Shown: positions 1 to 64,000 of the stretch, piece by piece
Layout of the letters: each line of letters opens with the position of its first letter
Numbering within the stretch: position 1 is the first letter of the stretch
Assembly (NCBI GenBank): GCA_011390635.1
Contig: JAABSA010000006.1
Span: 62,001 to 126,000 of the forward strand
Reading direction: 5' to 3'
DNA length: 64,000 nt
From: Desulfotignum sp.
GTDB lineage: Bacteria; Desulfobacterota; Desulfobacteria; Desulfobacterales; Desulfobacteraceae
Program-made: the position numbers and the translations under genes
Notes under the pieces: model-generated
What the model saw: only the letters and a program-made list of their open reading frames with translations
The model's database searches: none
What the model was told of the DNA's origin: nothing

Positions 1-135
1 ATCGGGTTTCACCTTGTGATAATAACAGGTACTTTCAATGTAAAAAAAGATTATAACCGCACCGGTGCTTCGAGGTCAATGGAGTTAAATCAGTCTTCTG
101 ATGAACTGTTCTTGAAACTATATCCCGGGGTGTGA
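1..135 (+). CDS. 3' end of an unidentified gene (partial)
   Basis: The first reading frame is open from base 1 to a TGA at 133-135, giving 44 codons with no start visible, so this could be the C-terminus of a gene that begins outside the window. The translated tail ends in SDELFLKLYPGV and matches no family I recognise. It stops 50 bases before kdnA on the same strand, so it may be the upstream operon member. A random open frame of this length is also possible. Confidence 0.35.
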   Translation: MGFHLVIITGTFNVKKDYNRTGASRSMELNQSSDELFLKLYPGV

Positions 136-185
136 TAGATATGAGTGGTTTCATCCATTGTGAATGATAATATTAGGAGTATGCC

Positions 186-1373
186 ATGCCTGGTTTTGAA
201 CTATTCGGTGACAGGGAGAGAAAAGAGGTGGCTGATGTATTGTCCACCGGCGTTCTGATGCGCTACGGGTTTGAAGGGGCCAGAAACGGCCATTACAAAG
301 CCCTGGAATTTGAAAAAAAACTGGGAGATATCACCGGCTCCGACTTCAGCCATTTGTGTGCCAGCGGCACCGCAGCCCTGTGTACCGCCATGGCTGCCTG
401 CGGCATCGGGGCCGGAGACGAGGTCATTATTCCGCCCTTCACCTTTGTGGCCACCTTTGAAGCCGTGCTCCAGGCAGGCGCCATACCCGTGTTCGGTGAA
501 ATCGATGACACCCTGTGCCTGAACCCGGACCGGCTGGATGACGTGCTCACTCCCAGGACCCGGGCCGTGGTCCCGGTGCACATGTGCGGAGCCATGGCGC
601 GTATTACCGAAATAAAAGAGTTCTGCGATAAAAAAGGCCTGATTCTGCTGGAAGACGCCTGCCAGGCATTAGGGGGGACATTCCAGGGAAAACATCTGGG
701 CAGTTTCGGTCTGGCCGGATGTTTCTCCTTTGATGCAGTCAAAACCGTCACCTGCGGGGAAGGCGGAGCCATCATCACCAATGACCGGCAGGTGTATGAT
801 GTATGTCACCAGTATGCCGACCACGGCCATGACCACCTGGGCGGCCCTGACCGGGGCGCGGATGGCCACCCCATTCTGGGATGCAATTTTCGGATCAGTG
901 AACTCAACGCAGCCGTGGGCCTTGCCCAGCTTGGAAAACTGGACCGGATCCTGGAGACCCAGCGCAGAAACAAACGCATTATAAAGGAGGCCATGACAGA
1001 CATGCCGGAATTTTCCTTCCGGTACCTGCCTGATCCGTTCGGGGATTCCGCCACCTTTTTAAGCTTTATGCTGCCCACGGAAGAAAGAACCAGGCAGGTG
1101 GGGGAAGCGCTTGCAGAAAACAGGGTCCCCTGCGCCTACTGGTATGCCAACAACTGGCATTATTACCGGCAGTGGGACCATCTGAAAAAAATGCGCTGCG
1201 CCGCCCCCATGGCTGTCCAGCTCTGCGATAACCTGCCGGATTTTCAACATCTGGTGTTACCCGAATCCGATGCCATAATGAAACGGACCCTGTCCATGCA
1301 GATCATGCTGTCCTGGTCTGATCAGGATCTGGAACAGCGCATTGCCGCCATCAAAAAATCAGTGACACAATAA
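186..1373 (+). CDS. kdnA: KdnA, 8-amino-3,8-dideoxy-manno-octulosonate aminotransferase
   Basis: A 395-residue PLP enzyme of the DegT/DnrJ/EryC1/StrS sugar aminotransferase fold. The Schiff-base lysine is K186 in SFDAVKTVTCGEGG, and the pyridine-nitrogen aspartate is D157 in LLEDACQ. The N-terminus MPGFELFG and the overall sequence resemble Shewanella KdnA as I remember it. In that pathway KdnA uses glutamate to aminate the C8 aldehyde of oxidised Kdo. The call is strengthened by the KdnB and KdsB genes that follow with gaps of 15 and 12 bases. An AGGAG lies 8 bases before the ATG. A generic sugar aminotransferase is the alternative if context is ignored. Confidence 0.88.
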   Translation: MPGFELFGDRERKEVADVLSTGVLMRYGFEGARNGHYKALEFEKKLGDITGSDFSHLCASGTAALCTAMAACGIGAGDEVIIPPFTFVATFEAVLQAGAIPVFGEIDDTLCLNPDRLDDVLTPRTRAVVPVHMCGAMARITEIKEFCDKKGLILLEDACQALGGTFQGKHLGSFGLAGCFSFDAVKTVTCGEGGAIITNDRQVYDVCHQYADHGHDHLGGPDRGADGHPILGCNFRISELNAAVGLAQLGKLDRILETQRRNKRIIKEAMTDMPEFSFRYLPDPFGDSATFLSFMLPTEERTRQVGEALAENRVPCAYWYANNWHYYRQWDHLKKMRCAAPMAVQLCDNLPDFQHLVLPESDAIMKRTLSMQIMLSWSDQDLEQRIAAIKKSVTQ

Positions 1374-2456
<1,083 letters not shown>

Positions 2457-2468
2457 GGTTTTAAACAC

Positions 2469-3212
2469 ATGACCATCGCCATCATACCTTCCCGTTACGG
2501 CTCAAGCCGTCTGGCAGGAAAGCCCCTTGTGAACATTGCCGGAAAATCCATGATCCAGCGGGTATATGAGCAGGCCCAAAAATCATCCGTGGTGACCCGG
2601 ACATGGGTGGCCACGGATGACCAGCGCATTGTGCAGGCGGTACAGGCCTTTGGCGGCAATGCAGTCATGACATCAGACACCTGCAGGTCCGGCACGGACA
2701 GGGTGGCTGAAACCGCTGATATTCTCGGGCTCGGCCCGGATGAAATCATTATCAATATACAGGGGGATCAGCCCGTATTCAATCCCCGATCCCTGGATCA
2801 CCTCATTGCCCCCTTTGGCCGGGACCCATCTGTTGCCATGTCCACTTTGGCCTATAAAATACAGGATTCCCGGGAAATAACCGATCCCAAGGATGTAAAA
2901 GTCACCTTCAACAACAAGGGGTTTGCCCTGTATTTTTCCCGTGCCCAGATTCCCTTTCCCAGAGACAAAGATACCAAAGCTGATTTTTACAAACACCTGG
3001 GATTTTATGCCTATACAAAATCCTTTCTGGATATTTTTGTATCTTTGCCCACCGGCCGGTGTGAAGAAGTGGAAAAACTGGAACAGCTGCGGGCACTGGA
3101 ACACGGATATCCCATCAAGGTGGTGATCACGGAATTTGACTCACCTGAAATTGATCTGCCTGAAGATATCAACCGAATGGAAAACAAACTGTTGCAAAGC
3201 AAAGATCTATGA
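2469..3212 (+). CDS. kdsB: KdsB, CMP-(8-amino-)Kdo synthetase
   Basis: A 247-residue cytidylyltransferase that couples Kdo or Kdo8N to CMP before transfer to lipid A. The N-terminal IIPSRYGSSRLAGKPL is the CTP-binding signature, and YFSRAQIPFPRD with KLEQLRALEHG is the classic KdsB core. The metal-binding loop reads QGDQP where most KdsB proteins have QGDEP. I recall the same Q in the Shewanella enzyme that prefers Kdo8N. The placement directly after kdnA and kdnB suggests Kdo8N as substrate, but this is inference. The 3' end overlaps the next start by 4 bases. Confidence 0.93.
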   Translation: MTIAIIPSRYGSSRLAGKPLVNIAGKSMIQRVYEQAQKSSVVTRTWVATDDQRIVQAVQAFGGNAVMTSDTCRSGTDRVAETADILGLGPDEIIINIQGDQPVFNPRSLDHLIAPFGRDPSVAMSTLAYKIQDSREITDPKDVKVTFNNKGFALYFSRAQIPFPRDKDTKADFYKHLGFYAYTKSFLDIFVSLPTGRCEEVEKLEQLRALEHGYPIKVVITEFDSPEIDLPEDINRMENKLLQSKDL

Positions 3213-4378
3213 AATCCCTTTACAAAATCGTTCATACCGCCTGCCACACCGGATGGGGGGGTGTGGAAAAACGCATTTTCAATGAATCCGTATGGATGCA
3301 TAAAAATGGACATCAGATCGTTATCGCAGCACCTGGAAATTCCCTTTTGTTTCTAAAGGCAAAAGAATACGGCTTCCGCGTCTATGCCGTATCCTTTACA
3401 CCCATGGGACTGTTCAACAGCTACAGAGATCTGATACGCATTTTTCATGATGAACAGCCCCATGTCCTCAACACCCATGGCGATATTGATGCAAAAATTG
3501 CCCTTCCTGCCGCCAAAAAAGCGGAAGTGCCCTGCAGGATACTATCCCGTCACATCAGCACCCATGTGCGCAACTTTTGGTATAACAGACAGCTCTACAA
3601 AAATCTCAGCCATTATGTTTTCACGACAGACCAATACACTAGCCGGCACCTGCAAGCCATGTTCAAACTCAAAAACACCAGAATTTTTTCGATCCCCGGC
3701 GGCATCCAGGAACCTGAAACACTCATGTCCAGAGATGAAGCCAGAAAGGCCCTTGCTGCAGCACTGGGATGTGATGCCAACACCCGGTTTGCGGGATATG
3801 TTGGCAGCCTGTCCAAAGCCCAAGGCCTGCCAACCCTGTTACAGGCATTCAAACAGGTACAATCACTCATTTGCCACCACCTGGTGCTGGTGGGCAGCGG
3901 ACCCGATGACTACAAAAACCGGCTCATGGACATGGCACAGGATTTGGGGATCCTTGACCGCACCCATTTCACCGGATGTATGGAAAATGTATGGCCTGTT
4001 TACCGGGCACTGGACTGCAAGGTTCTGGCATCAGAAAATATCAACGGGATCCCTTTTGAAGGGGTGCCGGAGAGCTTGCTGGAAGCCATGTACTGCTCCT
4101 GCCCCGTAATCGGATCCAACACCGGCGGCATACCGGATATCATTTCCCACGGCACTACAGGACTACTTTTTGATCCGGGGGATGCCGGCTCTCTGGCCAA
4201 ACTGCTGCTGGAAACCCTGAACCAGGAAGCAGCCACCCTGGAACGGGTGCATACGGCCAGAGAACGGGTCAGACAGTTTCATACCATGGATGCCATGGGC
4301 CGGGACATCATCCGTATTTACCGGCTGCACCAGGTAAGACTAAATAGACACAAGGGCCTGGGACAGGATATTTTATAA
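3209..4378 (+). CDS. GT4-family glycosyltransferase, probably LPS core
   Basis: A 389-residue GT-B glycosyltransferase with a retaining GT4 C-terminal half. AGYVGSLSKAQGLPTLLQAF starts the nucleotide-sugar domain. The segment FEGVPESLLEAMYCSCPVIGSNTGGIPDII carries the E-x7-E type motif that binds the sugar diphosphate. The N-terminal half has WGGVEKRIFNESVWM, a typical acceptor-domain start. No signal peptide is present, so it should act on the cytoplasmic face. The start overlaps the kdsB stop by 4 bases, which implies translational coupling and a job in building LPS core or O-chain. Donor and acceptor cannot be read from the sequence. Confidence 0.82.
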   Translation: MKSLYKIVHTACHTGWGGVEKRIFNESVWMHKNGHQIVIAAPGNSLLFLKAKEYGFRVYAVSFTPMGLFNSYRDLIRIFHDEQPHVLNTHGDIDAKIALPAAKKAEVPCRILSRHISTHVRNFWYNRQLYKNLSHYVFTTDQYTSRHLQAMFKLKNTRIFSIPGGIQEPETLMSRDEARKALAAALGCDANTRFAGYVGSLSKAQGLPTLLQAFKQVQSLICHHLVLVGSGPDDYKNRLMDMAQDLGILDRTHFTGCMENVWPVYRALDCKVLASENINGIPFEGVPESLLEAMYCSCPVIGSNTGGIPDIISHGTTGLLFDPGDAGSLAKLLLETLNQEAATLERVHTARERVRQFHTMDAMGRDIIRIYRLHQVRLNRHKGLGQDIL

Positions 4379-4391
4379 TACCTCCATGGCA

Positions 4392-5000
4392 TTACCCCGT
4401 TTTTGACTGCAATTCTTTTCTCCTGTTTCGGAAAAAAAGAATCCGCTCAATCAGCTGCCGGGTTCTGCGGACCATTTTTTTTTTGGCAAAATAGGAAGAA
4501 TAACTGGATACCGGAATGGTTTCTTTGTTATCAAAACGGCCTTTCAAATCAATTGCAAAAGGCTGATAACTGCCGTCCTTTTGCATCCTTAAGGCAATGT
4601 TTTTGAGGTTCAGGTCAAACAGCCTGGTGTCTCTTTGTATCAGGAACCTGCAAAAATCATCCGTCACTTTTTGAATATATGCCACATCACAAACCTCCTG
4701 ATGCACAATGATATCCCAGATGGTTTTGGAAATTGACCCATCATCATCCCGAATACAATCACACACAAGTCCCCTGCCCAGGCTGGTGGTGACAAATCCA
4801 TAACAGTGACTGATACAGAACAGATCGACCTGTTCACGCATCAACGCCTGATACCCGCGCAGTTCTTTTATATTGGATCGATTTTGTGCTTTTTTGTCTC
4901 CGACCGGTACTTTGATGACCAGACCCCTGTCTGACGGATGCCGGTAACAGGCCCGGGTTCTTCCCTGACTGATCAAAAGGCTGTCATAAAGCGCAAACAT
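4392..5000 (-). CDS. YrbL-family kinase-like protein
   Basis: A 202-residue protein resembling the YrbL family, named for PhoP control in enterobacteria. The fold is a small atypical kinase: GLVIKVPV has the lysine of strand 3, and DTRLFDLNLKNIALR looks like a catalytic loop, with FAIDLKGRF in the place of the DFG-like element. Substrate and role are not known for the family. It lies last in the minus-strand LPS run, 12 bases beyond the O-antigen ligase, and ends 13 bases from the convergent glycosyltransferase. AGGAA precedes the ATG. PhoP control here is not shown. Confidence 0.7.
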   Translation of the reverse strand: MFALYDSLLISQGRTRACYRHPSDRGLVIKVPVGDKKAQNRSNIKELRGYQALMREQVDLFCISHCYGFVTTSLGRGLVCDCIRDDDGSISKTIWDIIVHQEVCDVAYIQKVTDDFCRFLIQRDTRLFDLNLKNIALRMQKDGSYQPFAIDLKGRFDNKETIPVSSYSSYFAKKKMVRRTRQLIERILFFRNRRKELQSKTG

Positions 5001-5012
5001 ATTTCTTCCTGG

Positions 5013-6254
5013 TTACATCTTATTTTTTTGGAAAACCGGTTTTTCTGATCCACTGGTTAATGCCAGTACCGCAAAAAAGGCAAACAGTGCCTGGTACCAG
5101 GAATTATAAATATTAGAGCCGGCCAGTCCGTTTACCAGAAAAACCACAGGCCAGGTTGCCAGGCCGTACTTCCACGGCATGGTATTTTTCACAGCCGCCC
5201 ATATACAGGATGCGAACAGCCACAAAAAAGAAATCAGACCCAGAATACCGGTACATGACAAGAGCATCAAAAAAAGATTATGGGCATGGTATGCCTTTCG
5301 GATATCAAACACCACTCCTGTGGGCGCCACATAAGGCGAAACCACGCCTGATAAGGCAAAATCAGCATAGATATCCTTATAGGCGGACACACCGACCCCC
5401 AGAAAAAAATGCTCCTGCCACATGGCAACAGATATCTTCCATATGGCGATACGGTCATAAAATGTCCGCAAATTCCACCCTTCCGCATATTGCACAGTGA
5501 TCCATATACCGGTAAAAAGCAACACCGGCCATAAAATTTTTTCCGTCCATCCCATTTTTGTATACCGGAAGCTGAAAACCGCAAAGAACATCCCGCAAAA
5601 AGATGCGATAATGGCAGTTCTTATGGTTGTCTGAACCAGAATGACCAAAGCAGCCGCCCCTATGGCAAGAAAGAAAATCCACTGCTTTGACTTTTCAGAC
5701 CATGCCGTTTGTGCCCAGGCAAGAAAAAAAGGCGCGGCCATGGCGCACAAACCGGCAAACCGGGCAGGTTCCTTGAGTTTACTGGTATACCGCTCAACAG
5801 ACCGTCCAAACAGATCAAAGCCAGCCCCATAGGCCATTATTGTATTCACCCCGGCAAATAAAACCCCTGCGGCCAGTCCCCATACAAAATGTCTGCCGAC
5901 CGGTCTTCTGGTTGAAAGGTCCAGTAAGGCGCAGGCAAAAAGTAAAAACCGGATAAAAACAATATCATGCCCTGCTCCTTTGGTCCCGGCTCCGTTAACG
6001 GCAAGGCTGGCAACGATGCAGAAAAACCATGCCGTCCATGCCAGAAAAGCCGGATTTGCAGCAATTTCGGAAAAAGGATTCTTTCGCAAAAGAACGGCCC
6101 TCACCATCCAGGCCAAAACTGTCAGGGCAATCATCGCTTCAAACCCTGCATTTCCGATTACAATCCCCATGGGAACAGCAGCACCCAAAAACAACATACT
6201 GTTGTCCAGGTATCTGCCCCATTTCATGGTTGTTTCAGTTTTACCACTTTGCAT
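5013..6254 (-). CDS. O-antigen ligase family protein (WaaL-like)
   Basis: A polytopic membrane protein of about 413 residues with roughly ten to twelve hydrophobic segments. It has the periplasmic loop of the Wzy_C/O-antigen ligase family between the last helices, including FLGVGVSAYKDIYADF and RKAYHAHNLFLMLLSCTGI. The H-x-H-N-x-F pattern is the functional histidine motif of these ligases, which move undecaprenyl-linked chains onto lipid A-core. The context among waaA, lpxK and glycosyltransferases favours WaaL over a Wzy polymerase, but sequence alone does not separate them. The start is uncertain: GTG at 6269 and ATG at 6227 are in frame, and none has a good ribosome site. Confidence 0.75.
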   Translation of the reverse strand: MQSGKTETTMKWGRYLDNSMLFLGAAVPMGIVIGNAGFEAMIALTVLAWMVRAVLLRKNPFSEIAANPAFLAWTAWFFCIVASLAVNGAGTKGAGHDIVFIRFLLFACALLDLSTRRPVGRHFVWGLAAGVLFAGVNTIMAYGAGFDLFGRSVERYTSKLKEPARFAGLCAMAAPFFLAWAQTAWSEKSKQWIFFLAIGAAALVILVQTTIRTAIIASFCGMFFAVFSFRYTKMGWTEKILWPVLLFTGIWITVQYAEGWNLRTFYDRIAIWKISVAMWQEHFFLGVGVSAYKDIYADFALSGVVSPYVAPTGVVFDIRKAYHAHNLFLMLLSCTGILGLISFLWLFASCIWAAVKNTMPWKYGLATWPVVFLVNGLAGSNIYNSWYQALFAFFAVLALTSGSEKPVFQKNKM

Positions 6255-6327
6255 AAAAATTCCATACACTAATATTCAATATGTAGTATTACAGACCGGT
6301 CAAACAACGGCCCGTTGTTTTTCTTTA

Positions 6328-7503
6328 TCACCACCGGCATGATGGGGGTTCTGCCATCAATTCCTCATACAGTGTGAGTGTTTTTTTACACATGAGGGCC
6401 GTTGTAAAATGATTTGCCACCCAGACCCTTGCCCTGTGTCCCATGGCCTTTCTTTTTTTTTCATCATGCACAGCCTCTGCCAGTACCCGGGCAAACCCGT
6501 CTGTATCAGCCGGGGAAAAAAGCCAGCCCGTTTTTCCAGGAATGATGGTTTCAAGGCTTCCGCCATGGGCAGTTGCCACCACAGGCACTCCCATTGCCTG
6601 GGATTCCACCCCCACCCTGCCGAATGACTCAGGATGTATTGACGCACTGATGGTGACATCACACAGCATGAATGCTGCTGCCATGTTATGGCAGTGTCCG
6701 GCAAAAACAACGCGGTCTCCAAGGCCTTTTTGTTTTGTTTCTTTTTTTAATTGCGCGGCATAGTCAGGCTTTTCCCGCTCATCACCCACCAGAACGGCTG
6801 TCCATGAAAGATGCTTTATTTTTTCAAGGGCAGACAAAAAAAGTCTGTGGCCTTTTAATTCAGTGAACCGGCCGGGAAGCATCAGAACCGGTCCCTTTGT
6901 TGTATCAATTCCCCATTTGGCCCTGAGATCGGAAACCTGGTGTTTATCTACCAGCAGAGGATCAAAGCAGGCCGCGTCAAAGCCGCGATGGATAACCTTC
7001 ACATGATCACCGCAAACACCATATTGGTCACAGATATGATCCAAAATCAGCTGTGAAACCGCAATCACCCTTTCCCCTTTGGTCATGACGGCAGAGTAGG
7101 GGTTGACCGAATAAAACCCGTGAAAGGTGGTGACAATCCGGGGCCGGGCTGTGCAGGGGATGGATCTGGCTGCCAGCAGGCCCATCCATGCCGGAACCCT
7201 GGAACGCAGGTGCAATATATCCACTTTTTCCGTGATAAACAATTGTCGTAACCGGGGTATGCACAAAAGCGATCTGGGATTTTTTTCGCCCACAGGCAGG
7301 GTAATATGCTCGGTACCGGTTTTCACAAGCGCCTCCACCATGGGGCCGCCTTTGGAAACCACAATGGAACGGTGGCCGTTTTCAGAAAAAAAAGCCCCTG
7401 TTTCAAGGGTGCCTCTTTCCACTCCGCCGGTAATCAATTCCGGAAGCATCTGTACTATTGTAAGCGGTCTGGCCACCATCTCCTCAACATTTCCCGGGCA
7501 CAT
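6328..7503 (-). CDS. GT4-family glycosyltransferase
   Basis: A 391-residue GT-B glycosyltransferase. The N-terminal PELITGGVERGTLE and ITTFHGFYSVNPYS-type region are common in LPS-core GT4 enzymes. The C-terminal half has LMLPGRFTELKGHRLFLSAL, and HPESFGRVGVESQAMGVPVVATAHGG with the E-x7-E donor-binding element. It is cytoplasmic with no signal peptide. The 5' end overlaps the ELM1-like gene by up to 49 bases, so the two are probably coupled. ATG at 7479 directly behind GAGGAG, or GTG at 7476, are alternative starts. The sugar transferred cannot be deduced. Confidence 0.8.
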   Translation of the reverse strand: MCPGNVEEMVARPLTIVQMLPELITGGVERGTLETGAFFSENGHRSIVVSKGGPMVEALVKTGTEHITLPVGEKNPRSLLCIPRLRQLFITEKVDILHLRSRVPAWMGLLAARSIPCTARPRIVTTFHGFYSVNPYSAVMTKGERVIAVSQLILDHICDQYGVCGDHVKVIHRGFDAACFDPLLVDKHQVSDLRAKWGIDTTKGPVLMLPGRFTELKGHRLFLSALEKIKHLSWTAVLVGDEREKPDYAAQLKKETKQKGLGDRVVFAGHCHNMAAAFMLCDVTISASIHPESFGRVGVESQAMGVPVVATAHGGSLETIIPGKTGWLFSPADTDGFARVLAEAVHDEKKRKAMGHRARVWVANHFTTALMCKKTLTLYEELMAEPPSCRW

Positions 7504-8414
7504 TTCCGGGCTTCATTCAATCGGGAGTGCTCTGGATATGCTGCATCCTCCATGAATGTCTCAAAAGACACAATGGTTTTATGTTGTTCCAGAATATCAA
7601 TGCCCCTGGCCAGGCGATGCCCTTTTTTTTTCCAGTCCACGGACAAAGTTCCCACCCGGCATCCGGCAGTCAGCGCCTCATATACCATGGAAACAGAATC
7701 CGCACTCACCCATACGGAAAAGGCTTTTGCATATTGGGTTTCAATCCAGCCGGGGCCGGTATTTTCAAAGGGAACAAAAGTTATTTTGGAAATATTTTTT
7801 GCCAGATCCGCCAGCATAGGGACCATTTCAGGAGGCGTCCGGGGAGAGGTCGACAGGGTCCAGAAGATATGGGGTTGTTTTTCAATTATTTTGCACACCT
7901 GGTCCATCATTTTATCATTATGCCAATGGTGGGTTTTGCTGTCTTTTCCCCCAAGAACAATAAGGCCCTGCAAAGGATCATGGGTATGCCGATTGACGGC
8001 TGTGTTGGGCGGTCCCGTAGTGGTGACTATATTGCCTTGTGGTTTCGGACCATCATGTTCCGGAATAAAACACAGATCCATGGCATTTGTCAGGGGCCAT
8101 CCAGGGGTCATGCAGGTAACGGCTTTGCCCTTTTTTTTATGCCTGTGCAAAAGCATGGGGATATGGGTATGGGCACCTGTACCCAGAATCAGCTCTGGCT
8201 CCGGCGAATCCCCTTTTTTTATCCCCGGCAACACGGTGATGAACCTTGCCCAGTCCCGAACAATTCGCCATGCATTGTAATCAGGCAAAAACACCTCCTG
8301 CACCTGCACCAGGGTGAATTCTTCCAATGCCTGGATCAGGCCCCGGGTCTGTTTACCATGCCCGGGCCGTGTATCATAAAATGCCGTGATGGCTAAGGGG
8401 GGTTGCTGGAGCAA
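7455..8414 (-). CDS. ELM1/GtrOC1-like family protein in LPS cluster
   Basis: A 319-residue protein of the family named for plant mitochondrial fission ELM1. Bacterial members sit in LPS loci and have a GT-B-like fold. Visible hallmarks are the early DTRPGHGKQTRGL, the central LIVLGGKDSKTHHW, and the late SADSVSMVYEALTAGCRVG, which resembles a nucleotide-sugar site. An LPS glycosyltransferase role is likely but unproven. The start is TTG behind AAAAGGA, with no in-frame ATG nearby. It lies between lpxL and a GT4 gene on the same strand. Confidence 0.65.
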   Translation of the reverse strand: MLQQPPLAITAFYDTRPGHGKQTRGLIQALEEFTLVQVQEVFLPDYNAWRIVRDWARFITVLPGIKKGDSPEPELILGTGAHTHIPMLLHRHKKKGKAVTCMTPGWPLTNAMDLCFIPEHDGPKPQGNIVTTTGPPNTAVNRHTHDPLQGLIVLGGKDSKTHHWHNDKMMDQVCKIIEKQPHIFWTLSTSPRTPPEMVPMLADLAKNISKITFVPFENTGPGWIETQYAKAFSVWVSADSVSMVYEALTAGCRVGTLSVDWKKKGHRLARGIDILEQHKTIVSFETFMEDAAYPEHSRLNEARKCAREMLRRWWPDRLQ

Positions 8415-8439
8415 AAAATGGTATCCTTTTTATTGTCTT

Positions 8440-9336
8440 TCAAATGCGGCTGAAAGGTTTGGTTTTCCATCGGTTGTGCACCCAGAAATACTGCTCCGGA
8501 CATTGTCTTACCATCAATTCCACGGCAGTTACATAGTTCTGGGTATTGATTTCAATATCCTTGATCTGACAGCCTGTCATCTGCAGCGGTATTTCAGGGA
8601 GAAACTGCACCACATAGGTATCCTCTTTTTTCACCATAAACACCGGCACCACCGCAGCCTTTGATCGTAAAACAATTTTTGCCAGACCGTTTTTCGAACA
8701 GGCCGGCCTGCCAAAAAAATCTGTGACCACACCATTATACCAGCCGGCATTCTGGTCAAATAAAGTCCCTACAATACCGCCATCTTCCAAAATTGTATCT
8801 ATTTTTCCGGTTGCCCCTCCCGTGGGGATCATAACCATCCCGAATCGCTGCCGCATTTCACGCATCAGATGTTCCAGCGGCAAAAAATCAAATTTGCGGT
8901 AGATCCCGTAGATATTGCGCAGCCCGACCGTTGGCGAAGCAGCCACAAAAAGCTCAAAATTACCCAGATGGCAGGTGAGCAGCAGCACGCCACGGCCTTT
9001 TTGCCTGGCTTTTTCCAGATGATGCAGACCCTTGATTGTAAAATATGGAACCAGGGCCTGCCGTGATTTCCCATAAAACCAGATCGTTTCAAAAGGGATA
9101 CTGGCAATATTTTTAAAAACTGTTTTGGCAAATTTTTCTGCCTGAAAAGAGCTGAATTTTTCCGGAAAAGCGGTTTGAATATTTTCCAATGCAACGGTTC
9201 TGTGGCGTTTGTCCAACCGGTACCAGACCAGCCCCGATATATCTGAAAACAAATTCAGACCCTTTCTGGGCATCATTCCCATAAAGGTTAATACCTGTTT
9301 GATCACCTGGTATATAATTTTATCTGTAACCGTCAT
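8440..9336 (-). CDS. lpxL: Lipid A acyltransferase, LpxL/HtrB type
   Basis: A 298-residue member of the lysophospholipid acyltransferase superfamily that adds a secondary acyl chain to Kdo-lipid IVA at the inner membrane. The catalytic H-x4-E is in TCHLGNFELF, and FDQNAGWYNGVVTDFFGRPA is the second conserved block of LpxL proteins. The N-terminal helix near residues 8-25 would hold it on the membrane. WVHNRWKTKP at the end is typical. No Shine-Dalgarno is visible, and a 20-base inverted repeat lies 13 bases upstream. LpxL and LpxM cannot be told apart here. Confidence 0.85.
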   Translation of the reverse strand: MTVTDKIIYQVIKQVLTFMGMMPRKGLNLFSDISGLVWYRLDKRHRTVALENIQTAFPEKFSSFQAEKFAKTVFKNIASIPFETIWFYGKSRQALVPYFTIKGLHHLEKARQKGRGVLLLTCHLGNFELFVAASPTVGLRNIYGIYRKFDFLPLEHLMREMRQRFGMVMIPTGGATGKIDTILEDGGIVGTLFDQNAGWYNGVVTDFFGRPACSKNGLAKIVLRSKAAVVPVFMVKKEDTYVVQFLPEIPLQMTGCQIKDIEINTQNYVTAVELMVRQCPEQYFWVHNRWKTKPFSRI

Positions 9337-9349
9337 ATGCCATATCGTT

Positions 9350-9369
9350 TGGTATGATATCTGATACCA
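9350..9369. promoter_or_regulatory. Inverted repeat upstream of lpxL
   Basis: TGGTAT and ATACCA are perfectly complementary across an 8-base spacer, just upstream of the lpxL start, which lacks a ribosome site. It could be an operator or an RNA hairpin in the lpxK-lpxL gap. No known regulator site is recognised. Confidence 0.3.
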
Positions 9370-9439
9370 CCTTTTGTTTCGCTTTGTAATTCCACTGCAA
9401 AAACAGCCTTCTTATACCTGTAAAGACAGTTGAATTCAA

Positions 9440-10564
9440 TCAGATTATCATAATATCCAAATGCTTTCTGATAAAGGATTGAAATTTTTTTTCCTTTTCA
9501 AATGCTATTTTGACACCCACCACTGCCAGGTTCATGGGCCATTTTATCTGCAAGCCCAGTTTCCCCCAATCCTTTTGGGTGGTCACCAGCAGTTGCGCAT
9601 GAACAGACCTGGCAAGGTCCTGAATCTGTTCTATATCAGACAGCGTATAGTGATGATGATCGTCAAACCCGAAGTGGGCCAAAATATTGGCTCCCAGATC
9701 CGTGATGGTCTTGTGAAAAGCCTGGTTGTCGGCAATGCCAGAAAAAAGGACCACGGACCGGTTTTTGAATAGATCAAGGCCAGGGAGGTTTTCTTTATCC
9801 CTGTATCCATTTTCGATTGGATGGAATGCAGCCAGAAATGGCTGGTGCCGGGTGTGAAAAATCGGAAGACCTGGCGCCAGGCGGGAAATCAGGTGGGGGG
9901 TGTCCGGCAGTGACCCGGGACACCGGGTCAAAATAACGGCATGTGCCCGGGCAAGTGCCGGGACAGCCGGTTCTCTGAGACGTCCCGCCGGCAGGATCCG
10001 GCCATTACCCAAAGGCTGGTCATGGTCCATGAGCAGCAGGTTCATATCTCTTTTCAGCTGGATATGCTGGAATCCGTCATCCAGGACCACTGCATCCAGG
10101 GCCAGATGTTTCAGGGCCAGCAGACCTGCCTGGTATCTGTTTTTTCCTACCACCACGGGAAACCGCTTCAACCGGGCCATCATATAGGGTTCATCCCCGG
10201 CCTGTTCTGCATCCAAAAGCAGGTCTTCCCCATTGCCCACAACCGCAGCACCTGTATTCAGGCTGCCTTTATATCCCCGGCTTATTACCACCGGTTTGCG
10301 GCCCAGTCGGATGAGCAGATCAGCCAGATAAATGGTCATGGGGGTTTTTCCGGTACCACCTGCAATAATGTTGCCCACACAAATCACCGGGCAGGGCAGT
10401 TTTTTGGGAACAAGGTGCCCGGACCGGTACAATCTGTTTCGAAAAGCGGCCCCTGTCCCGTAAACATAAGAGGCTGCCACCAGCAGCCCCTCAAAAGACA
10501 AGGGTGCCGCTTGATAGGTACGCCGGGAAGTCGCGGTGATTTTTTTTGTAAGTTTCCTACACAT
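9440..10564 (-). CDS. lpxK: LpxK, tetraacyldisaccharide 4'-kinase
   Basis: A 374-residue kinase that phosphorylates the 4' position of the lipid A disaccharide at the inner membrane, the step before Kdo transfer. The Walker A-like loop GNIIAGGTGKTP is at about 64-75, and DAVVLDDGFQHIQLKRDMNLLLMD is the conserved central block. The N-terminal helix near 22-36 is the membrane contact of the family. I start at 10564, where ATGTGTAG overlaps the waaA stop. The frame stays open for 35 codons further upstream, but that would lie inside waaA and reads as non-family sequence. Confidence 0.93.
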   Translation of the reverse strand: MCRKLTKKITATSRRTYQAAPLSFEGLLVAASYVYGTGAAFRNRLYRSGHLVPKKLPCPVICVGNIIAGGTGKTPMTIYLADLLIRLGRKPVVISRGYKGSLNTGAAVVGNGEDLLLDAEQAGDEPYMMARLKRFPVVVGKNRYQAGLLALKHLALDAVVLDDGFQHIQLKRDMNLLLMDHDQPLGNGRILPAGRLREPAVPALARAHAVILTRCPGSLPDTPHLISRLAPGLPIFHTRHQPFLAAFHPIENGYRDKENLPGLDLFKNRSVVLFSGIADNQAFHKTITDLGANILAHFGFDDHHHYTLSDIEQIQDLARSVHAQLLVTTQKDWGKLGLQIKWPMNLAVVGVKIAFEKEKKFQSFIRKHLDIMII

Positions 10565-11867
10565 GGTCATCCACCAATCCCAGACGGGCCATTGTATCCA
10601 GGGTGCGATCCACTGCACCGGTATTTTCACAACATACTGAAAATGCACGGCTTCCCATTTTTCCGGCAAGATCCGGCTGGAAAAAAATGTCCTGCAGTGC
10701 CCTCACAAGCCCGTCCCTGTCCGGCACCCGACAGGCTGCTTTGTGCGCCAGGAGCAAGGTTGCAATCCCCGAAAAATCGCTCATGTGGGGACCAAACAAT
10801 ATGGGTTTTTTGAAAACAGCCGGTTCCAGGGGGTTGTGTCCCCCGCAGGGAACCAGGGAGCCGCCGATGAATGCGACATCACACACTGCATAGGCACTTG
10901 CCAGAACCCCTAGACAATCCAGAACCATTACCGCAGCATTCACAGGGTTTTGTCGGGTGTGAGACAGCAGGGCGGGGCGGTTTCCCTGGAGGGCCATGGC
11001 ATCTGCCACCTGTCTGGATCTGGCCGGATCCCTGGGGGCCACAATCAGTTTTAACCCCGGGACCGCCTGCCGCACCTGGTGATAAACCGCTCCGAGAATC
11101 ACTTCTTCTCCCGGATGGGTAGAGCCGGCAATCCAGACTTTATCGGTCTTCTGGATATCAAACCAGGTCCTGAGCTCTGCTTTTTGCTTTTCATCCACAA
11201 CCAGGATCGGCTGGTCGAATTTGATATTGCCGGTCATTGTCAGGCGGTCTTGGGAAAATCCCAATGCCCTGAATCGGTCCTGGTCCTGGCGGGTCTGCAC
11301 CAGAACATGGGTCAATCCGGAAAAAAAAAGACCTGATATCCTGCCCAGACGGCGGTACCTGTTAAAGGACCGTCTGGAAAGCCTTGCATTGATCAGGACA
11401 ACGGGAATATCGTTCTGGTGCATGGCATAAAGGAACCCCGGCCACAGATCTGTTTCAACCAGACAGACCAGATCCGGCGCGATAAGATGTCTCACCCTGG
11501 CAACCGACCAGGGAAGATCAAAGGGGAAATAGGCAATCTGGGATACCAGGTCCTCATCTGGACTGCAAAACAGCTGCTGTGCTGTGTCAAAACCTGTCCG
11601 GGTTGCAGCGGTAAAAACAATCTGCAGGTGCGGTAACCGCTGCCGCACAGCGGTTATCAGAGGAACCGCAGACCGGACCTCTCCCACTGACAGAGCATGA
11701 ATCCATATGCGTTTTTCAGAACCGCTTTTTTTTTTCAGTCCTGTGTATATTCCCAGTCGCTGCAGCAGATTGGCCCGCCTTTTTTCCGATACCAGCCAGA
11801 TGAAGGGTAACACCGGCAGCACAAGGAGAAATGCTGCAGAGACAAACATTTGATACATCAGCATCAT
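10557..11867 (-). CDS. waaA: WaaA (KdtA), Kdo transferase
   Basis: A 436-residue GT-B glycosyltransferase that moves Kdo, or here perhaps Kdo8N, from CMP onto lipid IVA. The N-terminus has a hydrophobic anchor, MFVSAAFLLVLPVLPFIW. WIHALSVGEVRSAVPLI and LVETDLWPGFLYAM are characteristic WaaA blocks. FIGGSLVPCGGHNPLEPA near the C-terminus binds the CMP-sugar. The ATG at 11867 is 4 bases past the lptG stop, and the frame continues upstream only into lptG. Whether it adds one Kdo or two is not readable. Confidence 0.93.
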   Translation of the reverse strand: MMLMYQMFVSAAFLLVLPVLPFIWLVSEKRRANLLQRLGIYTGLKKKSGSEKRIWIHALSVGEVRSAVPLITAVRQRLPHLQIVFTAATRTGFDTAQQLFCSPDEDLVSQIAYFPFDLPWSVARVRHLIAPDLVCLVETDLWPGFLYAMHQNDIPVVLINARLSRRSFNRYRRLGRISGLFFSGLTHVLVQTRQDQDRFRALGFSQDRLTMTGNIKFDQPILVVDEKQKAELRTWFDIQKTDKVWIAGSTHPGEEVILGAVYHQVRQAVPGLKLIVAPRDPARSRQVADAMALQGNRPALLSHTRQNPVNAAVMVLDCLGVLASAYAVCDVAFIGGSLVPCGGHNPLEPAVFKKPILFGPHMSDFSGIATLLLAHKAACRVPDRDGLVRALQDIFFQPDLAGKMGSRAFSVCCENTGAVDRTLDTMARLGLVDDHV

Positions 11868-11871
11868 GTCA

Positions 11872-12948
11872 TTATTCCGTGTTGATGAGGAAAACAAAGC
11901 CTGCACATAGAAAAAAACCATTGGCCACCCAGGGGGCTGCTACTGCCGGCAACACCCCGGCATACCCCATGGACAGACATATGCCATACAACACCCAGTA
12001 AAAAAAAGCAATTACCACCCCCAGGGCAATGGCTGCCGGCAGATTGGCTTTTACAAAATTGCGCATGCCGATGGCAGCACCGGTCAGGGCCATGATGATA
12101 CAGATAAAAGGAAACGCAATTTTACCATGCATATCCACCTGATAGGTGGTGGCATCATATCCTTCGTTTCTGACCTTATCCACATATGCTTTCAGTTCAA
12201 AAAAACCCATTTCATCAGAGGGCTTGATCAGTTGTCCCAGATCCTCGGGCACAACGCCCAGCTCAACCAGTTTCATGTCTGACAATGTCACATCGTAATC
12301 ACCGGTATCCGGATTATGGGTCTGCTCAATAACATCTTCCAACAGCCACTGGTCAAGTTCATACCGGCCATGGCGTGCATCGATCCTGGAAACAAGGGTA
12401 AAATCATCTGCCATGGTAGTGGCACAGATACCGGCCACGGTCTGCTGGACCGGATCAAAAAATCTGATGTGCACCAGGGTTTTTTGGTCTTTTATCCAGA
12501 TATCATTGCGATTTTGGGAAATATTATCCTGTTTGCGCAAGTGATATTGCCGGATATGGTTGGCCTTTGCCATGGACAACGGCACCAGTGATTCCCCCAT
12601 GAAAAACATGATCCCAACAAGCAGAGCACTGGCCATAAGTGCGGGTTTGACCAGAAAATAGACGGAAATACCCGAAGATTTTACAGCCGTAAGCTCATTG
12701 TTTTTGTTCATCAGCCCAAATACGACAATGGTGGCGAGCAAAATGGCGGCCGGTGTAAGTTGAACAAACATGAACGGCAGTTTCAGCACCACATACCAGA
12801 AGGCCTGGGCAAGAGAAATTGGAGATTCCAGAAATCTATCCATACGGGAAAGATAATCAATGCACACAAACAGCACCAGTATGACAGTCTGAATAACACC
12901 AAAATATTTGGCAAACTCCCTGAGCCAGTATTTATGCAGACATGTCAT
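11872..12948 (-). CDS. lptG: LptG, LPS export permease subunit
   Basis: A 358-residue membrane protein of the YjgP/YjgQ family, half of the LptFG permease that passes LPS from the inner membrane to LptC and the periplasmic bridge with LptB energy. Three N-terminal helices, a periplasmic beta-jellyroll near 130-260 and three C-terminal helices are visible. NNELTAVKSSGISVYFLV is the cytoplasmic coupling region touching LptB. It overlaps lptF by 17 bases. The F and G labels follow gene order and could be exchanged. Confidence 0.9.
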   Translation of the reverse strand: MTCLHKYWLREFAKYFGVIQTVILVLFVCIDYLSRMDRFLESPISLAQAFWYVVLKLPFMFVQLTPAAILLATIVVFGLMNKNNELTAVKSSGISVYFLVKPALMASALLVGIMFFMGESLVPLSMAKANHIRQYHLRKQDNISQNRNDIWIKDQKTLVHIRFFDPVQQTVAGICATTMADDFTLVSRIDARHGRYELDQWLLEDVIEQTHNPDTGDYDVTLSDMKLVELGVVPEDLGQLIKPSDEMGFFELKAYVDKVRNEGYDATTYQVDMHGKIAFPFICIIMALTGAAIGMRNFVKANLPAAIALGVVIAFFYWVLYGICLSMGYAGVLPAVAAPWVANGFFLCAGFVFLINTE

Positions 12949-14131
12949 GGCGCATCATTTTCATACAACGGTTTTGCACCCGGCGGACCGACCGGGTGAC
13001 AATTGCCGGCATTTTCACGGGTTTTTCCCGGGCATTGCGCCTGAGCAGGTATATTCCAGCCGCACCCATGACCAGGTTGGGCAGCCACATCCCCAGAACC
13101 GGCGGGAAATACCCTGTTTCTCCGGCTGACCACCCGGCTGCCAGGAAAAAATAATACACCAGCAGGCACAAGACCCCTGTACCGAATCCGGAGGACCGGC
13201 GCAGGGAAAGAGATTGAACCCCCAAAGGAAAGGCCAGAAGACCCATGGCAAAACAGGCGAATGGAACGGAAAATTTTTCATGCAGGACCATCAGTGCCTC
13301 GCTCATCTGGTTTTTGTCCTGGATACCGGATCGGATAAAGCGGAGCAAATCCATCAGACTTCGCTCATCCAGGTCTTTTTGGATCCTGCCCGGTCCCTGC
13401 TGCATGGCAGCCAGGTCGATATTGATATCATAATGGCCAAAATGGATGGTGGAAACCGTTTTGTCTGTGATATCAACCTGATTGATCATCCCGCTATACA
13501 GGCGTATGGTATACACACTGTCATTATGTGAACGGATCAATTTTCCCCGGGGGGCCACGGATATCCGGGTCATGCCCTGGACAGTGCGGTCTTCAATAAA
13601 CACATCCGTCAGATCCTTTGTTTTCATGTCCACATGGGACACATACATCATGATATCTTTCAGCTGGGAATTGAACTGTCGTTCCTGGAGAGCCAGATCA
13701 ATGCTTGATCGTGCCATAGCAACCGTTTTTTGCTTAATGGCCAATTTGCCCCAGGAAACACCGAATATGGTTATCCACAGGGTCAGCAGCGTTCCCAGCA
13801 TGCAAAAGACCAGCACCGGCGGCAGCAGCCGGTACAGGGACAAGCCGGCACTTTTTAAGGCCACGATTTCATTTTCCCCGGACATGCGCATGAATGTAAG
13901 CAGCACGGAAATCATTACCGACATGGGAATGGTGAACTCCAGAAACCGGGGCAGTGTATACATAATCATCATCAGGATGGCGGTGATATCTGCATTATAG
14001 TTCACCACCATATTGGTGATATCCGGAATCCGGGTCATCAGAAACACAAACGTCAGAAAAAAAAGGCTGATGCCGAAGGGCGGCAAAAATTCTTTAAATA
14101 TATAGCGGTTTATTATGTTCACAGGTATCAT
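12932..14131 (-). CDS. lptF: LptF, LPS export permease subunit
   Basis: A 399-residue YjgP/YjgQ permease, the partner of LptG. MIPVNIINRYIFKEFLPPFG opens the first helix, and GENEIVALKSAGLSLYRLL is the coupling helix. The middle forms the periplasmic jellyroll, followed by three helices and a basic tail, RKPVKMP-like. I place the start at ATG 14131. The open frame runs 103 codons further, but that stretch is antisense to thiamine pyrophosphokinase and does not fit the family. It heads the minus-strand LPS run. No clear ribosome site is present. Confidence 0.9.
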   Translation of the reverse strand: MIPVNIINRYIFKEFLPPFGISLFFLTFVFLMTRIPDITNMVVNYNADITAILMMIMYTLPRFLEFTIPMSVMISVLLTFMRMSGENEIVALKSAGLSLYRLLPPVLVFCMLGTLLTLWITIFGVSWGKLAIKQKTVAMARSSIDLALQERQFNSQLKDIMMYVSHVDMKTKDLTDVFIEDRTVQGMTRISVAPRGKLIRSHNDSVYTIRLYSGMINQVDITDKTVSTIHFGHYDINIDLAAMQQGPGRIQKDLDERSLMDLLRFIRSGIQDKNQMSEALMVLHEKFSVPFACFAMGLLAFPLGVQSLSLRRSSGFGTGVLCLLVYYFFLAAGWSAGETGYFPPVLGMWLPNLVMGAAGIYLLRRNAREKPVKMPAIVTRSVRRVQNRCMKMMRHDMSA

Positions 14132-14219
14132 TTTTGATGAAAAATATAAGCTTGTTTGCAAAGTGTCAAGGCACAAATACCGGTTTTCACGCCAGTTGTT
14201 TTGTGATAAGGATGAAGGC

Positions 14220-14873
14220 ATGAAATGTATTATCATTGCCGGCGGAACCCTGGACATTGACAGTAAAATGAAATGGAACCAGCGTGTTACAGATCTTCTG
14301 GCCCCCGCAGACCTGATCATTGCAGCAGACGGCGGAGCCAACCATCTGCTGCAACTGGGCTCTCTTCCCCATATCATCATGGGGGATCTGGATTCCATTG
14401 CACCGAAAACGTTGCAGTTTTTTAAAAAAAAGGGAATCAAAATCCAATCTTATCCTGTCCGCAAAAACCAGACCGATACGGAATTATGCATGCTCCATGC
14501 CCTTGATCAAGGGGCTGATGACATCACTTTTGTGGCTGCCACCGGCACAAGACTGGACCATACCCTGGCAAATATTTTTCTGCTGACCAGATTGACAGAC
14601 AGCGGCATCCGGGCCAGGATAATGGATGCCCACAATGAAATTTACCTGATCAGAGACCGGTTGACGCTTGCGGGAAAGCCCGGAGATCTGCTTTCTCTCA
14701 TCCCCTTGTCCAGCCGGGTGGAAGGGGTGACTGTTGAGGGGCTTGCCTATCTTCTGGATGACCAGACCCTTTTTATGGGAAGTTCTCTGGGAGTCAGTAA
14801 TTATTTTACAGAAAAAAAAGCAGTGATATCCATCCGATCAGGGACACTGATCGCTGCCAGATCCGTGGATTGA
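14220..14873 (+). CDS. Thiamine diphosphokinase
   Basis: A 217-residue cytoplasmic enzyme that transfers pyrophosphate from ATP to thiamine to make thiamine diphosphate. Family motifs are ADGGANHLLQLG, IMGDLDSI with metal-binding aspartates, and KNQTDTELCMLHAL. The C-terminal half, with GDLLSLIPLS and GSSLGVSNYF, is the thiamine-binding jellyroll. AAGGA lies before ATG 14220. An upstream in-frame ATG at 14115 would overlap the lptF start region and adds non-family residues. No riboswitch is seen. It is divergent from lptF and convergent with the lipoprotein gene, so it appears monocistronic. Confidence 0.9.
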   Translation: MKCIIIAGGTLDIDSKMKWNQRVTDLLAPADLIIAADGGANHLLQLGSLPHIIMGDLDSIAPKTLQFFKKKGIKIQSYPVRKNQTDTELCMLHALDQGADDITFVAATGTRLDHTLANIFLLTRLTDSGIRARIMDAHNEIYLIRDRLTLAGKPGDLLSLIPLSSRVEGVTVEGLAYLLDDQTLFMGSSLGVSNYFTEKKAVISIRSGTLIAARSVD

Positions 14874-14886
14874 ACTGCATTGACCA

Positions 14887-15759
14887 TCAGGTTTTCCGGT
14901 CATCTGCCGGGGGGCTTAGCTCTGTATTTTCCGTATCATCCGCAGCTGGACCAATATTTTTTTCTGCACCAAAGGTATGCTCAATAATAAATTCCTCCAC
15001 CTTTTCCATGGAGGTGGAAACAATCACGCGTTTGATGTTGATATCTTTGATAACGCCGTCCATATAAGGATTAAGCACCTCCACCAGCCTGGATTTCTGG
15101 GCTTTGACCTTATCAAAATCTTCAACATCACTGTGAACAAGAGAACTGAGAAACAAAATAGCTGCTTCTTTGGCCCTGGGATGCAGCCGGGGCACTTGCT
15201 GCCCGGGCATCAATTCCTTGAGGGCCAGTTCCATATTCAGGCAAAGATACCGGTCCGGAGCGCCTGAACTGATTTTGTTCAAATTTACAGCGATGGGTGC
15301 CATGGGGATGATCACTGCAGTGTTTTCAGGATCTTCACCAGGTTTTTTGGCGCGGGTTTTTTCCCATTCTGCAACCCTTTGACTTTCCTCTTGCAGCAGC
15401 ATGCGCTGATCGGTTAATTCCATTACATCAAACACATAGGTGTTATTTTTTTCCCATACATTTTCAATGCTGGATTCCATTACCGTAAAAATCAACCGCC
15501 TGTCCTGCAAATGCCAGGTACCTTCGGCATCGCCTTTATTGGCAACGATTTTAGAAGTGGCATCTGCAATGCGCACCGAGGATTTCCAAATTCCCTTGGG
15601 ATTGATGATCAGCAGGATATAGGCCCGGTTCCGGTAATGGGTCCAGTTGCCAAGCACCATTTCCTTGTCTGCTGCATTTTTATCAGCGCAGCCGGCAATG
15701 CAAGAAACCATGCCAACCAGGAGGGCCGCCACCACAATTGTCCAAGCAAATCTTGCCAT
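14887..15759 (-). CDS. Lipoprotein with lipocalin-like and FliL-like domains
   Basis: A 290-residue protein with a lipoprotein signal: hydrophobic residues 5-18, then CIAGC with the modified cysteine at 24. Residues 35-120 look like a small beta-barrel (GNWTHYRN, GTWHLQDRRLIFTV). From about 155 the sequence resembles FliL: a strand AVNLNKI, PDRYLCLNMELAL, a helix of R-x-KEAAILFLSSL type, and a final VIVSTSMEKVEEFII. FliL itself is a membrane-anchored flagellar basal-body protein, but no flagellar gene lies near. ATG 15759 is preferred over the TTG one codon upstream. The function is unknown. Confidence 0.55.
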   Translation of the reverse strand: MARFAWTIVVAALLVGMVSCIAGCADKNAADKEMVLGNWTHYRNRAYILLIINPKGIWKSSVRIADATSKIVANKGDAEGTWHLQDRRLIFTVMESSIENVWEKNNTYVFDVMELTDQRMLLQEESQRVAEWEKTRAKKPGEDPENTAVIIPMAPIAVNLNKISSGAPDRYLCLNMELALKELMPGQQVPRLHPRAKEAAILFLSSLVHSDVEDFDKVKAQKSRLVEVLNPYMDGVIKDINIKRVIVSTSMEKVEEFIIEHTFGAEKNIGPAADDTENTELSPPADDRKT

Positions 15760-15880
15760 CAATCACATCCACACATCACAAAATTTATAGAATTACACAA
15801 AGACAAGGCTATCACGAAGGTAATACAGGGTCAATAAGGGCAGTCTTGAAACTTACGCTCAGGGGGGGGTATATAAACAA

Positions 15881-15916
15881 AAAAAGGCGCCCATCATACT
15901 ATCAGGGCGCCTTTTT
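15881..15916 (-). terminator. Intrinsic terminator after the HesB-like gene
   Basis: AAAAAGGCGCCC and GGGCGCCTTTTT form a perfect 12-base inverted repeat around a 12-base loop. Read on the minus strand it ends in a T run and lies 20 bases beyond the HesB-like stop. It could also work on the plus strand. Confidence 0.88.
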
Positions 15917-15935
15917 CAAACATTACAGCCTGCGA

Positions 15936-16253
15936 TCAATCACCGCAGGAGCCGCCGGAACCGCAGCTGCCGCATCCGGAAGCACCAAGATCCATGTTGG
16001 AATCAAGAGCAAACCCCATGCCTGTAAAGTCTATTTTTATCCGTTCCGCTTTTTGCATGAAATCTTTGTCCACAACAAACTTATGTCCTTTTACATCAAA
16101 TGCATCATCGGAATTCTTAGGCTCATCCAGAGCCATGGCAAGGGAGGGGCCCCCTCAGCCGCCGGAGTTGAGAAAAATCCGTATGGGGGTCGGTTCCTTC
16201 CCCTGAAAATAGTCATCAATCTGCGCTTTGGCAGGATCTGTCAGTTCAATCAT
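15936..16253 (-). CDS. HesB/IscA-like selenoprotein (UGA read as Sec)
   Basis: A 105-residue HesB/IscA-fold protein whose codon 33 is TGA (16157-16155). The flanks read RIFLNSGG-U-GGPSLAMALDEP, exactly the place where HesB/IscA proteins have a conserved cysteine in SGGCGG. Both sides stay in one frame and match the family, so selenocysteine is the natural reading. HesB-like selenoproteins are known in delta-proteobacteria. The tail GCGSCGSGGSCGD provides more thiol ligands. An iron-sulfur or metal-related redox role is plausible but not established. ATG 16253 follows AAGGAG. The gene has its own promoter and terminator. The other reading, a gene broken by a nonsense mutation, is less likely. 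Confidence 0.85.
16120..16134 (-). promoter_or_regulatory. SECIS-like hairpin of the HesB-like gene
   Basis: On the minus strand GGCTC and GAGCC pair around the loop TGGAT. The loop begins 25 bases after the UGA and has G in its second position. This fits the general bacterial SECIS layout of an apical loop 16-37 bases downstream with G among the first two loop bases. The stem is short at 5 pairs and SelB binding is not shown. Confidence 0.55.
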
Positions 16254-16280
16254 TTGTAAACTCTCCTTATGGTTTATTCG

Positions 16281-16302
16281 ATTCAGGTAAGCCTGCCTGA
16301 AT
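16281..16302. promoter_or_regulatory. Palindromic operator at the HesB-like promoter
   Basis: ATTCAGG and CCTGAAT are perfectly complementary across an 8-base spacer. The site begins 6 bases downstream of the minus-strand -10 box, so it covers the expected transcription start. A dimeric repressor is likely. The regulator is not identified. Confidence 0.5.
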
Positions 16303-16308
16303 AGTATT

Positions 16309-16337
16309 ATTTTAACCACGGCCCTTCTGCCTGTCAA
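16309..16337 (-). promoter_or_regulatory. Sigma-70 promoter of the HesB-like gene
   Basis: On the minus strand TTGACA (16337-16332) and TAAAAT (16314-16309) are separated by 17 bases, an almost perfect vegetative promoter. It would start transcription about 50 bases before the ATG at 16253. Confidence 0.75.
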
Positions 16338-16386
16338 TGTTACGGCATCTATTTTTTCAATAATCTTACAAAAACCCCTGAATATT

Positions 16387-16395
16387 TGCTATAAT
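16387..16395 (+). promoter_or_regulatory. Extended -10 promoter of the U32-like/galE operon
   Basis: TGCTATAAT is a perfect extended -10 element about 40 bases before the first gene. Only a weak CTTACA-like -35 lies at 16365-16370, which fits extended -10 promoters. Confidence 0.5.
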
Positions 16396-16434
16396 GGATT
16401 GCCAAGAAACCATTGCATATTGTAGCATATCATC

Positions 16435-17499
16435 ATGAAATTATCGGTACCCTTTATCCCGGACATCACCTATGCAGAATTTTTGGCCGAAAACCGCGGC
16501 AAGCTGGCATCAGTTTATTTTGCTCTTTGTTCCGGCCCGGTTCTGGATGCCCGTGTGCGGTGCAAGACAGTGGACCCTGTGCTGCCTGCAAAGCCCCTGG
16601 GCAGGCTGTCGGGAATAAACGCCTATTGTCTGCTGAATTCACGGTTTGTTCACCCGGATCTCTATCTGGATGATCTTTTTTTGCGCCAGACCCTGGACAG
16701 CCTGGAAAAATTGTTTAGCACAATCCGCATCCAGGGGATTGTATTTTCCGACCTGTATCTGTTGCAGGCCCTGGCCGGAACCGGCCATGATCTGATCACA
16801 AAGCTCGAAGCCGTTCCCGGCATTAATATGATGATAGACAATGCCCCAAAAGCCTTTTTTCTTGTGGAAGCCATCGAGAGAACCGGATTCCGGCTGCCTG
16901 GAAAACTTATCCTGGACCGCTCCCTGAACAGGGATTTTCACGCCCTTGAAAAAACCGTCACCGGTATCAAACAGGCGTATCCACACATCGGCATTGAACT
17001 GATGGCCAATGAAGGCTGTCTTTTGCACTGCCCGTTTAAACTTACCCACGATGCCCAGATTTCACTGTCCAACACGGGCCTTGTCCAGGAGAAGACCCAC
17101 CGAATCAGCCGTACCCTGGGGTGTCATAACACCTTTTTTCACCATCCCCACATGTTTTTGCGCTCTCCTTTTATCCGTCCCGAAGACATGGGAGCCTATG
17201 CCGGTCTGGCCGATACCATCAAACTCAGCGGCAGGACCCTGGGAGTAGATTTTCTACGCAAGGTTATTGCCGCATACAGCCGGCAGTCTTTTGACGGCAA
17301 TCTTCTGGAACTCATGGATGCCAGCCGTTTTCTGGCTGATTCCTATTTTATTGACAACAAAAAACTGGGACCGGATTTTCTCAATACCCTTGCAAATTGC
17401 ACAAAATTTTGCAAAGAATGCCGGATATGCCATGATCTGTTCATGAATGCAGCCCGAAAACACACAATCATCTTACAACCTTACAAGGATATGCAATGA
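16435..17499 (+). CDS. Cysteine-rich protein, peptidase U32-like
   Basis: A 354-residue soluble protein that I place tentatively with the peptidase U32/UbiU-UbiV group. The segment IELMANEGCLLHCPFK (C195, C199) resembles their NxGC core, with a further C230 in TLGCH and a phrase FIRPEDMGAYAGLADTIKLSGRT. The C-terminus has C322, C326, C329 and C332 in CTKFCKECRIC. Seven cysteines in these positions would suit an iron-sulfur cluster, as in UbiU and UbiV. The reaction is unknown. No Shine-Dalgarno is visible before the ATG. It overlaps galE by 4 bases. Confidence 0.5.
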   Translation: MKLSVPFIPDITYAEFLAENRGKLASVYFALCSGPVLDARVRCKTVDPVLPAKPLGRLSGINAYCLLNSRFVHPDLYLDDLFLRQTLDSLEKLFSTIRIQGIVFSDLYLLQALAGTGHDLITKLEAVPGINMMIDNAPKAFFLVEAIERTGFRLPGKLILDRSLNRDFHALEKTVTGIKQAYPHIGIELMANEGCLLHCPFKLTHDAQISLSNTGLVQEKTHRISRTLGCHNTFFHHPHMFLRSPFIRPEDMGAYAGLADTIKLSGRTLGVDFLRKVIAAYSRQSFDGNLLELMDASRFLADSYFIDNKKLGPDFLNTLANCTKFCKECRICHDLFMNAARKHTIILQPYKDMQ

Positions 17500-18512
17500 A
17501 AATACTTGTAACCGGCGGTGCAGGATATATCGGCAGCCATACCTGCGTGGCGCTTTTAGATGAAGGCTATGATGTGGCAGTACTGGACAACCTGTCCAAC
17601 AGTTCCAAAGAATCCTTGATCCGGGTGGAAAAGATCACAGGAAAATCATTGGATTTTTTCCAGGCCGATCTTCTGGATAAACAAGCGGTTCACCAGATCT
17701 TTTCCCGGTGCCATGCAGATGCCGTGATCCACTTTGCCGGTCTCAAGGCTGTGGGTGAATCCGTGGCCATGCCGTTGACCTATTTTCATAACAATATTAC
17801 CGGCACCCTGAACCTGTTATCGGTCATGACACAAACAGGGCCGAAAAACATTGTATTTTCATCTTCCGCAACTGTATATGGAGACCCTGCCACCCTGCCC
17901 ATCACAGAGGATTTTGCATTATCTGCGGCAAATCCCTATGGCAGAACCAAATTGATGATCGAAGAGATTCTGGGGGATCTTTTTCATTCAGACCCGGATT
18001 GGAACATTGCCCTGCTGCGGTATTTCAATCCGGTGGGGGCCCATGCCAGCGGCCTGATTGGTGAAGACCCCCAAGGAATTCCCAACAACCTGGTACCCTA
18101 TATATCCCGGGTGGCCATCGGATCTTTGGATCGGGTCCAGGTGTTCGGTAATGACTATGACACACCGGACGGCACCGGGGTGCGCGATTTCATCCATGTG
18201 ACCGACCTGGCGCTTGGCCACATCAAAACCCTGCCCAAACTGTTTTCCAATCCCGGAATCGTTACCTACAATCTGGGAACTGGCAGAGGCTTTTCCGTTC
18301 TGGAAATGATCCAGGGCTTTGCCCGGGCCTGCGGCCATGCCATACCCTATGACATCGTTCCCAGAAGACCCGGTGATATTGCCGCCTGCTGGGCTGATCC
18401 CACAAAAGCCAGAAAAGAACTGGGGTGGCAGGCAGTCAAGACACTGGATGATATGTGCAAAGATACCTGGAACTGGCAGAAAAAAAATCCCCGGGGGTAT
18501 CTGGAACAGTAA
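17496..18512 (+). CDS. galE: GalE, UDP-glucose 4-epimerase
   Basis: A 338-residue extended short-chain dehydrogenase of normal GalE length that interconverts UDP-glucose and UDP-galactose for LPS sugars. GGAGYIGSHTCVAL is the NAD-binding loop. The catalytic pair is S in SSSATVYGD and the YxxxK of NPYGRTKLM. RYFNPVGAHASG and GTGVRDFIHVTDLALGH are GalE-specific blocks. The start overlaps the preceding gene (ATGA). Activity on N-acetylated sugars cannot be excluded. Confidence 0.93.
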   Translation: MKILVTGGAGYIGSHTCVALLDEGYDVAVLDNLSNSSKESLIRVEKITGKSLDFFQADLLDKQAVHQIFSRCHADAVIHFAGLKAVGESVAMPLTYFHNNITGTLNLLSVMTQTGPKNIVFSSSATVYGDPATLPITEDFALSAANPYGRTKLMIEEILGDLFHSDPDWNIALLRYFNPVGAHASGLIGEDPQGIPNNLVPYISRVAIGSLDRVQVFGNDYDTPDGTGVRDFIHVTDLALGHIKTLPKLFSNPGIVTYNLGTGRGFSVLEMIQGFARACGHAIPYDIVPRRPGDIAACWADPTKARKELGWQAVKTLDDMCKDTWNWQKKNPRGYLEQ

Positions 18513-18540
18513 TCCCCTGAAAAAACGAAAGGAAACACAC

Positions 18541-18654
18541 ATGACAATCTCTCCGGTCCCACTGCAGCCGATGGCCAAAACAGCCCCTGTCGCCCGGGGA
18601 GCAGCGCTGCCGGTGGTTACCAATGCTATAAAATCCCGAACCAAAACCCCATGA
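18541..18654 (+). CDS. 37-codon small ORF coupled to an ATP-grasp gene
   Basis: The peptide begins MTISPVPLQPMAKTAPVARG and ends KSRTKTP. It has no acidic residue and no cysteine, carries five basic residues and is rich in proline, alanine and threonine. A strong AAAGGA lies 7-8 bases before the ATG, and its stop overlaps the ATP-grasp start as ATGA, so translation is well supported. It could be a substrate of the enzyme encoded next, a small partner, or only a leader that couples translation. No family is recognised. Confidence 0.55.
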   Translation: MTISPVPLQPMAKTAPVARGAALPVVTNAIKSRTKTP

Positions 18655-19436
18655 CCCGGCTGCACAGGCCCGTGGCCATCGGGGCGCGTCTCGTGGACTG
18701 TCCCGGCATCCGGACCCTGGGATTCCGCCCCAATTTTTTGGATTACGACATCCAGGAAAGACAGGCCCTGTTATCGGCCCGGCGGGTGCTGTATCCCACA
18801 GCCTATTATGCCGATCTTTTCAATACAATGGGAAAACCAACCTTTCCCAGTTTTCCCACCTATATATTCGCCATGGATAAAATCAGGCAGACCGCCTTGT
18901 TCCAGATGTGCGGCATCCCCCACCCCAGAACCCGGTTATTTTACGGACAGAAACAAAAAAAAACCATTCTGGACTGGTTTACCTTTCCCTTTATCGCCAA
19001 AATTCCCAGGGGATCTGCCAGGGGCCAGGGCATTTTTCTGATTGCGAATCAGGCGGATCTGACAGTATATCTGACCCGAAAAGGCCCGGCCTATATCCAG
19101 GAATACCTGCCCGTGGACAAAGATATGCGCATCATTGTCATAGGTCAAAAAGTGGTGCTCGCCTATTGGCGGATTGCCCGGAAACCTTCGTTTAAAACCA
19201 ATCTGTTCCAGGGCGGCACCATCTGTTTTGATCCTGTGCCCGAACCTGCCCTGGAACTGGCCCTTTCCACCGCAAAAAAATGCGGATGGGACGATGTGGG
19301 CATTGATATTCTGGCATCCGGCAACCAGTATTTTGTACTGGAAGGCAACATGAAATATGGCACCAAGGGGTTTCAAAAAGCGGGCATCAACTATAAAGAG
19401 CTCTTATGCGACCTGATCCTCAATGATGCGGTATAA
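18651..19436 (+). CDS. RimK-like ATP-grasp enzyme
   Basis: A 261-residue protein with an ATP-grasp domain of the RimK type. PFIAKIPRGSARGQGIFLI is the lysine and glycine-rich ATP loop. YIQEYLPVDKDMRIIVIGQKVVLAYWRIA is the central strand pair. VGIDIL followed by YFVLEGNMKYGTKGF supplies the magnesium-binding E and N. Such enzymes join a carboxylate to an amine using ATP. The substrate is unknown: peptide, cofactor and protein tail modification are all seen in the family. The start overlaps a 37-codon ORF, and galE lies upstream on the same strand. Confidence 0.75.
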   Translation: MTRLHRPVAIGARLVDCPGIRTLGFRPNFLDYDIQERQALLSARRVLYPTAYYADLFNTMGKPTFPSFPTYIFAMDKIRQTALFQMCGIPHPRTRLFYGQKQKKTILDWFTFPFIAKIPRGSARGQGIFLIANQADLTVYLTRKGPAYIQEYLPVDKDMRIIVIGQKVVLAYWRIARKPSFKTNLFQGGTICFDPVPEPALELALSTAKKCGWDDVGIDILASGNQYFVLEGNMKYGTKGFQKAGINYKELLCDLILNDAV

Positions 19437-19445
19437 TCCAAAATC

Positions 19446-19985
19446 TCATATCAGACCGGCATCAGCCTCATCATCCTCCCACTCTGAAAGATATTTTCGG
19501 ATAGCCGCATATCTGGATCCGGCATAGGGCTTTAAAAGGATATACCCCATGGCATCCAGATTTTTTTCCAGAAGCACAAAAAATGCAGATGCCACCTGCA
19601 GGCTTTCATCTTCCTTGCCGGAAGCGGTTTTGATCTGATCTGCAACCACCTGTGTCAAATGTCCTTGGGGTATAAAAAAATCCGTCGCCATATGATCCCA
19701 TTCCTCTGGAAAAGGGTTGATTTTCCAGGGTATCAAATTTTCAGGGCGCAGGATGGCCTGATTTTTTGCGTTAAATGCGCCACGGACAAAGGCCATTTTT
19801 TTCTGGTTGAACTGCATCAATTCCTTGAGCACCTCTTTTGCAGTATGACCGAAAATCCATTCTTCGGGTTCCAGGAGAACCGGGGGAAATTCCCGGCTTG
19901 TCAGGGCGAATGCAAAGGGCCCACTATCTTTCCAGAAGCGTTTGAAATCCGCTGCATGGGGCAGTATCTGTCGTAATACCTGCAT
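19446..19985 (-). CDS. Hypothetical protein, 179 residues
   Basis: A soluble protein with no motif I recognise. Features are an aromatic-rich N-terminal third (FKRFWKDSGPFAFAL), KEVLKELMQFNQKKMAFVRGAFNAKNQAIL in the middle, and an acidic C-terminus, SEWEDDEADAGLI. There is no signal peptide or membrane helix. AAAGGAAA precedes the ATG, and base composition matches the neighbours, so it is a real gene. It is convergent with the ATP-grasp gene at a 9-base gap. No function is proposed. Confidence 0.7.
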   Translation of the reverse strand: MQVLRQILPHAADFKRFWKDSGPFAFALTSREFPPVLLEPEEWIFGHTAKEVLKELMQFNQKKMAFVRGAFNAKNQAILRPENLIPWKINPFPEEWDHMATDFFIPQGHLTQVVADQIKTASGKEDESLQVASAFFVLLEKNLDAMGYILLKPYAGSRYAAIRKYLSEWEDDEADAGLI

Positions 19986-20123
19986 GATTATTTCCTTTTT
20001 TGTCAGGTTTCCTTTATAAACCAGACGGCAGACAGGTTCAAGGAAATCTGACTATTTGCTGCAACAAATGGGCTCTATGAAGATTGTGGCAAAAGCCCCT
20101 AAGGTTGTCAGATCTTGATGGGA

Positions 20124-20286
20124 GCCTCTGGTGGTGTCCTGTGAACGGACCGTCAGAACCGGAGGGGGGCCTGGTAAGATGTGCCGGTATGGTTTTCAAC
20201 CAGATGGCAGGTTGCTGCACTTCACCGTTCTTATAAAAACAGGCCCCCGCAGGGTCTCGGGCAGGGCACAGGAAACCACCAGAGGC
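20124..20286. repeat. Dispersed structured element, full copy 1
   Basis: This 163-base element fills most of the 393-base gap between 19985 and birA. Its ends pair perfectly, GCCTCTGGTGG with CCACCAGAGGC. An inner pair GGGGGCCTG with CAGGCCCCC closes a variable centre of about 65 bases. Both arms recur at 61019-61185, and the 3' arm at 50448-50496. It could be a structured RNA or a non-autonomous mobile or REP-like repeat. Confidence 0.75.
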
Positions 20287-20337
20287 GGGTTCGAGGGCAG
20301 ATCGCTGCTGAGAACAATCGAAGGATAACAATTGTGC

Positions 20338-20366
20338 TTGACCTGTCCGCGTTATTCTGTTAACCA
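20338..20366 (+). promoter_or_regulatory. Putative birA promoter
   Basis: TTGACC at 20338-20343 is followed after 17 bases by a weak -10 TAACCA at 20361-20366, which lies inside the left BirA half-site. Overlap of operator and -10 is the expected layout for repression. Confidence 0.4.
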
Positions 20367-20389
20367 TCCTTTCTTATTATGGTTAACCA
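20358..20389. promoter_or_regulatory. BirA operator of the birA-bioYMN unit
   Basis: TGTTAACC, a 15-base spacer and GGTTAACCA match the known BirA box (TGTtAACC-N14/15-GGTTaACA). The inner symmetry is a perfect 9-base repeat, GTTAACCAT and ATGGTTAAC. It covers the first ATG of birA at 20379, so bound holo-BirA would block both transcription and its own gene. Confidence 0.85.
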
Positions 20390-21374
20390 AACACAAGAGA
20401 TGCGCAATACAATTTTGAAGCTGCTCTACCGGGAAAAAGGAAGCACGGTTTCCGGGGTAACACTCAGTGCATTAACCGGCATTTCCCGGGTGGCGGTGTG
20501 GAAGCATATCAATGCCCTTAAAAAAGACGGCGTTGCCATTGCATCGGGTCCCAAAGGATATCATCTGACTGATCCCGATGACCTGCTGTTGCCCTTTTGT
20601 TTTCATGGGTGTTTAGAAAACCCTTCCGGCGCATCTGATATCCCGGTATCCGATATCTCTTTACAGGACCGGATATTTTATTATCCACAGGTTGACACCA
20701 CCATGGATACGGCCCGGAACCTGGCAAAAAAAGGTGCCCCCCACTTAAGCTGCGTGGTGGCTGAACATCAGACCCGGGGAAGGGGCCGCCTCAACCGGCA
20801 ATGGGAATCAGGCAAAGGTGGTCTGTGGATGACCCTGATCCTGATTCCGGACACCCCTCCGCCTTTGGCATACCTGTACAATTTTGCCGCTTCTGTGAGC
20901 CTGTCAAAAACCTTTGATATTCTTTTCGGACTGGATGTGCGGGTAAAATGGCCCAATGACCTGCTTTTAAACGGCAGAAAACTGGTGGGGCTGTTATCGG
21001 AAATCGAGACCCAGGCAGACTTGATCCGGTTTCTGCTGGTGGGCATCGGCATCAATGTCAACAATGACCCCACATCCGAACTGTTTGATGCCATATCCAT
21101 ACAACAGGCCCTTGGCCGGCCGGTTTCCCGCCAAAAAATTCTGGCGGAATTTTTGAAACAATTTTTTGGTCAGATTCAGGATATGAATCCTGCAAAGATC
21201 ATGGGTGCATGGAAACAACGCACCGCCACCATCGGCTCAAGGGTCAGGGTGCAAACCCATACCCAGACCTTCCAGGGTCTGGCTATAGATGTGGACGACA
21301 CCGGCACCCTGCTTTTAAAAGATGATGCACACCAGGTGCATAACATCATTTATGGAGATTGTTTTCACACCTGA
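20379..21374 (+). CDS. birA: BirA, biotin-protein ligase and biotin repressor
   Basis: A 331-residue bifunctional protein. Residues 1-65 form a winged helix-turn-helix (ALTGISRVAVWKHINALKKDG), so it can act as repressor. From about 100 the ligase domain has GRGRLNRQW near 134-142, which binds biotinyl-AMP, and VKWPNDLLLNGRKLVGLL. The C-terminal domain ends the protein. It loads biotin onto carboxylases and, when holo, binds the operator overlapping its own start. ATG 20400 is an attractive alternative start, because transcription from the putative promoter would leave almost no leader for 20379. Confidence 0.93.
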   Translation: MVNQTQEMRNTILKLLYREKGSTVSGVTLSALTGISRVAVWKHINALKKDGVAIASGPKGYHLTDPDDLLLPFCFHGCLENPSGASDIPVSDISLQDRIFYYPQVDTTMDTARNLAKKGAPHLSCVVAEHQTRGRGRLNRQWESGKGGLWMTLILIPDTPPPLAYLYNFAASVSLSKTFDILFGLDVRVKWPNDLLLNGRKLVGLLSEIETQADLIRFLLVGIGINVNNDPTSELFDAISIQQALGRPVSRQKILAEFLKQFFGQIQDMNPAKIMGAWKQRTATIGSRVRVQTHTQTFQGLAIDVDDTGTLLLKDDAHQVHNIIYGDCFHT

Positions 21375-21399
21375 AAAACAGGTTACAAGGAGAAAATGC

Positions 21400-21930
21400 A
21401 TGTCCCCGGCATACCCTTTGCGATCCATTGTTTACACAGCCCTGTTTGTTGCCCTTATTTCCGTGGGGGCCTTTATTGCCATCCCCATCGGACCGGTGCC
21501 CATTGTCCTCCAGAACATGTTCGTCCTGCTGGCCGGTCTGATCCTGGGACCGGCATGGGGACTTTCCTGTGTGGCGGTGTATCTGCTTGTGGGCCTGGCA
21601 GGTCTGCCGGTTTTTGCCGGCGGCACTTCCGGCATCGGCAAATTATTCGGCCCCACGGGCGGGTATCTTTTGGGTTATCTGCCGGCGGTTTTCGTCACCG
21701 GTACCCTGTCGGACTGGCTGGGGAAAAGACCTGTTTTTGATATCCTGTCCCTGACAGCAGGGTCTGTGGTGGTCTATGCCGCCGGGGTACCATGGCTGAA
21801 GATCGCCTTTACCATGTCCTGGGGCAAGGCCATGGCAGCAGGCATGATGCCGTTTCTTGCGGGAGATGTTATCAAAATAGCGGCTGCCGCTGCAATCGCC
21901 GGAAAAATCCGGCCCTTTGTCAGACTGTAG
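21400..21930 (+). CDS. bioY: BioY, biotin-binding S component
   Basis: A 176-residue membrane protein with about six helices, the substrate-capturing unit of an energy-coupling factor biotin importer. Family blocks are IPIGPVPIVLQNMFVLLAG, GLAGLPVFAGGTSGIGKLFGP and TGGYLLGY. AAGGAG lies before ATG 21400. An open frame extends further up but overlaps birA. It is followed within 6 bases by bioM, so uptake genes are complete and co-transcribed with birA. Confidence 0.93.
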   Translation: MSPAYPLRSIVYTALFVALISVGAFIAIPIGPVPIVLQNMFVLLAGLILGPAWGLSCVAVYLLVGLAGLPVFAGGTSGIGKLFGPTGGYLLGYLPAVFVTGTLSDWLGKRPVFDILSLTAGSVVVYAAGVPWLKIAFTMSWGKAMAAGMMPFLAGDVIKIAAAAAIAGKIRPFVRL

Positions 21931-21936
21931 GCTGCT

Positions 21937-22692
21937 ATGATCCACCCGATTCTGGAAATTGATCACCTGACCCATACATTCCCTTCCGGCGGGGGTATAC
22001 AAGATATTTGCTTTTGCGTTTTCCCGAAGGAATTCATTTTGCTGGCCGGCCCCAACGGATCCGGGAAAACCACCTTGATCCGGCATTTCAATGCCCTTGC
22101 TTTGCCCACATCCGGCGAGGTCCGCCTGCACGGCATCCCTGTGACAGCAGATAAAGTTGCGGCCCGCAAAACCGTGGGCATGGTGTTCCAGGATGCCGAT
22201 ACCCAGATTGTTGGGGATACGGTGTTTGATGAGGTGGCCTTTGGTCCGCAAAATCTAAAACTGCCCCTTTCCTTGATCGAAAAAAACGTCACCCGGACAT
22301 TGGAACGTCTGTGTCTGGCACACCTGAAAGACAGACATCCCGCCACCCTGTCCGGCGGTGAAAAACGGCGGCTGGCCATTGCCGGCATCCTGGTCATGGA
22401 CCCTGAAATCATCGTGCTGGACGAACCATTTGCCAACCTGGACTACACGTCCTCAAAAGACCTGATCAACACCATCTGCCGTTTAAACCAGGACGGCAGG
22501 ACCATCATCATGGCTGCCCATGAGGTGGAAGAAGTCATCGTCTTTGCCACCCGCATGATTATCATGGACAGCCGGGGATGTCTGGCCAAAGATGGACACC
22601 CCGTGGACCTGCTTGGTCATCTGGAGGCCCATGGTATCAAAGAACCCTGTTTTTCCCGCATGGGATATAAAGCCCCCCCATGGCAGCGCTGA
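21937..22692 (+). CDS. bioM: BioM, ECF transporter ATPase
   Basis: A 251-residue ABC ATPase that powers BioY uptake. Walker A is GPNGSGKTT, the Q-loop is VFQDADTQIVGDTV with the TQ typical of ECF ATPases, the signature is LSGGEKRRLAIAG, and Walker B is IIVLDEPFANLD. The H-loop is MAAHEVEE. It is a single ATPase, so it probably forms a homodimer. The 3' end overlaps bioN by 13 bases. Confidence 0.9.
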   Translation: MIHPILEIDHLTHTFPSGGGIQDICFCVFPKEFILLAGPNGSGKTTLIRHFNALALPTSGEVRLHGIPVTADKVAARKTVGMVFQDADTQIVGDTVFDEVAFGPQNLKLPLSLIEKNVTRTLERLCLAHLKDRHPATLSGGEKRRLAIAGILVMDPEIIVLDEPFANLDYTSSKDLINTICRLNQDGRTIIMAAHEVEEVIVFATRMIIMDSRGCLAKDGHPVDLLGHLEAHGIKEPCFSRMGYKAPPWQR

Positions 22693-23468
22693 ACCTGTTT
22701 GCATTCCGCGCCGGCACCACGGCACTGCACCGCCTGGATGTCCGGACCAAAATGGTACTGGTGTGCATGGTGAGCCTGGCCATCTTAGCGGCCGATTTTA
22801 CCGGCTGCCTTGCCTGTTTCCTGGTCCTGTACGGGCTGATCCGGACCATTGGCATATCCTTTATACGCCTTCTGGCCCAGTTAAAATGGTTCATCCTGCT
22901 GCTGATTATCATGTTACTGACCAGCAGCCTGACAATACCGGGAACACCTGTTTTTTCCCTGTCCGGGGTTATGGTCACCCAGGAGGGAATGGCCAGGGGC
23001 GCCCTGGTTGCGGTCCGTTTTTTTCTGGTGATGATGACAGGTCTGCTCTTTTCAGCCACCACCCGGCCGACTGCCCTGAAAAGTGCGGCCCAGTGGTTTT
23101 TACGCCCCATACCCCTGGTACCGGAAAAACGGGTGGCAATCATGATCAGCCTTTTTCTTCGGTTTTTACCCCTGATCCTCGATCAGGCACAGCAGACATC
23201 GGATGCTGTAAATGCCCGGTGCGGGAACCTGCACAAAAACCCCGTCCGCCGCATCCGCTGTCTTACGTTGCCGGTGATGAAAAAAACCTTCATGGCTGCC
23301 GACAACCTGTGTCTTGCAATGGATGCCCGCTGCTTTACCGAAGACCGCACCGATCCGGCCTTTGAAAAAGGGGGAAAGGAAAGGGTTTTTCTGGCGGCGG
23401 GTGGAGGGTTGTGTCTGGGCATGGTGTGGCAGGCAAAGGTTTCATTCTGGATGACATTTTGGTCATAA
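22680..23468 (+). CDS. bioN: BioN, ECF transporter T component
   Basis: A 262-residue membrane protein that links BioY to BioM. It has four to five hydrophobic segments, an early RLDVRTKMVLV typical of EcfT/CbiQ proteins, and a cytoplasmic coupling part with DAVNARCGN. A second such motif, CLAMDARCFTEDR, lies near the end; both correspond to the A-R-(G/C) coupling motifs that contact the ATPases. It is the last gene of the biotin unit. No clear terminator follows. Confidence 0.88.
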   Translation: MAALNLFAFRAGTTALHRLDVRTKMVLVCMVSLAILAADFTGCLACFLVLYGLIRTIGISFIRLLAQLKWFILLLIIMLLTSSLTIPGTPVFSLSGVMVTQEGMARGALVAVRFFLVMMTGLLFSATTRPTALKSAAQWFLRPIPLVPEKRVAIMISLFLRFLPLILDQAQQTSDAVNARCGNLHKNPVRRIRCLTLPVMKKTFMAADNLCLAMDARCFTEDRTDPAFEKGGKERVFLAAGGGLCLGMVWQAKVSFWMTFWS

Positions 23469-23544
23469 TCAACATTTGTGGTTGATCCGACAATGGATTT
23501 ATTGTAAGGTTTTCTATCATAATAAATTCTCATTACTTTTATGA

Positions 23545-23570
23545 ATAACTATTTTTAATAATATGGTTAT
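23545..23570. promoter_or_regulatory. Imperfect inverted repeat before the RHH-like gene
   Basis: ATAACTAT and ATGGTTAT are complementary at 7 of 8 positions across a 10-base AT-rich spacer, just before the ribosome site of the RHH-like gene. It could be an autoregulatory operator. Two small hairpins lie further up in the same 119-base gap, at 23467-23485 and near 23490-23505. Confidence 0.3.
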
Positions 23571-23587
23571 TCTGCGAGAGGATGCGT

Positions 23588-24163
23588 ATGCCAAAACCGC
23601 TGGATCCACTTTCCAGTTCTCCCATGTTTGATCTGAGGGGAAGACAATCTGTCAGGGCAACCTTTAAATTATCCCAGAAAGCCATTGATGCCATCGGTCT
23701 TGTGGCACTTCACATGGGAATCAAGCAGAAATCTTTGTTTGACCATATCATCGAAGACACGGGTGCCCTGGAAGATCTGGTGCAGACCATACGGCTTCCG
23801 CAGTTCAAAAAAATCCCCAGACGTCAAAAAACCTTTGTCATGAGCCGCAGAACCATTGATGCCCTGAGCACCATATCCCAGACCTATGACATGCCCAGAG
23901 ATGCCCTGGTGGAATATGCGGTGCAGAAACTGGAATCCGTGATTCAAAATGAAAAAATCCGCCACACCGAGCGAAAAAAACTGGCCGCCGAGGTCATGGC
24001 ACATTTTGAAAAAGGAGAACAGGTGTACCGGTCTGTGGTCAACACCCTGGGCAAGGATGATCCGTTTTGCCGGCACCTGGCCAGGGGTATCCATGCAGCC
24101 CGGAAAACAGCAGAAGATCTCCAGGAATTTTTACAAAAAAGCCAGGTTCTGGAAGACTTTTAG
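23588..24163 (+). CDS. Putative tandem ribbon-helix-helix DNA-binding protein
   Basis: A 191-residue basic protein without membrane segments. Two stretches look alike: SVRATFKLSQKAIDAIGLVA and, about 60 residues on, QKTFVMSRRTIDALSTIS. Each is a short strand followed by two helices with G-I-K-x-K or M-P-R-D turns, as in ribbon-helix-helix repressors. A single chain with two such units could bind DNA as a pseudo-dimer. The C-terminal third is helical. No named family is recognised. I start at ATG 23588, 7 bases behind GAGAGG; ATG 23582 is too close to it. An ABC operon begins 40 bases downstream. Confidence 0.5.
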   Translation: MPKPLDPLSSSPMFDLRGRQSVRATFKLSQKAIDAIGLVALHMGIKQKSLFDHIIEDTGALEDLVQTIRLPQFKKIPRRQKTFVMSRRTIDALSTISQTYDMPRDALVEYAVQKLESVIQNEKIRHTERKKLAAEVMAHFEKGEQVYRSVVNTLGKDDPFCRHLARGIHAARKTAEDLQEFLQKSQVLEDF

Positions 24164-24203
24164 ACATACCATTATAATGTTGTAACCACGAGGAGGACAC
24201 GCA

Positions 24204-25148
24204 TTGATAGACGTTCAAGACCTGACCAAGTATTACACCGATTTTTGCGCAGTGGACCATATCAATCTGTCGGTTCAGCCCGGGGAAATCCTGGGATTGC
24301 TTGGTCCCAACGGGGCCGGCAAAACAACAACCCTCAGAATGCTCACAGGATATTTCAAACCCACATCCGGCCGTATTTCCGTGAAAAATCTGCACATACC
24401 CGAAGATACCCTGCGCATCAAATCTTTGATTGGATATCTGCCGGAATCCGCCCCCCTGTATCATAACATGCTGGTGTATGATTACCTGGTCTATGTGGCT
24501 AAACTAAAAGGCATCATTGATCCGGGCAAACAAATGGAACGGTTCAAGACCCTGGCAGACCTGTGCGGCCTGTCCAAGATTATGGACAAGCCCATTGCCA
24601 CCCTTTCCAAAGGACTCAAACAGCGGGTGGGGCTTGCCCATGCCATGATGACGGACCCGGAAATTCTGGTGCTTGATGAACCCACCTCCGGGCTGGATCC
24701 CAATCAGATCGCTGAAATCCGGGACATTATCCGCAATATCGGCAGAGAAAAAACCATTATTTTTTCCACCCATATCCTCAGTGAAGCAGAAGCCACCTGC
24801 GACCGGATCGTGATCATCAACAACGGCAAAGTGGTGGCCGATGACACCACCGCCAGTCTCAAACAAAAAGGGATGCAGGACAGCTTTATCCGCCTGACCT
24901 TGAAGGGCCCTGACCTGAAAGCGGCCCGGGACCTGCTGAAAACCATACATCCGGCACTGGACATAAGGTTGACAGCCCCCGGAGAAGATACCCTGGTGAG
25001 CCTGGAAATCCGGAGCCCGGAAAACAAAGATATCAGATCCGATATCTTTCTGGCAGTAAAACAAACCGACTGGATCATCCTGGAACTTGTAAAAGAATCC
25101 CAGACCCTTGAAAACATATTTAAGAAATTGACCCAAAAGGAAGCCTGA
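24204..25148 (+). CDS. ABC transporter ATPase, GldA-like
   Basis: A 314-residue ABC-2 type ATPase. Walker A is GPNGAGKTT, the signature is the variant LSKGLKQRVGLAHAM, and Walker B is ILVLDEPTSGLDPNQ. The H-loop is STHILSEAE. The C-terminal 80 residues form the extra domain common in exporters of the gliding/drug type. The start is TTG, 8 bases behind a strong AGGAGG. It is followed one base later by its permease and then by GldG-like and DUF4340 genes. The exported substrate is unknown. Confidence 0.88.
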   Translation: MIDVQDLTKYYTDFCAVDHINLSVQPGEILGLLGPNGAGKTTTLRMLTGYFKPTSGRISVKNLHIPEDTLRIKSLIGYLPESAPLYHNMLVYDYLVYVAKLKGIIDPGKQMERFKTLADLCGLSKIMDKPIATLSKGLKQRVGLAHAMMTDPEILVLDEPTSGLDPNQIAEIRDIIRNIGREKTIIFSTHILSEAEATCDRIVIINNGKVVADDTTASLKQKGMQDSFIRLTLKGPDLKAARDLLKTIHPALDIRLTAPGEDTLVSLEIRSPENKDIRSDIFLAVKQTDWIILELVKESQTLENIFKKLTQKEA

Positions 25149-25149
25149 T

Positions 25150-25854
25150 ATGTCACAAATCACCACCATTGCTGCCAAAGAATTCAAAGACTATTTCATA
25201 TCCCCCATCGCATATATTGTAATTTCCCTGTTCCTGATTGTTACCGGATGGTTTTTCTTTTCCACATTTTTTATCTATGGCAGGGCGGATCTGCGGGATT
25301 TTTTCTCCCTTCTTCCCATTGTGTTCTCCTTTTTTATCCCCGCCATTACCATGCGCCTGTTTGCCGAAGAAAAAAATGTCGGGTCCTATGAAACCCTCTT
25401 GACCATGCCGGTTTCCTTTACCGATATCGCCCTGGGAAAATTTTTTGCCGCCACTGCCTTTGTCGGTGCCATGCTCCTGCCCACCCTGGCCTACCCTGTT
25501 TTCATCTCCTTTATCGGAGAGGTAGACCCCGGTCCGGTTGTGGGAGGATATGCAGGTGCCCTTTTTCTGGCGGCCGCATACAGCGCCATGGGCCTGTTTG
25601 CATCCGCTTTGACCCGAAATCAGATCATTGCCTTTATCATCGGATCTGCCTTGTGTTTTACATTAACCATCTTAGACCGGATGCTGTTTTTCATGCCCCC
25701 CAAAATCGTGGCTGTCATTGAATACATCGGGGCCGGTTCCCATTTTACCAATTTTTCCAAAGGCATTCTGGATACCCGGGATATGATCTATTTTATCAGC
25801 CTGGTATGTATTTTTCTATTCTCAACGCATATTGTCATGCAGGAAAAAAATTAA
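25150..25854 (+). CDS. ABC-2 type permease, GldF-like
   Basis: A 234-residue inner membrane protein with six hydrophobic helices. FFIPAITMRLFAEEKNVGSYETLLTMPVS is the amphipathic coupling part typical of this permease family. Gene order ATPase, permease, GldG-like, DUF4340 repeats in many Bacteroidetes and delta-proteobacteria. GGAAGC precedes the ATG. In gliding bacteria GldF works with GldA and GldG, but no other gliding gene is seen here, so motility should not be inferred. Confidence 0.85.
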   Translation: MSQITTIAAKEFKDYFISPIAYIVISLFLIVTGWFFFSTFFIYGRADLRDFFSLLPIVFSFFIPAITMRLFAEEKNVGSYETLLTMPVSFTDIALGKFFAATAFVGAMLLPTLAYPVFISFIGEVDPGPVVGGYAGALFLAAAYSAMGLFASALTRNQIIAFIIGSALCFTLTILDRMLFFMPPKIVAVIEYIGAGSHFTNFSKGILDTRDMIYFISLVCIFLFSTHIVMQEKN

Positions 25855-25863
25855 GGAGACACC

Positions 25864-28074
25864 ATGGGAAACCTGAAAGAACCCTATATCAAATTCATCC
25901 TCTATATTGCCGTCATTGTGCTGGTGAACATCGTGGGACTGACCCTTTTCTTCAGGGCCGATCTCACCCGCAACCAGATCTTTTCTCTGTCCGAAGCCAG
26001 CAAAGAGGCAGTTTCCACCCTTTCCGAACCCCTAAGCGTCAAGGTTTTTTTCTCAAAAAACCTGCCCGCCCCACATAACAACACGGAGCGGTATCTGCGG
26101 GACCTTCTGGAAGAATATGCAACCAGGGCCGGGCGGCTGTTCAACTACAGCTTTTACAATGTATCTTCTGAAGAGGGAGACCTGCGTGCCAGCGCCGGTG
26201 AAAACCGGGAAATGGCCCGAAGCTATGGGATTTCTCCCATCCAGATACGCATCATGGAAAATGATGAGCTCAAATTTCAAAACGCATTTATGGGCCTGGT
26301 GATCATCCATGGCGATCTCATTGAAAAAATCAATGCCGTCACTGCCACAGACGGACTGGAATACCAGTTGACCACTGCCATCGAAAAACTCAACAACAAG
26401 GTCTCGGCACTGCTGCGGGTACAGGAAAAGATCCAGGCAACATTATATCTTTCCTCTTCTCTGAATACCATCGCTCCTCTCATCGGTCTGGATAATTTGC
26501 CGGGCCTGGCAGACGCGGTGGAAAAAACCATTGCAGATATCAACGCCAGAAGCCGGGGTATTCTGGATTTTGCGCACACAGATATCTCAGACAGACAGAC
26601 CCTGAATGAAATCGGTGATAAATATGATCTCATGGCCCTGTCCTGGCCGGCCATGCCGGAAAAAAACATCCAGGCAGGCCACGGCGCTGCCGGACTGGTG
26701 CTTGAATACAAAGACCAGTCAACCAGCCTGCCGTTACTCTCTGCCATGGATCTGCCCATCATCGGCACCACCTACCAGATGGCCGACCCTGATTCTCTTA
26801 AAGAAGAAATCACCGGCATCATGGAAAAAATGATCGGGATCAACATGGATATCGGATTTCTGGCCGATCACGGCACCCATACCCTGGGACCGGACCGCAT
26901 GGCCATGATGCAGGGACAGCAGGGAGGGGGCATGCAGGTATTCAACAACTTGTTGTCCTCCCGGTACAATATCAGACAGATTACCCTCAAAGACCAGGAC
27001 ATTCCCGAGGGTCTCAACTGTTTGATCATCGCCAAACCCACCGAACCGTTTTCTGCGTATGAACTGTTCCAGATCGACCAGGCATTGATGCGCGGCACCA
27101 ATATCGCCTTTTTTGGAGATGCGTTTCAGGAACTTATGCCCCGGGGCGGCATGGGCATGCCCCAGTACAAACCTATTGACACCGGCCTGGAAAAACTGCT
27201 GGCCCACTATGGCATATCCATGCGACCCGCCTATGTGCTGGATAAAAACGCTTATAAGCACCAGCCCCGGGAAGGCGGGGAACAGATTGTCTATTTTGCC
27301 CCCATGCTCAAGGAAAAATCCATCAACAACACCCCGGATTTCATGAAAAATATCAAGGGCCTCATTGCCATGCAGGCCAGCCCGCTGAAACTGGTATCCG
27401 GCAACATTGATACCTCCCGGGTTACTGCCACCAAACTGCTGGGCACCTCTGACGAATCCTGGCTCATGCAGGGCAATATCAACCTCAACCCCATGTTCCT
27501 TTCCCCGCCTGAATCTGCTGAAGAGATGAACACCTATGACCTGGCGTATATCCTTGAGGGAACCTTTACCAGCTATTTCAAGGATAAACCAGTTCCACAA
27601 AAAGAAATCGGCGACACCGATACAGGGGAACCATCCGAACAGGGATCAGAGATCCAGAACGGTATCCAGGCAGAAAAGGATACAACCATCACGAGGACAG
27701 ACCAGGACCAGACCACAGCCCGGGGGGTTGTGGCTCAAAACCGGCTTGTGGAAACCTCCAAGCCAGCCAAAATATTTGTACTGGGGTGTTCCCAGATGCT
27801 CCAGGACAATATGCTGGATCCGGAAGGCAGAACCACCAATGCCACCTTTATACTCAACACCATTGACCACCTCAACGGAAGAGACAACATTGCCGCCATG
27901 CGCAGCAAACAGCAGACCTTAAATCCCCTGGCTCCCACCACCCCCGTTATGCGGGGGATGATAAAAGCGTTCAATATTGCAGGACTGCCGGTGCTGGTCA
28001 TCCTGTTCGGCCTGGGTGTATGGGCTGCGCGGAAGGCAAAAAAGAAGAAAATCTCCAACATGTTCACTGTATAA
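25864..28074 (+). CDS. GldG-like ABC auxiliary protein
   Basis: A 736-residue protein with an N-terminal helix (about 13-33) and a C-terminal helix (about 703-724), and a large extracytoplasmic domain between. DLTRNQIFSLSEASKEAVSTL and VKVFFSKNLPAP are the usual start of the GldG/ABC-auxiliary family, and FLADHGTHTLG lies in its middle domain. Residues near 580-620 are a low-complexity, charged linker rich in T, D, Q and E. AAGGAG precedes the ATG. It probably forms a membrane complex with the two preceding gene products. Function unknown. Confidence 0.8.
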   Translation: MGNLKEPYIKFILYIAVIVLVNIVGLTLFFRADLTRNQIFSLSEASKEAVSTLSEPLSVKVFFSKNLPAPHNNTERYLRDLLEEYATRAGRLFNYSFYNVSSEEGDLRASAGENREMARSYGISPIQIRIMENDELKFQNAFMGLVIIHGDLIEKINAVTATDGLEYQLTTAIEKLNNKVSALLRVQEKIQATLYLSSSLNTIAPLIGLDNLPGLADAVEKTIADINARSRGILDFAHTDISDRQTLNEIGDKYDLMALSWPAMPEKNIQAGHGAAGLVLEYKDQSTSLPLLSAMDLPIIGTTYQMADPDSLKEEITGIMEKMIGINMDIGFLADHGTHTLGPDRMAMMQGQQGGGMQVFNNLLSSRYNIRQITLKDQDIPEGLNCLIIAKPTEPFSAYELFQIDQALMRGTNIAFFGDAFQELMPRGGMGMPQYKPIDTGLEKLLAHYGISMRPAYVLDKNAYKHQPREGGEQIVYFAPMLKEKSINNTPDFMKNIKGLIAMQASPLKLVSGNIDTSRVTATKLLGTSDESWLMQGNINLNPMFLSPPESAEEMNTYDLAYILEGTFTSYFKDKPVPQKEIGDTDTGEPSEQGSEIQNGIQAEKDTTITRTDQDQTTARGVVAQNRLVETSKPAKIFVLGCSQMLQDNMLDPEGRTTNATFILNTIDHLNGRDNIAAMRSKQQTLNPLAPTTPVMRGMIKAFNIAGLPVLVILFGLGVWAARKAKKKKISNMFTV

Positions 28075-28086
28075 GGATGGTTTGCC

Positions 28087-29127
28087 ATGAAAAAACAATA
28101 CCTGATTCTGATCCTGCTGATTGTGGTCCTGAGCGGCTATCTTATTGTTAAAAAAGAAGACCGCCGCCATTACACCCTGCCGTCCCAACCGGCTGTGACA
28201 GCCAGTGAGGTGGACCGGCTGATTATCAAAAAACAAACCCGCTCCATTGAATTCACCCGCAAAGAAGACTTCTGGGTGATCACTGACAACGAATATCCGG
28301 TTGATGATACCGCCATGAGCCAGATGCTGGACGTAGTTTCACAGTTGACCCTCACGGCCCTGGTATCTGAAAACCAGGATACTATCCGGTATGAACTCGA
28401 TGACGAACATGGTGTGGATGTAACCGCTTACAGTGGAAACACCCCGTTGCTGTCATTCAAGATCGGAAAAAACGCCTCCACTTTCAACCACACCTTTGTG
28501 ATGCTCAAAAATGATCCCAATATCTATCATGCCAAAGACAGCTTCAGAATGCATTTTGATAAAACCGTTGCAGAATTTCGAGACAAACAGGTGCTGGATT
28601 TTTCAGAAAGCACCATCAAAAAGATCAGCATACAGATCCAGGAAAAAAACATTCATCTGACAGCCCGGGATCTGCAAAACGACAACATCCGGGCGGATCA
28701 ATCTGAGACCGGGCAAGCCCCGACCGAAATCCAGGCGGATCAATCTGACACCAGTCAGGCTTTAGCCGAGACCCGGGCGGCTGGCTCTGAGACAGTCTTC
28801 CGGTATGAAGACGGATCATCACCTGATCCAAAAACCGTCTCCAATCTTTTGTCTACCCTGGCCGGCCTGACCTGTGACCGGTTTCTGGACAATCCTGACA
28901 CGAACACCTTGGGAAAAGAACCGCCTCATCTGAAAATCACCTTGGAAAATGATGAGCCCATTGTACTTTCCGTGTTTAACCAAGCTACGGATGATCAGGT
29001 CTTTGGCATTTCCTCCATGAATGGGTATGCGTTTGCCTTCAAAAACCATGTTGCAAAGGATCTCCAATCCTATGCCCGTGAACTTGCCGGACTGTCCCCG
29101 GAAAAAGAAGCGGACACGCCCGAGTGA
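28087..29127 (+). CDS. DUF4340 domain protein
   Basis: A 346-residue protein with an N-terminal anchor (LILILLIVVLSGYLIV) and an extracytoplasmic beta-rich body. VDRLIIKKQTRSIEFTRKEDFWVIT and DDTAMSQMLDVVSQLTL are typical of DUF4340 proteins that accompany GldG-like genes. Residues about 202-236 are an insertion built from a 14-residue repeat (ADQSETGQAPTEI type), encoded by 42-base DNA repeats. The stop overlaps the plsC start. Role unknown. Confidence 0.75.
   Translation: MKKQYLILILLIVVLSGYLIVKKEDRRHYTLPSQPAVTASEVDRLIIKKQTRSIEFTRKEDFWVITDNEYPVDDTAMSQMLDVVSQLTLTALVSENQDTIRYELDDEHGVDVTAYSGNTPLLSFKIGKNASTFNHTFVMLKNDPNIYHAKDSFRMHFDKTVAEFRDKQVLDFSESTIKKISIQIQEKNIHLTARDLQNDNIRADQSETGQAPTEIQADQSDTSQALAETRAAGSETVFRYEDGSSPDPKTVSNLLSTLAGLTCDRFLDNPDTNTLGKEPPHLKITLENDEPIVLSVFNQATDDQVFGISSMNGYAFAFKNHVAKDLQSYARELAGLSPEKEADTPE
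28692..28794 (+). repeat. 42-base tandem repeat inside the DUF4340 gene
   Basis: Units begin at 28692, 28734 and 28776, each opening with GGCGG. Units 1 and 2 share GGCGGATCAATCTGA, and the third is partial and diverged. The period is a multiple of three, so the frame is kept, and the repeat encodes a flexible S/T/Q/A-rich linker. Confidence 0.75.
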
Positions 29128-29852
29128 ACCGGTTTTTAAAGCTTATATATCAGCCCTATAAATGGATCGTGGTGGTGCCGTTCATGTTTGCCATCACCAT
29201 GATCATGGGATTGCTCTGCATCTGTGTGGGGCTTGTGTTCACCCAGGATGCTGCCAATATGACGGCTGTTTTATGGTCCAGACTCTCCTGCGCCATCGTC
29301 CCCTTTCGCGTGACCCTGACAGGAAAGAAAAACTATAACCGCCACCAGGCTTACGTTGTGGTGGCCAACCACCAGTCCATGGCAGACATACCCGTGATCC
29401 ATGGATTCATGGGTTTGAACATCAAATGGGTCATGAAACAGGAACTGCGCAAAATCCCCATTTTCGGAACCGCCTGCCATTATCTGGGGTGTATTTTCAT
29501 AGACCGGTCCCACCGGGATGCTGCTATCCAGTCCATTCACAGGGCCAGAAAATATCTGTCCCCTAAAGCATCGGTGCTGTTTTTTGCAGAAGGCACCAGA
29601 AGCCGCACCGGGAAGGTGCATCGGTTTAAAAAAGGGGCCTTTGTGTTTGCCAGGGAAACAAAACTGCCGATCCTGCCGGTCACCATTAAAAATTCATATC
29701 AGATCCTGCCCCCGGACTCCCTGGACCTTGTGCCGGGAACCATAGACATTATTGTGCACCGGCCGGTGTATATACTGGCAACCGACCCGGACCGGATGGA
29801 TGAGGTGATAGAATCGGTCAGGGCCACCATTGCCGCGCCATTGCTCCAATAA
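29124..29852 (+). CDS. plsC: PlsC-type 1-acylglycerol-3-phosphate acyltransferase
   Basis: A 242-residue membrane-bound acyltransferase that makes phosphatidic acid. The catalytic H-x4-D is NHQSMAD, the glycerol-phosphate site is FAEGTRSRTGKVHRFKKGAF, and FIDRSHRD is the third block. A hydrophobic segment near 14-40 anchors it. The GTG start overlaps the DUF4340 stop by 4 bases, although the functional link is unclear. Acyl-chain preference cannot be read. Confidence 0.88.
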   Translation: MNRFLKLIYQPYKWIVVVPFMFAITMIMGLLCICVGLVFTQDAANMTAVLWSRLSCAIVPFRVTLTGKKNYNRHQAYVVVANHQSMADIPVIHGFMGLNIKWVMKQELRKIPIFGTACHYLGCIFIDRSHRDAAIQSIHRARKYLSPKASVLFFAEGTRSRTGKVHRFKKGAFVFARETKLPILPVTIKNSYQILPPDSLDLVPGTIDIIVHRPVYILATDPDRMDEVIESVRATIAAPLLQ

Positions 29853-30018
29853 AGTTTCCCCATGCTTGCCAGTAATTTCCATATAAAACCACACCGCTTT
29901 TGCCCTCCACCCTGTTTAGGGTAAATATCCACTTTACTCCCCTTTCGTAATTTTCTATAAAATCAGATTGATAATCTTCTTTTGCTGGAAATTTTTTGAT
30001 TTTATTCCCATTTTTTTC

Positions 30019-30074
30019 TTGACTTATATCACAGATTTCGTAAAAGTGGGTGTAAAGGTGGTGGAAAGTGGATG
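30019..30074 (+). promoter_or_regulatory. mraZ promoter and MraZ-type repeats
   Basis: TTGACT at 30019 is followed by a weak TAAAAG -10 at 30041. From 30046 to 30074 GTGG recurs three times at 10-12 base steps, in each case after AAA or AAAG (GTGGG, GGTGG, GTGGA). MraZ is known to bind short G-rich direct repeats before its own gene, so this is the likely autorepression site of the division cluster. The rest of the 249-base gap holds only a small ACCCT/AGGGT hairpin near 29917. Confidence 0.6.
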
Positions 30075-30101
30075 TTTTACCCAAAACAAAGGCCTATATA
30101 A

Positions 30102-30542
30102 GTGTTTCGATCAAGCTCCTTTCATACAATCGATCCAAAAGGCAGGATAATCATTCCGGCAAGATTCCGGAACGTCTTGAAGGCTGATGATGAATACGGA
30201 GTGGTGGTCTCCATCAAGGACGGATGTCTGTATGCGTACACGTTCAGTGAATGGAAACAGCTGGAGAAAAAAATTCTGGCAGCCAAAAGCGCAGTCATGG
30301 AAAAATTCAAGCGCTTTTTCCTGGGAAATGCCTGCCCTCTAAAATGTGACAAACAGGACAGAATTTTACTTCCCCAGAGTCTTCGCACCTATGCTGGAAT
30401 CGAAAAGGATATTGTCCTGGTAGGCCTGCTGGACCGGTTTGAAATCTGGGCCCGGGAAAAATGGGACCAGGAACAATCAAAAATGGACCAGGAACTTGTA
30501 CAAGCGGAAGTAAGAGAGGAAATTGCTTCCCTGGGGCTGTAA
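30102..30542 (+). CDS. mraZ: MraZ, transcriptional regulator of the dcw cluster
   Basis: A 146-residue protein with two AbrB-like MraZ halves: FHTIDPKGRIIIPARFRNVL at the start, and KCDKQDRILLPQSLRTYAGI in the middle. Each has the D-x-x-(G/D)-R-(I/V) core. In other bacteria it forms a ring and represses the division and wall operon. The start is GTG with AAAGG 9-10 bases upstream. It leads the cluster with G-rich repeats just before it. Confidence 0.93.
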   Translation: MFRSSSFHTIDPKGRIIIPARFRNVLKADDEYGVVVSIKDGCLYAYTFSEWKQLEKKILAAKSAVMEKFKRFFLGNACPLKCDKQDRILLPQSLRTYAGIEKDIVLVGLLDRFEIWAREKWDQEQSKMDQELVQAEVREEIASLGL

Positions 30543-30544
30543 CC

Positions 30545-31483
30545 ATGGGATTTGTGCATACGTCTGTCATGCCTGCCGAGGTATTTGCGTATCAAAACCT
30601 GAAACCCGGGGATGTGAGTGTGGACTGCACCCTGGGAGGTGCAGGCCATGCAAAATCAACCATCCAGGCCATACTTCCAGGTGGCATCCTGATCGGTATC
30701 GATCAGGACCATGAGGCAATTGCCAATGCAAAAAAGGTGCTGCATCCGTTTGCTGAAAACGTTTTACTGGTGCATGACAATTTCAACTGCCTTTCAAACA
30801 TCCTGGACCGGTATGATATCACTGGTGTTAATTCCATTGTCCTGGACCTGGGATTTTCACTGAACCAGATCACACAGGCACGCCGCGGATTCAGCTTTAA
30901 TCTGGATGAACCTTTGGACATGCGCATGGATATCAGAAACAACCTGACAGCCCAAACTATTGTCAACTCTTTTGAGGAAAAGGAGCTGGCAGATCTGTTC
31001 TTCACATTCGGGGAGGAAAAATTTTCCCGCAGGATTGCCAGGGCCATCATCATGGAAAGACAGGAGCATCCTGTCAAAACCACCCGGGATTTAACGCGCA
31101 TCATACTGGACAGTGTTCCCAAAAGCCGTACCGGCAGCCAAAAAATTCATCCAGCCACCCGGGTGTTCCAGGCCCTGCGCATTGCCGTAAACCAGGAACT
31201 GGAAAACCTTGCCATGTTTATGCAGCAGGTACCGGATCTACTGGTAAAAGGCGGCAGGATCTGCGTGATCTGTTTTCATTCTCTGGAGGACCGCATTGTA
31301 AAACAGCAGTTAAAAGCATTTGAAACCATCTGCACCTGCCCAAAGGGCCTGCCTCGATGTGTTTGCAATACAAAGCCGACCATGAAATCCATTGTCAAAA
31401 AGCCGCTGACACCGACATCCCGGGAAATGCAGGCCAATCCAATGGCCAGAAGTGCAAAACTTCGGGTTGCCGAAAGGATATAA
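30545..31483 (+). CDS. rsmH: RsmH (MraW), 16S rRNA m4C1402 methyltransferase
   Basis: A 312-residue SAM-dependent methyltransferase that N4-methylates C1402 of 16S rRNA. HTSVMPAEVF opens the protein, DCTLGGAGHAKSI is the SAM loop, and LDLGFSLNQI, RGFSFNLDEPLDMRMD and ICFHSLEDRIVK are family blocks. I start at ATG 30545, two bases past the mraZ stop. Upstream in-frame codons belong to mraZ. C-terminal SREMQANPMARSAKLRVAE is standard. Confidence 0.95.
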   Translation: MGFVHTSVMPAEVFAYQNLKPGDVSVDCTLGGAGHAKSTIQAILPGGILIGIDQDHEAIANAKKVLHPFAENVLLVHDNFNCLSNILDRYDITGVNSIVLDLGFSLNQITQARRGFSFNLDEPLDMRMDIRNNLTAQTIVNSFEEKELADLFFTFGEEKFSRRIARAIIMERQEHPVKTTRDLTRIILDSVPKSRTGSQKIHPATRVFQALRIAVNQELENLAMFMQQVPDLLVKGGRICVICFHSLEDRIVKQQLKAFETICTCPKGLPRCVCNTKPTMKSIVKKPLTPTSREMQANPMARSAKLRVAERI

Positions 31484-31486
31484 GAC

Positions 31487-31792
31487 ATGAATCAGAAACA
31501 CACTCCCGGAAAACAGGCCGGCACCGGTCTAAAATGGCTGGTACTCATATGTATTTTGTTTGGTGAACTGCTGATGCACACATGGGTGAGAACCGAGGCC
31601 ACTCAGACGATTGTCGAAATTTCCGCTGCCCAGTCCCGTTTGTCAGATCTGCTGTCTTACCAGAAGGCATTGGCACTGGAACGAGACCGGCTCACATCCG
31701 ACAATCGGATTATCCGCATCGCCCGATCGCAGCTCGGCCTGACAAGTGAAGTATTCAATCAGACCATCTACCTTAAGAAAGAAAACCTGTAA
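31487..31792 (+). CDS. ftsL: FtsL-like division protein
   Basis: A 101-residue bitopic protein: a short cytoplasmic tail, one helix near 17-32 (WLVLICILFGELLMHTW), then a periplasmic coiled coil with leucine heptads (SRLSDLLSYQKALALERDRL). Size, topology and location between rsmH and ftsI identify FtsL, which with FtsB and FtsQ activates FtsWI. Sequence conservation is low in this family. Its stop overlaps the ftsI start as TAATG. Confidence 0.82.
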   Translation: MNQKHTPGKQAGTGLKWLVLICILFGELLMHTWVRTEATQTIVEISAAQSRLSDLLSYQKALALERDRLTSDNRIIRIARSQLGLTSEVFNQTIYLKKENL

Positions 31793-33537
31793 TGGCAGAT
31801 GAACCGCACAAAAAAATCAGCAGGCGGGTGGTGGTAATTCAGGTCATGCTGGTGGCCACCCTGGTGTTACTGGGAATCAAATCATTTGATATCCAGATCC
31901 TTAAGGCAAAGATATATTCCCAGCGGGCGGAAAACGGATATTCCCGGGAACTGACCATCAAAGGGGAACGGGGACATATCCTGGACCGGAATCACAATAA
32001 ACTGGGAACCAGTCTGGATGCCATGACAATCATAGCCGACCCGCTGCACATTGAAGCCCCGGTCAAGATTGCCCGGATACTGGCCAATATTCTGGAAATT
32101 GACCCCAAAGCTCTGACTGAAAAATTTTCCACTGAAAAGCGGTATGCTGTTTTGGCGGAAGCTGTATCACCGGAACTGGCCGAAGAAATCCGAAAATTGC
32201 GCCTGCCGGGTATTTCTTTTACAAAAAGTTTTAAACGCTTTTACCCCAACCGGGATCTGGCTGCCCAGGTCATTGGGTTTACGGGGAAAAATGATATCGG
32301 CAGAGAAGGGCTTGAGTTCAAATACAATACGATCCTGGCGGGCAGAGAAATTGCGGTCACAGTCAGGAGAGATGGTGTCGGGCGGGTGCTGGACATTGAC
32401 AAAAAAACACAGGATGACCTGCGGGGCAATACCATAGTCTTGACTCTGGACAAAAAAATCCAGTTTCTGTCTGAAACCACGCTGGAACAAACCGTCAAAG
32501 ATCACAAGGCAAAATCGGGTCTGGCCCTGGTCATGCGGCCGGCCACAGGAGAAATTTTAGCCATTGCCCATTATCCCCGGTTCAATCCCAACAATTACCA
32601 GGACTTCAGCGATATCCCTTATAGAAACAGGGCGGTCACAGACGCATTTGAACCGGGGTCTGCCATGAAAGTATTTACCGCTGCCGCTGCCCTGGAAAAT
32701 GGGTTTACCCCCCAATCCATCTTTTTTTGTGAAAACGGCAGATACCGCATCGGCAGATATGTTGTCAATGACACCCACCCCCATGACTGGCTCTCCATTA
32801 ACCAGATCATCACCTATTCCAGTAATATAGGGGCTGTCAAAATGGCAGAAACTTTAGGAAAACAAACACTGTATAACTATCTGACCCGGTTTGGTTTCGG
32901 GGAAAAAACCCTGGTAGAATGCCCCGGAGAGACCGCCGGCACCCTGGCGGCACCAGCGCAATGGTCCAATATTGATACCGGGGCCATCTCCTTTGGCCAG
33001 GGGGTTTCTGTTTCAGCCATCCAGCTTATCTGCGCCATCAGTGCCATTGCCAACAATGGCAGGCTCATGAAACCCATGCTGATCAAAAAAATAATTTCCG
33101 GCACAGGCACAGACCTTCAGGTCTTTTCTCCCGCCCCGGTGCGCCAGGCCATATCCCCTCAGGTCGCATCCCGGGTCAAACATATGATGCGCCTGGCTGT
33201 CCAGGAAAAAGGCACCGGCACCAAGGCCTCCCTGGATGGATATACCGTGTGTGGAAAAACCGGAACTGCCCAGAAAGTGTCACCCGGCCAAAAACAATAT
33301 GCGAAAAACAAATATGTGTCGGTTTTTGCCGGTTTTGCACCACAAGAAAATCCCCAGCTGGCAATTCTTGTGGTGGTGGATGAACCCCAAAAAAAATACT
33401 ATGGCGGAGATGTTGCAGCCCCGGCTTTCAAGCATATTATGGCCCAATCCTTTCACTACCTGAGCATTCCCCCGACAAGTCCCGGCAGCATGGTGGCAGA
33501 ATCATCCACATTTGTCCCTGAAGGAGAAAACCTGTGA
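31792..33537 (+). CDS. ftsI: FtsI (PBP3), septal peptidoglycan transpeptidase
   Basis: A 581-residue class B penicillin-binding protein. One helix near 12-30 anchors it, and the pedestal domain begins at KGERGHILDRN. The catalytic serine is S290 in EPGSAMK, SxN is S343-N345 in YSSNIG, and the third motif is KTG 489-491 in CGKTGTAQ. There is no PASTA domain. It cross-links septal wall with FtsW, encoded downstream. The 3' end overlaps murEF by 4 bases. Confidence 0.95.
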   Translation: MADEPHKKISRRVVVIQVMLVATLVLLGIKSFDIQILKAKIYSQRAENGYSRELTIKGERGHILDRNHNKLGTSLDAMTIIADPLHIEAPVKIARILANILEIDPKALTEKFSTEKRYAVLAEAVSPELAEEIRKLRLPGISFTKSFKRFYPNRDLAAQVIGFTGKNDIGREGLEFKYNTILAGREIAVTVRRDGVGRVLDIDKKTQDDLRGNTIVLTLDKKIQFLSETTLEQTVKDHKAKSGLALVMRPATGEILAIAHYPRFNPNNYQDFSDIPYRNRAVTDAFEPGSAMKVFTAAAALENGFTPQSIFFCENGRYRIGRYVVNDTHPHDWLSINQIITYSSNIGAVKMAETLGKQTLYNYLTRFGFGEKTLVECPGETAGTLAAPAQWSNIDTGAISFGQGVSVSAIQLICAISAIANNGRLMKPMLIKKIISGTGTDLQVFSPAPVRQAISPQVASRVKHMMRLAVQEKGTGTKASLDGYTVCGKTGTAQKVSPGQKQYAKNKYVSVFAGFAPQENPQLAILVVVDEPQKKYYGGDVAAPAFKHIMAQSFHYLSIPPTSPGSMVAESSTFVPEGENL

Positions 33538-36500
33538 AGCTATCCCGATTGATCCAGGACATTATCCGGGTAAAGGTCCAAGATCATATGGATATTTGCG
33601 GCATCCAGACCAGGGCCCAGGATACCCTGCCCGGGCAATTGTTTTTTGCAATCAAAGGATATACGGCAGATGGCCATGATTATATGGACGAAGCCCTTGC
33701 CAGGGGTGCGGCTGCGGTGATCGCCGAAAAAAACCCAAAGAATCTGGACCGGGTCATTCTCGTGGAAAATTGCCGCAAAGCAGCCGCTGCCATAGCCGCC
33801 AGATTTTATGGCAACCCGTCCGAAGATATGACGTTGGTGGGCATTACCGGCACCAATGGTAAGACCACCACCACCTATCTGCTGGAGAGCATCTTTCTGG
33901 CCGCAGGTTTCAACTGCGGGGTCATCGGCACCATCAACATCCGTTACAACGGCAACATCCTGGAAAACCCCATCACCACGCCGGATGCAATGATACTTCA
34001 GCAAACCCTTTTTCACATGAAGCAGGCAGGGGTCACCCACGTCATTATGGAGGTATCCTCCCATGGACTGGACCAGTTCCGGGTGGATGGCTGCATTTTT
34101 AGCGCAGGGGTTTACACAAATTTGAGCCAGGACCATCTGGATTATCATCCGGACATGGAAACATATTATCTGTGCAAGAAACGGTTTTTCACAGAGATTC
34201 TGGCCAGTGCAGACAGAAACCGGAAGGTCCCCGCCGTCATCAACGTAGATGATGCCTGGGGACAAAAACTGGCTGACAGCCTGTCTTTTCCAGTCATCCG
34301 GGTGAGCTGCAAACACAAGGCAGAGATAGCGGCCACAGATATCTTCGACACTATCCAGGGGCTTTCCGGCCGGATTTTTTTAGGCAAACACTCTTTTGTG
34401 TTTCATTCATCCCTCACAGGTTTGTTCAACCTGGAAAATATACTATGTGCCGCCGGTGCTGCCCATGGTCTGGGTATTTCTTCCAGGCACATCCTGCAGG
34501 GGATTGAGGCATGTACCGGTATACCAGGGCGCCTGGAAAAGGTGGACGGCGGCATTAACCGTTATATGTTCGTGGATTATGCCCATACCCCTGGTGCCCT
34601 GGACTCCACTCTTCACACCCTGAAAAGCCGGGCTCCCGGGCGGTTGATAACCGTGTTTGGGTGCGGTGGGGACAGAGACAGATCCAAGCGCCCCCTCATG
34701 GGAAAAATAGCCTGTCAATACAGTGATGTGGCCATTGTCACCTCAGACAATCCCAGAACGGAAGATCCCGAACAGATTGTTTCCGATATCATGGCAGGTA
34801 TCACCGCACACGATATGCCCCATCTGTCTGTGAACGGCCCGTCCCGGGACGATGCATCTCCTTTGCCTGCCCATGACCAAGGGATTATCAGGCAGGTGGA
34901 CCGGAAAAAAGCAATACAGACAGCTCTACAGATTTCACGGCCCGGGGATACTATCATAGCAGCCGGAAAAGGCCATGAAACCTACCAGATAACCAATACA
35001 GGCACCATTCATTTTGATGACAAAGAAGAATTGAAAGCCGCATGCAAGGCATTGGCCCGAAGATTTTCCCCCATTGCCTGGAACCAGGCGGACCTGGAAG
35101 CAGCATTAGGATGCCCTCCGGTTCTGGATACCCTGGATGCAGGCACCTCTTTTGCCGGCATCAGCACCGATTCACGGACCATCCAGGCCGATGACGTTTT
35201 TGTGGCCCTGGCAGGGGATACCTTTGATGCCCATGATTTCATACCAGTACTTGTAAACAAAGGTATTCAGGCTTTTGTGGTCCGCACGGGAACCCATCTC
35301 ACCCTGGCAGAGCAGATACGGGACCAGGTGCGACACAAAGGGATTCTTTTGTTTGAAATCCAGGACACCCTGGCTGCACTGGGGAACCTCGGCCGGTTCC
35401 AGCGGCTTCGGTCCGGAGCAAAGGTGCTTGCCATCACAGGCTCCAACGGTAAGACCACCACCCGGAAAATGGCCCAGAAAATCTTTGAAACCACCTATGA
35501 CATCCTGGCTACCAAAAAAAATTTTAACAATGAAATCGGGGTGCCGGCAACCTTGTTATCACTTTCTTATGCCCACCAGTGGGCTGTAGTGGAATTGGGT
35601 ATGAACCAGCCCGGAGAAATGCAGCGCCTGTCGGCCATTGCCCGGCCGGACATTGCCCTGGTAACCAATACAGCCGGCGCCCACCTGGAAAAATTAAAAA
35701 CCCCTGACAATGTGGCCCGGGCCAAAGCACAGATTTTTGACCATGTACAAAAAAACAGCACCGCCATTGTGTATAAAGATGATCCAAGATTTCATATCCT
35801 GGAAACCGGCGCCAAAAAAAATCCGGATATTCAGCAAATTTTAACCTTTGGTAAAGGTGACAGCGCAGATGTTTATGCCACCGACATCGAATCTTCTAAA
35901 GACAGCACCTGGTTTACGGCCTGTATCAAAGGCGAATCCGCCCGGTTTCATCTTCACTCCCCTGCCCGGTTCATGGTAAACAATGCCCTGGCTGCCCTGG
36001 CTGCGGCATCTGCTGCCGGCATCAGCATGTGTGACATGCAGGCCGGCCTTGCTGCCTTTGTCCCGGTATCCGGGAGAATGGATATCCGCTGCCTTGGCAA
36101 CGGGATCCAGCTTATTGATGATACCTATAATGCCAACCCGGCATCGGTGGCACAGGCGTTGAAAACGCTGTCACGTCAGGCTGCCCAATCAGATCGGGGC
36201 CAAAACCGCCAGACTATTGCCGTACTGGGGGATATGCTGGAGCTGGGAGAGGCATCTGAAATCCGCCACTATGAAGTGGGCAAAACAGCAGCGCAACTGG
36301 GCATCAACCGCCTGTATCTTTTTGGCCCCCACAGCAGCCACACCTGCCGGGGGGCTTTGGAAAACGGCATGCCCCGGGCCGGTATTTTTTGCGGCACCAA
36401 ACACGAGATTGCCCATGATGTCCTGTCCCATGCACACCAGGGTGACTGGGTCCTGGTAAAAGGGTCCAGGGGCATGGCCATGGAAACCATCATCCAGCAG

Positions 36501-36563
36501 TGGGAGAGCCAGACGGCTTTGTACCCCCCGGAAAATACAAAAGGAACAACCCATGCTGTATGA
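33534..36563 (+). CDS. murEF: MurE-MurF fusion, two cytoplasmic Mur ligases in one chain
   Basis: One uninterrupted frame of 1009 residues. Residues 1 to about 505 are MurE, which adds the third residue of the stem peptide. The ATP loop is GTNGKTTT (105-112), and DNPR (405-408) is the signature for meso-diaminopimelate, followed by GKGHE (478-482). From about 515 to the end is MurF, which adds D-Ala-D-Ala. It has its own loop GSNGKTTT (635-642), NFNNEIGVPATLL and DTYNANPASV. The two steps are consecutive, so channelling is conceivable. The GTG start overlaps ftsI and follows AAGGAG. MurE-MurF fusions exist elsewhere, for example in Bordetella. Confidence 0.95.
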   Translation: MKLSRLIQDIIRVKVQDHMDICGIQTRAQDTLPGQLFFAIKGYTADGHDYMDEALARGAAAVIAEKNPKNLDRVILVENCRKAAAAIAARFYGNPSEDMTLVGITGTNGKTTTTYLLESIFLAAGFNCGVIGTINIRYNGNILENPITTPDAMILQQTLFHMKQAGVTHVIMEVSSHGLDQFRVDGCIFSAGVYTNLSQDHLDYHPDMETYYLCKKRFFTEILASADRNRKVPAVINVDDAWGQKLADSLSFPVIRVSCKHKAEIAATDIFDTIQGLSGRIFLGKHSFVFHSSLTGLFNLENILCAAGAAHGLGISSRHILQGIEACTGIPGRLEKVDGGINRYMFVDYAHTPGALDSTLHTLKSRAPGRLITVFGCGGDRDRSKRPLMGKIACQYSDVAIVTSDNPRTEDPEQIVSDIMAGITAHDMPHLSVNGPSRDDASPLPAHDQGIIRQVDRKKAIQTALQISRPGDTIIAAGKGHETYQITNTGTIHFDDKEELKAACKALARRFSPIAWNQADLEAALGCPPVLDTLDAGTSFAGISTDSRTIQADDVFVALAGDTFDAHDFIPVLVNKGIQAFVVRTGTHLTLAEQIRDQVRHKGILLFEIQDTLAALGNLGRFQRLRSGAKVLAITGSNGKTTTRKMAQKIFETTYDILATKKNFNNEIGVPATLLSLSYAHQWAVVELGMNQPGEMQRLSAIARPDIALVTNTAGAHLEKLKTPDNVARAKAQIFDHVQKNSTAIVYKDDPRFHILETGAKKNPDIQQILTFGKGDSADVYATDIESSKDSTWFTACIKGESARFHLHSPARFMVNNALAALAAASAAGISMCDMQAGLAAFVPVSGRMDIRCLGNGIQLIDDTYNANPASVAQALKTLSRQAAQSDRGQNRQTIAVLGDMLELGEASEIRHYEVGKTAAQLGINRLYLFGPHSSHTCRGALENGMPRAGIFCGTKHEIAHDVLSHAHQGDWVLVKGSRGMAMETIIQQWESQTALYPPENTKGTTHAV

Positions 36564-37632
36564 ATTTTTATACCCATTGCATGACCAGTTTACCTTTTTG
36601 AATATTTTCCGGTATATCACCTTCAGGACCATTTACGGAGGGCTGACTGCCTTTTTGATCTGTTTTGTCCTGGGCCCCTTTGTGATCAGAAAACTGGCTG
36701 TCATGCAGATCGGCCAGGTGATCCAGACAGACGGTCCTCAGACCCATCTGGGCAAGCAGGGCACCCCCACCATGGGGGGAATTCTGATTTTGTTTTCCGT
36801 TTTTGTGGCTACGGTTTTATGGGGCAATCTGACCAACCACTACATATTCATTCTGTTGCTCACCCTCCTGTTGTTCGGGGCCATCGGATTTGTGGATGAT
36901 TACCTGATGCAGATCAAAAAACGCAACATGGGCTTCACCGCCAGGGGGAAATTTACCATCCAGATTGTATGCGGACTGATGATCAGCCTGCTCATTTTTT
37001 TGAGCCCGGATTTTACCACCACGTTGACAATACCGTTTTTCAAGGATTTTTCTCCGGATCTGGGCATCTGGTACATCCCCTTTGCCTGTCTGGTCATCGT
37101 GGGCACCTCCAACGCGGTGAACCTGACCGACGGACTTGACGGACTGGCCATCGGTCCCTATATCGTGGCATCTGTCACCTATATGTTTTTTGCCTATGTG
37201 GCCGGCCATACCCAGTTTGCCCAGTATCTGCATGTACGCCACATCATATCGGCCGGTGAAATCTCTGTGATCTGCGGCATCCTTGCCGGCGCAGGTCTGG
37301 GGTTTTTGTGGTTCAATGCCCACCCGGCACAGATATTCATGGGAGATTCCGGATCTCTTCCGCTGGGAGCGATCCTGGGGACAATTGCCGTGGTAGTGAA
37401 ACAGGAAATCCTGCTGCTCATTGTGGGGGGATTGTTCGTCATAGAGGCATTATCCGTCATCATCCAGGTTGGTTATTTCAAACTGACCAAGGGGAAACGC
37501 ATTTTCCGAATGGCACCTTTGCACCACCATTTCGAACTCAAAGGCTGGCATGAATCCAAGGTGATCGTCAGGTTCTGGATCATTTCCATTACCCTGGCCC
37601 TCATTTCTTTAGGTACACTGAAGATAAGGTGA
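36553..37632 (+). CDS. mraY: MraY, phospho-MurNAc-pentapeptide translocase
   Basis: A 359-residue polytopic enzyme that makes lipid I from UDP-MurNAc-pentapeptide and undecaprenyl phosphate. TPTMGGI, IGFVDDYL with the catalytic DD, NAVNLTDGLDGLA, FMGDSGSLPLG and APLHHHFELKGW are all present. About ten helices are visible. It overlaps murEF by 11 bases and murD by 4. AAGGA precedes the ATG. Confidence 0.96.
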   Translation: MLYEFLYPLHDQFTFLNIFRYITFRTIYGGLTAFLICFVLGPFVIRKLAVMQIGQVIQTDGPQTHLGKQGTPTMGGILILFSVFVATVLWGNLTNHYIFILLLTLLLFGAIGFVDDYLMQIKKRNMGFTARGKFTIQIVCGLMISLLIFLSPDFTTTLTIPFFKDFSPDLGIWYIPFACLVIVGTSNAVNLTDGLDGLAIGPYIVASVTYMFFAYVAGHTQFAQYLHVRHIISAGEISVICGILAGAGLGFLWFNAHPAQIFMGDSGSLPLGAILGTIAVVVKQEILLLIVGGLFVIEALSVIIQVGYFKLTKGKRIFRMAPLHHHFELKGWHESKVIVRFWIISITLALISLGTLKIR

Positions 37633-39017
37633 GATTTATGCAGATATCCCGGACATCATACATACTGGTTCTCGGCCTGGGTAGATCCGGCCTGTCCATG
37701 GCCCGGTTCCTCGCCGCAAAGGGATACAAGGTCAAGGCAACGGATATCGATGAAGGGACAATGAATGATGCAAAAGAACTCAACCGCCTGGGGATCGACA
37801 CCCAGATCGGTTTCCATGACCAGAGCACCTTCAACAGGGCGGATGCCATCGTGGTAAGCCCCGGAATACCCCTGGACATGCCGTATCTGCTGACAGCAAC
37901 ATCCCATGGTGTGCCACTTGTGGGCGATCTGGATATTTTCACCCGGTTCAACCAGACCCCCATGGTGGCTATCACCGGAACCAACGGCAAAACCACGGTC
38001 ACCACCCTGGTGCGGGACATGCTGGAAGCTGCCGGTATTTCCACCTTCATGGGGGGCAATATCGGCACTCCTCTGGTGGAACATCTCATGTCTTGTGAAA
38101 AGGTCCAGGTGGTGGTGGCGGAAATTTCCAGTTTTCAACTGGATCTTGCCACACATTTCACCCCTGGCATTGCGGTTCTGCTGAACCTGGCCCCGGACCA
38201 TCTGGACCGTTATGAAGATATGGCCGACTATGCCCGGTCCAAATGGTCCATCTTTCAAAACCAGACCAAAAAGCATACTGCCATCATCAATGCAGGCATA
38301 TTGGACACCTTTTTTTCCAGACCGAATCTGGCATCTGTGGTGTATGAATTTGGCTCTGCACCCGACTGCACCATCATCCAGGGTGCACGGATTGAAAAAC
38401 AGGCCATCGATCTTATCCTGCCGGAAAAATTCACGGACCTGCCAATTCGCATTGACTGCCGGGATCTTAAAAACCTGCCAGGCACCCATAATCTGGAAAA
38501 TATTGCCGCCGCTGCCCTGGCAAGCCTCTGCGCAGGGGCTGATCCCAACGCAATTTCATCTGCTGTCAAAGCCTTTCCCGGACTGCCCCACCGCTTGCGG
38601 TTTGTCACCAATATCAACGGCATCAGGTTTTACAATGATTCCAAAGCCACCAATACGGATGCGGTATCCCGTGCGCTGGAATGCTTTGAACAGCGGGTTG
38701 TCCTCATACTAGGCGGCCGGGAAAAAGATACGGATTTCACCCTGCTGTTAGCGGCAGTAAAAAAAAAGGTGGGCCAGATTATCGCCATTGGTGAGGCGGC
38801 TCCCAATATTGCCCGGGTATTTTTGGGTGTGTGCAAGGTCACCCGGGTGCCAGGCATGAAAGAAGCTGTAGAAACCGCCTTTGATGCTGCCGGGCCAACG
38901 GATGTGGTGCTGCTTTCCCCTGCCTGTGCCAGTTTTGACATGTATGACAACTATGCGGCAAGAGGAGATGATTTCACCGCCTGTGTCACGGAACTGGAAC
39001 TGAAACACCATGGATAA
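37629..39017 (+). CDS. murD: MurD, UDP-MurNAc-Ala D-glutamate ligase
   Basis: A 462-residue Mur ligase that adds D-glutamate. LGLGRSGLSMARFLA is the N-terminal nucleotide-binding fold, the ATP loop is GTNGKTTVTTL, and NLAPDHLDRYEDM and RFYNDSKATNTDAVSRAL-type blocks follow. LSPACASFDMYDNYAARGDDF ends the enzyme. The start is GTG 37629 overlapping the mraY stop, or ATG 37638 three codons later. Confidence 0.95.
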   Translation: MRFMQISRTSYILVLGLGRSGLSMARFLAAKGYKVKATDIDEGTMNDAKELNRLGIDTQIGFHDQSTFNRADAIVVSPGIPLDMPYLLTATSHGVPLVGDLDIFTRFNQTPMVAITGTNGKTTVTTLVRDMLEAAGISTFMGGNIGTPLVEHLMSCEKVQVVVAEISSFQLDLATHFTPGIAVLLNLAPDHLDRYEDMADYARSKWSIFQNQTKKHTAIINAGILDTFFSRPNLASVVYEFGSAPDCTIIQGARIEKQAIDLILPEKFTDLPIRIDCRDLKNLPGTHNLENIAAAALASLCAGADPNAISSAVKAFPGLPHRLRFVTNINGIRFYNDSKATNTDAVSRALECFEQRVVLILGGREKDTDFTLLLAAVKKKVGQIIAIGEAAPNIARVFLGVCKVTRVPGMKEAVETAFDAAGPTDVVLLSPACASFDMYDNYAARGDDFTACVTELELKHHG

Positions 39018-40140
39018 TACAAGCACCATGCATCCGGTTTTCAGGGAAAAAACCTTGCTTTTTCCCGCCCTGATCCTGTCGTGTATCGGTATTGTCATGG
39101 TCTATTCCGCATCATCAGCCATTTCCATGCAGACCCACCAGACATTGTTCTATTATATGCAGCGCCAGGCCATATTTTTTGGTATCAGCCTGTGCGTTCT
39201 TTTTGTCGCGGCATCTTTTCCCCACCGGTTTTACAAACACTTTGCCTACATCATTCTTATGATTTCTCTGGGCCTTCTGACAGCGGTACTGATACCCAAA
39301 TTGGGCATCAGGGCAGGAGGTGCCAGCCGATGGCTGGATTTGGGAATATTGCGGTTCCAGCCTGCGGAATTTGCAAAGCTTGCCCTGATTTTATACCTGG
39401 GATACAGCCTGGCCAAAAAACAGCCCATGATCAAAGATTTTTCCGTGGGATTTGTTCCCCATGCCTTTGTGTTTGTCCTTTTTGCCTTTTTGATTATTTT
39501 GCAGCCGGATTTCGGTACCATCGTGGTGCTGGGAATGATCTGCTGGGGCATGATGTTTGTCGCCGGGGTCAAAATCTTTCATCTTTTATGTCCCCTGCCT
39601 CTGGTGATTCCGGTGATATATTTTCTGGTAGTTAAGGTGGAATACAGACTGGCACGGATACTGACTTTTTTAAATCCCTGGGATGATCCCTACAATGCCG
39701 GATACCAGATTACCCACTCACTCAAAGCATTCGGGTCCGGAGGCCTGTTCGGCCAGGGTATCGGCCTTGGCATGCAGAAAATGCATTATCTGCCGGAACC
39801 GCACACCGATTTTATCTTTTCCATCATCGGAGAAGAACTTGGTTTAATAGGGGTTTTGGCCATACTCTGCCTGTATGGGGTTATCCTTTTCCGGGGCTGT
39901 AACATTGCCAAAAATGCAGACACCATGTTCGGGTCCATTACCGCAACCGGACTCACCTTGTATCTGGGGCTGCAGATCATCATCAACACCGGGGTGGCCT
40001 TGAGTGTCTTTCCCACCAAAGGCCTCACCCTTCCGTTTATCAGTTACGGCGGCACCTCCTTGGTAATCAACATGGCAGCCATGGGTATTTTAATGAATAT
40101 CGGGGCATCCAACCAGCATAAGAAGGAAAACCTGCCATGA
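39010..40140 (+). CDS. ftsW: FtsW, septal peptidoglycan polymerase (SEDS)
   Basis: A 376-residue SEDS protein with ten helices that polymerises lipid II together with FtsI. GGASRWLDLGILRFQPAEFAKLAL and NPWDDPYNAGYQITHSLKAFGSGGLFGQG are the family blocks, and PEPHTDFIFSIIGEELG is the conserved extracellular loop. The end FPTKGLTLPFISYGGTSL is standard. It overlaps murD by 8 bases and murG by 4. Location in the dcw cluster favours FtsW over RodA. Confidence 0.94.
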   Translation: MDNTSTMHPVFREKTLLFPALILSCIGIVMVYSASSAISMQTHQTLFYYMQRQAIFFGISLCVLFVAASFPHRFYKHFAYIILMISLGLLTAVLIPKLGIRAGGASRWLDLGILRFQPAEFAKLALILYLGYSLAKKQPMIKDFSVGFVPHAFVFVLFAFLIILQPDFGTIVVLGMICWGMMFVAGVKIFHLLCPLPLVIPVIYFLVVKVEYRLARILTFLNPWDDPYNAGYQITHSLKAFGSGGLFGQGIGLGMQKMHYLPEPHTDFIFSIIGEELGLIGVLAILCLYGVILFRGCNIAKNADTMFGSITATGLTLYLGLQIIINTGVALSVFPTKGLTLPFISYGGTSLVINMAAMGILMNIGASNQHKKENLP

Positions 40141-41237
40141 CATACAGGCACAATATTCTCATTGCCGGCGGGAAAACAGGGGGACATCTGTTTCCAGGCA
40201 TTGCCGTGGCCCAGGCTCTCCAGCGGCTGCAGCCTTCCGTACGCATCCTGTTTGTGGGCACAAACGCGCCTTTTGAGGTCACCACCTTACACACCTACGG
40301 ATTTGACCATGCATCCATTTTTGCAAAGCCTGTCAAGGGCGGGAGCCCCTTTAAAAAAATCTATGGCATTGGCATGGTACTGGTGTCTTTGTGCCAGTCC
40401 CTCGGTATTATTATCCGATTTAAACCTGATTTTGTGCTGGGGGTTGGGGGATTTTCATCCTTTGCCGTTGTCCTGGCCGCCTGGATTCTCAGAATTCCCA
40501 CAGCCATTCAGGAGCAAAACGCCATTCCCGGCATGACCAACCGCATGCTGGTCCGTTTCTGCGGCACCATATTCACAGCTTTTGAATCCACCCGGGGCAT
40601 GGCCCATAACCCCAAAACCAGGTTTGTGGGCAATCCGGTCCGGGAAAAAGGGCCACGCAAAGACATGGATGCACCCTGGCTTTCACAGATCACTTCAGAA
40701 GATTTCATCCTCCTGGTAACCGGCGGCAGCCAGGGTGCATCAAGCATTAACCAGGCGGTGGTTGACATGGCAACTCTCTTGACAGGCACCAAAGACCTGT
40801 TCATCATCCTTCAGACCGGTGCTGCAGATGAAACCCGCATCAAAAAAGCGTTTCAATCCCTGGAAATCAAGGCCAGGATCCAGGCATTTTTCCACAATAT
40901 GCCGGCGCTTCTGGACAAAGCAGACCTGGTCATATGCCGGGCAGGGGCAGGTACCATTTCAGAGCTGGCGGCCAAAGGTGTACCTGCCATACTGGTGCCC
41001 TTTCCCCATGCAGCAGACGACCACCAGACCGTGAATGCAAGATCCCTGGCAGACAAAAGGGCCGCCCTTGTCATGGCAGATCAGCAGTTATCAGGCCAGG
41101 CCCTTTACCAGGCCGTAATGGCTTTAAAATCAGACCCCGACCAGCGGCACCAGATGGCCGCTGCCATGAAGCAGCTGGCCCGACCCAATGCAGCAGACGA
41201 CATTGCGGCCCACATCTTACAGATAAAGGAATTGTAA
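40137..41237 (+). CDS. murG: MurG, lipid II synthase
   Basis: A 366-residue GT28 glycosyltransferase that adds GlcNAc to lipid I on the inner face of the membrane. The first glycine loop reads AGGKTGGHLFPG, with K where most MurG proteins have G. The second part has LLVTGGSQGASSINQ and CRAGAGTISELAAKGVPAILVPFPHAADDHQ, which bind UDP-GlcNAc. The start overlaps ftsW by 4 bases. The lysine variant does not remove any residue I know to be catalytic. Confidence 0.95.
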   Translation: MTYRHNILIAGGKTGGHLFPGIAVAQALQRLQPSVRILFVGTNAPFEVTTLHTYGFDHASIFAKPVKGGSPFKKIYGIGMVLVSLCQSLGIIIRFKPDFVLGVGGFSSFAVVLAAWILRIPTAIQEQNAIPGMTNRMLVRFCGTIFTAFESTRGMAHNPKTRFVGNPVREKGPRKDMDAPWLSQITSEDFILLVTGGSQGASSINQAVVDMATLLTGTKDLFIILQTGAADETRIKKAFQSLEIKARIQAFFHNMPALLDKADLVICRAGAGTISELAAKGVPAILVPFPHAADDHQTVNARSLADKRAALVMADQQLSGQALYQAVMALKSDPDQRHQMAAAMKQLARPNAADDIAAHILQIKEL

Positions 41238-41239
41238 CC

Positions 41240-42607
41240 ATGTATCAGACTGATTACCATATCCATTTTGTCGGTATCGGCGGCATCGGCATGAGCGGTA
41301 TTGCAGAATTGCTCATCAACCTGGGATACACTGTATCAGGTTCTGACGTGAAACTGTCGGACATCACCCAGCGCCTTTCAGACAAAGGGGCCCGCATTTT
41401 TCAGGGCCACGGCAAAAAACAGATTGCAGGGGCCAACGTCATTGTAACTTCGTCTGCCATCTCCTGTGAAAACCCGGAGGTGTTAAGGGCGAAAGAATTG
41501 TCCATTCCCATCATTCCCAGGGCTGAAATGCTGGCTGAACTCATGCGCATAAAATATGCCATCGCTGTTTCCGGTGCCCATGGCAAGACCTCAACCACTG
41601 CCATGATTTCCCAGATTCTCAATACGGCTGGTTTTGATCCCACCGTGGTCATCGGCGGCCTGCTCATGGGCCTGGACACCAATGCCCTCCATGGAAAAGG
41701 TGACTTTATCGTAGCCGAGGCCGATGAAAGCGATGGATCATTTCTGAAATACGCTCCGGCCATTGCAGCGGTGACCAATATTGATCTGGAACATCTGGAT
41801 TTTTATAAAGATATTGAAGATATCAAAGATAAATTTGTTCAATTCATCAACTCGGTTCCTTTTTACGGCCTGGCCATCTTGTGTCTGGACAATGAACATA
41901 TTCAGGACATCCTCCCCAGAATCACGGTACGCCACACCACCTTCGGCATGGCAGCCCAGGCAGACCTGCGGGCAAAAGATATCCGCTTTAAAAACGGCCA
42001 GGGCCATTTTATGGTCTGTCACCATAACCAGGATCTCGGAGAAATTGTTCTCAATATTGCCGGCCAGCACAATATTTTAAATGCCCTGGCAGGAATCGCC
42101 ACCGCCCTGGAGTTGAAAATCTCCTTTGACACGATCAAGCAGGCCCTGGAACAGATAAAAGGGGTCAAACGCCGCCTGGAAATTAAAGGAGAAAAAAATG
42201 GGATCACGGTCATGGACGACTACGGTCACCACCCCACCGAAATTGTGGCCACCCTGGATGCGGTGCGGGAAAGCTATCCCGACAAGCGGCTGGTGGTCAT
42301 ATTCCAACCCCACCGGTATACCCGCACCCGGGGGCTGTTCAACGAATTTGTCCGCTCTTTTTACCAGTCGGACATTCTGATCCTGGTGCCCATTTATGCA
42401 GCCAGTGAGACACCCATTGCCGGGGTGACAGCTGAAAATCTGTGCCAGGGCATCCAGGATCATGGCCATAAAAATGTATCCTATGCCCCGGATTTCACCC
42501 AGGCCCTGTCCATGGTCACCCATAAATGCAGACCCAATGACATGGTCCTGACCCTGGGGGCCGGCGATATTTATACCCTGGGGGAAACCCTTTTGGAGAT
42601 TTTATAG
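41240..42607 (+). CDS. murC: MurC, UDP-MurNAc L-alanine ligase
   Basis: A 455-residue Mur ligase for the first stem residue. HFVGIGGIGMSGIAELL is the N-terminal UDP-binding loop, the ATP loop is GAHGKTSTTAMI, EADESDGSF follows, and MDDYGHHPTEI is the MurC-specific block. I start at ATG 41240, two bases past the murG stop. The frame runs upstream but is only an out-of-frame reading of murG. Confidence 0.96.
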   Translation: MYQTDYHIHFVGIGGIGMSGIAELLINLGYTVSGSDVKLSDITQRLSDKGARIFQGHGKKQIAGANVIVTSSAISCENPEVLRAKELSIPIIPRAEMLAELMRIKYAIAVSGAHGKTSTTAMISQILNTAGFDPTVVIGGLLMGLDTNALHGKGDFIVAEADESDGSFLKYAPAIAAVTNIDLEHLDFYKDIEDIKDKFVQFINSVPFYGLAILCLDNEHIQDILPRITVRHTTFGMAAQADLRAKDIRFKNGQGHFMVCHHNQDLGEIVLNIAGQHNILNALAGIATALELKISFDTIKQALEQIKGVKRRLEIKGEKNGITVMDDYGHHPTEIVATLDAVRESYPDKRLVVIFQPHRYTRTRGLFNEFVRSFYQSDILILVPIYAASETPIAGVTAENLCQGIQDHGHKNVSYAPDFTQALSMVTHKCRPNDMVLTLGAGDIYTLGETLLEIL

Positions 42608-42613
42608 CATCAC

Positions 42614-43546
42614 ATGAACCTGCAGTCCGGCATACAAAAGATAAAAAAAGAGTTCAGGGTGTTAACAAATGTCCCCATGAAACAGTATACCCGGTTTAAG
42701 GTGGGAGGGCCTGCCGACCTGCTGGCAGTACCCAAAACCAGACAGGAACTGCTGGCAATTTTGACGGCAGCCAGAAATGAATCCGTACCCGTAACAGTGG
42801 TGGGGGGCGGTTCCAACCTGCTGGTGTCGGACCGGGGTATTCGAGGGCTTGTTCTGATAACCACGAATCTGACATCTGACATCTGCCATAAAAAAGGCCC
42901 TGATGAAACCATCCACCTTACCGCGGAGGCCGGAGAACGTCTGTCGGGGGTCTGCAGATACACTGTGACCCACGGCCTGTCCGGCCTGGAATTTTGTGCC
43001 GGTATTCCCGGCACTGTCGGCGGTGCTGTGATGATGAATGCAGGTACCGCCACACAGGGTATCGGCAAAGCAGTGCTTTGCCTTGATCTGCTGGACCTGG
43101 ACACCCTGGTGGTAAGCACTTTGAAAAAACAGGACCTTTGCTTCACCTATCGCCGTCTTTCTCTGGAAAACCATCTGATACTGGGGATCAAATTTACATT
43201 GGCACCCGGGAATCCCGATATGGTCAGAAAAACCTTTGAAGCCACGGTAAAACACAAACAAAAAACCCAACCCATGAACCTTCCCAGCGCCGGTTGTTTT
43301 TTTAAAAACCCGGCCCCTGAAACACCTGCGGGAAAACTCATCCAGGATGCAGGACTCAAAGGAGAATCTTTTCAGGATGCCCAGGTATCCACAGTGCATG
43401 CCAATTATATTGTCAACCGCGGCAATGCCACCTGCCAGGATATCCTTGCCCTGAAAGCACGGATTCAAAAGGCTGTATTCAACCACTGCGGAATCATGCT
43501 TGAAACGGAAGTACGGATGATTGGAAACAAGGGGGAAAAAAGATGA
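42614..43546 (+). CDS. murB: MurB, UDP-GlcNAc-enolpyruvate reductase
   Basis: A 310-residue FAD enzyme that forms UDP-MurNAc. RFKVGGPADLLAVP and VVGGGSNLLVSDRGIRGLV bind FAD, GLEFCAGIPGTVGGAVMMNAG is the central block, and the proton-donor region reads SAGCFFKNP, with cysteine where E. coli MurB has serine. This variant occurs in the shorter type II enzymes. No ddl gene lies between murB and ftsQ, unlike many clusters. It overlaps ftsQ by 4 bases. Confidence 0.94.
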   Translation: MNLQSGIQKIKKEFRVLTNVPMKQYTRFKVGGPADLLAVPKTRQELLAILTAARNESVPVTVVGGGSNLLVSDRGIRGLVLITTNLTSDICHKKGPDETIHLTAEAGERLSGVCRYTVTHGLSGLEFCAGIPGTVGGAVMMNAGTATQGIGKAVLCLDLLDLDTLVVSTLKKQDLCFTYRRLSLENHLILGIKFTLAPGNPDMVRKTFEATVKHKQKTQPMNLPSAGCFFKNPAPETPAGKLIQDAGLKGESFQDAQVSTVHANYIVNRGNATCQDILALKARIQKAVFNHCGIMLETEVRMIGNKGEKR

Positions 43547-44415
43547 ATGAAAAAGTCAGAGAGAACCGCTACAAAAAAATACCTGACAACCCGGGCCCCG
43601 TAAAGAAAGCCAGCCGGCAAAAAGTTTTAAAAATTGCCGCCCTGCCGGTCCTGATCTGTCTGGTGAGTATCGCAGCTGTTTTTGCCCATGATGCAGTGGT
43701 CCAGAGCCCTTTTTTCACCATTCAAAAAGTGACCGTAACCGGAGACCACCGGATAAAAAAGCAGGAGATTCTGACCCTTGCCGGGCTTGAAAAACCTGCC
43801 AATTTCTTCCAGGTGAACCTGTCTGCCATGGAAAAAAAGATTACGGCCCATCCCTGGGTTGCAGCAGCGTCTGTCCGCAGATCCCTGTTTTTTACCCTGG
43901 CAGTGTCCATTATCGAAGAAGAACCCCTGGCCGTTGTCTGCATTGAAAATGTATCGGATATTCTTATCAACACCCAGGGCAAGCCATTTAAGGAATATGA
44001 CCCGGATCAGGACCATCTGTTGAAACTGCCGGTGATCACCGGCCTGGATCTTACCGAAACCCAAGACCAGTATCAATTCCAGGGTCCTTTGTTCAACTGC
44101 ATTCTGGATCTTCTCCAGGGCCAGTTCCCGCAACCCATTATCTCCATCCAGGGGGATGAACACACAGGTCTCACCATCCACGTGCCGGATATCTTCAACC
44201 GGGACCCCATATCGAGAAACACCCTCATACCCCTTCATCTGGGGTTTGATGAGTACCGGAAAAAACTGATCAAGGCCCGGAAAATCAGCCGGTATATCAC
44301 TGCCAACATACCCGGGAAAACCATCTGTGCCATGGACCTGTTTGATATTGACCATGTCTTTGTAAAAACAGCGGACATGGATACCCTGCACAGCAACTTA
44401 GAAAAGGGGGTTTGA
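43543..44415 (+). CDS. ftsQ: FtsQ, division protein with POTRA domain
   Basis: A 290-residue bitopic protein: a basic cytoplasmic tail of about 27 residues, one helix near 28-45 (IAALPVLICLVSIAAVFAH), then a periplasmic POTRA domain opening with PFFTIQKVTVTGDHRIKKQEIL. EEEPLAVVCIEN leads into the beta domain that meets FtsB and FtsL. The FtsQ label rests on topology, domain and place before ftsA. The end overlaps the ftsA start region. Confidence 0.9.
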   Translation: MNEKVRENRYKKIPDNPGPVKKASRQKVLKIAALPVLICLVSIAAVFAHDAVVQSPFFTIQKVTVTGDHRIKKQEILTLAGLEKPANFFQVNLSAMEKKITAHPWVAAASVRRSLFFTLAVSIIEEEPLAVVCIENVSDILINTQGKPFKEYDPDQDHLLKLPVITGLDLTETQDQYQFQGPLFNCILDLLQGQFPQPIISIQGDEHTGLTIHVPDIFNRDPISRNTLIPLHLGFDEYRKKLIKARKISRYITANIPGKTICAMDLFDIDHVFVKTADMDTLHSNLEKGV

Positions 44416-44417
44416 TT

Positions 44418-45644
44418 TTGCAGGCAAATGAAAAAATAATTGTGGGTCTGGATATCGGGACTACCAAAATCTGTGCAGTTGTGGGGGAAATGCTGGATGA
44501 TGAAATCAATGTCATCGGCGTAGGGTCCCATCCCTCCACCGGCCTGCGCAAAGGATCTGTGGTCAATATCGAATCCACCGTGGATTCCATAAAAAAAGCG
44601 GTCCAGGAAGCAGAACTTATGGCAGGCTGTGACATTTCATCGGTATACGTGGGCATTGCCGGCAACCATGTCAAGGGATTTAACAGCCATGGCATTATTG
44701 CCATCAAAGGCCGTGAAATCACCCAGCATGACGTAGACCGGGTGATTGATGCAGCCAAAGCAGTCGCCATTCCCACGGACCGGGAGATTCTCCATGTCAT
44801 CCCCCAGGAATTCATAGTGGATGACATGGAATCGATCCAGAATCCTGTGGGCATGACCGCCATCCGCCTGGAAGCAAAAATCCATATTGTCACAGGGGCT
44901 GTGTCTTCCGCCCGAAACATTGTGAAGTGCTGCAACAAAGCAGGTCTTGAGGTATGTGATATTGTGCTGGAATCTCTGGCATCAGGCAAGGCAGTGCTCA
45001 GTTCCGAAGAAAAGGAACTGGGGTGCGTGGTGGCGGATATGGGGGGAGGTACCACAGATCTGGCCCTTTTCAAGGACAACAATGTAAAATTTATTTATGA
45101 GTTGACCGTGGGGGGGCACAACCTTACCAACGATATTTCCATCGGCTTGCGGACACCGCTGCCTGAAGCGGAAAAAATCAAAATCGATCATGGCACCTGC
45201 ATGCCCGAGCATGTCCGAAACGGTGCCACCATTGAAGTACCGGCTGTGGGCGGCAGGGCACCCAAAAAACTGTCCAAGGCAATTCTGGCAGAGATTCTGG
45301 AACCACGGGTTGAGGAAATCTTTTCGCTGCTGAAAAAAGAACTGTTTTCAAACGGTCTTGAAAACGCTTTCCCGGCCGGGTTTGTTCTCACCGGCGGCAG
45401 TGTGGTCATGGACGGCATTACGGAAATTGCGGAATCAGTCTTTAATGTCCCGGTAAGAATCGGTGAACCCGACAAAATCGGGGGATTAAAAGATATCGTG
45501 AAAAACCCTGCCTATGCCACCGGTGTGGGCCTGGTCATCTTCGGCAGCAATGCCACCTGCAAACTGCCCATCACAGAACCGCCAGTCTCCGGGCTGGGTA
45601 ACATCCTAATACGAATGAAACAGTGGTTTAAAGATATCATATAA
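44418..45644 (+). CDS. ftsA: FtsA, actin-like divisome anchor
   Basis: A 408-residue actin-fold protein that ties FtsZ to the membrane. GLDIGTTKICAVVGE is phosphate loop 1, VADMGGGTTDLALF is phosphate loop 2, and FVLTGGSVVMDGI is the adenosine motif. The last residues, ILIRMKQWFKDII, form the amphipathic membrane helix. I choose TTG 44418 because AAGGGGG sits 7 bases before it; TTG 44412 would be only one base away from that site. Confidence 0.93.
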   Translation: MQANEKIIVGLDIGTTKICAVVGEMLDDEINVIGVGSHPSTGLRKGSVVNIESTVDSIKKAVQEAELMAGCDISSVYVGIAGNHVKGFNSHGIIAIKGREITQHDVDRVIDAAKAVAIPTDREILHVIPQEFIVDDMESIQNPVGMTAIRLEAKIHIVTGAVSSARNIVKCCNKAGLEVCDIVLESLASGKAVLSSEEKELGCVVADMGGGTTDLALFKDNNVKFIYELTVGGHNLTNDISIGLRTPLPEAEKIKIDHGTCMPEHVRNGATIEVPAVGGRAPKKLSKAILAEILEPRVEEIFSLLKKELFSNGLENAFPAGFVLTGGSVVMDGITEIAESVFNVPVRIGEPDKIGGLKDIVKNPAYATGVGLVIFGSNATCKLPITEPPVSGLGNILIRMKQWFKDII

Positions 45645-45662
45645 ACAATCAGGGAGGTGGAA

Positions 45663-46961
45663 ATGAATTTTTCTTACGTGGAAAGCAACACTTCGGCAAC
45701 AATCAAGGTTATCGGTGTCGGCGGTGCCGGCGGCAATGCAGTCAACAACATGATCAATGCCAAACTGCAGGGGGTCAAATTTATTGCGGCCAACACCGAT
45801 GCCCAGGCCCTGGAAACATCCAACGCAGAAATCAAAATTCAATTGGGAAGATCTTTGACCGAGGGTCTGGGGGCAGGTGCCGATCCCAATATCGGCAAGG
45901 AGGCTGCCCTGGAAAGCATGGATGAGATCAGAGAGGCCCTGGAAGGCAGCCACATGGTGTTTATTACAGCAGGATTCGGCGGCGGCACCGGCACGGGTGC
46001 AGCCCCTGTTATTGCAGAAATCTGTAAAGACCTGGGAATTCTCACCGTGGCAGTGGCGTCCAAGCCCTTTTCCTTTGAAGGCAAAAAACGGGAACGGCAG
46101 GCCCTGGACGGACTTGAAAAACTCCACGGTATCACTGACACCGTCATCATCATCCCCAATGACCGGCTCCGGGGAATCGCCCCCAAAGGCGCCAGGATGG
46201 TGGATATGTTCATCAAGGCGGATGAGATCCTCCACCATTCCGTCAAAGGCATCACCGACCTGATCATGATGCCCGGCCATGTCAACCTGGATTTTGCCGA
46301 TGTCAAAACCACCATGCAGAAGGCGGGCAAGGCCCTCATGGGCATCGGCATTGCATCCGGAGAAAACCGGGCCACAGAAGCGGCGGAAAAAGCCATTTCC
46401 CATCCTTTGCTGGAAGATATCTCCATTTCCGGGGCAAAAGGGGTACTCATGAACATCACCTCTTCTTCAGATCTTACCTTGGATGAAATGACCGAAGCCT
46501 CGGACCGCATTTACCAGGAAGTGGGTGATGATGCGGAAATCATCTGGGGACAGACCTTTGACGATACCATGGGAGATGAAATACGCATCACGGTTATTGC
46601 CACGGGTATCGGCACGGAAGAGCCCAAGCTGGCCGAGAACATGCACAGATTTGAACCGCCTGTCCAGCCGGCGGTCCACGCATATGACACCCAGCCAGGC
46701 TATCCGCAGGCCCGGAACAGCCAGGCAGCTGTCCAGTCCCGGCCGGTGCATCAGACCTACAGCGCTGGTCCCATTGCCAGGGGACAGGTGCGAACCCCCA
46801 CGGCTGAAGAACTGGCCAACTGGAATGAATTTGAAGAACCGGTCCGGGTTACCAGGAAACGGGTGGTGGGGGGAGAGGACATCACCCAGCCTTACAACAA
46901 TGCCGCCTTTGACAAGGATGACCTGGAAGTGCCGACCTTTTTGAGGCGGAAAGCCGACTGA
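45663..46961 (+). CDS. ftsZ: FtsZ, tubulin-like division GTPase
   Basis: A 432-residue protein. The GTP-binding signature GGGTGTG is at 106-112, GVGGAGGNAVNNM near 19-30, and the T7 catalytic loop region is VNLDFADVKT. After about residue 315 a flexible linker rich in P, Q and R leads to the C-terminal peptide DDLEVPTFLRRKAD, which binds FtsA. A strong GGGAGGT lies before ATG 45663; GTG 45657 overlaps that site. Confidence 0.97.
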   Translation: MNFSYVESNTSATIKVIGVGGAGGNAVNNMINAKLQGVKFIAANTDAQALETSNAEIKIQLGRSLTEGLGAGADPNIGKEAALESMDEIREALEGSHMVFITAGFGGGTGTGAAPVIAEICKDLGILTVAVASKPFSFEGKKRERQALDGLEKLHGITDTVIIIPNDRLRGIAPKGARMVDMFIKADEILHHSVKGITDLIMMPGHVNLDFADVKTTMQKAGKALMGIGIASGENRATEAAEKAISHPLLEDISISGAKGVLMNITSSSDLTLDEMTEASDRIYQEVGDDAEIIWGQTFDDTMGDEIRITVIATGIGTEEPKLAENMHRFEPPVQPAVHAYDTQPGYPQARNSQAAVQSRPVHQTYSAGPIARGQVRTPTAEELANWNEFEEPVRVTRKRVVGGEDITQPYNNAAFDKDDLEVPTFLRRKAD

Positions 46962-46964
46962 CCC

Positions 46965-48716
46965 GTGAAAAAGCGGCGCAGGCCGGTCCGGGATGGTACA
47001 CCCTCTGAACAGGGGGCCATCGTCAAAACAAAAAAGGGATTGACCCGGGTGGCCCTGGTCTATCCCAACACCTACAGGGCCGGCATGTCAAACCTGGGGT
47101 TTCAGCGGGTGTACCAGCTGGCCAACCAGCAGGAAAAAGTTGCCTGTGAACGGGTATTTGCTCCCGAACCCGGACAGGCAAAAACACCTGTCAAAAGCTG
47201 TGAAAGCGGTTTGCCCTTAGACCGGTTTCACATTATTTTGTTTTCCATCTCATTTGAAAATGATTTTATACAGATTTTGCACCTGCTTGAAAGTGCAGGC
47301 ATCCCCCTGCGGTCATCTGATCGAAACCACACCCACCCCCTGGTGGCTGCAGGCGGGGTGGCCTGTTTTATCAATCCCGAGCCCATTGCATCTTTCATGG
47401 ACTTTTTTCTGCTCGGGGAGGCGGAATGCCTTTTGCCACAATTTTTTGGCTTATTTTATGCGAAAAACAACCGGACTGATCTGCTGGCATCATTGGAAAA
47501 GAATGTGCCCGGCGCCTATGTGCCGGCCAGACATCCACCCATTCTATACGCATCCTCTGATCCGCTGCGCTCTGATGCACCTCATCCACAGCCCTGCTTT
47601 CCAAAAATACAGCCCCGGTATCTGGAAAATCTGGACCATGTCCAGACCCACACCTGTGTATTAACCCCGGGAACAGCGTTTAACGACAAATTTTTAGTGG
47701 AAATAGTAAAGGGCTGTCCACATGGGTGCCGGTTCTGCACTGCCGGTTTCATTTACCGCCCCCCCCGGATATATCCCGGGGAAACCATTTTTGCGGCCAT
47801 GGACAAGGCCAGGGGCAAAACCGATAAAATCGGACTGGTCAGTTCCGCCATCCTGGATCACCCGGACATAGCCGCCATCTGCCATTACGGCCAAAAAAAC
47901 GGGTTTTCCCTCTCCTTTTCCTCTTTGCGGGCGGATAAGCTGGATGACCGGATGATAGACCTTTTGACCCAGTCCCGGGTCAAAACTGCCACCATTGCAC
48001 CGGAGGCAGGCTCCGAGCGCATGCGGCACATCATTAACAAAAACATGTCCCAAAGGGATATCCTTTGCGCTGTTGAAAAACTGGTGGAAAAAAAAATCTT
48101 GAACCTGAGGCTTTATTTTATGATCGGTCTGCCCTTTGAAACCGATGAAGACATTGAGGACATTGTCAGGTTGACCCAAAAGATCAAGGAACGGTTTCTG
48201 GCCGCTTCCAGAAAAAAAGGGCGCATGGGCACCATCACCTTGAGCATCAATGCCTTTGTCCCCAAACCTTTCACCCCGTTCCAATGGGCTGCCATGGCAG
48301 ATGAAACCACCCTTGGACACAGGGCAGATATCATCCGAAAAGGGCTTAGAAAAACCGCCAACATCACGGTAAACATGGCCTCTTTGAAAATTGCCAGAAT
48401 CAGCGCCCTGCTCTCTTTGGGTGATCGACAGGCCGCCGATGTACTGGAAACTGCGTGTCTCCATGGGTGGGCACGGGCACTCAAAGAGCACCAGACCTAT
48501 TTTCGACAGGTGGTTTACACCCAAAAACATATCCCCCAACCCACAGAATTTTTTGGTGACGATCCCCTTCCTGCTGCCCCTTTGCCCTGGAATATTTTGG
48601 ATCAGCATATATCCCAGCGGTTTCTTGCCAAAGAATGGCATAAGGCACAACAGGAAAAGCAATCAGCTTCCTGTCCCATGACAGATTGCAAAACCTGCCG
48701 GGTATGCATCTCTTAA
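46965..48716 (+). CDS. Radical SAM protein with B12-binding-like N-terminus
   Basis: A 583-residue radical SAM enzyme. The cluster cysteines are C251, C255 and C258 in GCPHGCRFC. The N-terminal 200 residues (VALVYPNTYRAGMSNLG, LLGEAE) look like the cobalamin-binding-like domain of the TIGR03960-type group. APEAGSERMRHIINKNMS and LYFMIGLPFETDEDIEDI are barrel motifs. The C-terminus has a CPMTDCKTCRVC cysteine set. The reaction is not known to me. GTG starts 3 bases after ftsZ, so it is co-transcribed with the division genes. Confidence 0.8.
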   Translation: MKKRRRPVRDGTPSEQGAIVKTKKGLTRVALVYPNTYRAGMSNLGFQRVYQLANQQEKVACERVFAPEPGQAKTPVKSCESGLPLDRFHIILFSISFENDFIQILHLLESAGIPLRSSDRNHTHPLVAAGGVACFINPEPIASFMDFFLLGEAECLLPQFFGLFYAKNNRTDLLASLEKNVPGAYVPARHPPILYASSDPLRSDAPHPQPCFPKIQPRYLENLDHVQTHTCVLTPGTAFNDKFLVEIVKGCPHGCRFCTAGFIYRPPRIYPGETIFAAMDKARGKTDKIGLVSSAILDHPDIAAICHYGQKNGFSLSFSSLRADKLDDRMIDLLTQSRVKTATIAPEAGSERMRHIINKNMSQRDILCAVEKLVEKKILNLRLYFMIGLPFETDEDIEDIVRLTQKIKERFLAASRKKGRMGTITLSINAFVPKPFTPFQWAAMADETTLGHRADIIRKGLRKTANITVNMASLKIARISALLSLGDRQAADVLETACLHGWARALKEHQTYFRQVVYTQKHIPQPTEFFGDDPLPAAPLPWNILDQHISQRFLAKEWHKAQQEKQSASCPMTDCKTCRVCIS

Positions 48717-48814
48717 CAGTAGATCTCCGGATACGCCATGCCACGGGGACTGCCTTCACAAGGATACTCTTTGAAAAATCCAGAACGGGATCACAGGGAC
48801 CCAAAAATTTTTGC

Positions 48815-48843
48815 TTGCACAACCAAAATACAGGTTATAGAAT
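48815..48843 (+). promoter_or_regulatory. Putative glpK promoter
   Basis: TTGCAC and TAGAAT are 17 bases apart, about 75 bases before the glpK start. The -10 is good and the -35 weak. The remainder of the 203-base gap shows no terminator for the radical SAM gene. Confidence 0.45.
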
Positions 48844-48919
48844 TTTCCGTTATGGCAGGGGTGAAAGAAAAAATCCAATGACCATAAAATGAGATTCATA
48901 TGCAGAAAGGAGGCCTGTC

Positions 48920-50449
48920 ATGTCACATTATATTGGCGCCATTGACCAGGGTACCACCAGCACCCGGTTTATCATTTTTGATAAAACCGGCACCATCATT
49001 GCCCAAAGCAGACTGGAGCATGACCAGATCTGTCAGAAGCCCGGGTGGGTGGAACACGACCCTGCCCAGATCTGGCGAAACACCAGAACGGTCATCATCC
49101 ATGCCCTGGAAAAGGCCGGCATCACCGGCAACGACCTTTTGGGCATCGGGATCACCAACCAGCGGGAAACCGTTATGGCCTGGGACAGGCATACCGGAAA
49201 GCCCCTTTACAACGCCATTGTCTGGCAGTGTGCCCGCAGCGATGATATCTGCCGGAACCTGGATAAAGTGCACGGCAAAAACTGCTTTCAAAAAAAAACC
49301 GGCCTGCCCACTGCCACCTATTTTTCCGGTCCGAAAATCAAGTGGATGCTGGATCATGTGCCGGCAGTCAAAAAAGCGGTGGACGACCGAAAAGCTCTTT
49401 TCGGCACCATGGACACCTGGGTGATCTGGAACCTGACGGGCGGTGCGGACAAAGGGCACCATGTCACTGATGTAACCAATGCCTCCAGGACCCTGCTCAT
49501 GAATCTTAAGACACTGGACTGGGACAAAGATATCCTTGAAATCCTTCAAATTCCCATAGACTGCTTGCCACATATTGTGCCTTCTTCCGATCCGGATGCA
49601 TTCGGAAAAACTCATGCCGCCGGCCCCTTACAATGCGAAGTGGTGGTTGGGGGCGCTTTGGGGGACCAGCAGGCAGCCTTGTTCGGTCACACCTGTTTTG
49701 CCCCGGGAGAGGCCAAAAACACCTATGGTACCGGGTGCTTTCTGCTGTTCAACACCGGCAATACCATCACCTTTTCAGACCATGGCCTGCTCACCACCCT
49801 GGGGTATCAGATCAAAGGAGAAAAACCGGTGTATGTGCTGGAAGGGTCCATTGCCTATGCAGGGGCTTTGGTGCAGTGGATCCGGGACAATCTGGGACTG
49901 ATATCCACAGCCCCGGAAATCGAAACCCTGGCCAATACCGTGAAGGACAATGGGGATGTCTATTGTGTTCCGGCCTTTTCCGGCCTGTTTGCCCCATACT
50001 GGCGCTCGGATGCCAGGGGGATTATTGCGGGACTGACCCAGTTTGCCACCAAAGGCCATATTGCCCGGGCGGTGCTGGAAGCCTGTGCCTTCCAGACCAA
50101 AGACATTGTGGACGCAATTTCCAGGGATATCGGCCAGAATCTGAAGCTTGCATCTCTGAAGGTGGACGGCGGCATGGTGGAGAACAACACCTTGATGCAG
50201 TTCCAGGCCGATATTTTAGATACACAGGTCATCCGTCCCAAAATCACGGAAACCACAGCCCTGGGAGCCGCCTATGCCGCCGGCCTGGCTGTCGGATTCT
50301 GGCCGGACACCCTTTCCTTGAAGAAAAACTGGCAGGTGCATTCCACCTGGGAACCGGATATGGATTCCTCGCGGCGCAGCCAATTGTATGCGGGATGGAA
50401 AAAGGCGGTGGAAAAATCCTTTGCATGGAAACGCAGCCACCCGGAATAA
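48920..50449 (+). CDS. glpK: GlpK, glycerol kinase
   Basis: A 509-residue FGGY kinase that makes sn-glycerol 3-phosphate. AIDQGTTSTRFIIFD is the first phosphate loop, ITNQRETVMAWDRHTGKPLYNAIVWQ the substrate region, and SIAYAGALVQW and KVDGGMVENNTLMQFQAD the second ATP part. AAAGGAGG lies before the ATG. It lies beside glpB, glpA and the glycerol importer. The last codons touch the 3'-arm copy of the dispersed element, so that sequence sits directly at the end of the gene. Confidence 0.95.
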   Translation: MSHYIGAIDQGTTSTRFIIFDKTGTIIAQSRLEHDQICQKPGWVEHDPAQIWRNTRTVIIHALEKAGITGNDLLGIGITNQRETVMAWDRHTGKPLYNAIVWQCARSDDICRNLDKVHGKNCFQKKTGLPTATYFSGPKIKWMLDHVPAVKKAVDDRKALFGTMDTWVIWNLTGGADKGHHVTDVTNASRTLLMNLKTLDWDKDILEILQIPIDCLPHIVPSSDPDAFGKTHAAGPLQCEVVVGGALGDQQAALFGHTCFAPGEAKNTYGTGCFLLFNTGNTITFSDHGLLTTLGYQIKGEKPVYVLEGSIAYAGALVQWIRDNLGLISTAPEIETLANTVKDNGDVYCVPAFSGLFAPYWRSDARGIIAGLTQFATKGHIARAVLEACAFQTKDIVDAISRDIGQNLKLASLKVDGGMVENNTLMQFQADILDTQVIRPKITETTALGAAYAAGLAVGFWPDTLSLKKNWQVHSTWEPDMDSSRRSQLYAGWKKAVEKSFAWKRSHPE

Positions 50450-50496
50450 GGCCCCCGCAGGATCTCGGGCCGTGCACAGGACACCACCAGGGGCGG
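50448..50496. repeat. Dispersed structured element, 3' arm only
   Basis: AGGCCCCCGCAGGATCTCGG through CACCAGGGGCGGG repeats the 3' arm of the elements at 20124 and 61019, without the 5' arm. A tail near 50581-50610 (GGTATGAGTTTTTACAAC) also resembles the sequence after the copy at 61185. It begins at the glpK stop codon, in the 198-base gap before the convergent glpB. Confidence 0.7.
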
Positions 50497-50647
50497 GCCT
50501 CCGGCAAAACGGAGCTCCGAAGGCGGATCTCCGGCACAAAACACATCAGAAGGAAGGCGTGGTCTTTTCTGGCAGCCCGCGGTATGAGTTTTTACAACTT
50601 TCCTGTGTTACTTACAGAGTTGGTGGAAGATTACCAAGGGCATAAGG

Positions 50648-51958
50648 CTATTCAGACCGACCGGCAGGGATATTTTGAGCAATATGGGACACCGCCTTGA
50701 ACGCAGACACAAGGGAAATACCTGCCCCGGATTTTTCCCGCTTCCAGTCCTGGTAGGCCAGGATACTGCCGGCCGCATACAGCCGGGGATGAAACACAGC
50801 GCCCGCTTTGTCCAGTGGTCTAAAGCAATCATCGGTTTCAATGCCGGCCCGGTTCACCGGATGGCCGGCCGGATCAAAAAAATCATTGCTAAGCCATCCT
50901 GAACGGTTTTCAGGCTGGGTCACCGGCAGATCAAACAGCATCTCTTTTATCTGTTCATCCCGGACCCCCAAGCCTTTGCCCATGAACCGCCCGGTGGCCA
51001 GGATCAGATTTTTGGCCCTGATTTTCCGGGTCTCCATGCCCTGGGTAACGGAAAAGACAAATTCATTTTTGTCCTGAAAAATGTCTGATACGGTTATTGG
51101 GAAATGAAGGAGATCCAGATCTGCTATTTTCCCCATATAGGCTTCTTTCATACGCATGCCCGTCACGGACGGTGACAGGGTGGGAATTTCAAACACCGGC
51201 TTGCCAAGAGTTTGTTCCATTATCCGGCGCAGTTTTTCAAACCGGTAAATGCCCAGGATGGCCGGCAGGCCCAGGACATCCACCTGTTGTAGATGAGGCT
51301 TTACAAGTTGTATGAATTGTTCCAAAACATTCGGGGTTTCAAGGTCCCAGGCAAGACGTTCACACATCAAATCTCCGGCTGTTTCCCGGCCGGGGAACGC
51401 AATGGTGGCACCTGTGACATGAACCCCTTTTGATTGCATGGCCCTTGCCATCTGCATGGCCCCGAATCCTTTGAGTCCCTTGATATCGATGATGCATATC
51501 CGCTGATTGCCTGCGATGGCTTCGGTACCGGCTTTCATGGCAGCCGGCACCCAGCAGGTCGGCTTCAGGGTGCCGGCCGGTGTAATAATGTACTGGTTGT
51601 TCCAGGCATGCCGACTGTATTTTTCCGGACCATGAAAACAGATGCCGGCCGATGCCATGAAATCGGTAAATTGCACAAATGCCCTGCGAATCTGTGCATG
51701 GGTCACCCGGCTGTAGGGATGACAAGGCATTTTTTTTACCAGAGCATCAATCCCGTCAAAGGGGTTGGCAAAAGCAACCGGCTGCCTGCCGGGGAGGATA
51801 CTGAACAGATCCAGGCACCCGCTGGAAAAACCGATCTCCGATACCCTTCCCACCTGAACCGTGGAAATCCCCCTGTTGCGGGCGAATATGGCCGCGGCCA
51901 TGCCGGCCATGCCCGAACCCACCACTGCCAGCGGGGTATGAAGGGTTGGCTGGTTCAC
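50648..51958 (-). CDS. glpB: GlpB, anaerobic glycerol-3-phosphate dehydrogenase subunit B
   Basis: A 436-residue flavoprotein. VVGSGMAGMAAAIFARNRG is the dinucleotide loop, and VSEIGFSSGCLDLFSILPG is characteristic of GlpB. The C-terminal part closes the FAD site with LYAAGSILAYQDW. In E. coli GlpB works with GlpA and is joined to the membrane by GlpC. No glpC follows here: the next feature is the convergent glpK. The start overlaps the glpA stop by 4 bases. Confidence 0.92.
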   Translation of the reverse strand: MNQPTLHTPLAVVGSGMAGMAAAIFARNRGISTVQVGRVSEIGFSSGCLDLFSILPGRQPVAFANPFDGIDALVKKMPCHPYSRVTHAQIRRAFVQFTDFMASAGICFHGPEKYSRHAWNNQYIITPAGTLKPTCWVPAAMKAGTEAIAGNQRICIIDIKGLKGFGAMQMARAMQSKGVHVTGATIAFPGRETAGDLMCERLAWDLETPNVLEQFIQLVKPHLQQVDVLGLPAILGIYRFEKLRRIMEQTLGKPVFEIPTLSPSVTGMRMKEAYMGKIADLDLLHFPITVSDIFQDKNEFVFSVTQGMETRKIRAKNLILATGRFMGKGLGVRDEQIKEMLFDLPVTQPENRSGWLSNDFFDPAGHPVNRAGIETDDCFRPLDKAGAVFHPRLYAAGSILAYQDWKREKSGAGISLVSAFKAVSHIAQNIPAGRSE

Positions 51959-53499
51959 CTGTCCACTTCCATATTAAACAGGCCGCATAAAAACGACTCC
52001 TGCATTTCCAGGCGCATTAATTCCTTGTCCCGCACCAGTGGCATGAACCCTTTCCAGCGTTCATTGACGAACGCTTTGACCTGAAAAAATCCCTGGTCCC
52101 CCTCCAGGTTTCCGGTGTGGTACAAATACGCTGCCAGTCTGAAGGAACAGAAGGTACCCTGGCAGGGACCTTTGCCGATACGGCTTCTGCGGCCCACCTC
52201 TTCAAGGCTGGGGGGGCTGCCTTCCGCATTCAGTGTGTCAACAATATCATCCACCATGGATTCAGACACCATCTCACACTCACAGATCAGGGTATCCTTT
52301 GGCCGGGGATGGGCGGCCCAGGCTCTCGGGGATTTGCCCGGTTCCGTCCACGCCCCTTTTTTACTGGGGGGCAGGGGCAGGACAGCGGTCTGGCAGGAGA
52401 CAGTATTATTCAACCGTTTGGCCACGATATCCACGGTTTTTTCCGCCATCAGGCGATAGGTGGTCAATTTGCCGCCGGTAATGGTGACCAGATTTTCCAC
52501 CCCCTCTGCTTCATGGTCCCTGAGGGTATAATTGCGGCTGATTGTCCGGCCCTTTTCACTGCCGTTTTTCACCAGGGGCCTGACACCGGCATAGGCGCGG
52601 ATATACCGGGTGGTGGCAAGCACCGGTACCATGACAGCCCCCTGACGGATGATCATATCAACTTCATCCATGGTGGGCCGGATATCATCCAGATTGTCGA
52701 TTTCCAGGGAGGTGGTTCCGATGATGGACACCGTACCCCCGGGTACCAGAATATCCGCATCTGATGCCGGGCGCAGCCGGTTGATGACCCGGCTGCTGAT
52801 ACGATTCTGGGTGATGACCAGGGATCCCTTGGAATAGAGCATGGGGATATGGACTCCTGCCATGGCTGCCACCTTGTCGGCCCAGGCACCGGTGGCATTG
52901 ATGTATTGCAACGCCTCAATGAGAAATATTTTTCCTGTCCGGACGTCCTGCACCCGGGCTGCCGAAAGGGTGCCGTTATGGGATATAAATTCCATCACCC
53001 GGGTATTGCGCAGGATACGCGCCCCATGCTTCTGGGCATCGGCTGCGTTGTCCAAAGACAGCCTGAAAGGGTCCACCACCGCATCCGGCACATGAAAAAC
53101 CGCCTTCAGGTCCGGTGCCAGGCAGGGCTCTTTGGTCCGGGCATCGGCTATATCCAAAGGGGTGCATGCAATGCCGTGTTGACGGCACAAGCCCGGAAAC
53201 TGGGCAATATACCGATCATCATCTTTGGCAACGGCCACAAACAGGCCGCCTGTATCTTCAATGCACCGGGGAGCCAGACGTTTGAGCAGTTCACTTTCCT
53301 GGCTGCATTCCACGGCAGTCTCGCTGTCCTTTAGCATATATCTGGCACCTGAATGCAAAAGACCATGGTTGGCGCCCGATGCACCGGCATTGATATCTTT
53401 CTGGTCTATGAGAACACAGCCGATTCCCCGCAAAGAAAGATCCCTGGCAATGCCAGTGCCGGTTGTTCCGCCCCCTATGATTAACACCTGGGTTTGCAA
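51955..53499 (-). CDS. glpA: GlpA, anaerobic glycerol-3-phosphate dehydrogenase subunit A
   Basis: A 514-residue FAD enzyme that oxidises glycerol 3-phosphate to dihydroxyacetone phosphate. VLIIGGGTTGTGIARDLSLRG binds FAD, and TITGGKLTTYRLMAE is typical. The C-terminal BFD-like domain has CECE (about 419-422) and GPCQGTFC, four cysteines for a [2Fe-2S] cluster. The start is odd. TTG 53499 lies 17 bases from GGAGG, and an in-frame ATT at 53505 lies 11 bases away. An out-of-frame ATG directly abuts the GGAGG. Confidence 0.93.
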   Translation of the reverse strand: MQTQVLIIGGGTTGTGIARDLSLRGIGCVLIDQKDINAGASGANHGLLHSGARYMLKDSETAVECSQESELLKRLAPRCIEDTGGLFVAVAKDDDRYIAQFPGLCRQHGIACTPLDIADARTKEPCLAPDLKAVFHVPDAVVDPFRLSLDNAADAQKHGARILRNTRVMEFISHNGTLSAARVQDVRTGKIFLIEALQYINATGAWADKVAAMAGVHIPMLYSKGSLVITQNRISSRVINRLRPASDADILVPGGTVSIIGTTSLEIDNLDDIRPTMDEVDMIIRQGAVMVPVLATTRYIRAYAGVRPLVKNGSEKGRTISRNYTLRDHEAEGVENLVTITGGKLTTYRLMAEKTVDIVAKRLNNTVSCQTAVLPLPPSKKGAWTEPGKSPRAWAAHPRPKDTLICECEMVSESMVDDIVDTLNAEGSPPSLEEVGRRSRIGKGPCQGTFCSFRLAAYLYHTGNLEGDQGFFQVKAFVNERWKGFMPLVRDKELMRLEMQESFLCGLFNMEVDR

Positions 53500-53533
53500 A
53501 TCAATGTAATTTTCATCCTCCTGGATGCTGTGA

Positions 53534-53563
53534 ACACCCCCATATCCTTGGAAATGGGGGTGT
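53534..53563. promoter_or_regulatory. Hairpin in the glpA leader
   Basis: ACACCCCCAT and ATGGGGGTGT pair perfectly around a 10-base loop, about 35 bases before the glpA start. It would form in the glpA mRNA leader. No T run follows on the minus strand, so attenuation is not indicated. Confidence 0.5.
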
Positions 53564-53585
53564 CTTTGTTTGATAATGTTTCTTT

Positions 53586-53650
53586 TTTATTCTTTTTTGT
53601 CTACAATTTCAACTTATTTTATTCTTTTTTATCTTTTTTTATCTTTTTTC
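53586..53650. promoter_or_regulatory. Phased direct repeats in the glpA/glpS divergent region
   Basis: TTTATTCTTTTTTGTC at 53586 and TTTATTCTTTTTTATC at 53618 differ at one base and are 32 bases apart, three helical turns. A third, partial copy ends at 53650 directly against the glpS -35 box. They are good candidates for GlpR (DeoR-family) operators controlling both directions. Confidence 0.5.
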
Positions 53651-53656
53651 TTGACA
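53651..53656 (+). promoter_or_regulatory. -35 box of the glpSTPQUV promoter
   Basis: A perfect TTGACA lies about 120 bases before glpS. The matching -10 is unclear: TAACAA is at the usual 17-base spacing, and TAATAA at 14. Confidence 0.45.
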
Positions 53657-53776
53657 TCCCAACAGAAGTCTAATAACAAAACAACACAAAGGAGATCATC
53701 ATACCCTGATACTTTTGTGGCATCTATCTTTGTACATTGATCACATCAACCCTTTTCAGGAGGCATCGGCACAAGA

Positions 53777-54901
53777 ATGGGGCTTATCCTTGAGCAGGTG
53801 AATAAAACAGTTGAAGGCGAGATGCACCTTGCAGATATCACCCTTGACCTTGCATCCGGATCCAGAAATGTGATCCTGGGCAGAACCCTTGCCGGAAAAA
53901 CAACACTGTTGAGAATCATGGCGGGCCTGGACCGGCCCACCGCAGGAAAAGTGCTGATGGACGGCCAGGATGTCACCGGTATATCTGTGCGCAAACGCAA
54001 GGTAGCCATGGTGTACCAGCAATTTATCAATTATCCGTCCTTTACCGTATTCCAGAACATTGCATCCCCGCTGCAGATCAGCGGTGTGAACAAAAAGACC
54101 ATCCGGGAAAAGGTCATGGAAACTGCAAAACTGCTGCATCTGGAGGACATGCTGGACAGGATGCCTGCAGAACTGTCCGGCGGCCAGCAGCAGCGGGTGG
54201 CCATTGCCCGGGCGTTGATGAAGGACAGCCAGCTTTTGTTGCTGGATGAGCCGCTGGTGAACCTGGACTACAAGCTGCGAGAGGAGCTGCTGGAAGAGTT
54301 GACCGCGATATTCAAAAAACGAGACTGTGTGGTCGTGTACACCACCACCGAACCATCGGAAGCCCTGAAACTGGGCGGCCATATCGTGATTATGGACCAG
54401 GGCCGGGTGCTCCAGACCGGTCCCACCTCACAGGTCTACCGCAATCCCGCTTCGGTGGACACTGCACAATTGCTTTCTGATCCCCCCATCAACCTGTTCG
54501 ATGCAGTGCTCAAAGACGAGGCTCTGACCCTGGGCAGCGATCTTGCCATACCTGTTACACCACCGTTTGCATCGCTTTCTTCCGGACAATACCGTATCGG
54601 GGTCCGGCCCAATCACCTCTACTTGCACCGGCAGAGTCCTGAAGACATGAAAATCGAATCAACCGTAGAGATTTCCGAAATAAATGGATCTGAAACCTTT
54701 ATCCATTTCCTTTACAGCGGTTACAAGACAGTACTCCATGAAGTGGGCATCGATTCACGGAAAATCGGTTCTGATATCACGGTGTATATGAATCCTGAAA
54801 ATTTTTTTGTGTTCTCAAAAAAAGGAGAACTGTTGATATCTCCCAACAGGCCCAACACACGCAGCCAAGGAGACCTGAATGGCACAAATTTGTCTGGATG
54901 A
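53777..54901 (+). CDS. glpS: GlpS, glycerol ABC transporter ATPase 1
   Basis: A 374-residue CUT1-like ABC ATPase, the first gene of a six-gene glycerol importer known from Rhizobium leguminosarum. Walker A is GRTLAGKTT, the signature LSGGQQQRVAIARAL, and Walker B LLLLDEPLVNLD. After residue 240 comes a TOBE-like regulatory domain (YRIGVRPNHLYLH). The switch histidine position reads TTTEPSEAL, without the usual H. AGGAGG lies 13 bases before the ATG, which is long. It overlaps glpT by 23 bases. Confidence 0.87.
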   Translation: MGLILEQVNKTVEGEMHLADITLDLASGSRNVILGRTLAGKTTLLRIMAGLDRPTAGKVLMDGQDVTGISVRKRKVAMVYQQFINYPSFTVFQNIASPLQISGVNKKTIREKVMETAKLLHLEDMLDRMPAELSGGQQQRVAIARALMKDSQLLLLDEPLVNLDYKLREELLEELTAIFKKRDCVVVYTTTEPSEALKLGGHIVIMDQGRVLQTGPTSQVYRNPASVDTAQLLSDPPINLFDAVLKDEALTLGSDLAIPVTPPFASLSSGQYRIGVRPNHLYLHRQSPEDMKIESTVEISEINGSETFIHFLYSGYKTVLHEVGIDSRKIGSDITVYMNPENFFVFSKKGELLISPNRPNTRSQGDLNGTNLSG

Positions 54902-55964
54902 AATCGCCCACAGCTACCTGCCGTTCCCGAAAACAGATGAAGACTATGCCTTAAAACGCATCCACAACATCTGGAATGACGGTGGTGCTTATGCACTTTT
55001 AGGTCCCTCCGGGTGCGGCAAAACCACGCTTTTGAATATTATATCTGGTCTGTTGAAACCCAGCAAAGGACGGGTCCGGTTCGATGAAACCGACGTCACG
55101 GAACTGCCGCCGGAAAAACGCAACATCGCCCAGGTGTTCCAGTTTCCGGTTCTCTATGACACCATGTCCGTATTTAACAACCTGGCTTTTCCCTTGAAAA
55201 ACCGCGGCTTTGACAAAGCCTATATCACCTCCCGGGTGACGGAAATTGCCAAAATACTGGAACTGGAAACCGTGCTGCACAAAAAGGCCGAGGGTTTAGG
55301 TGCTGATGCCAAGCAGAAAATTTCTCTGGGCCGGGGACTGGTGCGCGAAGATGTGGCAGCCATCCTGTTTGATGAACCCCTCACCGTCATTGACCCGCAG
55401 CTCAAGTGGCAGCTGCGGTGCAAGCTCAAGGAAATCCATGAACAGCTCAAGCTGACCCTGATTTATGTCACCCATGACCAGGTGGAGGCACTGACCTTTG
55501 CCGATCAGATCATTGTCATGTATGAAGGGTGGATTGTCCAGATCGGCACGCCCCAGGAACTGTTTGAATATCCCGATCACAAATTTGTGGGGTATTTCAT
55601 CGGCAGCCCGGGCATGAATTTTCTGCCCTGCATTATGGAAAATGACGGGGTCAGGGTGGGCCGTTTTCACATCCCTGTGGATGAAAAGACTGCAGCCTTA
55701 GGCAAAAAAGCCACCGGTCGGCTGGAGCTGGGCATCCGTCCGCTGTATCTGAAGATCCATGCCCGTGAAATGGCTGACAGTTTCCAGGTGCCGGTACAGT
55801 CAGTGGAAGATCAGGGCAGCTGCCAGGTGGTAACCCTGGCTTTTTCCGAGCACAGAATCAAGGCCAGAATCGCTGAAAATGACCCGGCACCCGAATCCAT
55901 GGCCTGGGTGTCTTTCCCCAAAGAATGGATCCGGCTGTTTGCAGATGACCAACTCCTGAAATAA
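54879..55964 (+). CDS. glpT: GlpT-type glycerol ABC transporter ATPase 2
   Basis: A 361-residue ABC ATPase, partner of GlpS. This is the ABC protein of the glpSTPQUV operon, not the antiporter GlpT of E. coli. Walker A GPSGCGKTT and Walker B ILFDEPLTVIDPQ are present, and the H-loop is VTHDQVEA. The signature is degenerate: LGADAKQKISLGRGL replaces LSGGQ-x-Q. With GlpS lacking the H-loop histidine, the two probably form one good and one weak ATP site. A TOBE-like domain ends the protein. AAGGAG precedes the ATG. Confidence 0.87.
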   Translation: MAQICLDEIAHSYLPFPKTDEDYALKRIHNIWNDGGAYALLGPSGCGKTTLLNIISGLLKPSKGRVRFDETDVTELPPEKRNIAQVFQFPVLYDTMSVFNNLAFPLKNRGFDKAYITSRVTEIAKILELETVLHKKAEGLGADAKQKISLGRGLVREDVAAILFDEPLTVIDPQLKWQLRCKLKEIHEQLKLTLIYVTHDQVEALTFADQIIVMYEGWIVQIGTPQELFEYPDHKFVGYFIGSPGMNFLPCIMENDGVRVGRFHIPVDEKTAALGKKATGRLELGIRPLYLKIHAREMADSFQVPVQSVEDQGSCQVVTLAFSEHRIKARIAENDPAPESMAWVSFPKEWIRLFADDQLLK

Positions 55965-55999
55965 CATTGCAAGGCATACAATAAGGAGGTTTTTAAAAA

Positions 56000-56875
56000 A
56001 TGAAAAAATGGCAGGACAACAAAGGGTGGCTGTTCATTCTACCGGTCTTTCTGATTGTTGCCTTCAGCGCCATTATCCCGTTGATGACCGTGGTCAACTA
56101 TTCCATCCAGGACATATTCGGTCCGGGCCAGCGGATATTTGTGGGAACCGAATGGTTCAAGGAAACCTTGACCGATCCGCGCCTCCATGAAGCATTGTGG
56201 CGGCAGCTGCTGTTTTCCGGCCTGGTGCTGCTCATTGAAATGCCGCTAGGCATAGCCATCGCCCTTACCATGCCCACCAAAAAAGGACTGGGCGCTTCTT
56301 TGTGCCTGGTATTGGTGGCATTGCCCCTGCTCATTCCCTGGAACGTCATCGGCACCATCTGGATCATATTCACCCGGCCGGATATCGGGCTGATGGGGGC
56401 ACTCATCAACAATATGGGAATTAGCTTTGACCATACCGCATCCGGGCTTCATGCCTGGATCACCCTCATGCTCATGGAGGTGTGGCACTGGACCCCCCTG
56501 GTGATCCTGCTGGCCTATGCCGGCCTGCGGTCCATACCCGAAGCCTATTACCAGGCCGCCAGAATCGACGGGGCCTCTGCCTGGGCTATCTTCAAGTATA
56601 TTCAGCTGCCCAAAATGCGCGGTGTTCTCACCATCGCCCTTTTGCTGCGGTTCATGGACAGTTTTCTGATCTATGCCGAACCCTTTGTCCTCACTGGCGG
56701 CGGGCCCGGCAACGCCACCACGTTTTTGTCCATCTACCTGGTCAAGATCGCGGTTGGCCAGTTTGATCTGGGACCTGCCGGTGCCTTCTCTCTGATCTAT
56801 TTTCTCATTGTCCTGCTGTTCTGCTACCTGTTTTACCAGGTGCTGCTCAATGTGGGGAAAGGAGAAGCATCATGA
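56000..56875 (+). CDS. glpP: GlpP, glycerol ABC transporter permease 1
   Basis: A 291-residue inner membrane permease with six helices. EAYYQAARIDGASAWAIFKYIQLP is the EAA loop that docks on the ATPases. Family position and order (two ATPases, two permeases, small protein, large binding protein) match glycerol importers. A strong AAGGAGG precedes the ATG. It overlaps the second permease by 4 bases. Confidence 0.88.
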   Translation: MKKWQDNKGWLFILPVFLIVAFSAIIPLMTVVNYSIQDIFGPGQRIFVGTEWFKETLTDPRLHEALWRQLLFSGLVLLIEMPLGIAIALTMPTKKGLGASLCLVLVALPLLIPWNVIGTIWIIFTRPDIGLMGALINNMGISFDHTASGLHAWITLMLMEVWHWTPLVILLAYAGLRSIPEAYYQAARIDGASAWAIFKYIQLPKMRGVLTIALLLRFMDSFLIYAEPFVLTGGGPGNATTFLSIYLVKIAVGQFDLGPAGAFSLIYFLIVLLFCYLFYQVLLNVGKGEAS

Positions 56876-57669
56876 AAAAGCGCTATATCATTCTGGCAGC
56901 CTACCTGGTGCTCATCATGCTGCCCATCTACTGGATGCTCAACATGTCGTTGCGCACCAATGCCGATATCATGGCACAACTGGTATTTATTCCCACGGAT
57001 ATCACCTTTGCCAATTACACCAAAATATTTACCGATGCCTCCTGGTATTCCGGGTATATCAATTCCATCATCTATGTGGTCTTGAATACGATTATCTGCC
57101 TGGTTACAGCATTGCCGGCGGCCTATGCGTTTTCACGGTATTCCTTTATCGGGGACAAGCATGTGTTCTTCTGGCTGCTCACCAACCGCATGGCACCGGC
57201 CGCAGTATTTCTGCTGCCTTTTTTTCAGCTGTACTCCACCTTTAATCTCATTGACACCCATATTGCCGTGGCCTTGGCCCACTGCCTGTTCAACCTGCCC
57301 CTCACCGTCTGGATTCTGGAAGGGTTTATCTCAGGGGTCCCGCGGGAAATTGATGAAACCGCCTTTATTGACGGGTATAAATTTCCCAGGTTCTTCTTTT
57401 TTGTTTTTATCCCCCTGATCCGGTCCGGCATCGGGGTGGCGGCATTCTTCTGCTTCATGTTTTCCTGGGTGGAACTGCTGTTTGCCAGAACCCTTACCAC
57501 CACGGCAGCCAAGCCCATTGCCGCCATCATGACACGCACTGTAAGCGCCTCGGGCCTGGACTGGGGACTTCTGGCAGCTGCCGGTATTCTGACCATCGTA
57601 CCCGGTGCCCTGGTCATCTGGTTTGTGAGAAATTATCTGGCCAAGGGCTTTGCCCTGGGGCGGGTATAA
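56872..57669 (+). CDS. glpQ: GlpQ, glycerol ABC transporter permease 2
   Basis: A 265-residue permease with six helices, the partner of GlpP. VPREIDETAFIDGYKFPRFFFFVFIPL is its EAA loop. This GlpQ is the permease of the glpSTPQUV system and not the periplasmic glycerophosphodiesterase that has the same name in E. coli. The end LAKGFALGRV is common in CUT1 permeases. Confidence 0.88.
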   Translation: MKKRYIILAAYLVLIMLPIYWMLNMSLRTNADIMAQLVFIPTDITFANYTKIFTDASWYSGYINSIIYVVLNTIICLVTALPAAYAFSRYSFIGDKHVFFWLLTNRMAPAAVFLLPFFQLYSTFNLIDTHIAVALAHCLFNLPLTVWILEGFISGVPREIDETAFIDGYKFPRFFFFVFIPLIRSGIGVAAFFCFMFSWVELLFARTLTTTAAKPIAAIMTRTVSASGLDWGLLAAAGILTIVPGALVIWFVRNYLAKGFALGRV

Positions 57670-57681
57670 AAAGGAGGCGAT

Positions 57682-57960
57682 ATGAATCTTGAATGGATGG
57701 CCTGGACAGTTCCCACCGCAGCCTTTTTTTGTTTTATCGCCCTTATGCTGGTGGGCATGACCATCTGGGAAATAAAATGTCCCACCATCAAACGCAAGGG
57801 ATTTCTGCCCATTGCCACCACCAGAGGAGACCGGCTTTTCATAGGCCTTCTGGTTTCCGCATATATCCATCTTGCCTGGATCGGCCTGACGGATCTGGCC
57901 ATCTGGTTTGCCCTGGGGATAGCCATCCTCTGGATGGGGATGGTGATGCGCTGGGGATAG
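57682..57960 (+). CDS. glpU: GlpU, small membrane protein (DUF2160)
   Basis: A 92-residue protein with three hydrophobic segments at about 9-27, 51-69 and 72-90, and a short basic cytoplasmic loop, CPTIKRKGFLPIATTRGDRL. It is the DUF2160 member that always accompanies the glycerol importer. Its exact role is not known. AAAGGAGG precedes the ATG. Confidence 0.85.
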   Translation: MNLEWMAWTVPTAAFFCFIALMLVGMTIWEIKCPTIKRKGFLPIATTRGDRLFIGLLVSAYIHLAWIGLTDLAIWFALGIAILWMGMVMRWG

Positions 57961-58063
57961 GAGCACATGGAAACAGGCCGGTTCAAGCGCTTTTTCAAAG
58001 GCCTTCAGCCCTGAACCGGACCATGCATTATCCAATATAATGAAGGCCTGGGAGGAATCACTC

Positions 58064-59797
58064 ATGAAAAAATTAGCTGGAAAACGCCTGGGCAATGCTG
58101 CTCTGGCATGCCTGCTGGGAATGGGATTTCTTTTGATCTCCCTGCCGGCCCAGGCAGGGATTGACGCGGCAAAAAAATGGATTGACAGCGAATTTCAACC
58201 ATCCAGCCTGTCAAAACAGGAACAGCTTGCGGAAATGGAATGGTTTATCAAAGCAGCCGAACCTTTCAAAGGGATGCATGTCAAGGTTGTTTCTGAAACC
58301 ATTCCCACCCACGAGTATGAATCCAAAGTACTTGCCAAGGCATTTGAGGAAATCACCGGTATCAAAGTCACCCATGACCTGATCCAGGAAGGGGATGTCA
58401 TTGAAAAACTGCAGACCCAGTGGCAGTCAGGCCAGAATATCTATGATGCCTGGATCAATGATGCGGATCTTATCGGTTCCCACTGGCGGTATGGGCATAC
58501 CGTCAACCTCACCGACTGGATGGCAGGGGAAGGCAAGGATGTGACCCTGCCCACACTGGATATTGATGATTTTTTCGGCAAGGAGTTTGCCACCGGACCG
58601 GACGGCAAACTCTATCAGCTGCCTGCCCAGCAGTTTGCCAACCTCTACTGGTTCCGGTATGACTGGTTCAGCCGGGAGGATTTTCAAAAACAGTTTAAAG
58701 AAATTTACGGATATGATTTAGGGGTTCCCATTAACTGGTCAGCCTATGAAGACATTGCTGAATTTTTCACAGAACATGTCAAGGAAATTGATGGACAGCC
58801 GGTGTACGGGCACAATGACTACGGGAAAAAAGCCCCGGATCTGGGCTGGCGGTTCACCGATGCCTGGCTGTCCATGGCCGGTGCCGGGGACAAGGGCCTT
58901 CCCAACGGCCTGCCTGTTGATGAATGGGGAATCCGGGTGGATGAAAACAACCGCCCTGTGGGCTCCAGTGTCAGCCGGGGCGGGGCCGCCAACAGCCCTG
59001 CAGCCAAATATGCCCTGCGCAAATACATGGAATGGCTGCGCAAATATGCACCTCCCGGCGCACTGGGCATGGACTTTTACCAATACCTTCCCTTTCTGGC
59101 CAAAGGAAACGTGGCCCAGCAGATTTTCTGGTACACGGCATTTATCCCTGATATGGTAGCACCGGGACCCACGGTGAATGAGGATGGGACCCCCAAATGG
59201 CGTATGGCACCTTCTCCTCACGGACCCTACTGGGAAGAAGGCATGAAGGTCGGGTACCAGGACTGCGGTTCCTGGACTCTGTTAAAGAGCACCCCGGTGG
59301 ATCGGCGCAAAGCCGCCTGGCTGTATGCCCAGTTCACAGTGGCCAAGACCACCTCTTTGAAAAAAGCCCATGTGGGCCTGACACCCATCAGAGACAGTGA
59401 CATCCGGCATGAGTCCTTTACCGAGCGATCCCCCAAACTGGGCGGTCTGGTGGAATTCTACCGCAGCCCGGCACGCCATGTCTGGACCGATACCGGCACG
59501 AATGTCCCGGACTATCCGCGTCTTGCACAATTGTGGTGGCAGAATATCGGCGAGGCTGTCGGCGGTGAAGTGACCGTTGAAAAAGCCATGGACAATCTGG
59601 CCAGGGAAATGGACAAGGTAATGGAAAGAATCGAAAGATCCGGTGTCCAGGGCGATAAAGGTCCCAAAATGAATCCTGAAAAAGATGAATCTTACTGGCT
59701 GGACCAGCCTGGTTCTCCCAAACCGAAACTGGCCAACGAAAAACCCAAAGGCCAGACAGTGGATTATGATGAACTGATCAAGACCTGGAAAGAATAA
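58064..59797 (+). CDS. glpV: GlpV, glycerol-binding periplasmic protein
   Basis: A 577-residue extracytoplasmic solute-binding protein, long for its class but usual for GlpV. The signal peptide starts MKKLAGKRLGN and probably ends after PAQA. QWQSGQNIYDAWINDADLIG, GLTPIRDSDIRH and YRSPARHVWTDTGTNVPDYPR belong to the binding lobes. GGGAGGA precedes ATG 58064; the in-frame ATG at 58040 would put a charged stretch before the signal and has no ribosome site. It captures glycerol for GlpP/GlpQ. Confidence 0.9.
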   Translation: MKKLAGKRLGNAALACLLGMGFLLISLPAQAGIDAAKKWIDSEFQPSSLSKQEQLAEMEWFIKAAEPFKGMHVKVVSETIPTHEYESKVLAKAFEEITGIKVTHDLIQEGDVIEKLQTQWQSGQNIYDAWINDADLIGSHWRYGHTVNLTDWMAGEGKDVTLPTLDIDDFFGKEFATGPDGKLYQLPAQQFANLYWFRYDWFSREDFQKQFKEIYGYDLGVPINWSAYEDIAEFFTEHVKEIDGQPVYGHNDYGKKAPDLGWRFTDAWLSMAGAGDKGLPNGLPVDEWGIRVDENNRPVGSSVSRGGAANSPAAKYALRKYMEWLRKYAPPGALGMDFYQYLPFLAKGNVAQQIFWYTAFIPDMVAPGPTVNEDGTPKWRMAPSPHGPYWEEGMKVGYQDCGSWTLLKSTPVDRRKAAWLYAQFTVAKTTSLKKAHVGLTPIRDSDIRHESFTERSPKLGGLVEFYRSPARHVWTDTGTNVPDYPRLAQLWWQNIGEAVGGEVTVEKAMDNLAREMDKVMERIERSGVQGDKGPKMNPEKDESYWLDQPGSPKPKLANEKPKGQTVDYDELIKTWKE

Positions 59798-59860
59798 CCA
59801 CTCCCACCTGCCCGGGTATTCGCATGTCACAGAGACCATCCTGTCCGGGCAGCATTTCTG

Positions 59861-59922
59861 CCCCGGGTGGTGTTTTCCTGTCTGCCTGAGACAACAGGCC
59901 GGCAGAAAAACACCACCCGGGG
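59861..59922. repeat. Long hairpin between glpV and glpR
   Basis: CCCCGGGTGGTGTTTT and AAAACACCACCCGGGG pair perfectly over 16 bases around a 30-base centre that can pair further. No T run follows. It may protect or end the importer mRNA, or be a REP-like repeat. A run of nine C bases lies just downstream. The gap from 59798 to 60037 holds nothing else I can identify. Confidence 0.65.
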
Positions 59923-60037
59923 ATTACCAAGCGTAATGTACCCCCCCCCGCTATTATCTGCAGCCGGACTGTCAAAGCCCATTAAGATCGGGCCGGGTGC
60001 GGTGCAACGTTGGAAATCGCATCGGCAAAGGAAGATC

Positions 60038-60841
60038 ATGGCACAGACCTATATACCGGCAGACAGGCAGACTCGGATCCAGAACCTGATAAACGAAAAA
60101 GGGATTGTCAAGGTCTTGGATTTAAGCCGCATGTTCAATGTAACAGAACTGACCATCCGGCGTGACCTGGATCTCCTTGAAAAGCAGGGGATTCTGGATC
60201 GGACCCATGGTGGTGCCATTCTACGCCACCGCATGAAAACAGAACCCCTTTACACGGAAAAAGACCAGATCAACCGCCTGGAAAAAGAGACCATCGGGAA
60301 AAAAATCAATACACTGGTGGAACAGGGGGACACCCTTCTTGTGAATACCGGTTCCACCACTTCCCAGGTACTGCGGCATCTGGCGGGAAAGCACCTTCGG
60401 GTTATCACCAGCAATGCCAACGCCCTTTTGGAGGTCACTGATCCGGATATCGAACTGATCCTGACCGGCGGTGTTTTCCGGCGCCAGTCCAATTCCCTTA
60501 TCGGGTCTCTGGCCCATTCGATTCTGGCGCAGGTCTGCGGCAGCAAAGCCATCATCGGTGTGGACGGTTTGAGTATCAAATTCGGCCTGACGACACCAGT
60601 CCAACAGGAAGCGGAGGTCACCCGTCTGATGATTGAAAGAACCCAGGGACCTGTGGTCGTGGTGGCGGACCACAGTAAAATGGGCGTGGTATCCAATTTT
60701 GTCACCGCACCCATCAAAAAAATCAATATCATTGTCACTGATGCCGGCATTAAACCGGATTTCAAAAAAATGCTCCAGGAACTGGGTATAACAGTGATTA
60801 TTGCCCATGACAGCCCTTGCCCGGGGCCTATTCTCCCGTGA
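60038..60841 (+). CDS. glpR: GlpR, DeoR-family repressor of glycerol genes
   Basis: A 267-residue DeoR-family regulator. Residues 8-60 hold the winged helix (VKVLDLSRMFNVTELTIRRDLDLLEKQG), and HGGAIL links to the sensor domain. NTGSTTSQVLRHL and VDGLSIKFGLTT line the ligand site, which in GlpR binds glycerol 3-phosphate. The substrate assignment comes from context. AAAGGA precedes ATG 60038; an open frame upstream crosses the hairpin region and is not family-like. Likely targets are the repeats at 53586-53650. Confidence 0.88.
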   Translation: MAQTYIPADRQTRIQNLINEKGIVKVLDLSRMFNVTELTIRRDLDLLEKQGILDRTHGGAILRHRMKTEPLYTEKDQINRLEKETIGKKINTLVEQGDTLLVNTGSTTSQVLRHLAGKHLRVITSNANALLEVTDPDIELILTGGVFRRQSNSLIGSLAHSILAQVCGSKAIIGVDGLSIKFGLTTPVQQEAEVTRLMIERTQGPVVVVADHSKMGVVSNFVTAPIKKINIIVTDAGIKPDFKKMLQELGITVIIAHDSPCPGPILP

Positions 60842-61018
60842 TTTACTTGCCACCTTTCATGGGTCAGCAATACAGTAAAGAGATAATTGTGTGTTACTCT
60901 CCCCCGCTATTTTCCCATGACATATGGGACTCGGATAAACAAAAACTAACGATCTTTGTAGATGTATTTGAGCGCCAAAAATCTGCAACGGATGCATGTA
61001 AGTGATGTTTCGGTGAGA

Positions 61019-61185
61019 GCCCCTGGTGGTATCCTGTGAACGGACCGTCAGAGCCGAAGGGGGCCTGGCAAAACCTGCCGGGAAGGCCTACTATAGACAC
61101 GGTTGCACACTTTTTGGAAAAACGGATCCTCTCTGCAACAGGCCTCCGCAGGATCTCGGGCCGGGCACAGGACACCACCAGGGGC
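61019..61185. repeat. Dispersed structured element, full copy 2
   Basis: Most of the 542-base gap between glpR and ppaC is this 167-base element and its flanks. Ends GCCCCTGGTGG and CCACCAGGGGC pair perfectly. Relative to the copy at 20124 both arms change together, T to C and A to G, keeping the pair. Inner GGGGGCCTG pairs with CAGGCCTCC using a wobble. TGTGAACGGACCGTCAGA is identical in both copies except at one variable flank. Confidence 0.75.
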
Positions 61186-61223
61186 GGGGTATTGTCCAGC
61201 AGTATGAATTTTTAAAATTTTTC

Positions 61224-61252
61224 TTGTGTATATGGCCAATTAATTTTATAAG
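61224..61252 (+). promoter_or_regulatory. Putative ppaC promoter
   Basis: TTGTGT and TATAAG are 17 bases apart, predicting a leader of about 120 bases. In that leader GATGACTGCC and GGCATCATC can form a stem with one bulge near 61318-61345. Confidence 0.5.
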
Positions 61253-61383
61253 ATACACTGTTTTCAGCCGGACTATACCCAGTTTTTTACCGGGAAAAGA
61301 CTGATCGGAAATGGTATGATGACTGCCGGAAAAAGGCATCATCCCTTTGTATAAATATGACACTAATTATGTAAGGAGGTTCT

Positions 61384-62304
61384 ATGACAACATTGGTATT
61401 TGGTCACAAAAATCCAGATACAGATTCTGTGGTTGCAGCCATCGCACTGGCAGATCTTAAGAAAAAACTTGGCGAAGACATTGCCCCGGCAGCCCAGGGT
61501 GAGCTCAATCCTGAAACCAAATTTGTGCTGAACAAATTCGGTGTGGCAGCCCCTGCAGTGGTAACCGCCTATGCCGGCAAAGATGTGTATCTGGTGGATC
61601 ATTCTGACCTGGCCCAGAGTCCTGATGACCTGGCAAAGGCCAATATATTGGGAATCGTGGACCACCACAAATTAGGGGATGTGACCACGGGCCAGCCCCT
61701 TGAATGCTGGATATGGCCTGTCGGCTGTACCTGCACCGTGGTTTCGCGCATGTACAAATACCTGGGCGTGGATATTCCCAAAGATATCGCCGGCATCATG
61801 CTTTGTGCCATTCTTTCCGACACCGTTATTTTCAAATCCGCCACCTGCACTGATGAAGACAAGGCGGTCTGCGCCGAACTGGCTGAGCTCTGCGGCGAAA
61901 CCGACCTGGAAGCCCTTGGTATTGAGATGTTCAAGGTCAAATCAGCCGTGGAAGGCACCCCGATCCGTGAGCTGGTTTTCAGAGATTATAAAGATTTTAA
62001 CATGAGCGGTAAAGGCGTGGGCGTAGGCCAGCTGGAACTGGTGGACCTGTCCATTGTGGACGGCATCAAGGCGGATCTGGAAAAGGATATCCAGGATCTC
62101 AAGGCTGAAAAAGGGCACCACACCGTACTGCTGATGCTTACCGACATCATGAAGGAAGGCACCGAACTTCTGGTGGCATCTGACGACGAGTCTGTCGTGG
62201 AAAAAGCTTTCGGCGTAGCTCCGGCCGGTGGGAAAGCCTGGCTTCCGGGCATCATGAGCCGTAAAAAACAGATCGTACCAGATCTGGAAAAAGCATTCAG
62301 CTAG
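61384..62304 (+). CDS. ppaC: PpaC, manganese-dependent family II inorganic pyrophosphatase
   Basis: A 306-residue DHH-family phosphohydrolase that splits pyrophosphate, in a sulfate reducer especially that from ATP sulfurylase. Metal ligands are H8, D12 and D14 in GHKNPDTDS, D in YLVDHSD, the DHH of VDHHKLGD, and D in LSDTVIF. MSRKKQIVPDLEKAF holds the C-terminal SRKKQ substrate-binding motif. There is no CBS insertion, so it is not the nucleotide-regulated form. AAGGAGG precedes the ATG. It appears to be transcribed alone. Confidence 0.95.
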   Translation: MTTLVFGHKNPDTDSVVAAIALADLKKKLGEDIAPAAQGELNPETKFVLNKFGVAAPAVVTAYAGKDVYLVDHSDLAQSPDDLAKANILGIVDHHKLGDVTTGQPLECWIWPVGCTCTVVSRMYKYLGVDIPKDIAGIMLCAILSDTVIFKSATCTDEDKAVCAELAELCGETDLEALGIEMFKVKSAVEGTPIRELVFRDYKDFNMSGKGVGVGQLELVDLSIVDGIKADLEKDIQDLKAEKGHHTVLLMLTDIMKEGTELLVASDDESVVEKAFGVAPAGGKAWLPGIMSRKKQIVPDLEKAFS

Positions 62305-62366
62305 TATCCATGGATGATACTGCGGTCATAGTCTATTACCGCTGACCTGGCCAACAACACAAAAAC

Positions 62367-62407
62367 AAAAAAGGGATCAGCCTCCATAAATGGCCGGTCC
62401 CTTTTTT
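62367..62407. terminator. Bidirectional terminator between ppaC and the histidine kinase
   Basis: AAAAAAGGGATCAGCC and GGCCGGTCCCTTTTTT pair with mismatches around a 9-base loop, with A and T runs on both sides. It serves ppaC on the plus strand and the kinase on the minus strand. Confidence 0.88.
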
Positions 62408-62432
62408 ATGCAATTTTTTGTTTGTGGACTGT

Positions 62433-64000
62433 TCAGACGGTTTCAGGGCAATTGTTGAATATGGCATTGATTTTTCCCGACAGCATGGCCACATCAAAGG
62501 GCTTGAAAATAAAATTGTTACATCCTTTTTTTATCATTGTTTTCATCTCGGTTTCCTTGTTGTGACCTGATGATACAAGGACCCTGACATCTGGCTGAAT
62601 ACGCCGCATAGTATCAAAGGTTTCCAGTCCGCTCATTTCCGGCATGACCATATCCAGAATCACCAGATCAATTTTTTTGCCGTCTGCATGCATGATTTTC
62701 ACCGCCTCACTGCCGCTGAAGGCGATCTTGACATTGTAACCCAGTGACTCCAGCATTTCCGAACAGACCTCGATCACCCCTTTTTCATCATCCACCAGCA
62801 GAATGGTGCCTTTTCCATTGATAATCTTTTCTGTACTATCCAAAGGTTTTTTAGCTGCCACACTGGCTTTTTTAGCCGGCAGAAAAAACATGAATGCGCT
62901 TCCCTGGCCAGGCTTGCTTTCCACCCTGAACATGCCCTTATGACGTTTGATGATGCCATAGGCCATGGCAAGTCCCAGTCCCGTGCCCTGGCCTCTTTCC
63001 TTGGTGGTGAAGAAGGGATCAAAAATCCTTGTCATGGTTTCCTGATCCATACCAATGCCCGTATCCTGCACCGTAATTTTAACAAAGGCCCCACCATGTT
63101 CAAACCCGAAAGTATCTTTTTGCTCCGGTTCGATCCACACATTTTGCGATCTGATGATGATCTTACCGCCCTGGGGCATAGCCTGCCAGGCATTGACAAA
63201 CAGGTTCATGAGTACCTGCTTGATCTGGCCTTCATCCACCAGCGCACCCCACAGCTTTTTTTCCAGCATTGGTTCGATGATAATATCTTTTTTGGTTCTG
63301 CCGAACATTTTTGCAGACATTTTCAACAGAAAATTAAGATTTATCAAACATGGTTCATGGCTGTTCTTCTGGGCAAATCCCAGCAGCTGCCTGGACATTT
63401 CAGCCCCGGAAGACACATATTCATCAATATTGGCCAGGCGCTTGAATTCGATACTCTGGCGGTCAAATCCGGTTTTAACCAAAGAGGCATATCCCTGGAT
63501 GCCCATAAGAATATTATTGAAATCATGGGCAATGCCCCCGGCGAGCGTACCGATGGCCTCCATTTTCTGGGCTTGACGAAGCTGGGCCTCCAGATTGACC
63601 CGTTCACTTACATCACGGGCCACGCAATACATTCCTTTGATTTCTTTTCGCTCCCCCCCTGCCGGCAGGTGCATGGGGGATGCCTTAAGTTCCATAAAAG
63701 CACAGGCCGTAAAAACATCCTGGCAGGCTTGCGTATGGCCTGTATGGCCTGCCTTTTGGAACCGGAAATTTATCTGCACATCACAGGACGTGCCGTTCTG
63801 ATACCTGTCCGGTCGGGTGAGCTGTCTGGCCTTTTCCTGGTCCCGGGGATGAACAAACGCTTCAAACCGGCTGCCCAAAAGCATTTCTCTGGACCAGCCC
63901 AGCAATTTTTCAAACTGGTCATTTACAAAGGTAAAACAGCCGCTTTCATCAAGGGTGAAAATCAAATCCGGCGAATTGTTGACCATGTTTTCATATTGTT
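62433..64000 (-). CDS. Hybrid sensor histidine kinase (5' end outside window)
   Basis: At least 521 residues; the frame stays open to the window edge (QYEN before the first ATG at 63986), so the N-terminus is missing. Order: PAS domain (NNSPDLIFTLDESG to about 125), dimerisation helix with the phosphate-accepting H in GGIAHDFNNIL, an ATPase domain with a DTGIGMD and GTGLGLAMAYGII, and a C-terminal receiver domain with the aspartate in LVILDMVMPEMSG. No output domain follows, so it likely passes phosphate to a separate protein. The signal is unknown. Confidence 0.9.
   Translation of the reverse strand, partial: QYENMVNNSPDLIFTLDESGCFTFVNDQFEKLLGWSREMLLGSRFEAFVHPRDQEKARQLTRPDRYQNGTSCDVQINFRFQKAGHTGHTQACQDVFTACAFMELKASPMHLPAGGERKEIKGMYCVARDVSERVNLEAQLRQAQKMEAIGTLAGGIAHDFNNILMGIQGYASLVKTGFDRQSIEFKRLANIDEYVSSGAEMSRQLLGFAQKNSHEPCLINLNFLLKMSAKMFGRTKKDIIIEPMLEKKLWGALVDEGQIKQVLMNLFVNAWQAMPQGGKIIIRSQNVWIEPEQKDTFGFEHGGAFVKITVQDTGIGMDQETMTRIFDPFFTTKERGQGTGLGLAMAYGIIKRHKGMFRVESKPGQGSAFMFFLPAKKASVAAKKPLDSTEKIINGKGTILLVDDEKGVIEVCSEMLESLGYNVKIAFSGSEAVKIMHADGKKIDLVILDMVMPEMSGLETFDTMRRIQPDVRVLVSSGHNKETEMKTMIKKGCNNFIFKPFDVAMLSGKINAIFNNCPETV

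Follow-up and report, generated by a model that had tools for sequence, protein, structure and literature searches.

A HesB/IscA-like gene of Desulfotignum sp. with an in-frame UGA very probably encodes a selenoprotein

We found that two short open frames separated by a single UGA, on the minus strand of the analysed stretch of 64,000 nucleotides (the window), almost certainly form one functional gene of the HesB-like, or IscA_HesB_Se, selenoprotein family, in which the UGA at codon 33 would be decoded as selenocysteine (Sec), a reading drawn from comparative sequence analysis. The gene occupies positions 15936..16253 and comprises 105 codons and a stop codon. In the most likely mechanism, the ribosome would start at the ATG at 16253 and meet the UGA at codon 33, where SelB, bound to the hairpin GGCUC-UGGAU-GAGCC just downstream, would deliver Sec-tRNA-Sec. 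The predicted product is a 105-residue protein with the fold of the A-type (IscA-like) iron-sulphur carriers, in which Sec would replace the first conserved Cys. We infer that the Sec protein may act as a carrier of metal or clusters or as a selenol redox protein.

The gene, its surroundings and its protein family

The minus-strand frame begins with the ATG at 16253, ends at 15936 with a terminal TGA (codon 106) and has a single internal TGA, codon 33, at 16157-16155; its translation is MIELTDPAKAQIDDYFQGKEPTPIRIFLNSGG-U-GGPSLAMALDEPKN...GCGSCGSGGSCGD. The earlier note had given these coordinates correctly but without the strand, and the plus strand of 15936-16253 encodes no HesB/IscA-like protein. 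An open frame of 173 codons on the plus strand (window 15738-16259) lies antisense to the whole selenoprotein gene; it is simply the opposite strand of the true gene, although naive gene calling may favour it. The matches of relatives to this antisense frame are explained by the conserved gene on the opposite strand.

The promoter, ribosome-binding site and terminator described in the earlier note were all seen on the minus strand. The ribosome-binding site AAGGAG (16263..16268), read directly from the sequence, lies 9 nt before the ATG, and a near-consensus sigma-70-type promoter-like site, TTGACA-17-TAAAAT, matches at 11 of 12 positions (16309..16337); the region contains three promoter-type sites, where 1.4 would be expected. 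Downstream of the gene, a GGCGCCC/GGGCGCC hairpin followed by T's (15880..15911) was recognized as a probable intrinsic terminator; it is not among the results of the terminator scan, its loop of 12 nt being beyond the scan's range. The gene neighbourhood is retained in near relatives, and no relatives of the selenoprotein were found on plasmids.

A repeat of about 180 bp, dispersed and apparently intergenic, was observed elsewhere in the window at 20119-20289 and 61014-61188, with a partial copy at 50449-50497; it was also seen at the loci L188:16104-16301 and L173:11170-12834. The fuller copies are roughly 71-83% alike, and their ends are partly inverted copies of each other, as in MITE- or REP-like elements. 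The repeat had no match in Rfam even at a lax E-value.

The interpretation of the two frames as one complete HesB/IscA protein was borne out by profile and structure comparisons. With the TGA read through, the translation matched the NCBI curated model NF038090 (IscA_HesB_Se) over model positions 1-101 of 101, scoring 113.7 bits where the cut-off is 85, and it matched Pfam PF01521 (Fe-S_biosyn) with 30.1 bits, above the gathering cut-off of 26.3. The predicted structure of the 105-residue product (mean pLDDT 81, pTM 0.66) found E. coli IscA (1r94) as its best PDB match in Foldseek (E 2.8e-7), followed by SufA and DsrR; the Gly/Cys tail at the C-terminus is poorly predicted. A profile built from the family matched AQ_1857, a solved IscA-type protein, as well as IscA, with the Sec column aligned to a conserved Cys, which agrees with the earlier placement of the TGA at a conserved Cys position.

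Selenocysteine machinery in this genome and its relatives

Three of the genes of Sec synthesis and insertion were found in the assembly with scores over their cut-offs: selB (341.7 bits), which lies 3.8 kb ahead of the window on the same contig, and selA (601.4 bits) and selD (369.5 bits), each on another contig. The selD gene (L054:7381-8502, minus strand, contig C26 of this genome) was itself observed to be a selenoprotein gene, in which codon 42 of the listed frame is a TGA in the context GAG-U-AAK, where the U is presumably at the usual Sec position of SelD, and a stable hairpin follows this TGA.

The check for the sel genes proposed in the earlier note thus turned out positive for selA, selB and selD, and selC (tRNA-Sec) was found in relatives but not in this assembly. 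No tRNA-Sec was detected here with the covariance model RF01852 (150 of 544 first-look candidates scored), with two sequence patterns, by BLAST with the tRNA-Sec gene of a relative, by a search for the genes that surround tRNA-Sec in a near relative, or with ARAGORN, run on about 0.44 Mb of this genome, and none was found in three very close Desulfotignum metagenome-assembled genomes (MAGs; G155-G157). Of 12 genomes of the family, 9 have a tRNA-Sec over the cut-off, as do two of five near relatives, namely a further Desulfotignum MAG and Desulfospira. The assembly consists of 98 contigs and is 96.4% complete, and in one relative (G147) the tRNA-Sec gene lies 9 bases from a contig end. Since most family members tested have a tRNA-Sec, an assembly gap is the likeliest reason why none was found here. 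That this lineage instead has a strongly divergent or unusual tRNA-Sec, with Sec decoding retained, is a possibility to which we give little weight.

Exchange of Sec and Cys, selection past the UGA and the SECIS hairpin

The Sec/Cys exchange that the earlier note had anticipated at residue 33 was found among the orthologues. After identical proteins had been removed, 101 orthologues carried TGA at the codon aligned with codon 33 (16155..16157) and 23 carried TGC or TGT; the Cys loci were fetched on purpose and the Sec orthologues are related to one another, so that these numbers are neither a measure of prevalence nor independent counts. None of these distinct orthologues, whether of the Sec or the Cys type, has an in-frame stop at another codon. 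Within the same order, 127 of 146 genomes contained a match to the family over the cut-off, mostly with exactly one internal TGA, and a scan of species genomes yielded 54 loci, including those of Desulfotignum, Desulfobacula, Desulfospira, Desulfobacter, Desulfamplus and Smithellaceae.

The protein sequence was found to be constrained on both sides of the TGA. Column conservation averages 0.72 upstream of it and likewise 0.72 downstream, and among near relatives dN past the TGA is far below dS; in the comparison with locus L064, for example, the post-TGA dN is 0.012 and the dS 0.85. The earlier expectation that the gene is not decaying is therefore upheld, and neither stops elsewhere nor a loss of conservation downstream, which would have spoken against it, was seen.

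The short hairpin reported earlier, with G at loop position 2 and at SECIS distance, was located at 16120..16134 on the minus strand, starting 20 nt after the UGA. Judged by folding energy in the single sequence, this region does not stand out from chance (z = 0.16), and searches of Rfam at the gathering score and at a lax E-value detected neither a SECIS nor any other real match at the gene. The distance of the hairpin from codon 33 is constant in Sec and Cys genes alike and is thus uninformative by itself. It is the comparison across relatives, not the energy of a single sequence, from which the SECIS is judged to be real. The hairpin can form all five of its pairs in 90 of the 101 Sec genes and in none of the 23 Cys genes, and the loop UGGAY is present in every one of the 101 Sec genes (consensus GGCUC-UGGAY-GAGCC). 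The codons that build the hairpin are frozen at their synonymous sites only in the Sec genes: Ala41 is GCT in 101/101 Sec genes versus 8/18 Cys genes, Leu42 is CTG in 101/101 versus 8/15, and Glu44 is GAG in 95/99 versus 7/19, contrasts for which Fisher's test gave p values of 4e-10 to 1e-7 that are only indicative among related sequences. The two highest synonymous-constraint scores of the gene fall on Ala41 and Leu42, and distant Sec orthologues, with about 41-48% protein identity, retain the same SECIS bases.

The failure to see tRNA-Sec in the assembly would also fit a readthrough of the UGA as another residue, such as Trp, by a change of the code or by plain leakage. We regard this as highly improbable: selA, selB and selD are intact, the residue that alternates with Sec in the orthologues is always Cys, the hairpin is conserved only where the TGA is present, and the gene's own terminal stop is TGA, here and in many relatives.

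The same missing tRNA, together with the one in-frame stop and the existence of Cys relatives, could be taken to mean that an ordinary Cys-type iscA/hesB relative was broken by a nonsense mutation from TGC or TGT to TGA. A pseudogene is hardly credible for a gene whose TGA recurs in 101 distinct orthologues with both sides intact, purifying selection acting after it and the SECIS bases frozen, and we rejected this explanation because the TGA and the downstream frame are both conserved. Finally, a mechanical list of open reading frames contains a 66-residue frame starting at 16136, but it is extremely unlikely that there are two distinct genes here, or that translation starts at the internal ATG (codon 40) to give a protein of 66 residues behind a 32-codon leader frame, as the two parts combine into a single IscA fold, several orthologues have Leu in place of Met40, and the N-terminal part is conserved as strongly as the rest.

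In some genomes (for example G092, G134 and G050) the Sec copy was observed together with Cys copies lacking the hairpin, and in two of them Cys and Sec copies lie in tandem (G134 contig C94:4499-5160, G050 contig C38:1199-1886; L138, L137). Their co-occurrence may point to a sharing of tasks between the two forms or to a backup that does not need selenium.

Significance and comparison with known families

The gene is correctly read as a selenoprotein gene and is already known in kind, since HesB-like selenoproteins have been published and NCBI holds a curated model; the family has been described since 2006 and is common in its bacterial order. The earlier statement that standard gene calling would miss such a gene, and the novelty implied by it, went too far, as NF038090 was curated for exactly this family. 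The gene adds no new kind of system. It offers a clean worked case in which a frame interrupted by a stop is recognized as a genuine selenoprotein gene through SECIS synonymous sites, frozen in the Sec genes but free to vary in the Cys genes. Genomes with both Sec and Cys copies make the family suitable for testing what an A-type carrier gains from selenium, and the tandem copies in G134 and G050 are a natural pair for comparing the two forms.

HesB-like selenoproteins, including those of several Deltaproteobacteria, and changes from Sec to Cys were reported by Zhang et al. 2006 (PMC1794560), whose list includes Desulfovibrio, Syntrophobacter, Geobacter, Desulfuromonas and others, and a review of 2026 (PMC13188914) also covers the family. 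Mutagenesis and 75Se labelling identified a HesB-like selenoprotein in Methanococcus maripaludis; its function is unclear, and nitrogen fixation was unimpaired in the disruption mutant (PMC11097638).

Compared with these families, the protein is closest to IscA_HesB_Se: the match to NF038090 covers the whole length, the relatives found by the model have Sec at the same position, and there is no difference of note. The related HesB-like selenoprotein family TIGR01911 (HesB_rel_seleno) has a UxGP motif (PMC13188914), which the U-G-G-P found here fits, and the score of 30.5 bits is below its cut-off of 66.35. The members listed by Zhang et al. 2006 include deltaproteobacterial HesB-like proteins with Sec, like the one described here, and each of them may belong with either NF038090 or TIGR01911. 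The A-type Fe-S carriers IscA, SufA and ErpA of E. coli share the fold and the position of the first conserved Cys, but they have Cys where this protein would have Sec, and their equivalog cut-offs are far above its scores (30.5 versus 150.6 bits for IscA, 29.8 versus 136.2 for SufA and 27.7 versus 117 for ErpA).
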